Shown here one piece after another: positions 1 through 64,000 of a stretch of DNA of 64,000 nucleotides. Source of the DNA: Chrysoperla carnea (taxonomy: Eukaryota > Arthropoda > Insecta > Neuroptera > Chrysopidae); the NCBI RefSeq assembly GCF_905475395.1, contig NC_058337.1, positions 111,222,368 to 111,286,367 on the forward strand, in the 5' to 3' direction. Below the pieces are notes generated by a model that was given only the letters and a program-made list of their open reading frames with translations, searched no databases and was not told the origin of the DNA. Both the position numbers and the translations under genes were made by a program. The first letter of the stretch is position 1; each line of letters opens with the position of its first letter.

Positions 1-125
1 AGAGGTGTTATATGTTTGATCGCTATGTGTCTGTCTGTCTGTGACATCGTAGCGCCTAACGGATGAACCGATTTTGATTTTTTTTTTCGTTTGAAATGTA
101 GTTTAACGGAGAGTGTTGTTGGACA
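1..125 (+). repeat. Dispersed repeat family B, copy cut by the window start
   Basis: Contains TTTGATCGCTATGTGTCTGT, CATCGTAGCGCCTAACGGAT and GAACCGATTTTGATTTTTT, then GTTTAACGGAGAGTG. These are the hallmarks of a family seen repeatedly in this window. Confidence 0.65.
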
Positions 126-3100
126 GTGGAGTTGTTAGAGAAAATTTAACAACAAAAAATGTTAGCCTTAATCTTCCTTTTTTGGTTTCTTCAAGATATG
201 TTTTACTGTGTTTAATTTTTTGTTTAAGTGTCATAACTCATCCCGGTTTTACGCCTATCCCACGAAAGAACTTATATTATATGTATTAATCAATTAATAT
301 TATTTCGTTTTCAATCATTATTAAACGAATTTTCTTATAAACCAGACAAAAATTATACCACCCTGAAATGTTATATTGAGGTAATTATCGGCACAAAGAT
401 TTTTATTCGTTTATACTATATGAACGTAAAGTAACACGATAAAATCTTGATAAAATTAATAAAACAAAATTTTTATTTTATATCGTCTATTGAATTGATG
501 ATATTTTTTTTATAGATACGGCAAAGTTAGAAAAAAAAAACACTGGTTGCTCGCTTATATCAGAATTATTAGAATTCTTTTATACTGGAAAAATGTTTAT
601 TAAAAATGTTTATAAAAAAAGCAAAGTTAAAATAAATCATTTTTATATGAAGTGTAAACTATTCATAGATGTTTATGGTAAATTTAGATTATATTTTTCT
701 CAATTTTATCACAAGATTCTGTAGCAAATAGACTAGACATCAAAAAATTTCCAATGAGATCAAAAATATCTCCTGGTGAAACGGTCTAATTGGGATAATC
801 TACAACTCATTCGAAAGCGTATACTTTGTAACGTTTGAATACATAGCCGAAAATTTTATACCACCATCCACCACTTTCTATTTGAAGAAATGAGAAAAGC
901 TACCTTCAAAGTAGTAAAGCAACCAGGAGAGTCTCGAATTTAAAATTTTTTTCAATGTTTGAATAAAAACTTATTCTTCTTTAAACATTTCAGTAAAAAA
1001 TTTTGCATTCAAAAGCTTCATTTTTCTGAAAAATGCACTTTTACGAACTCGAACTCTCGTACGAGTTTTTTTTCACTGAATTACGTACAGTTTAACTGAG
1101 CTGAGTGGAGAAAGCTTTAACAAGAACACTTAAAAACACATCCTACAGAAAAATTTATGAGCTGCCGAATGCATAAATTTGAAAAGAATTTTAACTTTGT
1201 ACCATTCATACTTTAACTTTAGCAATAAGTAAGTGATCTAGTTTAAGAAATAAACATATTTGTTAATGTTATTTATCAACAATATATCTCATTTATTTTT
1301 GTTGGTGTAATAATATAAGGTTGCTCTTTTGAAACGTATTTTGTGACAAAAGTTTGTACTTGCCAAAAGCTTGAACTTAATATTTCTCATATAATGTACT
1401 CTTTATAACATACACATCTGTATACATCTATCACACATAATATTTTTCTGATATCTCTATGGAATTTGCTTTCATTGAATTTCACCATTTTCACTTCTTA
1501 GTGCTTACTATAAAAATAATAGTTTTTCATTCGTTTACACAAGTACTAATACAACATACATACATGAACAAACTATTTGTTATCGATTTTGTATTTATAA
1601 CCTTATGTAACCTAACCATACCTTTTTCTGTTTCGAACTATTGTGGTATGAATAGTAGACAAGAGTTGCTCCAGAATATTAGTAGATGAAACATGTTGAA
1701 CGATTAATAGTGACTACGGTTTAAATGCTATAAATTTAAGGTAATTTTTTAATTTAAAACCAAAATCAATTAAATACTACTTTGTTTTCTCACCGCTTCC
1801 ACCAAAGGCACTTTAATTATAAGATTTACTTATGGTTGAAGAGACAACAGTATACAATATCTGATAGAACTAGATACAGTAAAGCTTGTACTGGAATTAA
1901 AAGAACCAAATTTACGTAAAAACAGTCTACTAAGACCCAAAAGTGGGTTATAAGGATGAAGTGCGAATCCAAAATTGTAAAAATTTGGCTGAAAATCAAA
2001 ACTTGACTTAGGGATAAAATAGTGAAATTACATAGATAAGGCACCTAAAAGTTTGGTGTACCAGTTTCTGTGGGAATAAGTACGTGGCAGGCGGGTTTCT
2101 ATTAGGTGTAGTGGGAGATTATATAGTAATTGATAGATTAAAATATGCTTAATATCAAGGTTTGTTCCGCCTAATATAAGCAATAAAGGTAAGGTATGGT
2201 AGATAGAGCTTCTTTAACTTCGTTGTACCAATGACAGACGGTTTCTGAGTCGGAATGAATACGTGGCAGACTGGTTACAAGTTGTGTTCAGTTCTGGCCG
2301 ATGGTTTCAATAATTGACAACAAACATATTTCATCAATGCGATACTTTTTTATACATGGATTACCACTCACCGTCATATAACGGCTACAAAAAAAACCCT
2401 AACGATTTCTGAAAAAACCTGTCTTTTATATTTCATAAGATTTTTTTGGTAGAATTTATAGTGTCCTGTATGTATAATTTCAAATTCCAATTTTAAATTT
2501 TCTGAGATATACGTAGATGTGGTACATCGAACTTATAAAGCATTTAATTTATGACGTTTATTTGAAATTTAGAGTGTCAAGTTCATGTATGAAGTAGGAA
2601 ATGCTCACAGCTCATAGGAATTGTAAAGTGCATGTAATAGCATTTCAAATAATCCAACTAAGGAATTTGTATCTGATGAATTTGTGAGCAATTTCAAGAT
2701 ACAAATAAAATAAAAAAATTTGCTAGAATCTATGATATTTATTACTATTATTTATTATTGAGCATTACAAAAGAAATGTTACATAAATTTTTACGCTGCC
2801 TCAAAAAATCTACTTCAAAAAGTAGTTTTTTTAACTTGAGATATTCTCAAAACTCGAAAAGAAGGTTTTATGACTTTTAGATTCAATACAAGCACTTTCT
2901 AGTTTAAAGTACAGAAGATTATTTTAAATTAGGTAGGTGTTCCTTATTAAAAAGGTAACATTTTAAGTAACTAAAGATCTATTCTATATTTTTTCAATAC
3001 TTGAATTAAAAAATTATAAAAAGTTGATTTTGTGCATTGAATTTCTGTAAACTATTCGATTATCAATAACTGTACACCTTAATTGGGACTAATTTTCTAA

Positions 3101-3660
3101 ATTTTATCAATTATAGAGCTGAGTAAGATTGAACCAGAAAGCCCAGCATTTTTTTCCAATTAAAATTAAACTTATTTTTTGAGCTAGTGTGAATGAAAAA
3201 ACACTATTTTATATTTAATCTGTGGTATTCGATATAATATATTATTTGATAGTTGATTCAAAAGAAAAGAAAACATTTCATGTCCCGTGAATGAATAAAG
3301 TATAAGTTGACTGCTATCTATAATTTAGGATATTGGATAGTAATTAATGAAAATCATAGTAAAAAAGGATATGATGTGTGACAAAAATGAAGAAAAACGA
3401 TAATTATATTGATAATTTTATCTATATAATTTAAGAAATATACAATTTATCAAATTCTTTTAGATTTGTATTTTTTTAATTATCCATTATAAAATGTCAT
3501 ATTCAATGAAAAATGTCAAATTATATTGCTAACTATAGAAAAATGTATAAATGATTTTAGTTATGTTAGTGTAGAGTTATTGTAATGAAAAATATTTATT
3601 TTCCTATATAAAAATCTCTGCTTTCAAAAACATTATCATTCAGTCACTTCTGACATCGAA
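126..3660. other. Gene-free AT-rich region
   Basis: Apart from the diverged direct repeat at 2054-2291, nothing is recognised. Short open frames on both strands have no domain, no signal peptide and no splice context that would support a gene. Confidence 0.5.
2054..2291 (+). repeat. Diverged direct repeat
   Basis: A segment with GTACCA, GTTTCTG, GGAATAAGTACGTGGCAG and GTGTAGTG recurs about 170 bp later as GTACCA, GTTTCTG, GGAATGAATACGTGGCAG and GTGTTCAG. It is more GC-rich than its surroundings. Source unknown. Confidence 0.4.
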
Positions 3661-3666
3661 TATATA

Positions 3667-3854
3667 GGCTGTCCATAAATTGAGAAAGTTCGATAGGAAT
3701 GTTAATGGTCGTTTATAAATGAAGACTATTTAGTACAGTGAATAGCTGAATGTTAATATTTTAGAAAGCAGAACTATTTATAAAGAATTTTTTTCGTAAA
3801 CTTTATAATAAAAAAGTTTTCCATATATAGCCAACTTAGCTAGACACCCTGTAT
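3667..3854. mobile_element. Small MITE with AC(A/C)-CTGT type ends
   Basis: Left end AGGCTGTCCATAAATTGAG and right end, reverse complemented, ACAGGGTGTCTAGC give short inverted termini, bracketed by ATAT on both sides. A similar ACAGGGTAGCCCAATAA end without a partner is seen at 5890. Confidence 0.4.
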
Positions 3855-4842
3855 ATGTGTACTATTTGTGACAACACTCACGTTGCTGCAGATAATACTT
3901 ATAGTTTATAAGCTTTTTTTATATCTTTCCAATAAATCGCTAAAAAAGATTGTTCTTAATATTTGTTTAATCATTCTTCAAAACAGTTTTTAAGGTATAC
4001 ATGAAACTATGCCAATTTTGATACTTATTCCCGTTGCATAATTACTATGTGAATTTTAATTATAAGTATCTCGCTTTTCAATCGATGGAATAAATAAAAG
4101 TTTTTGACAAATTAAATAGGTACAACAAGATTAACGCTGTTTGTTGATTTCATGTAATTCCTTAGAAATGTGGATTTATGGCTAACTACCTTAAGCCATA
4201 TAATTTTTTTTTATACAATACTGTAATAATCGAAGTAATCTCCTGTAAATTGTAGGTCGCTAGATTTTGTATAAGACTATGCATGCAATCATGTGGTTTT
4301 GAACTTGGTATCCTGTTCTATGATGTAATATGAAGACGTAATTATTACCTGTACTTAATAATAGATTGGTGATATAAGTTTATATTAATAAACCATTGAT
4401 TGATGTCTTCTTACATCTAAGTAGAAACCGAAATTGGAAGGATATATTTGAAATATAGATTTTCTGCTATCATAAACAAATTTTTTGAAAGGCATTCATG
4501 TGAGTGCGGCCCTTATGGTTTACATCATCAACTTAAAGAATCAACTCAGAATGTCAAGACTAAGAAGAAATTAAATATGTTCTTAATCTATCATTTCATT
4601 CTCATAAAAAAAAAAAATATTGTCTCAAAATGTGCGCTCATAGGTATCAAACCGAAAGTGGTGTAAATACATTGTACCGGCTATGACTTGAATTTCCGTA
4701 CCGCTTAGAATTACTTCCTAATACAATAACGGTAAAAAAATAACTTCTAAAGGGGCTTTCTAATTGAATTTGAATATTTCAAAAATATCTGTTTTGTGCA
4801 CTTTTGGTGAAATTACAAAATTTTATTTTTGTAATGTTTCAG
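3855..4842. other. Upstream region of the NPF exon
   Basis: Ends with a usable acceptor (TTTTTGTAATGTTTCAG). A 5' exon or promoter probably lies further upstream but could not be placed. The 72-residue frame at 4448 looks accidental. Confidence 0.4.
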
Positions 4843-5111
4843 AAAACTTCAAATCAAAGAATAATGTTCCCTAAAATGACAATGATTGGTGACAACGCTT
4901 CATCTCCAGCAACCACAATAAAGAAAACCAACAAGAGGACATCATCCACAAAATGGATTTTAGCGTATGGCATCGCATTTTGTGCATTGGCTGCATGGAT
5001 GATTACTGTTTGTGATGCGAAGCCTGCTCCAGTACCGCCACAAGAATTGGCTGATGCATTAAAAGTGTTACAACAATTGGACCGTTACTATTCACAAGTG
5101 GCTCGTCCTAG
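4843..5111 (+). CDS. NPF: Neuropeptide F (long NPF) precursor, exon with signal peptide and mature peptide; 3' exon missing
   Basis: The product should be a secreted, C-terminally amidated neuropeptide of the NPF/NPY family, which acts on a G-protein-coupled receptor in feeding and gut-brain signalling. The exon follows an acceptor (TTTCAG, ends 4842). The first ATG in frame is 4864, with other in-frame ATGs at 4876 and 4882. Residues 1-30 are polar and basic. Residues 31-52 form a hydrophobic signal segment ending VCDA. The mature part starts at KPAPVPP (residue 53) and ends DRYYSQVARPR at residue 83. This matches the known insect NPF C-terminus YSQVARPRF-amide. The last arginine codon is split: CCT AG then the donor gtcagt at 5112 (phase 2). 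The next exon should therefore supply the last base, Phe and the Gly amidation donor followed by a dibasic site. I did not find that exon by eye. The upstream exon, probably 5' UTR, is also unplaced. The family call is confident and the gene model is partial. Confidence 0.88.
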
Positions 5112-6970
5112 GTCAGTGTTGAAATTTTTAATTTTTATCAATCTTTTTAGTTGAGTTAGAGAAATTTCTTTCATTAACAACAGGTCAAGGCACTAACCTC
5201 TACGTAATATTCTTCGGTAATTTGGAAAGCAATTACTTTTTTCAACTTTTCCAGTATTATCTTGAGGTTTCAATTAATTACCGGGGTATATTATGAGATT
5301 AATGTTTTGATTAAAAGAAATTCATTATAGTTTTAATTAACTAAAATTTTGATACATGCTTTTTTAATGTTTTCTGTTCAAGATTCTCATGTTCTGATAA
5401 TAAAGAATATTTTTTTAGAAGAGTTATAAAAAATCGAAATAATATCAATCGGCATCAGGTTCATTGGAAAACTCTTTTTCTATCGTTTTTGATTAAATAT
5501 GATTTTGGGTTTGGGAATACTATTGCCTGGCTCGTATGAAGTGTCAAGTGTCAAGTGACAAGATGCGAAAACGATACATGACTACACTATTTCTAGTGGG
5601 AGTCAACTTGATAGCTGACAGATGATTTTGTTATTTCACCATAAAGATGTCTATGCCATATAGATTTTAAGGTCGAAAATTGGACTTCTGGATTACACTT
5701 CAATACAGTCAGCCCTTAGGCTTCAAATCATATTTAAACATTAATGACATGGAATTAGCTTTCCAATATACTTAATTAATCGCGATTGATATTATTTTAA
5801 TGTGTTTAACTTCGATTTAAGTTTAATGTATTAAAAAATACTTTAAAGCTTTGAAGAATTATTCAATATTTTTCATGGGCTCTGATATACAGGGTAGCCC
5901 AATAAAAAAACTTTAAAAAAGTTGCAGAGTTTGATTGGGGATATCATGTTCTGACATCAGATTAGACTTATAGTTTTCCCGGTTGCTTTAATAATTAAAT
6001 CAGGCACTAAAAGATAAGAGATAGAGTAACAGTTTAAATTCGGCTTTGATAATAGAAAAACGAACATTTTTTATTCAAAACATTTTTTCGAAAATCGTTA
6101 CCCTTCGGAGGAAACGCGAATCAAAATTATGCCATGTATCATTGCATTTAATCGAAAATAAATACACTTAAAGTATATAACGATAATTGTTGGTGGAAGT
6201 CATGGATACAAGCGAATGTCCTCTGTTGCCCTTGAAACCTTTTGGCTTAAGCATTTTTCTGTAGTTGATTTTTATAAATTTTTTCGATTAAATCAATAAT
6301 TACATATTTTTAAGTCGCATTTCATTCGAAAACTAAGGATTTCGAAAAAATATTTTGATTAAAAAATGTTTGTCTTTTTATGAGGATCAACTTTCTTCTT
6401 CAAAGTGTTATTTTATCATCTCAAACTTATAACACCCCTTAATTTTGGGGAAAAAGGTTTAAAATTGAAAATAACCAGTAATGGGCACTTGTGGCTCAAG
6501 CATTTGGGAAATACTTTTAATTGAAAATGTGCAACAACAGTCAAAAAACTTTGATACTGGAATATGGTACAAAAATAGTTGTAAAAGAATATTTAAAAAT
6601 TAAATCTTTATACTTTAACGTAAAACTTTTATATTTCTTTTTGAACTTATTAAAAAATTTATAAGAAATAACAGTCCTCTTTAAATTACTCAATTACTTT
6701 CAAGGAGTAAATAAATATTTCCATTTCACTACTGTAGTTTATTTTCTAAACTAATTGTTCTGGTTACATAAATTGAACATAACAAGTACTGCATTTATGC
6801 AATAAAAACGAAGATAAAAATTTTAAAAGGTATATGATGTTTCATTTTAAATGAGGGATGCATTTTTCTTCTCAAGTTTGCTTACATTTAAAATATTTTG
6901 TACAAAAGTTGATTCTTCTTAGTTAAAAAGAAATAACTTTGCACTCGTATTTTGCCATAGAGATATGAAG
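5112..6970 (+). other. Start of the NPF intron
   Basis: Opens with the donor GTCAGTG. It contains a short minus-strand family B relic (about 6421-6475, AAACTTATAACACCCC). No exon with the expected phase and an F-G-K/R-R start was seen. Confidence 0.45.
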
Positions 6971-7220
6971 ATAGAGAACGTTAAGTTTTAGCGGATGCGA
7001 ATGCATAAGTGGATGCGATATGCAAAGCGAGAGAGAAGACTGTCAGTAACTTTCCCTGTGTCCTTGTCTAATACATTTACATATACTTACTAATGCATAT
7101 AATAATGTGTATGTGTATACATGATTTTGACAACGACACAGGGGAACTCACTGAAAGTCTTCTCTCTCATTCATAATATCGTATCCACTTACAGTCTAGT
7201 AGATCCCCCGCGTTCTCTAT
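6971..7220. mobile_element. Foldback / hairpin element
   Basis: The segment is an imperfect palindrome of about 250 bp. ATAGAGAACG at 6971 pairs with CGTTCTCTAT at 7211. TAAGTGGATGCGATAT pairs with ATATCGTATCCACTTA. GAGAGAGAAGACTGTCAGT pairs with ACTGAAAGTCTTCTCTCTC. The centre (TAATGCATATAATAATGTG) also folds. ATTTTGCC occurs just outside both ends. Confidence 0.6.
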
Positions 7221-10200
7221 GTATAATATTGAATGCATTTTGCCGCCATCTGGGCATGTGAATGTGGCCATATTCTTCTTTTCTCCAATAAAAGAATATC
7301 GCTGTTCGATTTTTAGCTATGTGGTCAAAGTCGTTGAGTATGAAAAGAGCCTAACATGTACTTTACACTGATGTAGGAATATAATTTCAAGCACTGAGAA
7401 GTATTTAACAAAAGTGTATCTGTAAATCTTGTCGGTACTTTTGCACGTCAGTCTCTCAACAGAAGAATTTGCCCATCTCTCAACCTATCGAGAGTTTGTT
7501 CGAGTCTCAAAAATGAATTTTTGGTTTGTTCTATGAGAAAAATCATTTATTACGCCAAGCAGTCATTGTGGCAGTCACAAGCAAGATTATCGAGATCATA
7601 ATAAGAGCTGGCTATTTGTTGCACGTAACATGGCTTCTTAATATAAATCTATTTGTTCAACACTTACTGAAACCCAGTTTAAGTTTAAGTCTGTTATCGT
7701 AGTTCTATTTTAAGCCATCGGCTGTCATATAGCAACAGGATTTTCGCAACACACTGTATAAAAAATAAGCGAGTTCTTAATATCTATCACTTTTCCTCGA
7801 CTACTCGAATTTAGTTTTCTTATTCATTGTACCTTGTAGTAAATTATAGTAAGATACTATATAAAACATGCCCATTATTTATCTATTGCACTGAAAAATG
7901 AACTTACCTACATTTTTTATGTCCAATAAAGTGTGGAAAACTACTATATACATACTTCAAGATGACTATTTATTTATTGTTACCTAGAAAAATGTGATTA
8001 CACAGTTTATGTCTAGAGCCAGGGGTAGTATTTGACAGTAATTTTAAAACGGTTAGAAATTTGAGAAGATGTTGTTTGTGTCTCTTCCTATATGAAAGTT
8101 CCTTGTGACAAATTTTCATGTATGCTAATTTTCATAGTCGAAGATTTCTTTTTCGAAGGGCCTGGGAAGTTTTAACTATCCGGCATGCAAAAAACTAATC
8201 AATTAAAGACGATTTTCGAAGTGGAACTGCAAAAATCATTTTTTCGGTACTCAACCCAAGAAGACGATAGATATTTGAATCTTTCAAAAATACCCACCTT
8301 TGAAAAAAAATTTTTATCCATATAATCGTTAGTTTTTTTAAAGCTGGCAAACATAATAGTGAAAAGTTAATAATAACACAAGGTTACAGCGTACATAATA
8401 CAATGACATTAACAATAATGCATTCAACAATAAGCCGTAGGAGAAATTTCTAGTTTATCATCTTCATTAGAATATACTAGCAGGCATAGAAAGTGGGTCA
8501 CTCAATGTATCACATACTACCTTTATAGAAAAAATGAACACCATTCACCATTCATGAATATCAAAATTGAGTAGTAAATAATTTCAACCGTCTCGTAGAC
8601 CTCGTAAAACACCAAAACAACTTTTGAGGAATTCTACGAGCTAGTTAATGTTAAAATATTTAACAGATCATTTCAAGTGTATTATATACCCTTCACTGAA
8701 ACCGGGACAATCAGTAATCCATTAAAGCTAGGAAGACAAATTAGCTAAAATGCTTCTTCTAGTACTTGAATCTAGCTGTTCTTGGGAAAATACTTTTAAC
8801 CATAGAAAATCCGCCCTTGATTCAATAATGATCTAATTTCTTTGTCCATGAGTGTATTTATCTTTGTTGCAACGTAATTAGCTATGTGTTTACAAATAAG
8901 TCACCGTAATTGTAAAATAGCATCTTGAGTTTTAATAACAATAGATATATGTGAATTATACCTAAGGTTAAATTATTCTTGTTCTTGTAACGGATTGTGT
9001 ACTTGTAAAATATAAATGTCTAGTAATGTTACTCGAATAATGAGAAAATTGTATCATTAAGCAGTAGTTAGATATAATTCTGAAATTACTTGGAAATTTC
9101 ATAAGCTGTAAACATGTTAAACTTAGGTTTACAAAATCAATTTTGTTCATAACCAATCATTATTTAGGTAAAAACATTATGACTTTCTGTTTAAGAAAAT
9201 CATATTTTTAAAAATCGAAAAATATATTGTACGGAAAATAGTGCTGAAAATTTTTCTCTACTTTGAAAATTGTATGATTTTATACAGAATGCAAAAAAAT
9301 TTCGGTATTATACCGAAAAGTAATACAGAATGTAGCAGAGGAATTGAGAATTATGGGGTTTTAAAAACAATGTTAAAAGAAAACCAATATTAATTTTTTC
9401 AAATCATATTTTTTCTTCCAACAACAACATATAAAAGACTGTATTCAATTATACAAATTGTGTTATTAAGTAAATTGTATTTGTAAGTCAATGAAATGGC
9501 AAATATATCCTAGAATTGCAACAAAGTTATTATATCCTAGAATTGCACTTACGCTTTGATTGTGCTTAAAAAAATAGACGTTTTAAAAAGTTCCTGTTTC
9601 ATGTTGAAATTAATGTTGACGACGTTAAGTACTTAAATTTCTACGAATTAAGTTTTGTTTTTCCTTTTCGTGCATTAAAAATTATCTATCATTAACCTAC
9701 GACATATAAAATTTTATTTTCATATCCAAATGGAGTATGAACTCTTTTGAGAATCAAGTATATTTTATTAAATATTAACGCGATTAGAATATATTTTATA
9801 GATGGATAGGTACGTAAATATATATTGGGTTTTCTATTTAGAATGTCTGATTTTTAAACTTAAATTAAAATTGTATTTGTATGAGACATGTTGTATCTTT
9901 TAATTTGAAAAAAAAAAAAAATTTATTTATTAGAACTTTTATTATCGGAGCTTCGCCGGCCAGTTCAATGTAATAAATATTGAGAAAATTATAACACAAT
10001 AATTTTATGTCGAATTATGTTTTATACAACCTAAGCAAAATTTTGAACTTTTCTATTAAAGTCAGTGTTCACTTAGAGTTACTTGCCGTGTGCTACTTTA
10101 TTTTTATTAGCTCATAACGTCAATATGAGTCGACTATCCACCGTTTGATATACATTTTTAATTCAGAAAATTCAGAAAAGAATCCGAAAACTTGAGCACG

Positions 10201-12360
10201 AAAGGCTGATTGAATGCCCATAAAATAATATACAATAAATGAAATTACCAGCGGAAATGTGGTAAAACACATATATGGATCACAATGGGTTCTATACCCA
10301 AAGTATGTCCTTCTTGGACTTCAAATTTAATATAACCTAGCTTAACCTAAATTTTGATTTTAGACTCATTTATTGGAAAACCCTTTGAATTTATGGGTGG
10401 TTAATTAAAATATAAATGTTTTAATACATTATATATTAATAACATTTTATTTTATATTTATGACGTATATTTATGAAATGAACAATTTCTCTCGAAGGAA
10501 TTAAAAGTAATGAACTTTCATTCAAACTCAGTATAGCATATAGGCGTAAGGTACAAATATGTGTTCATGTGAATGGGAATGAAGAATAAATATCGTCTAA
10601 GAAGAAGGATTAAAAAAAATAAACATTTCAGAGCTCGGTTAGAGCTCGCACTCAAAATAAATAATATTTTCCCGCTTTCTGACCGGGGTTTTAGAGCTAT
10701 TTGTATTAAGAGGAATATAAAGGATTTTCTGTTTTAAGGAAATAAACTTTAAATTGATGTTAAACACATAAAAATAGTATGAATCGCCATGATATTGGGT
10801 TCATTGGAAAGCTAATTTCGGACCATTTCTGTTAAAAAATAACTTCGTAGATGGACACTGTGTCTGATCAGCATTTAAATTTCGAGATCAAGTTAATAGC
10901 CATTTTTCATCCTATAAACATCTCATTTCAATTCTGTTCAGTATATAGGATGTTCATTTAAATTGAGACTGTTACTTTTGATAAAAAAATTTGACACAAA
11001 AATTAGAAAATATAAATAGTTGTACTGAGTCAGCGCTATAAGGTTTACTTCACAAACAAGGGCTTTTAATGTCAACCTTCTCTCATTACTGGAACTTAAA
11101 CTGAAAGGTTGTTCGTCTAAACAAGCCCTTAAATTTTTGTTCGAAACATTTTTTCCAAAAACGAAAGCATTCATCAGAAATCTGATGCATAATTTAATCC
11201 TTTTATATTTAATTGATTTCGAATATTCCATTAAGTTAATAAAAAATAAAAATAAGTTAATTTAGCCTAAATGAACTAAAAAATGGCCGATATTACAAAA
11301 AAAAAAATCTACTGCCATAAATTAGATCATTAATAAGAATAAAAAGAGCCTTGCTTAAAATTTTTTGCGAGCATATCCGTCTTTTTGAAAACGTTTTGAA
11401 CTAAAATTTTAGGGTTTGTAAAGACAAATAACTTTTCAATAATTCGACGAACTTTTCAACTGTAATGAACAAGTATTGACTTTCGACAAACGTTATCATT
11501 CCAAATCGACCTCATAGTGCTGATTTTTCAAGTTACAGCTCAATATCAAGTTTAAAATGACACCAATTTAAAATAACTTACATTGAATAAAATGTATCTT
11601 ACTGATTCGATCTCATTGAAATGCATTACTCAAAACCGCAGCGGCTAAACGTACTAATTTTATTATTCGTTCAATCACAGAGTTCTATTAATAAAACAGG
11701 TATCCATTTCAAGTGGTTTAACAAAATTCTCCTATGCATATGCTTCCCAAAATATATATCTATATCTATATTTTATATAATGTTATGTTCGTTTGTGTAT
11801 TGCTTATGGGTTCAAAAAGTTCTACATCGATTGAACTCAAATTTTTACACGACTCTACTTTGAGGATAGTTTTATCTATTTTTAACCCCCAGTGAGTGGA
11901 AAATTGAGGAGTAGAAATGAGGAGAAATTTTTGTATTTGGAAAACCCATGTTAATAATTTTAAAGACAAAAATAAAGGTTAACGTTTGCCCAAATATCGT
12001 GTTACTAGGGTTTTTTTTATACATGTGATTTATAATATTTACAGAAGATAATTCTAAGTATTATTCTCACAGGCAGTATGTTAGGAACGTCTCTTATATT
12101 AATCGAAAAAATGAAATTAGCAAACCATTGAAGTTAGAAACTAGATTTTTAAAACAAATAAAGTATAAAAGATAACCTTACAAAATCAAATATCATGAAA
12201 TGAATATTTGATATAAAACTACTAAACTAATTGTTACAATTCAATAAAATATCTACTAAATTTTTTATTTCCTGTTATGAACATGCATGGTCTTCCTATC
12301 CATGAATAATCGGAATATTCTCAGATATACCCAAGCGGTGGTTTATCAAATAAAAGAGCA
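7221..12360. other. Gene-free region
   Basis: Only the SINE fragment at 10272-10352 and a 16-bp direct repeat (ATATCCTAGAATTGCA, near 9504 and 9533) are recognised. Everything else is AT-rich sequence with accidental frames. Confidence 0.45.
10272..10352 (+). mobile_element. SINE 3' fragment
   Basis: ATGGATCACAATGGGTTCTA, then AAGTATGTCCTTCTTGGAC and a run of TAACCTA units, matches the 3' part of the SINE at 50975-51275. No head is visible. Confidence 0.45.
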
Positions 12361-12653
12361 GGACGTGTACATTACAAAACTGTTATTCCGACGCAAGACA
12401 ATATGTTGGCAGGGGTGAAAGTGGGGATGAATGCTCTCGAATATTTTAAATATATCCAAGTCTGACAACCAAATAAAAGGGCATGATGTGCACATTAAAA
12501 AACTGAGCTACAAGAAAATCAGTTTAGGCGATTAAAAGTTGGTAACTCTTTTATTGGTAGTTTATCAAATTTCATAAAATCTACTGGATACTTCTCAACT
12601 ATTTCCATGCTAATAATGTTGTCCCACAGCGAAGTGTGGCGGAGTACAGCTAG
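12361..12653 (+). mobile_element. Helitron-like element, 3' end (copy 1)
   Basis: The element ends with hairpin CCACAGCGAAGTGTGG, then CGGAGTACAG and CTAG, followed by T. Its body (GTGGGGATGAATG, GGGCATGATGTGCACATTAA, AAAATCAGTTTAG) is repeated at 14755-15005. The 5' boundary is an estimate from where similarity to the second copy is lost. Confidence 0.55.
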
Positions 12654-13844
12654 TTGTTTATAAAATACATGAAAACGGGTCAACCATCATAATACGAAAT
12701 GCATTTAAATATGGTTGTATTTATAATGAGCATTTCTCGTAATTCAATTTGCAACATAAAACGATAATTGAAATCATATACAAAGTATATAGATAGGCAT
12801 AGTAATAATAAAAAATAATAATTTTGAGGTTTTTGCCAGTATTTCATGTTTTAAGGATTCCTTATCAAATTTTTCGGCTTTAAAGGATTTATTTATTTTT
12901 CCAGACAAAAATAGATATGGAATTTTTATAAAAGGCTTACGATCTTTTGAATTTATTATACCCTGCATATATGAAATATATATATTATCAAGGTACAATT
13001 ATTTTAGTTCTAAGTTTATAAAAGTCTTTGATTTTCGAAACATTATAAAGTATGAAAAAATGATTACCAGAAGTTATTCTGCCTTTAATATTATTGGGAG
13101 CTTTGTTTATTTCTGTTATACAGGATCCGAGGAATTATAGAATTTTTCTAATTATCTCAAACTATCTTATTGTGTTATGGTGAATTAATTGGCAGATGTA
13201 CGTCTAATAGATTGTATGGTATCACACTGTTTGAAGCGTTCCAGGAACAAGAGGGGATGAAAGTGCTTTGAAAATTATCTTTTTAAGAACTAGCAAATTC
13301 GATGACTTGTGACCTTCTTGGTATCGAAAGCGTAACTAATCCCAACCCTCAGTGACAATTTACTTTTACTAGTAGAATCTACAGTGACCCAATGAAGGTA
13401 CAATCGCCAAAGTGTTCGAAACAGATATTATAAAAATGATGCATCCTGTATTGGTAAAAACTAATTGAATTCTAATTGCACTCAACAAACTAATCATAAT
13501 GGAATTCTAGAAACAGTATTTTACAGCAATGATATAATTCAAAATATATGCGGTTGTAAAATCCATCAAATATAAATTATAAAAATGCTACAAATGCCTA
13601 GAAATATCAAAGCTATTTACCACGTCCAATATATTTTATGGTATATATGACCATCTAGAAATTCCTAGAATTAGATAAAATAATTCGTAAGCTTGTATAA
13701 TATATAGAAACGAATAATTTATTTATAGTTAAATCTCTTTGAAACATTTTTGTGGCTATCTTGCCGCAGATCATTTATAAAAGCAGTTTTAAGATAGAAA
13801 ACCCGTTGATAAGTGAACGTACTATTTTCTTAAATTTATAATTA

Positions 13845-13875
13845 GACCTTTTCGCAAAATTCTCGCGAAAAGGTC
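13845..13875. other. Perfect 11-bp inverted repeat
   Basis: GACCTTTTCGC and GCGAAAAGGTC pair exactly with a 9-base spacer. It stands alone in AT-rich sequence with no adjacent gene. It could be a MITE centre or an unrelated hairpin. Confidence 0.5.
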
Positions 13876-14754
13876 AATGTTTACTTATTTTAAAATTAAA
13901 AGAAAAATATTTTTATGTCAAATAAACCAGAATACTGAATTTCATCGGACCTAACAGAAACTATGAATTCCTTGACATTTTTCGATCTGATGCATCGTTA
14001 ACGATTAAGGTCTAGTTAATTATCGTTTTTAATTTTAAGACATTCTTGGCTAGCATGTAGAGCTTGATTGGTGAAAATACCATCTTTGTAGCATGTGTAG
14101 AACAGAAAAACGTAATTTTCGCTGATTTTATAGAGTGGTTGCAAAGAAAAAGTCAAGATAATTTTGTAAGTTTCAAGAAATTTCGCTTTGAATACCGAAA
14201 ACCGCATTTTTGTATCATGTCTAGAAGCCCCTTTGAATTTGTATAGATGAGATAATGAGTGAGTCAGTCAGCTTCAAATGGGGCTATATAGTATCGTATT
14301 TTAGATACGTAGACTCGTAGAGCTTTATAAAATGTGCAACAGCTTACACAGGAAATAGCTTTCTAAACTTGTGCGACGAGAAATTGTGCTTATGGTAGTA
14401 TATATTATATCAACAGGTGGTTAAATATTGTTAGAGTTGTTGGAGCAGTGTATCATTTGATTGCTGTTAGGTATGTTAGTAATATACATAGTAAAAAACA
14501 TTTGTCTTTGTTTCTATAACAAACGTCTTTTCGAGATAATAATCTTATATAAAATGGTTTTGTTAGTATTTCTACACTCATAGTATAAGAGCTAGTAACG
14601 TCACGCAAAAGTTGATTTTAAGACGACATCATTTTGAATATTTCTTTTCTTATTAAATTTAGGTTATTGATAGGATATCATTTAAAAATGTATGAAAACA
14701 AGCCGTTAAGGCGAGGGATCATACGTTTCCAATATCGTTAGCTAGAGACAATAC

Positions 14755-15005
14755 GGTGAGTCGTTTGAAAGTGGGGATGAATGATGGATTTTCAAATATG
14801 CCCAAGTCTTCTACCAAATAAATGGGCATGATGTGTACATTAAAAAATTGTAAGTTACATGAAAATCAGTTTAGCCGTTTAAAAGTTCACAGTTCTCTTA
14901 TCGGGGGTTTATCAAATTTCATAGAATTTACTAAATACTTCTCATCTATTTCCTCCATGCAACCATAGTCTCTCACAACATTGAAGTATGTCGTGGTACA
15001 GCTAG
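14755..15005 (+). mobile_element. Helitron-like element, 3' end (copy 2)
   Basis: Diverged copy of the element at 12361-12653, ending GGTACAGCTAG before T. The terminal hairpin is decayed (CACAAC...GTCGTG). No protein-coding part is seen. Confidence 0.5.
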
Positions 15006-15890
15006 TTGTTGGATAAGTAATAAGTCGTGTTTTATTAGCGAGAGTTTAAATGGTTGCAAAGCGCATTCTGTTTTTTTACACAAGGATTCGAGATCTATAT
15101 CCATTTTCATTACCAATGAAATCGCTATCATACTGGAAAGAAAAAAAGTCCTCATACGCACGAACATACACACATACCTACGAATGACACAATCCAACAC
15201 TAATGTGAATAGAGACATATCTGTTGGTATGAGATTTGTGTTCCTAAATAACCAGACCAAACAGAAACTATAAATTCCCTTCGAAATTCGAAGAAAAAAA
15301 AATTCATTTGACGTTTTGATATTACTAAACGATTAAGGTTTCATTATTTATCGTTATTTACCATGAATCAAATTTTGGTAACGATTTATGTAACCTCTGG
15401 GAAGGTCAACCTTGCCCCAATATTTTCGTATAGTTTCGATAACCTTTGTTCACTATTTTGAAAGACCTTTCTAAAGATATCTCATATAGTAGAAAGTATA
15501 AAAAAAATTATGCGATTTTCCCAATCACAGTTCTGAATTATGCATGTAAAAAAGTACCTCTAATAAAAAATTAATAGGTAATTATAAATAATATTCATTT
15601 ATTAAGTTTTAAAATCAATAAATCGTTGTAAATAAAATTACCATATGGCGTTTAACAGTAATTAAAAATAAGTTAAATATTTATTTATTAGCATCAATAT
15701 TTTTTATCGTATTGTATTCATAATTCATATTATTACAGTCAGTGGCCTATATATCCAATATAGAGCACCGACCCTTCATGTCTAACTAATCACGATGTCC
15801 TTCGATAAATCAACAAACTTGTTGCATTCGCTACTTATCATTATACATTTAATAAAACCTTTCGAAATGTATTATCTGTTCACTATTCAA

Positions 15891-16235
15891 AAAAACGAAA
15901 GGTGTCGTGAGCCACCCGATAATACCTATATTCTTTCCGTACCTTGGTACATTATATTATATATATTTATAAACAAGATATTTTTGTAAAAAATTCTAGT
16001 ATTCGTTTAAAAAAGACATACTTCTGATTTAGTAGTCAATCCAGTTCGTGTGTTCATTACGTTTGGTTTGATCAGAATATTTATTATGATATAACATAAA
16101 AATTTTATTGCAGTTACTTTAAATTATCTCTATTATCTTTAACTTCTGATAGCTTTCAAAACTCAATTTTTTAAAAGATAAAACGTACAATTTTGACAAA
16201 AAATACAAACTGACAGTTATAAAAATATTTTTGCA
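15891..16235 (+). repeat. Dispersed repeat family C, copy 1
   Basis: CGAAAGGTGTCGTGAGCCAC, CCGTACCTTGGTACATTATA, AAAAAAGACATACTTCTGAT and TTAGTAGTCAATCC, ending in a GACAGTTATAAAAAT segment also found at the end of copy 2. Confidence 0.65.
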
Positions 16236-17900
16236 TTTTCTTAAAAACCATGGCAAGCTGAATCGATTGAAAAGTTTTAGTTTCCTAGGTAGCCTAGATG
16301 TCGGTTTTTGGTGTCGTTTTTTTGTTGCGCTTTTTTTTATTTTACCTCCCAACCAGCAACAAATAGGAACGATAACGTGCGATAAGAAACATAGTTCCAA
16401 AACTTGCAAATGATTTCAATTCTCATTTTGCAGAATATTGGATATACATTTTTATTTTAAATCAAAAATTGTGAATAATTCTAGAATTTTGGAAAACAAT
16501 ACATCTTAGATAAAGAAAAGAAATAAATAAAAAAACAGATATCAACTTGATACTTGATACGGAGTACAATACGAAATATAAATAATAACTTCGCCTATAA
16601 ATGCAATTTAAACTTTTTTTAACATTTTAATTATATATTATTGAATATATATCATTAAAATTAAATAAATTATTTTGAACTTCAACAAAATGTTTTCATT
16701 AAAAAACTATAAAATATTTATCAATAATTATCAGTTATTGCATTCAATAATTTTTTATTATAGTTGGTCAATAATTTTATATATTTATGTTCCCCAATTA
16801 TATAAATAATTAGTCATTTGAACGATTTTATAAAATGCATATATCATAATATTTGAGTTTATAGAGGTGTAAAAATTTATATTATTATATAAATAAATAT
16901 TGAAATAATTTTTTTTAAATTTCTGTAAAATTAATAAATAGGGTGTTAAAAACACAGGCACGCATTGCTACTGATGTTGAATTATGACGTATTACTATCT
17001 GTACGAAACAACATTAAATCTTAATTGAAATGAAAAGATCTAAAAAACTAAAAAACACGTTTTTTTTTCTCTAAAAAATGTAAAATAATTTTAATTGTAA
17101 TATAAAATTCAAATTGGGGGATGCTCTCAACATTCATTCTTTAAATTAGCTGATTTGACATAAAACGAGAATTTTTAGTGCAATAAAGCATGTTTTTGTT
17201 TTTTAATCAAAATTTTTTTTAAATTATTTTTTAATCCCACTAAGTAAAAGATTGTGTACTCTTCAGGTCGCAAAGTAGAATAAAAACATCGCCACGACAT
17301 CAACTGGTCAGATACTAAGATAACGTTATTAAATTATAGCATTTTCATCGGTCCTTGATTAGATTTTAAATTTTCAAGTCAACAAGTTGGGGAAAATTTG
17401 GTTGAAAGATTCCGTTACATGCATACAATACATACACGTCAAGCTAATAAAAGCTTGTTAAAAATTCAAAATTCCCTCTTATAATACCTCGACGATAGTT
17501 TAAAATGAATGTAGGATATAGCCTTGTTTCATTTTATTCTACTATTTTTGGAATATTAGAAAATGAGAAACATTTTAGAAAAAGTCTGATAATTATTCAT
17601 GGATACTGCCCATGTACATTCAAACAGGTTGACAATTGACATTCTACTGGTAATAGAGACTTAGTATGAATATGATAGGTACAATAATTCATGGTGTCAG
17701 CGTCACAATAATTTTACCAAAAACTTAAATGTTAAGAAGGTACCAAGTTCTTGTTTGTTCAAAATTTTTACGGCAAGACAGTAGTGAAATCTATGTCAGA
17801 TTCCGTTAGCTAATAAATTTTATCTTTCGTATAGTCTAAATTTTGATTCAAATCCTTAGCTGTGCCTTGAAATTAATGAATAAAGTCTTTTTTGTATTTT
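16236..17900. other. Very AT-rich gene-free region
   Basis: Long stretches are nearly free of G and C. I see no coding, RNA or structured element here. Confidence 0.45.
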
Positions 17901-18474
17901 TATACTATGTATATATGAAATATACCAAGGTATACAAAGTTTAATCCCAAGCTTGCAACGCTTAAAAATATTGATGCTACGAACAAAATATTGGTATAGG
18001 TGTTCATACAATCGCAATTAGTCCTTTTGCGGTTGGTTGTCTGCCCATCCGTACGTGTGTCTGTCTGTTGACACGATAACTAAAAATCGAAAAGAGATAT
18101 CAAGCTGAAATTTTAAAAGTGATAACATAGATCAATTTGGTCTTGGGCCCCATTTTATAAGCCGTTAGATATACAACAAAAGTTTAAATGTAAAAAATGT
18201 TCCTTGCAAAAAATTAAACAACTTTTGTTTGAACCATTTTTTCGTATGCAACATTGTTTTCTCGTGAGGGTTGAAATTAGGTGTAAAATATATATTATGT
18301 ATTAAATGAGAATATCAGTTATGTGTGTATGTGAAATGTATGTATGTGTGGCTATCTAAGAGTGGCCATCTTTCTTTACTTACATGACGTGAAAAAAAAA
18401 ACTATTGCGCAATCAACAATGTCTATTCATGGTTTTTTAACTATTAACTCAGCCAATTATTTGTTTTCACTTGT
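17901..18474 (-). repeat. Dispersed repeat family A, copy 1
   Basis: About 570 bp. The family, read on its + sense, begins CAAGTGAAAACAAACAATTG and passes ATACCATGTATA. It then has GGGTCC(T)ACGGACCC and CAGACGGAC-type stretches, and ends TATACATGGTATA. The motif pair ATACCATGTATA and TATACATGGTAT gives short inverted ends. No coding capacity. This copy lies on the minus strand. Confidence 0.75.
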
Positions 18475-19483
18475 TAATTATTAAATAATTATAGTAAAAC
18501 AACAAATAGTAATGAGTTTCTAGATGGTGGCGTAAAAAGTGAGACCATATGAATAGCACCCTTTCTCAGGCTGTCTACAAACTGAGTTTAAGGTGAATGT
18601 CCATAGAAATTTTTTACCTGAAAATTTTGAAAAACTTGCCACGTAATTATATACTCATATTACTCAAAAGTTTTACTTAGTTCAAGAATTAATCAATTTG
18701 TCACGGACATGGTTTAGTAAATCAAAACGATTTTACTCCCTTGAAATTTATATTACCGACGCATACCATGGGCTCGTACTTGTTTCAACACATCCCACTG
18801 CAGGTAGATTATAACCAACTAATATATTTAGCTAATAAATGTTTATATATTAGTTTAAATTAATAATTTAAATTGGTGCGTGTGTGTTTCCATGTTGATA
18901 AAATTATGTATGTAATTAATCAAAATAATTTACTGATGGATCGTAGTTAGTCACAGAGGAACAGAGAATGTGTACTAATTATTACTACCCTAAAACTCTA
19001 AAGTTAATAATATACCTAAAGTTTTTATATATCTAATTAGGTGTGCTATACTTTATTTTGCAAAATTATTTGTTATATTCTTAAAACATTTTTCATACAC
19101 TGGACGGTAAAAATATTGAGTTAAAAGATGTAGGTAGAGATTCAAAGAGATATTGTTTAAGTTCGATACAGTTTTTATGGTCTTTCAAGACAAGAGTTAT
19201 TTATTGTCTTTAAGCTACTTTTAGATCGAAAAATTTTTACAGTGAGAAATTAAATTGTAGTTTAGAGCTTTTTTGAAAACTAAAAATAGAAATCTTTTTT
19301 TAACTCAGAATACGAAATATAAGGGAGGAGAGGGGTACAAAATAGCTCATACACTAGTAAAAGATGGGAAACAAATATATTAGAACGTTATTCTTCATAA
19401 GAAACAAGCATTTTTGCTATAAACTTTATCTGCTCGATGGAAATTGAATGTGAAAAACAAGTTTTTTTACAAGTGAAATTTAC

Positions 19484-19665
19484 AAAATTTAAAATCCCCC
19501 GACAAATGTAATTTATTCCTTGTAAACCGATTTTTGGAAACTCAGCTATAAAATATTCTAAATCAAGTCGGTTCGTCCGTTTAGGGGCTACGGTGCCACT
19601 AAAAAACGCACAGACGCACAGATAAATACATTAAACTTATAACACTCCTTCTTAAATCAATATCC
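19484..19665 (-). repeat. Dispersed repeat family B, copy 2
   Basis: Minus-strand copy, diverged: CCCCCGACAAATGTAATTTA, GTTCGTCCGTTTAGG, GCTACGGTGCCAC and AAACTTATAACACTCC. Confidence 0.6.
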
Positions 19666-19895
19666 AAGTGATGGTCAAGGACATCAGATGAGATGAAAAG
19701 GATACTTAGAGAGTTATCATTTTTTAGGACAAATTTTTGGAAATATTTCAATTGAAATTGAAATATTTGAGTTGACCTTGTTCATTTGAATTATTGTTTT
19801 GAATTACCTAATTATATAACCATTTCACTTTTCGAAATGAATTGAGCCAAGTTTATTTGACCATTTATTTCCATAGAAATTATTATTTATAAGTA

Positions 19896-20033
19896 GCTAA
19901 GAACACTCTCCCTTAAATTACTGAGCCATCCGTTTAGGCGCTACGATGCCACATGCAGACACACACACACAGACACATACATATAGCGATCAAAATTATA
20001 ACACCCCTTTTTTTTATTTCGGGGGTTAAAAAT
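19896..20033 (-). repeat. Dispersed repeat family B, copy 3 (partial)
   Basis: Minus-strand fragment: GAACACTCTCCCTTAAATTA, CATCCGTTTAGGCGCTACGA, TAGCGATCAAAATTATAACA and CCCC. It lies about 230 bp from the preceding copy in the same orientation. Confidence 0.6.
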
Positions 20034-22496
20034 TTGCATCCTGCATTACGGACTTCTCTACTGTCAATATTTCATCTCTGTAGTAAAAGGTAAACTATAT
20101 TCTGCTATCCAGTTTTGTTTGTTAAAATCACTCGAAGAAGAAGGTTGAATTTTCTTTTCTTTGTGAATATGAAATACCTCTTGGATAATCCCATTTTAAT
20201 GTGTTTGATTTTTCTAATGAATCAATGTAATTTACACAAAAACTTAACATTATAACAACCTTGGATTTGACCTAATTGATAAAAGAATAACAACAAATTT
20301 ATTGGCTATGTCAATCAAAACTCATTCAATTATTTTTATCAGTATTAAACCAATAATTATTTGTTTCATCAGCATGATGTTTTCCGTTTTCTTTCTATGT
20401 GTAAAAAAAGGATTGAATTGTGAGAAGAGGAACAAGGAATAAGTCCTTATGTACAGAGATTCTTATTTACACAAAGATTATGTATACGCGTGCTTGTTGT
20501 GAAATTGTATTTCCATGAAATAAACTTTGATAAAGTGGTTGGAACTAATAAAATTACTTTCAGTGAATGATATTCTCGCGAAGTCTTGATACATGAAAAA
20601 GTTTTTAAAAACGATTTAATGCATTTAAAAGTTATTTCCTATGAAAAGATATTAGAATGACTCGATATATGCTTTCACCTTTTATGATTTTCCATTCCGT
20701 TTACAAAATATAAGCGCGGAAACTTTTAAAATAATCATCTTGTATACTTACACCTACACCTACATTACACCTACAACATAATTGTAATAATCTTACTTAT
20801 AAGATACTTTTCTCCAAGTTCCTGTATTTCTTTCTTCTTTTTTTTTTAAATCATGCATAGTTAATATCTGAGTATAAAATTATATTAAAAATTATAGGAG
20901 ATTGGAAAAATTATGTATTTATTTTTTGACAAAAAGAAAAAATGAAATTTTATTAACAATTACAAGATTATATATTAGAAAACTTCTCTCATTGGTCAAT
21001 ATGATTATTACTGGGATATTTAGTCTTTTTATATTATGCATTTGTTCTTCAATAGATGTTATAATAGGGTATTCCACTATTTTTGAAAAAGTACGTAAAA
21101 ATGTTGATTTTGCTAATAAAAAGCCACCAAAATTTATTTCGGAAAAATACGCACGCTTTCTTGCCAAAAACTTAAATTTAATTTTAAACCTTTTTTAAAC
21201 TGTCAAAAACGCGGGCATCCAATTTTATGACGTAATATGGGTATCACTATACGAAATAACACAAATAAGTTTGACAGATATATTCATCGACATCTGATTA
21301 TAAGAAACATAAATACTTATTATCTATGTATATATTATACCCAGCTGTCTACACTAGTAACTGATGGTCTATGACTTACACCGCTATGACATCACACCAG
21401 GGCTTACCCGCGTTTTAGGTCACGTCATATATGACTCGAAATCATAATATTTAAATATATTTTTACATAAATTTTAACTTTTTCAAATATCATGATTTAT
21501 TTTTGATTAACGATAATACCCTATTGATACTATAACGATATGATGTCACATACACACATAATATCTGTATAAAAACAGAAGCAATATCGATTTTTTGTAT
21601 GTTTTCATAATGTTACATAAGCAAAAATGTTTATGTACATATTATACTTCAAATTAGTTTATTATCGCCATAGGTGGTCTCAAAGATATGAATTTAACAA
21701 TATCTTTCATAGCAACTATTCTCAGACGGTCAAATTCCTAAATTTTTCTTTCGTCTCATAATTGAAAATAATTGATAAGCCATAAAGTTAATGAAAGTAC
21801 ACACAAGGTCATACTTACAAAAAAAAATTTTTGTTATCCGATCAACATATGCATGCAAAATTTCAGCTCAGTGGGAAACCAGGAAGTGGGTGAAATATTG
21901 TTTGAAAAACTAAAAGACAATCATATATGTGAAGTAAAATAAAAGCTTTTAATCCCATTTTACTCATTGATGTCAAAAATATGACACATTTTGTCAGGAA
22001 TATCTTTTGAAAGAATTTTACAAAATTCAAAAAGTAATTTCCTATTGCTCTTTTTGTATTCTGCATTAATTCGTAAATATTATGAGATTTTTGAATTTTA
22101 GGGGATATTGAAAACACTTCCAGTTAAAGAAATCTGCATTGAAGTAAAACATATTCAAGCCCGCGCTTTTGTTCTTAAAATAAGTTACGGTATAGCATAA
22201 AAGGACTATAGATAACAAAGTTAAATGCTTGCCAATATTGTGTAATTTAACAAACCAAAAAGTGCTGCATTTTTATTTTTGCAGAGTGTATAAAATTGTT
22301 TGTTTAATTTGTACAGAACGTAAACCTAAAATTGTGGTTTACGCTATTGCTTCATAATAAACGTCAATAATAATCGAAATGACTTTGACGTTTACAGTTT
22401 GTATATAAAATTGAGTAAACAAACATAAATAGAAAATAAACAAAACAAAAATAAAATTCGTTGAGTTGAAAAATTATACATTGTGTCTAGAGCACG
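20034..22496. other. Gene-free region
   Basis: Overlapping frames of 80-98 residues on both strands near 20902-21198 are lysine- and isoleucine-rich and have no conserved motif. I see no gene here. Confidence 0.4.
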
Positions 22497-22570
22497 TATA
22501 GTCCAGTTGGTTAAGGTGCTGAGCATGAATCTAAGAGACCAGGCTTCGGTTTCTGGTACGTGTGCATTTT
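22497..22570 (+). repeat. tRNA-like sequence, probably SINE head or tRNA pseudogene
   Basis: GCACGTA and TACGTGT can pair as a 7-bp acceptor stem with one G-U. The A-box region TAGTCCAGTTGGTTAAGG and a T-arm around CCAGGCTTCGGTTTCTGG resemble a tRNA. The D stem has only two pairs, the anticodon arm does not fold properly and the T loop is too long, so a working tRNA is unlikely. Confidence 0.5.
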
Positions 22571-23867
22571 TTTTCCATTCTATTTAATCTAAAATAGTCT
22601 CCCAGTACTTATTATAATTTCTTTTATTTCTGTATGTTATTAATATTATTGTGTACAGAATAGCATATTAAAAATGTATACTTCTTGTAATCTGATTAAG
22701 GTTTGATCAAATTACATATAATTTAAAATTAAAGAAAAATAATAATAAAAACCAACCTTTTAAGTCTGCGAATATACCTATAAAATAGAGGTTTCGTTGC
22801 TACTGTAACCTTTATGCTTGGAATTTTAGTTTATTGATTGCACTTTAGAAAATCTGGCATCAATCCAAATATCCAATTTCTCCTCTTTCAGTCTGGAATA
22901 GAATAGAAAGGGTTGGTTAAGGAAGTACGCGATTTTGAAATTATAAGGAAGTTAAAAAATGAATACAGAAAATGAATTGTTTTTTAAGCAAATTGTTTTG
23001 TGATTTTATGTAAATTCAGTTAAATTTAGTTAATGGGGTTAAATTATAGGTTTTAAGTCCCACACTCCCGTATTATTCTTTAAATGTGTAAATGTTGGGA
23101 AAAAAATTCTCAATATCGTTTGAATAAACAAAAACTAACAGAAATAATTTTCGTGCATTATGATATAGAACTTGATATAAAACTTTTACGACACAATATT
23201 CCACGGTTAGTTTTTGAGAATTTTGTTTCTGCATTAACTCAAATTTGAAATTCAAATTCTCACAAATATCGTTAATGTACTATGGATCTTAATGCAATTA
23301 ATTTTTGGGTTGAGTTTGTCGACTATAGAGAAGCTGGTTGGGTTCTGAAATTTTTAGACCTTCAAACCGGACACTATTACACAAACTTATTTTCGGTCTA
23401 AATTTTCCGGGTCTACTTTGCCGGTATTTTTTTCCTAAATCGTTTGAATGTCCTTTTAATAAGTAACTGGAAGCATTTCAAATTTCAAGACCTCATTACA
23501 ATGCAAACATTCAACCTTATTTATTGGATATATCTAAGAATAGATTTTCCATTGACTATTTAATTCATAAAAACATCCATTCAATGATGATAAAAGAAAA
23601 CTCTAGTCACTGAATTCTAAAAGATTATGAAAAAAGGGGAGAGTAATGACGTTGTTGCATTGAACAACAAGTTTTATAATGAATCAGACAAGGAACAAAG
23701 ATTGTCTAAGGAATAACATAAACTTATAATTGCTCGTTATAAGTAAACTAGTAACGCTATATTATATTTAGATGTATGCATAGGGTACTTCGAGCAGAAA
23801 AGTGTGCGATTTTAGAAACACTGTTAAAAAATTAGGTGGGAAAATTAATTAACTGTGTTTTTCCCCC

Positions 23868-24085
23868 CGAACCAAAAAAATGTTTTTTTTTTTTTAAATT
23901 TGACAGCTATGCGTGTGTGTCTATTTGTCTGTCTGTGGCATCGTAACGCCTAAACGAATGAAACAATTTTGATTTTTTGCTTCGTTTGAAAGGTAATTTA
24001 ATGGAGAGTATTCGTAGCTATTTTTCAAGTGCGAGTTTAGGGTTCCCTACGCGAAAAATTTGTCGGGGGTTTTTAAAATGTTTAA
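23868..24085 (+). repeat. Dispersed repeat family B, copy 4
   Basis: CTGTGGCATCGTAACGCCTA, AATTTTGATTTTTTGCTTCG, GTAATTTAATGGAGAGTATT, AAGTGCGAGTTTAGGGTTCC and AAAAATTTGTCGGGGG. This is the most complete + strand copy. Confidence 0.65.
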
Positions 24086-24562
24086 AATTTTTTTTTATTA
24101 TACCAATAACATGTAAACAACAAAACGTGAGCCTTATTGAAAATTTCATAAAAGAGAACCGTTGCGATCAATTCATTTTTCCCTTCCAACTACTTTGCAA
24201 GCAACGAATAACAAAGTAATCGGTACCCAAGCATCGTGATCAAGTCCAACTAGAGCTAGTTACATTATCACTATCAAAATCGCACAATTCTATGCTCTAC
24301 CTTGTAAACTGACTTTGTAAACAGTAACTTTTGAATATAATAAATATGATCATACTAATATAATCCTCCGTCTTGCATATATAACAGCAGGACAAAAATA
24401 CTATATCTATATAATACATGCGATTTTATCCTGAGAAGTCTTGTATGTTAAGTACTAAGATGTTTGTGAACAAATTTTTAATTGATTACTTAGAGAAAAC
24501 TCACTAAATATTATTGAAATTTTGTCTACAAATATAGTCCGCGGAACATCATTCTTTTTGTT

Positions 24563-24768
24563 AAATGATTAATACATACTTTTTAACTTCGTGAGTTTTA
24601 CAAAATGAAACTCCTTTTGGCGAGTCTACCAAACTATCTTTTTACAAATTTTTTCGAAAGTGTTGCATTTTCAAATGAACATGATAACATGACCACTGAA
24701 CAAATACGAAGAAAGATTGACTCGCCAAAAGGAGCCACGAAGTTTCAAGTATGTATTCATCATTAAAT
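24563..24768. mobile_element. Inverted-repeat MITE-like element
   Basis: The left arm AAATGATTAATACATACTT, AACTTCGTG and CTCCTTTTGGCGAGTC is mirrored on the right by GACTCGCCAAAAGGAG, CACGAAGTT and AAGTATGTATTCATCATTT. The left arm has a 17-bp insertion between its two blocks. About 90 bp separate the arms. Confidence 0.6.
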
Positions 24769-25506
24769 AAAAAAGACGTTATCGTTCTGTTATCATTCGG
24801 CGTGTTATTTAATAATTTACAAATATATGTTTGCGAAAATAAATAGTTTTATTCCCAATCAACCCACCAAAGTTTTATTTGCTAAAGCAAGCTTTTTGTC
24901 ATAAACTAGCTTTGAACGCGAAAGTGAAGCTCATATTCTGTATATTTTCTTCTATTAATTTATTCCTGAATTCGTAGATGATTGATATATAAGCCCATAT
25001 AGAAGCTGGGATTCAATAAGTAGGTACTTCAACAGGAAAGCTTTAAGTGTTGTTGATTTAATTCAGTTCTTTCGTTTTAAGTACATTAAAAAATCATCTC
25101 AGTTAATAAATTAAGAGGTTTTTAAAATGAAATAACTTTTTTTTTCCATATTAATGAACAGAGTCGAGTATTCGATAATATATTCTCATTTTTTTATACA
25201 ATCATTGCTTGATTTTCGTACATTATTTCTGGTTATTAGGATAGATACTATTTACACTAAGAATAAGTGTACTACTTCATGAAAAAATTAATGAATACAT
25301 ATATATTTATTTATTTATTTATGATTTTTTGTGTATTTTAGTAATGCGTTCACAAGAGTCTTACAATCTGACCTTTCAACTCAATACAGTTCGATGCATT
25401 TGTTCACTTAGACGCAACTCATATCATTTTCACCTACAATCAAACTTTCAAAACAGTTATTTACACCACCTATTTAATTAATCCTTCAATCTAAATATGT
25501 AAAGTA

Positions 25507-25978
25507 CTAGAGTGATACCCACCCGCTTCGCTGGGTTTAAAAGTAAAGATTGATAAAGATTGCTCTCGCTTATCCCCTTTCTATAACACTTAAAATAATG
25601 GTAAGGATTGTTTTACACAGGTAAAATATATCTATGGTTTTCTATTTTTTTAAATGTATAATAGTAATTATTCATTGAGTATATCAGAGAAGATGGCCGT
25701 GAAATATTCAAATTGAGTATTTTTACAGAAATCTGTAATTTACAGTAATGTAAATGGCTACTTTTACAGAAATCTGTAATTTATGGTAATGTCAAATTAA
25801 GTTATTTAAAAATTTTTTTTAATTTTTTATTAATATATCTTTATAAATTATATCTCATGTGTTATTCTGATATATCAGCTATATTTCTGTACAGTTTCAT
25901 TAAAAACCATTCGCTAGTTTTAGCGTGAAAGCGTAACAAACAAACAAACAAATAAACAAACAAACATGCTTACTTTGA
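25507..25978 (-). mobile_element. Non-autonomous Helitron (minus strand), 5' truncated
   Basis: On the minus strand the 3' terminus is a GC hairpin CCCAGCGAAGCGGG, then TATCACT and CTAG followed by T, as Helitrons end (CTRR, inserted next to T). The 5' part carries repeated GTTTG units then TTACGCTTTCACGCTAAAACT, a segment common in insect Helitrons. The typical 5' TC terminus is not seen. Inside, a 41-bp unit with ACAGAAATCTGTAATTTA is tandemly duplicated (25725 and 25766). Confidence 0.65.
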
Positions 25979-26440
25979 CATTCTCTCTGAATGACTGTAT
26001 GATTCGGCAGAGGACATTCAAGGAAATTATGTAGAAGGTTGCAAAATATTTGTCCACGTGCAAAATAAAATATATTGCCATAGATAGAATACTTTGTTCT
26101 ACGTGTATCAAAACTTTCATAATTACAAAATAATTTCCTACTTGCATTTCATAATTTTATCCTAAACCTCCACCATTAAATAAATTATGTTTAATTTCAC
26201 ACATGATAAAATACGAGGAGTTTAAAAGAAATCTTGTATTTCTTTTATAACTGTAATTAAAAAGGTTCATTAAACATTTACTTTTCTTGCAAGAGATGCA
26301 CTTTATTTATTGAATGGAAAATGTTATTTATCATTTTCAGGTAGAAAAATTTATTGTACAATATGATATTCACATATACAGGGTGGTTTGTTTAAAAAGT
26401 TTCGACCTTTATATTCCGCTAACGGAAAGACAAATCCAAA

Positions 26441-26995
26441 CAAGTGAAAACAAACAATGGATTGGGTTAATTGTTGAAATACCATGTAGAGACAGTATTG
26501 ATTACTCTCTCACATTACACATACACCTATACATGTCAGACATACATAACTGATAATCCCATATTAATACATATTAAAAAATTTGCATCTAATGTGTGTC
26601 CTCGTGAGTAAACAGTGATGTTTACAAAAAAATGTTTCAAGCAAAATTGTTTATTTTTTTAAAAGGAAATTTTTTATGTTTAAATTTTTGCGCTATCTCT
26701 AACGGTTTACAACATGGGTCCTACGGACCCAATACCCAATTGACCTATGTTGCTCATTTACGAGCTTGACCTCACTTTTTACGACCTGAGTGCGCTGTAA
26801 AATTTCAGCTTGATATCGTTTTTTGGTTTTTGAGTTATCGTGTTCACAGACGGACGAACAACCGAAAATGGACTAATTAGATGATTCGATGAACACCTTT
26901 ACCAAAATTTTTTTCGTAGCATCAATATTTTTAAGCGTTACAAACTTGGGACTAAACTTAATATACTATGATATATTTCATATACACATGGTATA
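26441..26995 (+). repeat. Dispersed repeat family A, copy 2
   Basis: Near full-length copy, containing GGTCCTACGGACCCAATACC and the terminal CATGGTATA. It is preceded at about 26377 by ACAGGGTGG, possibly the end of another element. Confidence 0.75.
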
Positions 26996-27168
26996 AAAAT
27001 GTCTTGCTACGCTTCCGACATACATGGCACACAATTTATATACCTAGTTTAGAGTGCATAAAATATTTACAATTCAGTAAATTTTCACGAAATAGAATGA
27101 ATATATTTATTCTATTCGATAAACAAAACTATACTTCTTTTTTTTTCAATATTGTAGTTCAATAGAAA

Positions 27169-27213
27169 AATTTATTTATTTATTTATTATTATTATTATT
27201 TTTTTTATTTAAG
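27169..27213. repeat. ATTT/ATT microsatellite
   Basis: Runs of TTTA, then ATT, then T occur next to each other. Simple sequence without further content. Confidence 0.7.
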
Positions 27214-27423
27214 GTCGTAGAAAAATTTATTTAAACATATACAAATGGATGTTTTATTAATTTTACACATTCACTGATGATGACGGCATACTACAAGAAT
27301 TTTTTGTCAGGACGTTGGAAAGCATACCATAAATCACGCACTTTTACGCAATTCTTACAATAGAAAATTGACTATAAGAAAGAAAGAGTTAGAAATTCTG
27401 ACGTCTCGCGTACATTACTTATA

Positions 27424-27699
27424 AAATAAATAATGGGGTTTAACCTCCGTTTCTCAGACCATGTCTATAACAGAGACCCCCCACATAATTATTTTTAATC
27501 TTTATTTATTTGTTAAACTATATCCGAATACACAATTCATTTTATGATGTGGGTTGAGTAGGTTACTTCGTTCTTATCAATTTAAGGCCTCATAAACTTA
27601 TTTTTAATGAGGCCGCTGCCTGGATTCGAACCCCCAATATCCATGCCAGTAGTCAAAGATTGTTAAGACGTCTTAACAAGCTAGGCTACCATAGCTGGC
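27424..27699 (-). mobile_element. tRNA-derived SINE with 13-bp target site duplication
   Basis: On the minus strand the element starts with a tRNA-like head. It has an A-box-like segment in GTAGCCTAGCTTGTTAAGA and a B box GGGTTCGAATCC. A body of about 190 bp follows and ends in an ATTATTTATTT-type tail. Both sides carry TACATTACTTATA (27411-27423 and 27700-27712), a 13-bp duplication typical of LINE-mediated retroposition. Confidence 0.85.
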
Positions 27700-28869
27700 T
27701 ACATTACTTATAACAAACTCTGATCATACATATATCAGATGTCAAAAGTTCTGCCGCCGCAGAACGCCGCGATGTTTACCGCACAATATCCAAAATTCCG
27801 AATTACGTAATAACGCGCTTGGTCTATTTAATATATCAAAATTTCTTAATTCTGTTTGGATAAAGCTTATGTAAACTGTGTAATAAGTAAACCGACTTTA
27901 AATGGCACTAGCATCACACTTTGCCTGCTAATTTTTTAAATGAAGTTGATGCCTTGTAATGGTCGATTTTTTTTTTAATTAACAAATTTTCGGCATAGAC
28001 CAATTACAAGATTTCGTCATTTCTTGGTGGCTACATACATTGTACTCTAATTTTCGAATATTCGAATATCTAATTTGTCAGAACGGTCAGAACAAAGTCG
28101 CTAATAGAGATTATTGGACGATTTCAAATCGTACCTGTATAGCCGTTCTTATACGATATATATATTTTTGAACACGAGCTTGAAGCGCTTAAGTTTTAAA
28201 TATTCAGCCAATTGGAAAGCATCTTTTATAAATATTTATTACATTTCTCTTTACATACAGATGTCAGAATCAGGTATAGCAAATTTTTAATTGAAAATTC
28301 AAATGTATATAAAAAAGATATGAAATTCAAAAACATAAAAAAAGCATTGTTTGCGAATGTAAATAAGTTCTCAGGAAGATAGGCCAAATCGATAAAATAC
28401 CTGTCTTCTAAAACAGCAGGGCATAATGTGTATATGTATGATGGTCTGGTCATCCTAGGTATAATAATATGATTGTTATGTAGGTATAGGTAGGTATCTA
28501 CCCAACATTTGTTTTCTAGCTTCACAAAAATATATAAACTATATTGGATATTATTTGTGTTAGACAATATTTTTGTCTGTAGGATATTTGTTTAATAAAT
28601 GTAAATATTCATATATTTTTCGTATTCATAAATTCACATATTTTCTACTTACTATGCGTTTACAGTGTGAAACAGAAATATCGCTCATTCACGAATTTAT
28701 AAGACGTAAAGATCATGGAAACAAGACTTACTTTACTGTATGTAAGTACAGCCCTTATCATCAACTTCCCAGAAACTGAAAAGAAAAAAATTAAATGTTT
28801 TTAATGTATCACTCGTGCTTTCTAAGCAAGAAGTCTTGGGAACAATATCAGGCACTAAAAAATTTTTTT

Positions 28870-29427
28870 ATACCATGTATATGTTTTTAACGCTTAAAAA
28901 TATTGAGGATATGAATAAAATTTTGGTATAGGTGTTCATAAAATCACCCAATTAGTCCATTTCCAGTTGCCTGTCTGTCTGTCCGCCTGACAACACGATA
29001 ACTCCAAAACAAAAAAAGATATCAAGTTTAAATTTTTACAGCGTGCTCAAGAAAAAGTCAGGTCGAGTTCGTAAATGAGTAACATAGGCCAATTGGGTCT
29101 TGGGTCCGTAGGACCCATCTTGTAAATCGGTAGAGATAGAACAAAAGTTTAAATATAAAAAAATGTTCCTTATAAAAAAATAAATAACTTTTTTTTGAAA
29201 CATTTTTTTGAAAACATCACTGTTTACCTGTAAGAGGTAAATATGTATTGAGAGGTAAATATGAGAGATGTATAGTATGTATTGCATGGGAATATGTGTG
29301 TGTGACATGTATGTATGGCTGGATAACTCTCTTTATTTGCATGACGCGAGAAAACGTTTCCATAATTAATACTGTCTATACATGGTATTTCAACAATTCA
29401 CTCAGTCAATTGTTTGTTTTCACTTGT
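28870..29427 (-). repeat. Dispersed repeat family A, copy 3
   Basis: Minus-strand copy running from TACCATGTATATG to TGTTTTCACTTG, with GGGTCCGTAGGACCCATC inside. Open frames crossing it are products of the repeat and not genes. Confidence 0.75.
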
Positions 29428-30120
29428 TTAATATTACAATTATTCGTTAAACCTGTAGCTATTGTAAATATTTGTTTTACAGATCATCACAAATTATTAT
29501 TTAATTTGTTTTTTGTACCACTTTACTAATGATAAAATTTTCAATTTTTTAACATTAACAGAAAAATTTAAAGTTATCGTCTCCTCCTCAACGTCCCAAT
29601 TCTGGCGCAGTTATTCGAGATCCATAAGACTATAAATATATTATTGCGAGTATGAAACGTAAAGATATATTGAAAATATCGATTTTGATTTTCGGCCCCG
29701 TTACAATACCTTCGCTATACTGGGAAATCAAAAAGACGATAAAAAATTTATGTAAAGGAAAGGGGTATAATTAAATTAAAACGTTTTTCAGCTTGTGCGC
29801 TCATATGCTTCAGGACGATTATAGTCCTACAAAGATATCCTATTGATAGTCGTGAACGGCATTTCTGTGACATTTTGTACATTTTATTCTTTCTAACTTT
29901 TCAATACTTCTATATAAATATGAATAAAATATTGTTATATTATTTTATATACCGACATTTTATTTAAGTTTATGTAAATATGTGAAAAGAAGGATCTACC
30001 TAGTATTCTTGGCTAAACGAATTATATTACTTTTTAATTTACTATTTTTATGAAAAGATAATCTATTGCCTATACTTACCTACTTGACCGATATTAAATT
30101 CAAATTTTAAATATACTTAT

Positions 30121-30454
30121 CAGGGCCGGATTTAAAATTCTGCCGCCCTGGGGCACTGAAGAAAATGCCGCCCTCTGACTGAAATTTTATTTTAATAGTT
30201 TTGATATCTTATTGGAAATAAATTAATTAAACTATTTTAATAGTTTTCACTTAAATTTCTTATATTATACAAAATTTTAATTTGATAAATAATGCATAAA
30301 TTATATTTCTTGGAAGATAAAATGTTCATTTAAAAGAATTAGTTAATTATATATTGTATAGAAAATGTTTCCTCACTTTCCAAATTTTGCCGCCCTAGAA
30401 AATTTACCGCCCTGGGCGCTAGCCCCGATTGCCCCTAGTGTAAATCCACCACTG
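30121..30454. mobile_element. hAT MITE with 8-bp target site duplication
   Basis: The left end CAGGGCCGGATTTAAA and the right end, read in reverse complement as CAGTGGTGGATTTACA, form imperfect terminal inverted repeats with the CAG start and GGATTTA core known from hAT MITEs. The 334-bp element is flanked on both sides by ATACTTAT (30113-30120 and 30455-30462), an 8-bp duplication as expected for hAT insertion. Internal GCCGCCCT motifs recur near both ends. No coding capacity. Confidence 0.85.
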
Positions 30455-30510
30455 ATACTTATAGTATAATATTTGTATTATTATTTTTATATGTGGGATG
30501 AACGAATACA

Positions 30511-30717
30511 GTCAAACCTGGTTGAGTGAGACTGGGATAAGCAAAAATAATAAAATCTCTATAAATGAGACAGGATCTTCTATAAGAGAGAGCCGTTGCT
30601 CCCTCATGTCCCTCATGTGCCTATTTAAGAGAGAAATCAAGTGAGTGAGAAACCTCGATAAGCGAAAAAAAAGATTGCGGTCTCTTGAGCTAGCTCTCAC
30701 CTATGCAGGTTCAATTG
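30511..30717. mobile_element. pogo/Tigger-like MITE remnant
   Basis: The left end reads CAGTCAAACCTGGTTGAGTG and the right end in reverse complement CAATTGAACCTGCATAGGTG. Internal repeats of the GAGTGAGA, GATAAGC and TCTATAA type match the Tigger/pogo terminal style. The expected TA target duplication is clear only on the left. Confidence 0.5.
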
Positions 30718-31594
30718 CACTTTGTCAAAATAGAGATCAAATTTTGCACCATTTTAATTAACAATATTTGGGTAATTAATTTAAACAATCAAGCTTTGAT
30801 AGATAATTTTTCACCAGTAAGTAACAGGTAGGCCTCGTTTAAAATTAATAAGATACACCTTTTGTCAAAACACGGTAGAAAAGGTAGGGATTATAGGATT
30901 TTTCTAAAATAAAAACATAAAAAGTTTGTTTATAATATCTTTTAATAGTTTTCTTAATGAAAACCTTCAAGGAGGATGACTCACCAGTAAAAAAAAAGAA
31001 ATTAGTAGATAATGACCCAAATTTTTAGTATGTTATAGTTGTTGATGTTTATGAATAGCAACTTTTTTGTAGTCAACAGTTAACTACATCTAAACTTCAT
31101 TCTTAAATACTCCTTTACCTCCATGGGCGTAAAAATTTGTGGGGGTGGGGATTTAGCTTCCAAAACTCCCATATTGTACGTCCATGTATTGATATTACTT
31201 ATAAGGTTGATATGAATTGTATTGTATGAAAAACAATATCACGGAACCAATTTTTTTTTCAAAATCGCGCCATCCGTTCTAAAGTTATAGAAGAAAAAAA
31301 ATTTCAAAATTCAACTTCAAGAGCGTAAAGCGCCAAAACGGAGCAACTTTAACTAGGGCATGATTAGCTCAATCGAATTATTTTGTGCTAAGCTATATGT
31401 GGTAGAGAATTGAAAAAGATCTTTAAGTGCTACCCTGTATATTAATAACTTATGAATCCTAAGCAGTAATTGTTGTAAGTTGTAGGAATGCCTCCTGAAA
31501 TATCTTGAAAACTAATATAGGGATAGGAACAAAATCTTCAGTAAAAAAATTATATAGTAAGAATTAATAAAATTATTATTTATATTTACAAATT

Positions 31595-34566
31595 TTAATA
31601 AATCGTCCGAATTATATTTGGTTGATAAACAGATTTGTATTGTTTGAGCAAATCCTCTGTTAAATGTGTTTCTCGGCTGCAAGTATGATTCATAGTGACA
31701 ACACAAACTGGATTAGTGCCGTCGAAATAGTCTACGGGGTAAATTTCTATATTTAAACGATAAATATCATTCATAATTTCATTTAGACATGAACATTGCC
31801 AGGGGTTTCGACCGAATCGTAGAAACTTTAATTTGGATCGTTGTAAGAAATCTTTATCAAAGAATGTTAATCTATTTCCATGTAAATGTAACCGTTCCAC
31901 GTAACAATCTTCACCTTCAAATATTTCTGGTGATAAATCAATCAACTGATTTTCGTCTAATTTTACTTCAAATAATTGTGGAATGTTAAACAACTCATTA
32001 GGAATAGATGCTAACATATTTCCAGATAAATCTAATTTTTCTAAAGACAGCATGTCCTTAAATAGTTCACCATCAATTGTTTTTATTAAATTTTTATTTA
32101 ACTCTAAGAGATTAACATTTTCTAAATCATCAAAAATTCCCAATTTCAATTCTTCAATTTTATTTCCGCCCAATTTTAAAATTTGTAAAGTATTACCCAT
32201 CGCTTTGAACAAGTCAGAGTCCATGGTTTTTACTTTTGAATATGAGACATCCAAAGATATTAATCTAGATAAAGGATTCAACATATACGATGACAAATGT
32301 GTTAAATTACTTCCCGATAAGTCTAAATTTAAAATACGTGAGGATTCATCAGTGTATCCCTCATGAAAACCATTAAACGCTCCTTCTTGGATGTCCGTGA
32401 CACCATTAGAACTTAAACTTAATTTATTCAACTCTACAAGCTTAGAAAATATATTAGGTTCAAGTTGTTTTAACTGATTTTGATATAACATTAATGTTTT
32501 TAAGTGAATCAAATTATCAAATGAACCAGGTTCAATATAGGTAATTTGATTTCGTGTCAAAAACAATTCCTTAAGATTAGTTAGATGAACGAAAACATCT
32601 TTCGGTACTGAAGTTAAAGCATTGCCTTCTAAAGTTAAAAAATTTAATTTTTTTAAATATCTAAAAACATTCGCATTTAATTTTGAAATTTGATTATAGC
32701 TTAGAAATAAATCTTTTAACTTTGCATTCCGTTCAAATAAATTTTCGGGTAAATCTGTTATCTGATTTTGGTGTAATGACAAAAATAAAAGATTACGTAA
32801 ATATCGTAATATTCCCGAAGGTAATGATTTAATATTATTATAACTTAAATTTAAATGCTCCAATCGAACAGTGTCTTTAAAAATATCATCCGATTCAAAA
32901 TCAGAAATTGCGTTTGCATAAATTCTTAAGGTTTTTAAACGACGTAAATGAAGGAAAAAATCATTTTTTAAAACTTTAAAATTACATCTTGCAAAATTTA
33001 ATTCTAAAATTGAAGACGAATGTAAACTTGATTTGGTCGCAATTCCCGATAAATCTGAACGAAATGAATCAGGTTTTAATTGTGATATTGGATTACCATC
33101 TAAATCGACCCGTTTTAAGTTAACATTTTCTAAAAATGTATTCGATTCAATGTCTTCAATTAAATTACCGCTTAAATTTATTTCTTTTAATTGTGTTAAA
33201 GATGTAAATATATTTTTTATAATAGTTAAACGATTTTGTCCAAGATTTAGTTGAACTAAATCAGGTAATCGTGCAAATGTTTCACGTAAAATATTCGTTA
33301 TGGCATTATGGCTTATGTTTAACACACGTAATTGAACATTACCTTCGAACATTTTCGATGGTAATGATTTTAATTGATTATAACTTAAGTCTAAATAAGT
33401 TAACGATGGTATGTTTCTGAATGCCTCGGATTCTATATTTTGGATACCATTACCGCTTAATTTTAACGCAGATAGTTTTGGATATGCTATGGCATTTTTT
33501 TCCAGTCTTCTTATGATTCCACTAATTGATTCTAGTTCAGTATACAAATCCTGTAACAAATACAATTGGTGAAAATTATAATTATAAGGGTTCTTTAAAT
33601 AACCTACATCTATTTGCTTAAAGTTATTAAATCAAGACAAAAATATTTCATCTGTAAAGAAAATAAAAATCAGTGAAAAATTCAAAAATATATTGCAATG
33701 GTTTTCTTGTTTTATATTTTTTATACCGTCAGCAGTTGCTGAGCATCCCGCCAAAACTCACATTAGCTTTCTGTACTCCAGTCTGTCTGTCAGTAAATAC
33801 AATAACTCGAAAACGCAAAAAGATATCAATCTAAAATTATTATAGCGTGCTCAAGTCGTAAAAAGTGAGGTTGAGAGAACACGGGTCAACTGTGGCTATT
33901 TAATAGTGACTATCTTTCTTTACTTACATGACGTAAAAAACAAACGAATGGGTAATCGACATTGTCTATACATGGTATTTCAATAATTTACTCATGTAGT
34001 ATCGATTTTTGACGTTTTTTTTGAAAATTACTCGCCCAATCGTTAAATGAACCCGATTTTTGTGTTTTTTGGGTCAAAATTACCTTATGTACTGAGTTTT
34101 ATCTAAATTGGAGACAACAAATTTTTCTTGATTTTTTGAAATTTTCTAAAGGGGTACTTACCCCTTAAAAAAAATCGAAAAAATCTACAAAATTTTTTTA
34201 TTTCGGAATTTAATGAAAAACAGTTTATAAAGTAATTTTGACCCATAATATCCAAAAATCGTATTCATTTGGCGATTGGAAGAGTATTTTCTGAGCAAAT
34301 GGTCATGTAGTATCAATTTTTGACGTTATACCAAATGAAGTACACAAAGAGGTTGGAACAATTATTTAAAAAAATGTTTAAATTAAAATTTATTAAATAT
34401 GATATACAGTTACCTTATCTTGCAGTGCATTTAGTTTTTGTAAATTTGAATAATAACATTTTGCTATAGAACGATTAGCAATATTAATTCTTTCACATTC
34501 AGATGTAATATTTTTAATATTTAATATTAAAATTAATCCACTAAATATTAATTGATAATACTTCAT
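31595..34566 (-). CDS. Secreted leucine-rich-repeat protein, tandem paralogue 1
   Basis: Two exons: 34414-34566 and 31595-33550, with a phase-0 intron (donor AAG|gtaact, acceptor ttacag|GAT). The product is 702 residues. Residues 1-22 are a signal peptide (MKYYQLIFSG onward). A short N-cap follows with CERIN...AKCYYSNL, two cysteines and an NRS glycosylation sequon. After that come about 22 typical 24-residue LRRs of the LxxLxLxxNxIxxI type, then an LRRCT-like cap that starts NPWQCSC and has four cysteines. No transmembrane segment or GPI signal follows the cap, so the protein is probably extracellular. An in-frame ATG 30 bases upstream (34596) exists. I chose 34566 because it aligns with the starts of both paralogues. 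Its 863-bp intron is enlarged by a repeat A fragment and a foldback element. The exact role is unknown; secreted LRR proteins of this design include immune-recognition and salivary or gut proteins in insects. Confidence 0.85.
33721..33991 (-). repeat. Dispersed repeat family A, truncated copy 4 in LRR paralogue 1 intron
   Basis: A partial minus-strand copy with an internal deletion. It ends abruptly at the point where the foldback element at 33992 begins, and is one reason why this intron is longer than those of the paralogues. Confidence 0.65.
33992..34327. mobile_element. Foldback (long inverted repeat) element in LRR paralogue 1 intron
   Basis: Two arms of about 135 bp are imperfect reverse complements around a perfect centre AAGGGGTACTTACCCCTT at 34149-34166. 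The best-conserved arm parts are the CCAATCG, AAATGAA, CGATTTTTG and GGGTCAAAATTAC blocks near the outer ends. The whole is bracketed by a 25-bp direct repeat beginning TCATGTAGTATC (33992-34016 and 34303-34327, one mismatch). Confidence 0.65.
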
Positions 34567-34690
34567 TATAAAAAATAATTTTTTTAAAATTGACAACTAC
34601 TAATATTTTAAAACATATTTCAAAAGTTGTGACTTTGAAATCTTTAAAATGAATTATAATATACAGCGAACTGTGTATAAACCAATTTTA

Positions 34691-34752
34691 TAAGGAAAAA
34701 TTAATTTAAAAAATAACCAGTTATGTTAGTAAAATACGTAAGGTCACGTCAT
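34691..34752 (-). promoter_or_regulatory. Conserved upstream block of LRR paralogue 1
   Basis: On the + strand the block reads TAAGGAAAAATTAATT at 34691, then GGTCACGTCAT at 34742-34752, about 176 bp upstream of the ATG. The same two elements in the same order precede paralogues 2 and 3. On the coding strand the distal element is ATGACGTGACC, close to a CRE half site. A TTATAAAAT TATA-like string lies just downstream of the proximal element. Function is inferred from conservation only. Confidence 0.5.
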
Positions 34753-35574
34753 AGGTAAGAAAGAAATCGTTTTATTGTAGGAAAAATAATGCATATCTAG
34801 TTACAAGGCTATTTATTATTCAATTAAAAATTTATTAAAATTTTTTGATCATACAAAACTTTGTATTAATATTAATAATATTTATTTTAAATATTTTTTT
34901 TAATAAAAAATTGATTTAGCAACATCATCTCAAACTGATTAGGATCAACATAAATTTCAAATTATGTAGATTACAAAACATAGAGAGATAATACAGGTAA
35001 TATAGAAGCTAGTTACTCTTGTCCATAATGCACTAAATTACAAGAGTTACTTTTTTATTTAAATAGGTTCAGTATCACGTACTGAATGTAAATGCACAGA
35101 ATCCTTACAAAAATCGACAGCGGAAGTGCCTCCATTTTTAAGGAAAACCGTTTTAGGCTATATTTGCATAACCGTGCACTATAGACCAAAAATGGTAATA
35201 ACCTTTATTGTAGATTATTAAATTACCTACCTTTTTTGTAAAACAATTTTTTTTTGTATCACTATCTTTATGACTTATTCGACTATCATGATTTACTTTC
35301 TGCCTAATGAATAAAAAATCGAAGTTTAAAAAAATTTTACCTGAATTTTGGTTTCTATCAAAATATTTATGTCGTTTTTTTATAGAGACCAAGAATAAAT
35401 GTTTATTAAGAAAAAGGTTCAAAGGTTTTCTTACTTACAAAATTAGTCAATCTTAAATTTAAAACAAAAACAAACCAGAAAGCTAGAAAATATGGCGAGA
35501 AAATATTGTTAAAAATACCATTTATTCAAAATACCAAAATTTTATAATTAGTACCAAACATTTTAAATAAATTT

Positions 35575-37928
35575 TTAACTCCAATCAACCGTTCGAATAA
35601 CATTACTATGTTTAACAGATTTGTATTGTTTGAGACAGTCGTCTGATAAATATGTTTCACGTGTACAAGTTTCATTCATACTGACAACACACACTGGATT
35701 AGTTCCATCGAAATAGTCCACAGGATGAAATTCTATATTCAAACGATAAATATCGTTCATAATTTCATTTAGACACGAACATTGCCAGGGATTGAAACCC
35801 AGTCGCAAAAATTTTAATTTGGATCGTTGAAGGAAATCTTTATCAAAGAATGTTAATCTATTTCCATGTAAGTGTAACCGTTCCACGGAACAATCTTCAC
35901 CTTCAAATATCTCTGGTGATAAATAAATAAGCTGATTTTCGTTTAATCTAACTTCAAATAATCGTGGAATATTAAACAACTCGCTTGGTATGGAAGCTAA
36001 CATATTTTCGGATAAATCTAGTTTCTCTAAAGACAGCATGTTTTTAAATAATTCACCATCAATTGTTTGTAACAAATTTCGATGCAGATCTAAATGATTT
36101 ACATTATCTAAATTATCAAAAATTCCTACTTGTAATTTGGCAATTTTGTTTGCGGCTAAAATTAAAATTTGTAATGTATCTCCCATAGATTTGAAAAAAT
36201 CAAAGTCTATAGTTTTTACACTTGAGAATGATATATCCAGTGATATTAATCTAGATAATGGAGCAAATATATTATACGATAAATGCGTTAAATTACTTCC
36301 GGATAAATCCAAATCTAAAATTCGAGAAGATTCATCAGAGTACCCATCGTGGAAACTGTTAAACGTTCCATATTGAATGTCAGTGACACCATTAGCTTTT
36401 AAACTTAGACTATTTAATTCAATAAGCTTAAAAAATAAATTCGGTTCTAGTTGTTTTAGTTCATTTTGATACAACATCAATGTTTTTAAGTGAACCAAAC
36501 TATCAAAGGAACCAGGTTCAACATAGGTTATTTGATTTCGTGTTAAAAACAGTTCTTTAAGTTCAGTTAGATGAACAAAAACATCTTTTGGTACTGAAGT
36601 TAAAGCATTACCTTCTAAATTTAAATGATTTAATTTTTTCAAATATTTAAAAACTTCTGAATTTAATTTAGAAATTTCATTATAGCTTAAATGCAATTCC
36701 TTTAATTTGGAATTTCGCTTAAATAAATCCCGGGGCAAATCTGTAATCTGATTATATCGGAGTGTTAAAAACTGTAAGTTCCTTAAAGGACTGAATATAC
36801 CTGGAGGTAATTCCTTAATGTTATTATAACTTAAACGTAAATGCTCTAATCGAATATTATCTTTAAAAACATCATTCGATTCAAACTCAGAAATTTCGTT
36901 TGATTGAATATTTAATAGTTTTAAACGGCGTAAATGAAGAAAATAATGATCTTTTAAAATTTTAAAACTACATAATCCCAAATTTAACTCCGTTATAGTA
37001 GCTGAAGGCGATTGAAATGGTACATAGGTATTGGCAATTCGTGATGTGTCCGATCGAAATGTATCAGGTTTTAAATCTGATAATGGATTATAACCTAAAT
37101 GGACTCGTTTTAAATTAACATTTTCTTCAAATGTATTCGGTTCAATTTCTTTAATCTGGTTACCAACTAAATGTATTTCCTCTAACTGCGTTAATGATGT
37201 GAATATATTTTTTATGACAGTTAATTGATTGTTTTCAAGATTTAATTCAATTAAATCAGGTAATCTTGCAAATGTATCACGTAAAATATTAGATATCGAA
37301 TTTTGACTCATATTTAAGACCCGTAATTGAACATTACCCTCAAACATTTTTGAAGGTAATGATTTTAAATGGTTACCACTTAAATCTAAATAAATTAATG
37401 CTGGCATGTTGCTAAAAGCTGCAGTTTCTATATTCTGGATACCATTATTGATCAATTTTAAAGTTGATAATCTTGGATACGCAATGGCATTTCTTCTTAA
37501 TGTTTTTAATTTACCCTCAATAACTTGCAATTCATTAAATGAATCCTGAAAAAAAAATTATTTTCTTTAGAAAAATTTAAATGATAATAATTATATTTAT
37601 AATGAAATGATGTTATTGTAGATTTAATTAAAATTTTGAAACTAGTAGATATTTTTGAATTGGTCATAGGTAGGTATTACACAAAAACCGTAGGACTGGT
37701 GTTAATAACAGTAAAAAATCAAAATTTTCAAACTAATCTCTCGTTCACTAAAAAACTTTTATAAACAGCACTTACCGTATTTTGTACAGCATTCAATTCT
37801 TTTAAATTTGAATAATAACATTTTGCTACAGAACGATTGCCAACATTAATTCTTTCACAATCAGTTTTAATATTTTTTATATTTAATATTAAAATTAATC
37901 CACTAAATATTAATTGATAATAATTCAT
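35575..37928 (-). CDS. Secreted leucine-rich-repeat protein, tandem paralogue 2
   Basis: Exons 37776-37928 and 35575-37545, phase-0 intron of 230 bp (ACG|gtaagt; ttttttcag|GAT). The product is 707 residues: signal peptide MNYYQLIFSG onward, N-cap CERINVGNRSVAKCYYSNL, about 22 LRRs and an LRRCT-like cap (NPWQCSC, then C and C) ending RTVDWS. The exon junction reads NAVQNT|DSFNELQV. Its architecture is the same as in both neighbours, and its LRR segments are nearly colinear with theirs, so the genes arose by tandem duplication. Between LRR6 and LRR7 all three paralogues carry a longer non-LRR linker (here around FRSDTSRIANTYV) that varies among copies. A possible AATAAA signal lies on the minus strand at 35521-35526, about 50 nt past the stop. 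No transmembrane segment is visible. The biological role was not identified. Confidence 0.87.
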
Positions 37929-38035
37929 TATAATAATTATGTTATAAATTATTTGAAAACATACTATTTTAAAACATATTTTACAACTTTTTTTGAGTTT
38001 GTGATATTTTTTAAATTAACTATGAAAAAATTTTA

Positions 38036-38098
38036 TGAGGAAAAATTGAATTAAATGTATACAGGTTTGTAACTCAGATTTGTATATGGTCACGTGAT
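38036..38098 (-). promoter_or_regulatory. Conserved upstream block of LRR paralogue 2
   Basis: The + strand shows GAGGAAAAATTGAATT and then GGTCACGTGAT at 38088-38098, about 160 bp upstream of the ATG. The distal core is a palindromic E-box, TCACGTGA. This is the type bound by bHLH-Zip factors of the USF/MITF/TFEB class. The factor is inferred and not shown. Confidence 0.5.
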
Positions 38099-38509
38099 AG
38101 TCTAGGAAGCATTTATTCATTCAGTTTGTTGCTGGAAAAAATGATAATTAAGAAGCAAGGTTAATAGTAATATATCCATTATTTATTTACATTTTTATAC
38201 TGTATGTAAATCGCAGTACTAACAGTAGAACTAGGTATATGAAGTGTGTTAGCTACCTCAATCTATATCTTACGATAAAAATACAGTCTGAGCCTACATT
38301 TCTCTAACGGAGCCTACAGTTCGAAAAAGTACACAAAAATTTGAGCATTTAGGTAAATAAACATTCCTCAATTAGCTTGACCGATGTAGAATTCCACAGT
38401 AGCTAAAAACAGATAGAGAAGTAATAAACAAGTGATAAATATCAACAGTACCTAATTTAGCTTCTTTTTATTGATAGGCAATTTTATTACAGATATGATA
38501 CACAAATTA

Positions 38510-38725
38510 CTATAGTTTTTACACTTGAGTATGATATATCCAGTGAATTGATAAAAATTCATAATTAAATGTAATTTTTTTGACTTATTAAAAACGATAA
38601 ATTGAACATATTTTACTAGTTTTGTGTTTGCTATAGAAAAGATTTAATTAAGAGTTACAAATCTTATAAATATACAGATTCAGATGAGTTACTGAGATCC
38701 AGGCATCCAGGCGAGGTCACGTGAT
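38510..38725 (-). pseudogene. Relic of a fourth LRR-cluster gene (exon fragment plus promoter block)
   Basis: Positions 38510-38546 match paralogue 2 exon 2 at 36207-36243 over 37 bases with one mismatch, in the same orientation. That segment codes for an LRR around SLDISFSSVKTI. Upstream in the transcription sense, 38715-38725 carries GGTCACGTGAT, with a following stretch rich in ATTCATTCA and TTTGTTG. This is the same block that precedes paralogue 2 at 38088. An exon scrap and a promoter scrap in the right order and orientation, with almost everything between them lost, is best explained by a deleted tandem copy. No reading frame survives. Confidence 0.6.
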
Positions 38726-38877
38726 ATGCCGTTGGGAAATATTCATTCATTCACTTTGTTGTTTGTGTTGGGTTTATTATCAAATGGCAAGGCTATAATA
38801 TATACATTGTTTATCTACTTCTGTAAGTCTATACATTTACGTAGAAATATGGCGGTAATATAAGAAAGAATTTTTAG

Positions 38878-39300
38878 CGAATTGCCGAAGGAAATGGAGC
38901 TATTTCTTTTGTACTAATTCTGGAATTTTGAAAAATTTTTTCAAATGTTCATCGATCCTACCTAATAAACGTCAAAAATGACCATCGTCAAAATTTATAT
39001 ATGTATCTGTCTAGCTGTAGCAATTTAAGTCCGATTTGAATAAAATTTGGTTTGGAAGAAGGGGGTTTTCATCTTTCAAAGGTCAAGTTCGTTAATGAGA
39101 AAAATCGAAAGATAAACAAGGGGTAAGGGATGTGCAAAGTACAAAATTTTGAATTTTTTTGAAAGTACTCTTGAATTTTTTCTCTAGACGCTTAGTTTTC
39201 GAAATTAAAATTTTTGGAAAACTAAAATTTCAATATTGGATTATTATAAAAATGTTTTATTTTTTAAATCTATGAGGGAATTTGCTTAGCAAACTTTTCT
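38878..39300 (+). repeat. Dispersed repeat family J, copy 1 (between LRR paralogues 2 and 3)
   Basis: Shares CCGAAGGAAATGGAGCTATT, AAATGTTCATCGATCCTACC, AAAGGTCAAGTTCGTTAATG, TCTCTAGACGCTTAGTTTTC and CTATGAGGGAATTTGCTTAG, in order, with 44294-44690. No coding capacity. Confidence 0.65.
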
Positions 39301-39721
39301 TTGAATTTGAGTTGAAACATAGTCATTGAAATAAATACGACGATACTCGAAATAATATTGTATATTAAGAAATTCTATTTAAAAAACAAAATTAAAAAAT
39401 CTACAGCCTTGTATTTCACCAAATATCGATATTTCGATTTCAACGCAACCATCGTCATTACCTAAATTTATTCAATTAACACATTACAAACATTCTTTAC
39501 AATGTTCTTATAAACATTCTTTACAACTCTACTAACACTAATCGAAAAAAATTATTTTACCCCTTTTTGATAGTAGGTCCCCATGTAAACGCTCCTATTT
39601 TGCCTATCGGAGAAATTTTAAATAGCAATTACAAAAATTGTAGGGGGAGGGGAGTTGAAATTTAGGTAAATTTTTCTATTAATGTCGATTTGAGTATCAG
39701 AAGTGTATGCTCTTTTTAGTT

Positions 39722-41916
39722 TCAATTCCATTCAACTGCTCGAAAAACTGTATCATGATCAACAGATTTGTATTGTTTAAGTAAATCCTCTGCTAAATAT
39801 GTTTCTCGTGTACAAGTATCATTCATTGTGACAACACACACTGGATTAGTTCCATCGAAGTAGGCCACAGAATAGAATTCTATATTTAGTTGATGCACAT
39901 CGTTCATAATTTCATTCAGACATGAACATTGCCAGGGATTGAAACCAATTCGTATAAACTTTAAACACGACCGTTTTAAGAAACCTTTATCAAAGAATGT
40001 TAATTTATTCCCATGTAAGTGTAACCGTTCCACGGAACAATCTTCACCTTCAAATATCTCTGGCGATAAGTAAATTAACTGATTATTGTTTAATCTTACT
40101 TCAAATAATCTTGGAATATTAAATAGCTCGCTAGGTATAGATTTTAACATATTTTCAGATAAATCTAATTTTTCTAAAGATAACATATTTTTAAATAATT
40201 CACCATCAATTATTTGTAACAAATTGCGATGCAAATCTAAGTGATTTACATTATCTAAATAATCAAAAATTCCCACCTCTAATTTCTCAATATTATTTTC
40301 GGCCAATATTAAAATCTGCAATGTATCTCCCATTGATTTGAAAAAATATATGTCTATAGTTTTTAAGTTTGAATTTGAGACATCCAATGATATTAACCTA
40401 GATAACGGAGAAAAAAGATTGTAAGATAAATGCGTTAAATTACTTCCCGATAAATTCAAATCTAAAATACGTGATGATTCATCAGCGTATCCATCATGAA
40501 AGCTATTAAATGTTCCATATTGAATATCTGTGATACCATTCGAACTTAAACCTAATTTACTTAATTCAATAAGTTTAAAAAACACATTAGGCTCAAGCTG
40601 TTTTAGCTTGTTCTGATACAACATCAATGTTTTTAAGAGAATCAAATTATTAAAACTTCCGGGCTCAATATATGTAATTCGATTTCCCGACAAAAACAAT
40701 TCCTTAAGTTCAGTTAAATAAACAAAGATATCTTTTGGAACCGATTTTAAAGCATTTCCTTCTAAATTCAAGCAATGTAAATGTTTCAAATATTTAAAAA
40801 CTTCTGTATTTAGTTCGGAAATATCATTATAACTTAAATGTAAGTGCTTTAACTTGGTGTTTCGTTTAAATAAGCCCGGAGGTAAATCTGTTATCTTATT
40901 TTGATGTAATGATAAAAACTGTAAATTTCGTAATGGATGGAATATACCTAAAGGTAGGTCTCTAATCTTATTATAACTTAAAAATAGACGCTCCAGTCGA
41001 AGATTGTCTTGAAAAATATCATTCGATTCAAACTCAGAAATTTCGTTTGTTTGCAGATTTAAAATTTTTAAACGCCGTAAATGAAAGAAATAATGTTCTT
41101 TTAAAATTGTAAATTCACATAATTTTAAATTTAATTCAAGGATAGTAGCCGATGGCGTACGAAATGATACATATGTGTTAGCAATTCGCCATGTATCCGA
41201 TCGAAATGTATCAGGTTTTAAATCTGATAATGGATTAAAATTTAAATGAACTCGTTTTAATTTAACATTTTCTACAAATGTATTCGGTTCAATGTCTTTA
41301 ATTCTATTATCAACTAAATTAATCTCTTCTAATTGTGTTAATGACGTTAGTATATTTTTTATAACAGTTAATTTATTATTTGCAAGATTTAATTGAATTA
41401 AATCAGGTAATCTTGCAAATGTATCACGTAAAATATTACAGATGTAATTTTCACTCATGTTTAGGACACGTAATTGAACATTACCCTCAAACATTTTCGA
41501 AGGTAATGATTTTAAATGATTACGACTTAAATCTAAATAAATTAATGCTGGCATGTTGTTAAAAGCTGCAGTTTCGATGTTCTCGATACCATTATTAATT
41601 AATTTTAGAGTTGATAATTTTGGATACATAATTGCATTTCTACTTAATGTTTTTAATTTACTCTCAATAACATTTAATTCAATGAATGAATCCTAAAATA
41701 AAAAGAGGACATTATTTATAATAATCTTGTTTTTAGAAAATTTAAACTTCTTACTGTAGAATAAATATTTTTCACATTATTTATTTGTTCTAAATTTGAA
41801 TAATAACATTTTGCTATGGAATGATTACCAACATTAATTCTTTCACATTCCGTTTGAATATTTTTAATATTTAATATTAGCATAAATCCACTCAAAATTA
41901 ATCGATTCGATTTCAT
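39722..41916 (-). CDS. Secreted leucine-rich-repeat protein, tandem paralogue 3
   Basis: Exons 41755-41916 and 39722-41692, phase-0 intron of only 62 bp (ACA|gtaaga; ttttag|GAT). The product is 710 residues. The signal peptide starts MKSNRLILSG. The N-cap is CERINVGNHSIAKCYYSNL. Exon 1 carries three extra codons (VKNIYST) before the junction compared with the other two genes. About 22 LRRs follow, then the NPWQCSC LRRCT-like cap, ending RAVEWN. An in-frame ATG 42 bases further upstream (41958) would add a hydrophilic leader before the signal peptide; 41916 fits the paralogues better. By eye it looks closer to paralogue 2 than to paralogue 1 (shared LINNGI and SATI...ELNL stretches). It has no membrane anchor. 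It is the most 5' gene of the cluster in transcription order. Function unknown beyond extracellular LRR binding. Confidence 0.87.
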
Positions 41917-42007
41917 TGTAAATATGTTTAATTTTGCACTAGTATAATATTTAAACATATTTTACAAAACTTATAGAGATATAATTTAAACATGTAATGA
42001 CAAAACT

Positions 42008-42057
42008 TCAGGAGGAAAAATTGATTAAAGTTCTAATTTTTAATGAGGTCACGCTAT
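42008..42057 (-). promoter_or_regulatory. Conserved upstream block of LRR paralogue 3
   Basis: The + strand shows CAGGAGGAAAAATTGATTA followed by GGTCACGCTAT at 42047-42057, about 131 bp upstream of the ATG. The palindromic E-box of paralogue 2 is broken here (CACGCT). The proximal GGAAAAATT element is intact. Confidence 0.45.
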
Positions 42058-43019
42058 GGTCTATACCATAATTACACAAGACAGTAAAAAATTTACTTAC
42101 TCAGTGTAGAGAAAAATAAACAAATAAACTTACCATGACTTTAAACTTGTTGTACTGTTCGTGAAGTTATGTGTTCTTCTACAGAACCAGCCAAGCATGA
42201 AGCACTTAAATGACGTCATAAGGTACATTATCTCGATGTTATAGGCAATTCAAATGGCATATTTGAAATTAATATTTTCATCAATGATTTTTTATGAAAA
42301 CTTGTCAATTATAAGAGTCTGAATAGAGCTAAGATGGAATAGTACTGAGATTAGATGATATGAGCTTGTCGAAAAATGAGGTTATTAATAAAAATTAAAT
42401 TCTTGGAATCGATGCTTCTTATTGAGATATTATAGCTTATAGTATAGAAGCCGGTGGGTGATCGATCTTCACCCATTTTCTTGAGAATTTAAAAAAGTCC
42501 AGTTCTAAGTTATTCAATATGATAACTACCCATTGCCCATTTTTTTTGCTAATGGCAGATTAATTCAGGTTCAAAAGGCGCTTAGTTTTTAAGCTCCGCT
42601 TTATATAAGACATCTTTGAATCGAGAAACGAACTATCGAACTTAAAACCTAGACAGTTTAGTTTAACCTTTGTAATAAATACCAAGCCTTTTTAAGAGAA
42701 TTCAAAAGTGTGGGAAAAAATTACCAATTACGTAAACCGAGACCTGAATCTCACGAAATAGATTGGGTTTGATAAAAAAAAAATTATTCATTTATAATTT
42801 AGCCCTTTATTGGGAGTTATAATTCTAAAAACCTGAATTAGCATCAAAATAATTTCCAAGAAGCGAGGATCCACTGTAAATAATCCCGTTCCCTTCCAGC
42901 ATTCCGTATTCTCCTCTTCCTCTATATTATTGAAATAAATTACAAATCCGTGAATACTGATGTATAATAGTGTTCGCTGACTGAGCCGTGGGAACTAAAT
43001 TCAAAGATTTGTTGAATGC
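42058..43019. other. Intergenic region 5' of the LRR cluster
   Basis: Lies upstream of paralogue 3 and ends at the hAT transposase fragment. Apart from the shared promoter block at its edge, nothing is recognised. Confidence 0.4.
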
Positions 43020-43475
43020 TTGGAAAAAATCAGACTGTTTCTGCAAAATAAGGAAAAAATTGAACAATACCCACAGTTATTGGATGTTATTTGGCTTTCA
43101 AAATTGATGTTTTTGTACAGACGTATATTAACGTTTCATATGCCGACAAGCTTCGAATGCAAGAAGCTTCAAGGCACAAATAAAACAATTACCATCATGA
43201 TAGTTCTCATTCGTGCTTTTGATGCTAAACTGCATGCTTTCAGGAACGATATTATTACAAGTGTTTCTCAAACTTCTCCAAACAAGATATCAAAGTTTCT
43301 TTTATGGCACGTCTATGGCCTGATTAAATATTTCTTTAGGAAAAATGGCATTTTGATACATCAAGATTCGCCAATCCTGTCCTATACTGTAAGAAGATAT
43401 TTTATGCTCTATATAGATTTAAAATATTTTCGATTTGTCAAAAATAAAAATTTATCTAGTCAACTCTTAAAATAA
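43020..43475 (+). pseudogene. hAT-type (ZBED/GTF2IRD2-like) transposase fragment
   Basis: The frame contains FLQNKEKIEQYPQLLDVIWL, then LQGTNKTITIMIVLIRAFDA and KLHAFRNDI. These resemble the middle region of hAT-superfamily transposases of the Charlie/Buster group and their domesticated relatives (ZBED5, GTF2IRD2, FAM200), where the linking segment is normally a continuous dimerisation region. Here the segment after LSKLMFL is replaced by unrelated residues, there is no plausible ATG (the frame opens at TTG), and neither the BED finger nor the DDE-bearing parts were seen. I take it as a decayed remnant of an autonomous element. Confidence 0.6.
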
Positions 43476-44293
43476 AAATTTTATTCGACATTAACGACTA
43501 ATGCATACATTATGAAAAAGGATATATAAAATATTATGGGTACCATTTTGAGCATTGAATAATTGTTTTATAAATTTATTTCGAAATGTTATGTTTGCAA
43601 CATAAATTTTTCCAGTTATTGTTATTGGTAATATAAAGTTAATTTTATTTTCTTATAAGGAAAAAAAGGGAATTTTATTAAATATAAATAAAATATCTAT
43701 CGGTACCAATTTTGGTGTTTATACAATCTAACTTTTATACAATCTGTATGGTACGAGAGCTGGTAATCCTTTTACATTTGATGAAGTTAAACGAACACTT
43801 CTATCATTGTTTGCATGAAAATTGTCAGTGCCAAACCATCATTATTTTACTAAAACTTTCTTAAGCAAGCAAGCGCATTGATTTTTCGTATAGCCTTCTA
43901 TGTATTAAAAACGTTTAGTGCCGACATTTTATTGCACTAATGGCTGAAAATTCAAATCTTGCGTTTATTTTGGAATATACTTTATAATTATGGGTGAGTA
44001 GAATTTATACAAACAAATAATCCATCAGTACTTGTCGGTGCGTCTGTATGTAATTGTGTAACTTCTGTACGACTTCACTGATTGATGTTAATGAGAGAAA
44101 TATTGTACAAAAAGATATTACCACTTAAATGGGCGATTCATTGTTCAAATATTGTAGTCTTAAAATACACTTTTTCCTTTTCTACGGTACGAGTGGTAAC
44201 ATCTTTTTGGACGGCACATCACTCCCGCAATTAAAGTGGTCACTTAACATTGTCCTATTAACATGGAAATATCTTGTTGAAAAGCTTTGTATA

Positions 44294-44690
44294 TTAACGA
44301 ATTTCCGAAGGAATTGGAGCTATTGCTTTTGTATTGATGATGGAATTTGCAAAAAATTTCTTTAAATGTTCATCGATCCTATCTAATAGATGTCAAAAAT
44401 GAAAATGAAGAAGGGTTTTAGTATTTGAAAGGTCAAGTTCGTTAATGAGAAAATCGATCGATATATAGGGGTTGGTATGCGTAAAGAAATAATTTTGAAT
44501 TTTTTCCAAATAAAAAATATTTTTTTAATTTTTGATCAGTTTTAAGCAAAAAAGTACCCTGGTGATATTTTCTCTATAGACGCATAGTTTTCGAAATTCT
44601 TGAAAAATTAAAAATGCAATGTTCGATTTTAAGTAAAGTGTGTAATTTTTATTTAATCTCTGAGGGAATTCGCTTTGCTAACGCAGCTCC
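44294..44690 (+). repeat. Dispersed repeat family J, copy 2
   Basis: Colinear with the copy at 38878: CCGAAGGAATTGGAGCTATT, AAATGTTCATCGATCCTATC, AAAGGTCAAGTTCGTTAATG, TCTATAGACGCATAGTTTTC and CTCTGAGGGAATTCGCTTTG. Same orientation. Confidence 0.65.
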
Positions 44691-45343
44691 TTCCCTTAGA
44701 ATTTTTTGATTTTGTCAAATTGATGGTTCTTTGCTATGTTAGTCCATTACCTATTCTTGCTCGCAGTGACGTAGCCAAGTTAAAAAGCCATTTCGAAGGC
44801 CAGGTAATCACTGCGAGAACCAATACTTTAAATGTGTAGAGATCATTTCACTTTCTTTAAGTCTGAATAGCAAACCATTTACAAAACAACTGTTGTTTAA
44901 GAGAAAAAGAAAAATTGTGTGGTGATGCGAATGTATATAGTTAGAAATTGTCCAGCGATGTAACGGGTAACGGCTAGAATGTTTATATAAATTTATTATT
45001 TCTGATTATGACAGTTATATTGACCTTTTGTGTATGTATGTTAACAATTTTCATGTACATTTCTAGGTAATTTAGTTTGGATATATTCAAACATACATAA
45101 GGGTTTCAGTTAAATAAAGGGTTTTGTATTGGTACACCTACGTTCAAAAGAATTTAAAATAAACAAGAAGAATGAAGATAATCTTATACCGAAAACAATA
45201 CCGCTCGACTTGGTAATCAGTATAACTAATTCATATTCCATTATATACAAAGTTGTTGAATAAAAAGTTACACCTTAAATGGGAGAAACACAATGTTCAA
45301 TAAGATGTAGCCACTTAATATTTTATTTGAAAGCTCTGTAAGG

Positions 45344-45651
45344 CGAAAAAATATCGAGAGGTGCCGTGAGACACCCGGTTGGAACAATATTCTGTTCGTA
45401 CCTTGGTACAATATAAATGTAAGGATTATTTTTTTTATTTACAAGATATTTGATTCTTTAAAGAATTTAATTTTATAGCTACTTTAAGTTTTTACTTTAT
45501 GAAATAATATTGTAGTATTGCTTTAAAAAAGACATAATTCTGATTTAGTAGTCAACCCAATATATGAGTACATTACGTTTGGTTTGATTGTAAAGACATA
45601 ACATATTTTGTAAAAAAAAACAAATTGACAATTATAAAAAGATTTTTGCCG
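45344..45651 (+). repeat. Dispersed repeat family C, copy 2
   Basis: CGAGAGGTGCCGTGAGACAC, TTCGTACCTTGGTACAATAT, AAAAAAGACATAATTCTGAT and TTAGTAGTCAACCC, ending near ATTGACAATTATAAAAA. The 75 bases before it (ACCTTAAATGGGAGAAACAC) resemble those before the repeat at 44294. Confidence 0.65.
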
Positions 45652-47341
45652 CTCCTCAGAAAGAACTAGATAAGAAACTCATAAGAAAAAGTTGGAAGTT
45701 AGCCTAATTTATAATTTATAAATTTATATAGTGTAGCTATACTAATATTAATATTTAGTTCAAAATACAATTTTTAATTTACTTAAATATTCAATATATG
45801 TAAAAATAATTTCTTAAATAATTTTTTACGTATAGACCAATCTTTGTTTCTGACTATTTTCAAAATAACACTCTTTGCCCAATCTTATTTTAAAGTTTAA
45901 AATTTTGTAATCTAAAATTAATTTTGTAATGATTCATTTTCAATAAATTCGTGTGTACAAAAACTATATTGATTACAAAATGTTCTTATTGTTTTTCGTC
46001 ACAGATTTTAGTAAGTACTGGTATGAAAACATGTTCATGCATATTTTGTTTAATGTTTCTATTTCTTTCCCAATTCTGTTTTTTATTTACAAAACGAACA
46101 CATGTAATAGATACTTAAAATAAACTATTATTACCGTATTTACCCTACGTGATGCAAGAAAGTAACATAATCTTACGTCAATGTTGTCAAATATAAGTAA
46201 ATAAATACTTAGTCAAATTGACAGATTCTAAAATAAAAAATAATATAATTCTATACCAACATGATCCAATAAATCTGATAAATAAAAAGTCATTGTTCTA
46301 TAAGACTATAGCTTAAAAAACGGTAGGCCAATGCTTAAAAAGTTTACCGATTACGTCCCTGAAAAGATTTTGTCTTCAGTAACGGGATGTACTTTTTCGT
46401 GACCACTTTAAAAATCCAGAAAGAGAATATGGAAAAACATAATGCCAATACTTTTAGTGAGCTTCGCAGACTCCACTTTTATGGTTTCAACTGGTAGAAA
46501 TTGCTAAAACGCGGGAAGTTAGCATGTTTCCTTTATTTCTAATTCAACTTTTTAACCACTTTTCTGTCCATTGTTTTCGATGAGTTGGTGAAATCAACTT
46601 GTGAAAAGTGTGCTAGGAAGTATAAAAGTAAAAATTAGTTTGTAAGTGGTTCGAAAAAAAAAAAAATGAATAATCAATCACTACTTTGACCAGCGAAAAG
46701 TATGTTAAGGAACATATATCGTCAGTCGAAACCATAATACAAAAATTGAACAAATTGCAATCAGAATTTATGAAATAAAATTTTTTAAATTCATTTTTCC
46801 ATCAATGGAAAACAAAACTCGTGAGCAGTAGAAATGTGTTCTTTAAGTCATAGTTCCCCCTCATTTAATGTATTTTTTATTAAAATCTGTTTTGTAATGG
46901 CAGATACAAAACACAAACATACTTTACTGCTTAGCAAAATTGACATTTTTTGGTGAACCTAATATACGAAAGCAAAAAATATTCATATCACCTTCGCCAC
47001 GTTGTTTAAGTCTATATTATTGGGGAAAGTATGACTAAAAATCTAAGCAAAAAATGTAAATTATATAATTGATATTTATTAATGTTTTTATTATTTTCGA
47101 AACAAATTGATATGCAAAAATCCCTTACAGGTATTTTTTTTATTCATATCAGTATAATGAAAATAATAAAGAGTAAAAATAATATGAACATACAATTAAT
47201 TCATCAATTTTGATTTGTTAAATTTATGAAAATATTTAGATGAAACTCGTTGAGAAATCAGTGCATTAGATATTGCGCATTAACAGTAGTAAGCCGAAAC
47301 AAATTTCTGCAAGTATATCCGTGTCATATTATATATTTTAA
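45652..47341. other. Gene-free region 3' of the protease pair
   Basis: AT-rich, with no recognisable repeat and no supported frame. Confidence 0.4.
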
Positions 47342-47364
47342 TTTATTTTAATGAAGTTACATAT

Positions 47365-49400
47365 TTATACACCAGAATTTGTACGTATCCATTTTCTAAA
47401 ACTTGCAACACGTGTATATACACCTGGATATGGAGTAAGTCCACATGGTTTGATTGACCAAGATACCAAGCCAACTATTTTTCCATTAAAAGTTAATGGA
47501 CCACCTGAGTCACCCTTAAAATTAAAAAACAAATGAATTTTTAGCTCTTAAAATACCTTGAAAACAAAACTTACATTGCATTGTTCTTTCTCTCCACCTG
47601 GACTTCCCGCACATAGCATACTATCAACAACAGTCATTCCACTATTACCACCACCAAGATGAATACTTTTACATTCTTCAAGGTCCACCACAGTAAGGTT
47701 AGCTTTTTGTAACCTAGTAGGTGAATATCCACTTAAGCTCTGTGTAAATATAGAAAATGTTGTTAAAATTCTTTTTCCGTTTTCTGGAATCTAAATTTTT
47801 TAAGCAAACTTTGGATGGGTTTAGTATAAAATAAGAATAACAAGTAGGTGGTCAGGTTAGAGTTGCTGTCCTGGGGTGGGACACACTTATACCATAGGGT
47901 TCGTTGTGATACCGAAAAAGGATAGTCCGTTTATAATAAATTTATATCAGTGCTTGTATAAAAAAGTAAATTTGTGATGTTACTGCATAAGAAAATTTAG
48001 TTACAAATAAATTACTTACCGAATTAACTCCCCAGCCAGCTAAAAGTACGTTACTTCCTGCCGGTACAGGGTCGTCTGTATCAGGTAAAATTGCTGGTTG
48101 AACGTATTTACCAAACACTGCTGGTTCGGCTAGCTGTGAAATTTAAAATTCTTTTATATACCTATAATTAGAGAGTTACCTCTCATTATCGAATAAATAA
48201 TCCAAGGGAAGATAACAAGTAACTGAGCTGACTGTTGAAAAGCTATGCATATAGTTACATATTAATGCTTGTTTAGTAATTCTTAAAATTGATTAATGAC
48301 ACAAAATAAAACCGTAAGAGTTTTTGAAAAAATTGTTTCAAACAAAAGGAGCAATTTGGTCTTACTAATTTTTCTTCCATTTATTACGGTTTAATAAAGT
48401 ATTAAAAGCTCTATAATCGAATCCACAAATTTTTTTTTCTAGAACATTTTATATCTAGAACACGTTATACAAATTTGAACTTACTATATCTTATCGTTTT
48501 TTGAGTTATCATATTCAATATTCCCAAGTATTACACTAAATTTAATGTAATCCTAGCATATGGCATAAAAAGGATATAGAAATTTTTATGTACCTTGAGT
48601 AAAGCAATGTCATTTTCTAATGTCCAGCTATCATATTTTTTATTAACGATTTTTGCTGCAACCGCAATTACTGTTTCATCATCAGCGTTTGAATCAATGT
48701 CTAAAACTCCGTATTGTATTGATTCGGCACTGTGAAAACAAATAAAACTTATTACTGGCTTCTAACCTTTTCATGAAACTCATCATCATAATGATCTATC
48801 TATCAAACACTTTTTGCCACCAAAATCAAAAAAATTTTGTTTCAGATTTTTTCCCATAAATACAATAATATATTTGTCACAGTTTTGGGTTTCTAAACAA
48901 GTAAGCGAAGCAGTATATTCAGGTTATTAGGCAGTTAACGCGCTTGATATATCGTTTAATAATCCTTTGTTTACTAGCAACGAAAACTGGTCAATAATTA
49001 TTATGTGTTAAAATAAATAATATAAACATCGAAATTGAAAAGATAATTTAAAATGTTCTTACGATGGAGCGCAATGTGCAGCAGTTAGCACGTAATCCTT
49101 AGAAATTAAAACTCCACCACAGTTTTGATCACCACTGTCCCGACGTAAAGAAACCTTTTAGAAAATAATTTCTTATTAAATAAGTAGTCTTTAACTACAC
49201 CAAAGATATGGAATAACTCTTACAATTGAAGGAACATCTCCTAAATTGGCATCTTCACCTCCTATAACTCTATTTTCAAGAGACGCTCCTAAAATCACAA
49301 AAATTTAATGAATTGAACACCTAAGAATATGTTTTCACTAAGGATTAATACCCAAAATTGGTATAACCAACGTAATTAGAAGAATACAAAATCGCAACAT
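47365..49400 (-). CDS. Secreted S1 (chymotrypsin-fold) serine protease, tandem copy 1
   Basis: Seven exons on the minus strand: 49352-49400, 49224-49288, 49063-49154, 48594-48729, 48020-48133, 47575-47739 and 47365-47514. They total 771 bases and give 256 residues. The signal peptide is [18 protein letters not shown] six-residue propeptide ASLENR is followed by the mature start VIGG at residue 24. The catalytic triad is visible: His65 in TAAHC, Asp109 in ENDIALL and Ser210 in GDSGGP. Six cysteines fit the three conserved disulfides of invertebrate chymotrypsin-like enzymes. Position 189 (chymotrypsin numbering) is Glu in KEQCN and 216 is Ser in SWS, so neither classic trypsin (Asp189) nor classic chymotrypsin specificity can be assigned. 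The terminal segment is [15 protein letters not shown] minus-strand AATAAA lies at 47342-47347, just past the stop. The short propeptide and lack of a clip domain suggest a digestive or secreted effector protease more than a cascade clip protease. Confidence 0.9.
47836..47915 (-). mobile_element. SINE 3' fragment inside protease copy 1 intron 5
   Basis: The minus strand reads GGTATCACAACGAACCCTAT and then AAGTGTGTCC...GGACAGCAA. This corresponds to the 3' part of the SINE in the equivalent intron of copy 2. The tRNA-like head is absent here. Confidence 0.55.
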
Positions 49401-49429
49401 GATTATATATCTTGCTTGGAAGGAAAACT

Positions 49430-49492
49430 TTTTTAATTGTACCAAAATACTTGATTTTTAAGTGACTTATATATTTATGACACTTGAATTTT
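49430..49492 (-). promoter_or_regulatory. Proximal promoter of serine protease copy 1
   Basis: A TATATAAG string lies on the minus strand at 49466-49473, about 66 bp before the ATG. The flanking segments AAAATTCAAGT, CACTTAAAAAT and TATTTTGGTA are shared with the region upstream of copy 2. This would put the start of transcription close to 49440. Confidence 0.5.
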
Positions 49493-50518
49493 ATCACTAA
49501 TATTAATTCAATGTTATCTAACCTTGTATCAAATATTAAATTTTGAATGTTTAGGATTATTATTTTTTTGCCAAACATAGTCAAACTTCCATACGCGGTA
49601 TACCTACCAATTATAGCGTGTTCAATAACCGCTGCAAGATAAAATTCAGCATGTTATGGACTAAATTTGCCGGTAGTGGACACCAAATATACATATAACC
49701 AAACAAACCATGATTATTTTTAGTTACGGGAACGAAGTTAGTCCCTTACTTTTGAGGTCGTATTCTTAGATTAAATTCCAATACCTAATTAAATAACTTG
49801 TGTAAATTTTCTAACTCAGTTTTTCTTATTTATGAACGAAATATCATGAAATTTGAGGTTTTGTGCACCTTCATAGCGTTTCCGAATTCATCTAAAGTGT
49901 TTTAAAAATATACAAATAAGCTAAGTTCTTTGTGGGATCAACTTCTTATCACTCTTATTCTTTTTTTATGCCAAAATATCATTTTTTTACGGTTAAAGGA
50001 TTAGTTAATTCTAAAGGAGTGGTTTTTTTGTAGGAGTAACCTTTCTCGAGTCGCATTCCAATAAAAACCTTCTAATGGAAGGAGAATGTGACCTTAGTGA
50101 TGGAACTCTTCTACTCACGATTTTTTTATCAAACAATAATTTTTTAAAGTTTTAAAATATCATACTTAGTGAAATGTATGTATAAAAATTATCTGAGATT
50201 ATACTTCCTGTTATGATGAGGGAGTTAACAATTGGAAACAAAATTATTTTGTATTAAATATAAGAATGACTGTGTGAACAGGCGTTTCATATTTTTGATT
50301 AGGGTTTTCTACCAATAAAATATTATGTCAATTTGAAAGTTACACTGATGATAGTAGATTCTATGTGGAATCGATTGCTTTGTGTTTTGGCAGTCAAGTC
50401 AGAACGAAGGATAGTACAGGTCAATTAATGGGAGGATTCCAAAACAACGACAATGAAATATACAGTGCTCAAAGTTACCATTTATTTATCAAAGTAATTA
50501 TTTATTTAAGTTACAAAT

Positions 50519-52591
50519 TTATACACCAGAATTTTTACGTATCCAATCTCTGAAACTTGCAACACGTGTGTATGCACCTGGAAAAGGAGGTGTTCCACAT
50601 GGCTTTATTGACCGTGATACCAATCCCACAACTTTTCCATCCAATGTTAATGGACCACCAGAGTCACCCTTAAAAGCAAAACAAAATTAATTTTTACTCT
50701 TAAAGTCCCTTGGAAGAGATAATTACATTGCATTGTTCTTTCGATCCTCCTGGAACTCCTGCGCATATATTACTATCATAAATAATCATACCATTTCCAT
50801 TTTGATGGATACTTCTACATTCCTCAAGGTCTACAATGGTAATATTAGCCTTTTGTAATCTCTTGGGCATAAATCCACCAGTCTGAAGAGTAACAAAATT
50901 ATGTAGAAAAGAGTCTATCTAGAAAATGTAAAAAATTTTTCTATGTTCGGAACTCCGTTAATCAAACGTAGGAATAGGTTAGGTAAGGTTATATTGGTTG
51001 TCCGTGAAGGACACACTTAGGCCAAAGAATCCATTGTGATACCATTTATGTTTTTATCACCTTTTTCGTTGATAATTTCATTTATAAACTCCTCAATTAA
51101 TTTGAGAGGCCGAGTGCACCTTCTTCATGCATAAACCTGGTACTACACGAGTCCATCACAACTATTAATTAAATTAATTTTTGTTGTGACGGCGGTAATT
51201 GAACCCGCTAGCCTAGGCATACTGCGAACGGAATTGGTTACTCTTTAATCAGTTGAGCTACTAGGATTGACAAACGAAGGAATGGTAAAGTTAATTTTAT
51301 AACTTACAGCTGTGTATCCCCATCCAGCTAAAAGAACGTTACTTCCTCCTGGAGCAGGCTCGTCTTTTTCAGGTAAAACTGCTGGTTTTACATATTTACC
51401 AAATACTGCTGGTTCTGCTAACTGTAAAGTTTAAAATGTTATATTTCTCTATTCTAATTTTCGAACTTGATTCCAATGGCATATTCAAAGATGATACATA
51501 TGGGTTTTTTTACTTTAACTTTCAAACACTATTAGATTTATTGCAAACATTGTACGTTCAATTTATTTTCCATTTCGCACTTTGCAATAAAATACGATAT
51601 CTTACATAATGGGTTATTAATTAACATTAAGATTGAACATTTATATAAATTTTGGTTGTCAAGTGCAAAAAATTCAAGAAGGGGACAATTCTAAATATTA
51701 CCTACTATCCAACGTCGAATTAAAAATAAAGAATTCTTACGCACTTTTAATAATGCGATGTCATTTTCCAATGTCGAGCTGCTATAATTCTCATGCAGGA
51801 TTATTGCTGCAATAGAAATGACTGTTTCGTCTTCAGCACTTGGCTCAATTTCGATAACTCCATATTGTATAGACTTTGGACTATTTTTGTAAAAAAACAA
51901 AATTAGGACTAGAATATCTTAACCATTTCTAACTTCGCTCTCATGCTAATATTATTAACGAGAAAACAATTGTGTCTAATGATACCCAGGGTATTAAACA
52001 ATGAACCCTTTTAGTATATTTCTTGTAATCAATCTTTTTTTGAAAAGAAAACTTCTTCAGGAACGTTGAGAGATTTTTTTAACTTTTGGATGGCAAAATC
52101 TTATGGGTTCTCTAGGCAAACCGACATGCAAATATTAGTTGAATATACTGCACTATTAGATAAGGTAAGGTAACCATAACCTAACCTAATAGTTTTGAAT
52201 CTGAACATGAATAGCGAAGCAAAGAGTACTAGTAAAAGAAACAGTTCTTACGAGAAAGCACAATGTCCTGCAGTTAAAACATAATCTTTGGATATTAAAA
52301 CTCCTCCACAGTTATGTTCGCCATAACTTCTCAATGAAACCTTTTGAGTAAAATAATTTTCTTATTAGATAAAGAGTCTCTAATTTAACCAAAAAATACA
52401 GTAATTCTTACAATGGAGGGAACATCTCCCAAATCAGCATCCACGCCTCCTACAACTCTTCCTTCAATTGATGCCCCTACACACAAAAAGTAATTTATTA
52501 AAAGCTAAACACGTGATAAATGTCTTTACGAAATATTAGTACCCAAAATTGGTACAGCCAATGTAATTAGAAGAATACAAATTCGTAACAT
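50519..52591 (-). CDS. Secreted S1 serine protease, tandem copy 2 (Trp215 replaced by Arg)
   Basis: Seven exons: 52543-52591, 52412-52476, 52252-52340, 51745-51880, 51308-51421, 50727-50882 and 50519-50668. They total 759 bases and give 252 residues. Intron positions and phases are identical to the neighbouring copy. The signal peptide is [17 protein letters not shown], then ASIEGR and the mature start VVGG at residue 24. The triad is His64 in TAGHC, Asp108 in ENDIALL and Ser206 in GDSGGP. As in copy 1, position 189 is Glu (SKEQCN). Unlike copy 1, the near-invariant Trp215 of the substrate cleft is Arg (residue 222, LVSRSIK), which may alter or weaken substrate binding. The exon 4 donor is GTGCGT directly after the AAA codon; the nearby GTAAGA would break the frame. 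Minus-strand AATAAA occurs at 50501-50506. The gene is otherwise intact and probably functional. Confidence 0.9.
50975..51275 (-). mobile_element. tRNA-derived SINE inside protease copy 2 intron 5
   Basis: On the minus strand a tRNA-like head (TAGTAGCTCAACTGATTAAA as A-box region, GGGTTCAATTACC as B box) lies at about 51185-51272. A body follows and ends in ATTGTGATACC-complement and GTGTCCTTCACGGAC-type sequence near 50990. The same 3' part occurs at 47836-47915 and 10272-10352, which marks it as a family. Confidence 0.65.
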
Positions 52592-52624
52592 GATTAAATA
52601 TTACAGTTTCAAGAACAACTAACG

Positions 52625-52688
52625 AATTTTACCAAAATATTTTATTTTTAAGTGTATTATTTTTTTGTTTAATACTTGAATTTTGCCT
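52625..52688 (-). promoter_or_regulatory. Proximal promoter of serine protease copy 2
   Basis: The minus strand carries the same AAAATTCAAGT, CACTTAAAAAT and ATATTTTGGTA segments, in the same order as upstream of copy 1. The clear TATATAAG of copy 1 is replaced by an A-rich stretch, so core promoter strength may differ. Confidence 0.45.
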
Positions 52689-52689
52689 C

Positions 52690-55600
52690 ATAGATTGCAA
52701 ATCAATTCAGTGTTATCAATGGATGAAACAGGTAAAATTTGCTTGCGCAAATACAGATATGGTGCGAATGAAAGGAGACAGCAATAAAAGATAAGGGGAC
52801 GCGAACAAATAAAAATTTTTTTTTGTTAATATTAAGAAAATTCAGGTTCTGATAATTAGTAAAGCTTTTACTTTTGTTTTTAACTAAAAATTAAATTAAT
52901 AGACATTATTTTCTATTTTTTAGTTCAACTAGTTACAAAAGCGTGTTTTTTTAGTTTCTTTTTTTTTAATTATTATTTATTTATAAAAGATATGCCTTTT
53001 ATTCGACTTTTCACCATTTTCGAGACGTATATAAAATGAAATAAAAAGTATGCTTTATTGAAGGAGAATTTACTACGATCGCGTGATACAAGTCAATAGT
53101 TAAATAGTTTTATTATTATCCAAAAGTTATACTTTAAAATGCATTCATTTCTTTTGACATTATCAATAAATACTAGAAATCATTACGCGATATTCAAAGT
53201 TTCTCATATTCATACGGCAAAAGACTCTAAGAAGAAAAATAATGTGTATATAAAGTGAAAAGACATAGACACAGGAATCACAGTCAATAAAAGAGGGAAA
53301 TATTCACAATTTATTGTATAATCCCTAAGTAAGTTCATAATGTATTGAAATAAAACTAAACACAAAACAAAATTCGTCACACAGCAACTGCCTAAGCTAA
53401 ACAAACTCTCTTTTTAGAATTATTAAAAATAAAATTGTCATTTGATTTGAACAAACTTAAACTTAAGTAAAATTCTCAGATACTCACACAACTTTGTATA
53501 AGGGAATATTTTTACTTTTCCCGGAAATTCGATTTTTGTGTTAAAGACCAATGTTGAATTTATTTCCATTTACATTGCGACTGTTCCACAGCAACGACAA
53601 TGGGCATATTTGCATTAATATTTTTATTTTCTCTTTGAGTACTACAGTTTAAAAAATAGTTACACATTAAATTTTTGATGGTAAATTAGATATAGCCTTT
53701 CCATTGTTTAATACGGTAGTTGTCTGATGCCGAATTTGCCATATTACGCATAAAAATGTAAAACTAGAATTGATACAAAATATGCAAGTGAAATTAAAAT
53801 TGATTATAAAACAAAGAAGTTATAAGCATTCAAAGATTGTTGTCCATCTTCTTTTAGCAAAACAAAGTTTTATATGTATTTTATATGTATCTATGGTGAA
53901 ATCGAACAATGACGTCACTAATCTATATCTTCCTCTTTGTTTAATAAGGAATATTAAACGTTCATATTTTGCGAACTTCTATAGCATTTCAAAACCAACT
54001 TCATTTTTCTGTCCGTGCAGTGAGGGTCCTTCACCTGTAGTGATATTCACTCATACCACATCCCTGTTGATCCCCCGCCATTCGCTGGAATAGAGTACAT
54101 TTATGATTCTGAAATGAGCAAAATCAAGCGTAAATTGCTTAAAACTTCGTTAATTGCCACTATACATCCTGGCAATCTGTATCTAGACAGATGTAGCCAT
54201 TATTGACGTAAGGCTTTCATAGGGACAAATATCCCATTTCAAGAAAACTACTAGAAAGCTTTTAGCCTGTTTAATTAAGCACTTACAGCCATCATTGGCG
54301 TAGCTTCATTGTTTTACTTTGGAAGGCTATTGCCCAATTGTACCCCTTTTAGTTACGCTCATGATATTAATTTGTAAAAAAATGGTACCTCGACTATATG
54401 CTTTTAAAGATTAAAAATCTACAATTTTACCTTGAGAAACTGCTTATTTCAAAATTTAACAAATCAAAGGTTAATAATTTTTAACTTTCCGGACTATACC
54501 TTTACAACGCGAGGAATCACTGTTAAGCGGCACAAAACCAATATCTGATTTTCTTTCAAGTGAAAAATACGCTTAAAAAATATAATAAAACATACGTATA
54601 TAATAAATTGAAAGAGAAATAAAATGATTGATTGAATTTTATAAAATAATATAATATAGCTATTTATTTGATCTTTATATGATATTTTATTATTAGGTAC
54701 ATATAAAAGAATGTATCTTCTACATAATAAAAATAGAATAATACAAATCGTTTTTTTTTTATACCTGTATATACAAATTTATCTTTATAAATACGAGACG
54801 TATGAACTGATTATGCAGATTATAAGCTCGATATTTTCATACTTTTAGTAAATTTTCTTTCGTAAATGTACATTCTATTATACAGTTTATCTCAGAAGAC
54901 ATTAACTGTGCTTTTAATGAGGTCTACCTTCTTTATTAAAATACGAACATGTTTGTTTGAATATATTTTTTTGAAACAAAACTAACCATCAAGATCTAAA
55001 TGTAATCTAAGACGCCCATAAGATGGCCACTTTTGATACGAACAACTATTGCTTGAAGTATTTTTCTGTATCTTAGTTTATCTTAGAAGAGAAATCTTAT
55101 AAAATGGGTAACCTAAACTCCTGACATGAGTAGATATCAATTATGTAACGAGAAAAGGCTTACTTAATTGAATGTCCGCAAATGGGGGTTTTGAGAACTG
55201 TGTCATCTTTCATATAACAAAAATGTGGTCAAGAATGTCTAGTGTCTTCAAAATACCATTGGTTACTATGTTATGAACAGCATTTTTTAGGGGTGTGGTA
55301 TGAAATTTTACGGACCAGAAACGATAAAAAAATTTGCTTGAAAGCTGGAAAACAATTCACTTGGATAGTAGGAAAAATGGCTCCAAAATTAGTGATTTAC
55401 AAACCACTTTTGTAAGAAGTGATTTCAAACATCAAACCTTAGTTTAAGAAGTGTCTATTTTATCTCTTGTCTTTCGTTTTTATAAATTTTTAATATAAAG
55501 TTTTTAAATAACTTTTGTGTTAAGATAATTTATTGTATTTTATAAAAGGTAATAAAAGTTTTCAATTTTTACTTCGTTTTGTCAACTTTTATTGCAAAAA

Positions 55601-56524
55601 GATTTATGGGTAAAAAATAAAAAGATATTTAATTACTTGAGGATAACTCCCAAGTTAATGGATGCCTGTAAAACTTTTTGGAAATTTTTTTATTCTCGAA
55701 CCCATTAAGAACAAAAAAAACATTGTCAGTAACTTTTCCATGTCAATCATTTTCCAAAATCAGTCTGAGCATTGAATAAAAACTAAAATGAATAGGCCTG
55801 AATAAAATTTATTCAAGTTTGGACGTATGAAATGGATAATTGAGGTAATAATATTGTTTTTCGCCAGTATGGTGAATAAACAAGAATATTATAACAGATT
55901 ATCGCTTATAAATAATCTGTTAACATCAGCAATATTGCTCTTATATTTTAAATACCAATTTACATTATTCGATAGAACAAGAAGAATGTATTCAATCACG
56001 AAATTATTCATAAACAAATTCGGATGCGTTTATATATAGAGGTTTGATGAAGCGGTCATATTACATTTTTTATAATCTATAATGATTATTGATAGTCACT
56101 ACCGACAATTTTACATACCTTGAACAATTATACAATAGCTTTTATTATAGTTTGTTAGTCAATTTCTTTTTAAATAGATAAAACTTTATTATTAAGACTG
56201 TAACTATTCAAGCACATTATTAATTAGTTACATTAATTAAAAAGATTCTATTCAAACTTTATGATAAAAATAAATAATTTGTTTAATTAAAGTACTTACG
56301 CTTGTAGAGGCAAATGCTTGCACAAATAGTTATAACCAAATAGCATTTTTTTTATCAAAATATATTTTTAACACCATAGAATCAAAATAACATATTGAAA
56401 AGTATATTTCACATCTAGGGAGAAAAAGTAATAAATTTCTCAGATTTCATGTTCATTGACGTCGGAGGTGAAGCTGCGGGTGACACACATTAAATTAATC
56501 TTAAAATTACCACTTAAAAAATAA
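52690..56524. other. Gene-free region
   Basis: A 107-residue frame at 53770-54093 has no recognised motif, although its end (SFFCPCSEGPSPVV) is less AT-driven than the rest. No gene can be supported. Confidence 0.4.
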
Positions 56525-56826
56525 AAAAGAACGAAAGGTGTCGTGGGAACCTAGTAGAAGAAATTTTATTCCATTCGTACCTTGGTTCATTATGAATGTA
56601 GAGCTTACTTTTTTTATTTACAATAAATATATTCTGAAAATTTAAGGTATTAATTTTAGAAATCAAATACTTGATGATTGAGTTAATTTTATAGCTACTT
56701 ATAGTTTTTACTGTATCAATTAATTGTAATATTAGTTAAAAAAGACATAATTCTGATTTAGTAGTCAACCCAATATGTGCGTACATTACCTTTGGTTATT
56801 TATTATGACATAACATTAAAATTTCT
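56525..56826 (+). repeat. Dispersed repeat family C, copy 3
   Basis: CGAAAGGTGTCGTGGGAACC, TTCGTACCTTGGTTCATTAT, AAAAAAGACATAATTCTGAT and TTAGTAGTCAACCC. Same orientation as the other two copies. Confidence 0.65.
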
Positions 56827-58010
56827 GAAAAAATTCGGCAAAATATTTACATGGCTTACTATATTAATTTACTCCTCTTGACCATTACCTTTGAGGACAT
56901 AAAAGTGCACATTTCTTATCCATTGAGTTTTGGATAAAAGTATATAAGGCACTTTCAACTTAAAATTGCCAAAAGAATGCGAGAATACTTACTTATAGCT
57001 ATGTCGATCGAGTCATGGGGACACCCTGTGTATTACAATTGAAATAATGTATCAAACAACACGTTTTCAATAAATAACATAAATTTAGTTTCATATTAGT
57101 TTACAGGATAGTAAGTAGTCAACTATTATACAACAAGAGAGAAAGTCCGTTGAAAAATCAAAGTCGTCCTTTTTACATATGATATTTTTGTATATCTTGT
57201 AGCCGTCGATATCTTGTAACACTGACAAAATACTCACTGATACAGGGAAAAATCGTTATATAAAAGTTTTAGTTAAAGACGTTTCATATATTCATGATTT
57301 AGTATGAATATAGCTTCAATTTAATATGATGTGATCAAACAAAGTCAGTTTGGTATCCTGTTGACTCCCAAAGTTTTCAGGACACAAAAGGCAAAAAATT
57401 TCTATGTCATCGTACAATCAAACACTACATGTCATCAAAAGTTTACCTTTGCTTGCAAAGAGTGAGAAGTGAATACCCAAAATGAGTATACTAACTCTCT
57501 GCCTTATCGATATGTACTAATTCAATAAGTTCTGCACAAAATTCTGTCCTACTATGTGGGAGTGCCTCTTCTACGAAGAAGATTATACACTACACATCGA
57601 ACATTTAATTATATTCGACATGTGTATATATGATGATAAATGCTGTTGAACAGATTAATATCTATACTTCCATTGTACACACAAATAAATGGTATAATGT
57701 AATTTTCCTGGAAACCGCCACCTATGTGTTGAAAATAATAATCATATATGCATACATCCAGAGAGAGTGGGGCAGAGAAGTATGCGATTTTGAGTATACG
57801 ACATGGGAAAGTATCAAGAGAGAAAAAAACTGTGTCAGAATAACCGATCAGCAACAGTTAACACACTGAAAGAACGTAATTGACAATATGTAGTTTAAAT
57901 TTTCCGAAATGTGATTATTGACTTGGTTGTCAAGAAGAAAGTGTACGCTTGCAGTTTTCAAAAAATGATACTCAGTCACTAATGGAAGAAGTAAACAATT
58001 AAAACTTTTA

Positions 58011-58225
58011 AGGCCCGAACCAAAAAGAGGGGTGTTCTAAGTTAAGACCGCTATGTGTATGTGTGTCTGTCTTCTTTTTCTGTGTGTCTGGCTGTGTCAT
58101 CGTAGCTCCTAAACTGATGTACCGATTTTGATATTTTTTGTTTTGTTTAAAAGGTACTTTAATGGAGAGTTTTCTTAGCTTTTTTCCATGTGTGAATTTA
58201 GGGTTTCGTACTATTATAGTATAAA
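58011..58225 (+). repeat. Dispersed repeat family B, copy 5
   Basis: Starts GGCCCGAACCAAAAAGAGGG and carries CATCGTAGCTCCTAAACTGA, TTTAATGGAGAGTTTTCTTA and GTGTGAATTTAGGGTTTCG. Confidence 0.6.
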
Positions 58226-58873
58226 CAGTTAAAATTTCTTTGAATCATTTTTGAATGGCAGTCCAGCAGCGATACCACTGATTCAGCTGGCAAGTCCCAA
58301 AAGTGTCCAACATGCCTAAAAAAGTGTTTCACTTAAAAATGTATGGGATTTGTTTGAGTGCGTTTTCAAAATCGTACACTTAAGTTCTTCCTTGTATAAG
58401 TAATATGCGAGACTACTCACTACTCTACCATACCTATTAATCGCACACTTCAGCCGTAACTTGTATAAATAATATAGGACTATATACTTACTACTTACTC
58501 TACTATAACTACAACATTTAGTAGTGAGTGATTTTCCAATATTGCCGTACAATAGATTTCAATTTCCGATATTTGAATGAACCACTTCTATATGATATTG
58601 ATGATATGTGAAATAATAATATATGAAATATTAAATATATAAAATATATAATGTTATCAAATCATATGTGTATAAAACATTCAACTGGTAGCAAGTTAAT
58701 ATTTGCTTGGTTCAACAAAATGCTTAAGGATGTATGAGCACGGTCGTGGAGGTATTCATTTAAAAAATTGAAATTTTGTGGCGTGTATTGTATTTGAAAG
58801 AAATGACTAACAAATTATTTGTTACACAGAAGTAATAATTTACCAATACTCCATACAATATTTTTAATAAAAA

Positions 58874-59412
58874 CAAGTGAAAACAAACAATTGACTGAGT
58901 TAATTGTTGAAATACCATGTATAGAAAGTGTTGATTACTTTATTATATTACACATACATACATGTCACACATATACAACTGATATTCCTATATATTTGCG
59001 CTTTCATGTGTAAACAGCGATGTTTACGAAAAAATGTTTCAAGCAAAAGTTGTTTATTATTTTGTAAGGAACATTTTTTACATTTAAACTTTTGTTCTAT
59101 CTCTAACAGTTTACAAAATGGGCCCTACGGACCCAAGACCTAATTGGCCAATGTTGCTCATTTACGAACTCGACCTCACTTTTTACGTCCTTAGCACGCT
59201 ATACAAATTTCAGCTTCATATCTCTTTTCGTTTTTGACTAATCGTGATGACAGACGGACAGACGACAGACAGACAGATAACCGGAAATGGATTAATTAGG
59301 TGATTTTATGGCCACCTATACAAAAATTTTGTTCATAGCATCAATATTTTTAAGCGTTGCAAACCTTGGGACTAAACTTAGTATACCTTGGTATATTTCA
59401 TATACATGGTAT
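58874..59412 (+). repeat. Dispersed repeat family A, copy 5
   Basis: Near full-length + strand copy. The internal GACAGACGGACAGACGACAG stretch shows tetranucleotide slippage. It is followed almost at once by a minus-strand family B copy. Confidence 0.75.
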
Positions 59413-59445
59413 AATACGTGTGAAAAGTAACACAAGTTAAATTTA

Positions 59446-59646
59446 CCCCCGGCAAATTTTTCGGGTATGGAAACCTAAACTCGCACTTGAAACATATCTA
59501 AGAACACTCTTCATTAAATTACCTTTAATGGAGCAAGTTTACCAAACGAAACAAAATCAAAATCAAAATCGGTTCATCCGAACAGACAGACACACACACA
59601 TGGAGGTCAAACTTACAACATTCCTTTTTTTAAGTCAGGGGTCAAA
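59446..59646 (-). repeat. Dispersed repeat family B, copy 6
   Basis: Minus-strand copy directly downstream of a family A copy: CCCCCGGCAAATTTTTCGGG, TATGGAAACCTAAACTCGCA, and AAAATCGGTTCATCCG near its other end. Confidence 0.6.
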
Positions 59647-61059
59647 AATGCGCTGAATCGAACTTTGTGCATTTTCATATCGAGTTTAATTGGTCCAATA
59701 TGTACCAAACCAGCTTAAGCACAACTTCCTCTAATATTTGTATCGAATTAATATACACTCAGTATATAACTGCAAAAGATAAAGGTTGGAGTTAGGTAAT
59801 AAATAATTCGAATACAAATGAGTTTCTTACAATTCTATTCTGTATTTTCCTAGAAACAATTATTTTATACAAATTATTCACCATTAAACACTCATAGTTA
59901 ACTTCTTAATAAACATTCATAAATTAATATAATTCAAAGCGTTTTACACTAATTAGGAATCCATATCGAAATATTTTATTTATACCTACATATATTGCTA
60001 TAACTCGTGATTATTATCTTGCCACAAGCTCTAAAAGCTTATAGCAAGTTCCTTTTACATCACAGAACACATTACCTTTAGGATACCATTTTTGTTTGTG
60101 AACATTTTTGATCAAAAATCTTTTCGTTCATGTAATAGTTATTAATACTAATGAAATAGCCGTAAAATATTATAGACAATACATGTCGAATAAACTTTAT
60201 TCAATAGAGAATTGGAAACGAAAGTCAGAATTCGAAAAATTTTAATTGTGTGGTAATCTTAAAATTTATGAATATTTATCGAAGGCTTCAAAAGTCATTA
60301 AATACACTTCTCTTCGCGATCGATCGTAAAACGATGTTTTCAACGTGGTATGTATGTGCGTGATATGCTTCCAAACTGACGAATTCCAAAGTTTTACTCT
60401 TATCCAAAACCGCTCAACATTGGTGGCTGAAGAAGTTCATTTGAAAAAAGTAAAAATAATTTTGTTCTACAGTCAAATTAACCAAATGTTCGTTGTTCGA
60501 AGCCTTAAAAATTACTATTTTAGAGTCGGAAAATGACAACTCTACTTTGTTGCGGACAAAATGATTTTTTATTCAATTAATATTTATCAATTTAAAGCTT
60601 AATAATTGAAAATTTTTGGTTCACACTCGCCCCTAACCACTGACTACCAGATTTCCAGTTGCTCTTCAATGGCTGTTAAGTACTACATCTGGTTCTAGAC
60701 CTACATGTGTTAATCAACGATAAAAAAATTATTGTTTACCAATTTACACAGCTAAACGAATATGATATAGTTTGGTTATATTCATTACGAAATAATTACA
60801 CCTAACTAAACTAATGCACCTTGACGTATTAATAAACTAATGGACACGTTCATTTATTACTCGTGACAGTTTAACAAATACGTTAATTAGTTTTAGTTTA
60901 CTCTTTTCATTAAGCAAAATTTATTTCGTTGATAATTCGAGACAAAATAGTCTAGCACATTGAAACAAACGATTGGGAAAATTTTTTGACAAAAGTGGTT
61001 TGGTAGATAGATATTACTGAGATAGTAGTCATGGCAGTTTTGAACGCTACACAGAAATA

Positions 61060-61330
61060 CAAGTAAAATTTACAAAATTTAAAAAACCCGCGATAAATTT
61101 TTCGGGTACGGAACCCAAAAATCGAATTAGAACATACCTAAGAACAATCTTCATTAAATTGTCTTTTTCCTCACAGCCTTTTCCAAATTGAGTTGATTTG
61201 GTAGATCTTCGCCAATTTTTAGTTTTATCGGGTACGAAACCATAAAATTGCACTTTTTAAACATTGCTAAGAACATTCTCCATAGCGATCAAACTTATAA
61301 CACCCTTTTTTTTAGTTCGAGTGTTTGATA
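61060..61330 (-). repeat. Dispersed repeat family B, rearranged copy 7
   Basis: Two partial units in the same orientation. The GGGTACGGAACCCAAAAATC and GGGTACGAAACCATAAAATT motifs each appear once. It ends TAGCGATCAAACTTATAACA and CCC. The middle part with the CGTTTAGG motif is lost. Confidence 0.55.
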
Positions 61331-63417
61331 TATTATTTCTACGGAATCAATATTATATTATAAATACGTTTTTGGAGAAATATGAAGTGAAATTCCTCAT
61401 ATTCTTTTTGTCTACCAAGAATGAAGATCAATTTGGAAATAAAGAAAATGAGTGTTAAATCGTTTATTGTCTATGTACAAAATCATTCAAATACGAATAT
61501 AAAATCTCGTAAATCGAAAATATACACTCGAGACATGATTGAAACCGCATTTTTCTTCATTACTAAACTTACCTTTATTTATTATTCTCCTAGTACGATA
61601 AAATACCTAGTGTCCTCCGTCGTATATCGTCAGTACCTGGCAAATAGTCCACGGGACAGTACTCTTTTGGTTAAATGGTGAATAAATACTTGAAATTTTG
61701 TAAAAGGCTTTTTTTCTAAAGTGCTGTGTTTTCAAACGAGCCTTATAACATCTGGTGGAAGCTATCGGTCTGAAAAAGCGCAGTAGATAATTTGTTGGAC
61801 ACTATGACCAAATGAAATTTTTTCGACCAAATTACTGCGCCGATGAGCATATGTCTACCACGTCGAACAGTGATTTTGTTGTTCGATACATAAATAAATA
61901 GTTCACTTTGGCTGAATTGTTTTAAAATTATGTTATCAAGTGGTCATAGTATCTGACAAATTTCCTTCTACGAAAAAGGTCGTAGAGAGAATGTTGATCA
62001 TGTCAACAAGAGAATGTTGATCAACAAAAAAGGTGCAGCTCTGTGGCCTAAAAAATTTTGAAAATATACTTTCAAAACTTTGACAATAAGCCTAAGGACT
62101 GTTTCATTAAAGAATATGTAAGAGGACAATTAGTAGTGGTTGAAATACAGTTGAATACTTTAATTATTATAAAAAAGTACTTGTGTGCTTTACAAATATT
62201 TTTTTTCCTCCTCACAATAGAGGAGTTTCTTTTTTTTTTATTTCATTTCATTGTAAACTTCAAATGTAAACAAACACAATCTTTTGTTTTTGTAATATTC
62301 ATTTTACTACGCTTTTTATCTACAACAGACGAATCCAGACAAATCTGGATTCATTGATCAAAATTTCTTAAGAGAGGGATTTTGAAGAATAAATAAAGTG
62401 ATATAACCACACTTATAAGACTCTTTGCGAGAATTTTTATATATATGCAGGTCCCTAAATTACAAGAACTCTTTAATAAATTCTAAGAGAAAAGTCATTT
62501 TTCGAGACAAGCAAGTTGATGGATCGGAAAGTAAATCAGGAAGAAGTTGTCTAACGCCACCTCCCCCTCGACAATTCATACCACCAAAATACTGAGCTGA
62601 CCTCTTCTGATTTAAGTATGAAACGAAAAGGAGGATGTAAACATTATCTTAGAAGGTATAAGAAAATGACATAAGAAGGGAATTGCTACTAATTGTCGTA
62701 CGAACTAGAGCTGTGAATAATATAAAATAAATTATATATTCTATGATTTTTTGTTTGTTTATATATCAATTGATTGATGTTTATACCCTTTTCAACCGCC
62801 ATCAATGTGCCACCTTTAGTTTCGCAGAGTCGCAAATTGAATTATTGAGAAATATTACGTTTAGTATGATTTTCCAACGAGATTTTACTAGTAGTTATTT
62901 TTATCGAGAATATGATCGATAATCGCTATGAAAATTAGATATTAAAGAAATGGAAAAATATTTTGCGTTTATTTTAGTCAACCAACTTATTTTAGATAAA
63001 TACATTTTCATAATTCGATATACATGCATTTATAAATATATATATATACTTTTATGAAAATTGTGTAGTGTTTTTTTACAAATGGATGCAAGTACTTTCT
63101 TGACATTTTACACTAAAAGATAACGTCTATAAAATATGTAGAAAATAAATATGTGTAGATATAATGTGTGCAAAGAGTGTGTAGCTTAGCAGTGAATTTT
63201 TTCATATCATTTTAATGCAAAAATTTCTATAAATAATGCATTTTGCCTAAAAAACCAAAAATAAAAAATTATTACAAGGTCGGTTTCATATTTGTAAAAA
63301 AGCACAACCTTTCAACTTCTGGTATGTTCACGCAATAATTAGTATTCGTTGCAAAGCGAGTCCTGTAGCCCAACATTCAATCGAAATAACATAGTTATAT
63401 AATTTAAATATACAAAC
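61331..63417. other. Gene-free region
   Basis: Holds a short direct repeat (AGAGAATGTTGATCA at about 61987 and 62011). The frames of 86-99 residues here show no domain. Confidence 0.4.
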
Positions 63418-63982
63418 AAGTGAAAACAATTGACTGAGTTAATTGTTGAAATACCATGCATAGTCAGTGTTGATTTCTTTATCGTATTACACATACAAAC
63501 ATGTGACACATACATAACTGATAATCAAGTATAGTACATATTATAAAATTTCCGCCTAATTGGCGCCCTCACGGGTAAACAGTGATGTTTACGAAAAAAT
63601 GTTTCAAACTAAAGTTATTTAATTTTTGATAAGGAACATTTTTTACATTTAAACTTTTGTTCTATCTCTAACGGTTTACAAGATGGGTCCTACGGACCCA
63701 AGACCCAATTGAACTATGATGCTCATTTACGAACTTGACCTCACTTTTTACGTCCTGAGTACGCTGTAAAAATTTCAGCTCGATATCTTTTTTCGTTTTT
63801 GAGTTATCGTGTCCACAGAGGGACGGGCGGACGGACGGACGGACGGACAACCGGAAATGGACTAATTAGGTGATTTTATGAACACCTATGACACATTTTT
63901 TTCCTAGCATCATTATTTTTAAGCGTTACAAACTTGGGACTAAACTTAATATACTATGTATATTTCATTTATACATGGTATA
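63418..63982 (+). repeat. Dispersed repeat family A, copy 6
   Basis: Near full-length + strand copy with a run of GGAC units at about 63822-63848 at the site where other copies have two or three. Confidence 0.75.
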
Positions 63983-64000
63983 ATAGTACATACACTTTTA

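What the first reader, a model, noticed from the sequence alone, without database searches (positions are those of the whole stretch)
31595..41916. Tandem array of three uncharacterised secreted 22-LRR proteins
Three intact genes share one architecture: signal peptide and two-cysteine N-cap on exon 1, then one long exon with about 22 LRRs and an LRRCT-like cap and no membrane anchor. Tandem retention of intact, diverging, large extracellular LRR proteins is a pattern of recognition or effector families. I do not recognise a named family, so this is the best candidate for an undescribed system here.
Basis: partly seen in the sequence, partly recalled or inferred. Interest (0 to 1): 0.75.

Follow-up and report, generated by a model that had tools for sequence, protein, structure and literature searches.

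The report
Three tandem secreted lacewing LRR genes
Three neighbouring genes in the green lacewing genome encode large, apparently secreted leucine-rich-repeat proteins that belong to a wider family in the same genome; proteins of this general kind have been reported in lacewing venom, but it is not known whether these three are among them.

Summary
Genes A, B and C (minus strand, 31595-41916) are intact two-exon models for 702, 707 and 710 aa proteins: signal-peptide-like start and two-cysteine cap on exon 1; 22-23 LRRs and a four-cysteine C-cap on exon 2; no membrane anchor. The assembly matches Chrysoperla carnea inChrCarn1.1. The array is not unique: a C-cap search finds 17 loci in this genome at E<=1e-3, 16 open and one degraded, with a similar exon 1 upstream of 15 of the 16. 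AlphaFold gives a TLR3-like horseshoe. dN/dS is 0.20-0.29; an apparent excess of change on the concave face vanished with a proper comparison set (against 51, 75). LRR proteins are reported in C. carnea venom, but another LRR family of 12 loci exists here, and no locus could be linked to venom. Best reading: soluble ligand-binding LRR proteins of a lacewing multigene family, possibly venom components. New member of a known kind; an undescribed system is not supported.

The parts
34414..34566 (-). gene A exon 1: signal-peptide-like start and two-cysteine N-cap (51 codons)
   Evidence: 81% identical to gene B over 258 aligned bases of upstream DNA and exon 1
31595..33550 (-). gene A exon 2: LRR horseshoe and C-cap, to stop
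37776..37928 (-). gene B exon 1: signal-peptide-like start and N-cap
35575..37545 (-). gene B exon 2: 23 LRR strand motifs and C-cap, to stop
   Evidence: model pLDDT 89.6
41755..41916 (-). gene C exon 1: signal-peptide-like start and N-cap (54 codons)
39722..41692 (-). gene C exon 2: LRRs and C-cap, to stop
31628..31936 (-). gene A last LRRs and C-cap, used as the family-diagnostic query
   Evidence: 17 loci at E<=1e-3
35614..35922 (-). gene B C-cap region, 88% identical to that of A
39761..40069 (-). gene C C-cap region, 83% identical to that of A
38546..38761 (-). probable relic of a further promoter and exon 1 between genes B and C
   Evidence: two short collinear matches, E about 1e-5 in a 20 kb search; 0 of 500 dinucleotide shuffles reach the score, but narrowly (39.2 against a best shuffle of 38.3)

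Best explanation
A, B and C are three tandem copies of a gene for a soluble extracellular LRR protein. Exon 1 sends the protein out of the cell and starts the N-cap; exon 2 makes a capped LRR horseshoe of about 79 kDa with no anchor or signalling domain, so it most likely acts by binding something in an extracellular fluid. They belong to a family of 17 loci in Chrysoperla carnea that grew by tandem and dispersed duplication. My best guess for the role is that some members are larval venom or salivary LRR proteins that bind and occupy prey haemolymph proteins during feeding. Shown: gene structure, hydrophobic start, lack of a C-terminal anchor, predicted fold, family size, purifying selection. 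Taken from papers: LRR proteins occur in C. carnea venom. Inferred and unproven: that these loci are the ones expressed there, and what they bind.
Against: No transcript, tissue or peptide evidence for these loci; supplementary tables of the venom papers were not available. dN/dS of 0.20-0.29 and no concave-face excess in the trio do not show an arms race. Another LRR family of 12 loci could equally be the venom LRR proteins. Toll is not the best-scoring relative by sequence: LRRC15 and IGFALS score 156 and 154 bits, Drosophila Toll 110. Psyttalia hosts are fruit flies, so the parallel is not one of shared prey throughout.
Confidence: 0.4

Rival explanations
1. They are haemolymph or gut immune recognition proteins of the lacewing itself, working like mosquito LRIM/APL1 proteins or LRR-only pattern-recognition proteins: they bind microbial surfaces and recruit effectors.
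For: Secreted LRR proteins with cysteine caps do this in mosquitoes (PMC3020904, abstract and one section); the predicted fold resembles TLR ectodomains.
Against: The model ends in a short helix, not a coiled coil, and 23 LRRs in gene B exceed the 6-14 of LRIMs; this speaks against LRIM membership, not against the role. No sign of diversifying selection in the trio.
Confidence: 0.3
2. They are extracellular carrier, matrix or developmental proteins, like IGFALS or GARP, that bind the insect's own growth factors or hormones.
Against: LRR sequence scores are dominated by the repeat consensus and say little on function; 17 loci in one genome would be unusual for a carrier (recalled, not tested).
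Confidence: 0.2
3. They are truncated Toll receptors, copied from a lacewing Toll gene after loss of the membrane and TIR parts.
For: Fold similarity to TLRs.
Against: The family has its own C-cap, shared by its loci and not matched by Pfam LRRCT; in the PDB, Drosophila Toll scores below several non-Toll LRR proteins. Only indirect: I did not identify the Toll genes of this genome, and the long LRR frames that I scanned were cut by the ends of their loci.
Confidence: 0.05

Closest known systems
Leucine-rich repeat proteins (LRRP) reported in Chrysoperla carnea venom (PMC12758981; PMC11319779)
   Same: Same species, LRR proteins in a secreted mixture; PMC12758981 says the family is expanded in another green lacewing, PMC11319779 that its function is unclear.
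   Different: The parts of the main texts that I read name no loci, so identity with genes A-C is untested; another LRR family of 12 loci is an equal candidate.
Braconid venom LRR-only proteins of Aphidius ervi and Psyttalia (PMC4035087; PMC5078806)
   Same: Signal peptide, only LRRs, no TIR or membrane part; 9 to 19 LRRs in Psyttalia.
   Different: Likely convergence (inference).
Mosquito LRIM/APL1 family (PMC3020904)
   Same: Signal peptide, leading C-C motif, LRRs, secreted.
   Different: No C-terminal coiled coil in the model, no C-CC motif (here C-x-C ... C ... C), 23 instead of 6-14 LRRs.
Toll and TLR ectodomains
   Different: No membrane span or TIR found; own C-cap.

Membership tests
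Mosquito LRIM family | signal peptide and leading C-C motif before the LRRs | tested here: met
   C24 and C37 after a hydrophobic start in A, B and C; feature as given in PMC3020904, which notes exceptions
Mosquito LRIM family | 6 to 14 LRRs | tested here: not met
   23 strand motifs in B
Mosquito LRIM family | C-CC double-cysteine motif after the LRRs | tested here: not met
   pattern is C-x-C ... C ... C in the 15 of 15 aligned caps
Mosquito LRIM family | C-terminal coiled coil (absent in the 'Coil-less' LRIMs, so not strictly defining) | tested here: not met
   only a 13-residue helix near the end of the model; no coiled-coil predictor was run
Toll / TLR | transmembrane segment and TIR domain | tested here: not met
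   no TIR in Pfam for the three proteins, no C-terminal hydrophobic stretch
Toll / TLR | LRR horseshoe ectodomain | tested here: met
Pfam LRRNT/LRRCT-capped LRR proteins | matches to PF01462 and PF01463 | tested here: not met
   not listed at E<=0.001 for the proteins (B and C without exon 1, so LRRNT was tested on A only) nor for 15 cap segments at E<=10 (HMMER's filters drop most weak matches)
GPI-anchored LRR proteins such as chaoptin | C-terminal hydrophobic GPI signal (recalled) | tested here: not met
   best 19-residue hydropathy in the last 60 residues 0.31-0.73
C. carnea venom LRRP | peptides in the venom proteome and venom-gland expression | not testable with these tools
   no locus names in the passages and sections read; supplementary files not available
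The 17-locus C. carnea LRR family described here | C-cap N-P-x-x-C-x-C ... G-x-x-P-x-C ... C and two-exon design with hydrophobic start and cysteine pair on exon 1 | tested here: met
   exon 1 found at 15 of 16 open loci, the one at C1:73.87 Mb being a looser fit

The most novel reading that the evidence does not exclude
Green lacewings evolved their own family of injected, Toll-ectodomain-shaped LRR proteins that occupy prey haemolymph ligands, convergent with the LRR-only venom proteins of braconid wasps, one of which (Aphidius ervi) attacks aphids as lacewing larvae do.
Probability: 0.2. Interest if true: 0.65.

Novelty: new member of a known kind. Interest (0 to 1): 0.35.

Why it matters
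If these are the venom LRR proteins, the finding gives them gene models, a family of 17 loci, a predicted fold and a diagnostic cap, so that existing venom proteomes and RNA-seq can be assigned locus by locus. If they are not, it gives an insect multigene family of soluble LRR proteins whose ligands can be sought directly. Either way it is a well-defined but ordinary kind of protein.

Tried and rejected
Concave-face diversifying selection: seemed to show it (trio omega 0.37 against 0.22, permutation p 0.001; trio p 0.0022, and significant in 4 of the other 5 groupings, the pair at p 0.33 being the exception). The comparison set held buried consensus residues. With exposed convex positions only, in the 14 of 22 repeats of gene B that are exactly 24 residues long, the trio shows none (one-sided p 0.35 by codons, 0.52 by residues); the wider groups are marginal (p 0.036 for seven subfamily I genes, 0.068 for six of subfamily III). 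Rejected.

Local high dN/dS: codons 241-300 of A against C give dN 0.29 and dS 0.20. dS is unusually low there, the window was picked by eye from 22, and gene conversion was not tested formally; not relied on.

DNA pattern for the cap motif: 24 matches in the genome against 17 for the backward control, so the pattern is not specific by itself; the family count rests on the protein search.

NCBIfam matches, to bacterial LRR effectors, internalins and the like, all lie far below their cut-offs and reflect the repeat consensus only.

Rfam and tRNA scans of the window were empty (ARAGORN with the bacterial setting). A cap scan of viral contigs gave 31 pattern matches, none a relative by tblastn. 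Structure search with the cap model (pLDDT 81.0) gave 0 PDB matches at E<=0.001; best rows are lamprey VLRs at 9.2e-3, so the cap fold is left open.

Upstream motif CGTGACC stands at -182, -166 and -137 in 3 of 3 trio genes and in 1 of 12 other family genes examined over 700 bp (at -434), so it marks the trio's shared origin at most. An AATTTTTCCT element is shared by the trio and C1:86.29 Mb (by eye).

Exon-1 relic between B and C: chance-like matches of weaker score also appear elsewhere (for example inside gene A's coding exon, E 0.002), so the relic is called probable only.

Literature: ten searches of an open-access library; their listings showed no paper that I recognised as treating these loci, but I did not search by locus name. 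Wang et al. 2022 (Chrysopa pallens) is not held.

Full report
Identity of the genome. The window is C1:111222368-111286367 of an assembly of 559,487,470 bases in 337 contigs. C1 is 139,979,878 bases, exactly the longest scaffold given for Chrysoperla carnea inChrCarn1.1, which has 337 scaffolds and six chromosomes of matching sizes (PMC10116181, passages). The total differs slightly (560,248,701 in the paper), and C3 and C6 are a little shorter here. I take the species as established by this match; no marker gene was compared.

The observation. Three minus-strand genes were rebuilt from the sequence. Each has a short exon 1 with a hydrophobic start and two cysteines, a phase-0 intron (863, 230, 62 bp), and an exon 2 of 652 (A) or 657 (B, C) codons with the stop included. 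Proteins are 702, 707 and 710 aa. Gene B has 23 LRR strand motifs. With the signal peptide cut at an assumed site the proteins are 78-80 kDa with pI 6.0-6.3 and 4-6 N-glycosylation sequons. There is no C-terminal anchor. Protein identities are 74.1% (A-B), 69.1% (A-C) and 80.5% (B-C), dN/dS 0.233, 0.290 and 0.199, dS 0.56-0.65.

The family. A search with exon 2 of B returned relatives on other chromosomes and elsewhere on C1: C2:98.46 Mb (59%), C1:86.29 Mb (64% and 61% in two pieces), C3:4.29 Mb (51%), C2:1.09 Mb (45%) and more distant ones. Because LRRs match each other widely, I used the last repeats and C-cap as a diagnostic. The cap of gene A finds 24 places at E<=10, of which 17 at E<=1e-3: 16 in open frames and one degraded on C6. 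The tool scores only its best candidates, so the count is a lower bound. Upstream exons with a hydrophobic start and cysteine pair were found at 15 of the 16 open loci; none was recognised for C3:37.946 Mb, and the one at C1:73.87 Mb is a looser fit. Splicing of these was not checked. A second cluster lies at C3:37.935-37.948 Mb. In a tree of 16 rows (the 1392-codon frame cut to its last 640 residues, midpoint root) the trio forms one group (84/80), B with C (91/94), and C1:86.29 Mb joins them (100/100); two long branches are of unsure place.

History of the array. The promoter region and exon 1 are alignable between the copies. Between B and C, at 38546-38761, two short collinear matches suggest a dead promoter and exon 1; none of 500 shuffles reached the score, but the margin was small. 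So the array looks like a birth-and-death cluster, with this last point only probable.

Selection. The three copies are under purifying selection overall. My first tests of the concave face were positive but flawed, since the comparison group held buried residues. The corrected test shows no excess in the trio (omega 0.261 concave, 0.315 exposed convex, 0.029 buried) and only marginal excess in wider groups.

What is known. Two papers report LRR proteins in C. carnea venom. PMC11319779 (section 7 read in full; other passages) calls LRR proteins uncommon in animal venoms and of unclear function. PMC12758981 (sections 7 and 8 read in full; other passages) lists LRRPs in the venom and says the family is expanded in another green lacewing, citing Wang et al. 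2022, which I could not read. The parts read name no loci. LRR-only secreted proteins are also known from braconid venoms, where a role as scavengers in the host Toll pathway was proposed but, in the passages I read, not tested (PMC4035087, PMC5078806). In Lysiphlebus fabarum, LRR venom sequences were reported with caution (PMC7257214; passages).

Caution on the venom link. The same genome holds another family of LRR proteins with a different C terminus: 12 loci at E<=1e-3, of 16 places at E<=1. Whether that family is secreted was not tested. Either family, both or neither could be the venom LRRPs. I therefore put the venom role at about two in five, the immune role at three in ten and a carrier or matrix role at one in five; these are judgements.

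Verdict. They are members of a larger family of a known kind in a sequenced insect, with a testable link to venom. The claim of an undescribed system is not supported.

Noticed in passing
window 4774-5154 (+): Open frame that reads like the first coding exon of a neuropeptide F precursor (hydrophobic stretch, then ELADALKVLQQLDRYYSQVARPR before a GT); Pfam Hormone_3 matches weakly (E 0.014, below its cut-off). The following exon was not found in the window by pattern. The NPF label is recalled.
   Followed up: partly
L030, L004, L007, L023, L036 and other places on C1, C3, C5 and C6: Another expanded family of LRR proteins with a distinct C terminus (VTSI.KT...IY.I.C), 12 loci at E<=1e-3.
   Followed up: partly
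L044 (C3:37.934-37.942 Mb): A 1392-codon open frame carrying the same C-cap as the trio, about twice the usual length, next to two normal-length members; Pfam finds LRR models along it.
   Followed up: partly
L051 / L019 (C6:6.90 Mb; C6 has the size of the X chromosome): A degraded copy of the family with 11 stops in the matched stretch; described only.
   Followed up: no
window 42999-43475 (+): A 158-codon frame upstream of gene C is a dispersed repeat: 34 places at E<=1e-3 including itself, 32 of them with stops inside; no Pfam match at E<=0.1.
   Followed up: yes
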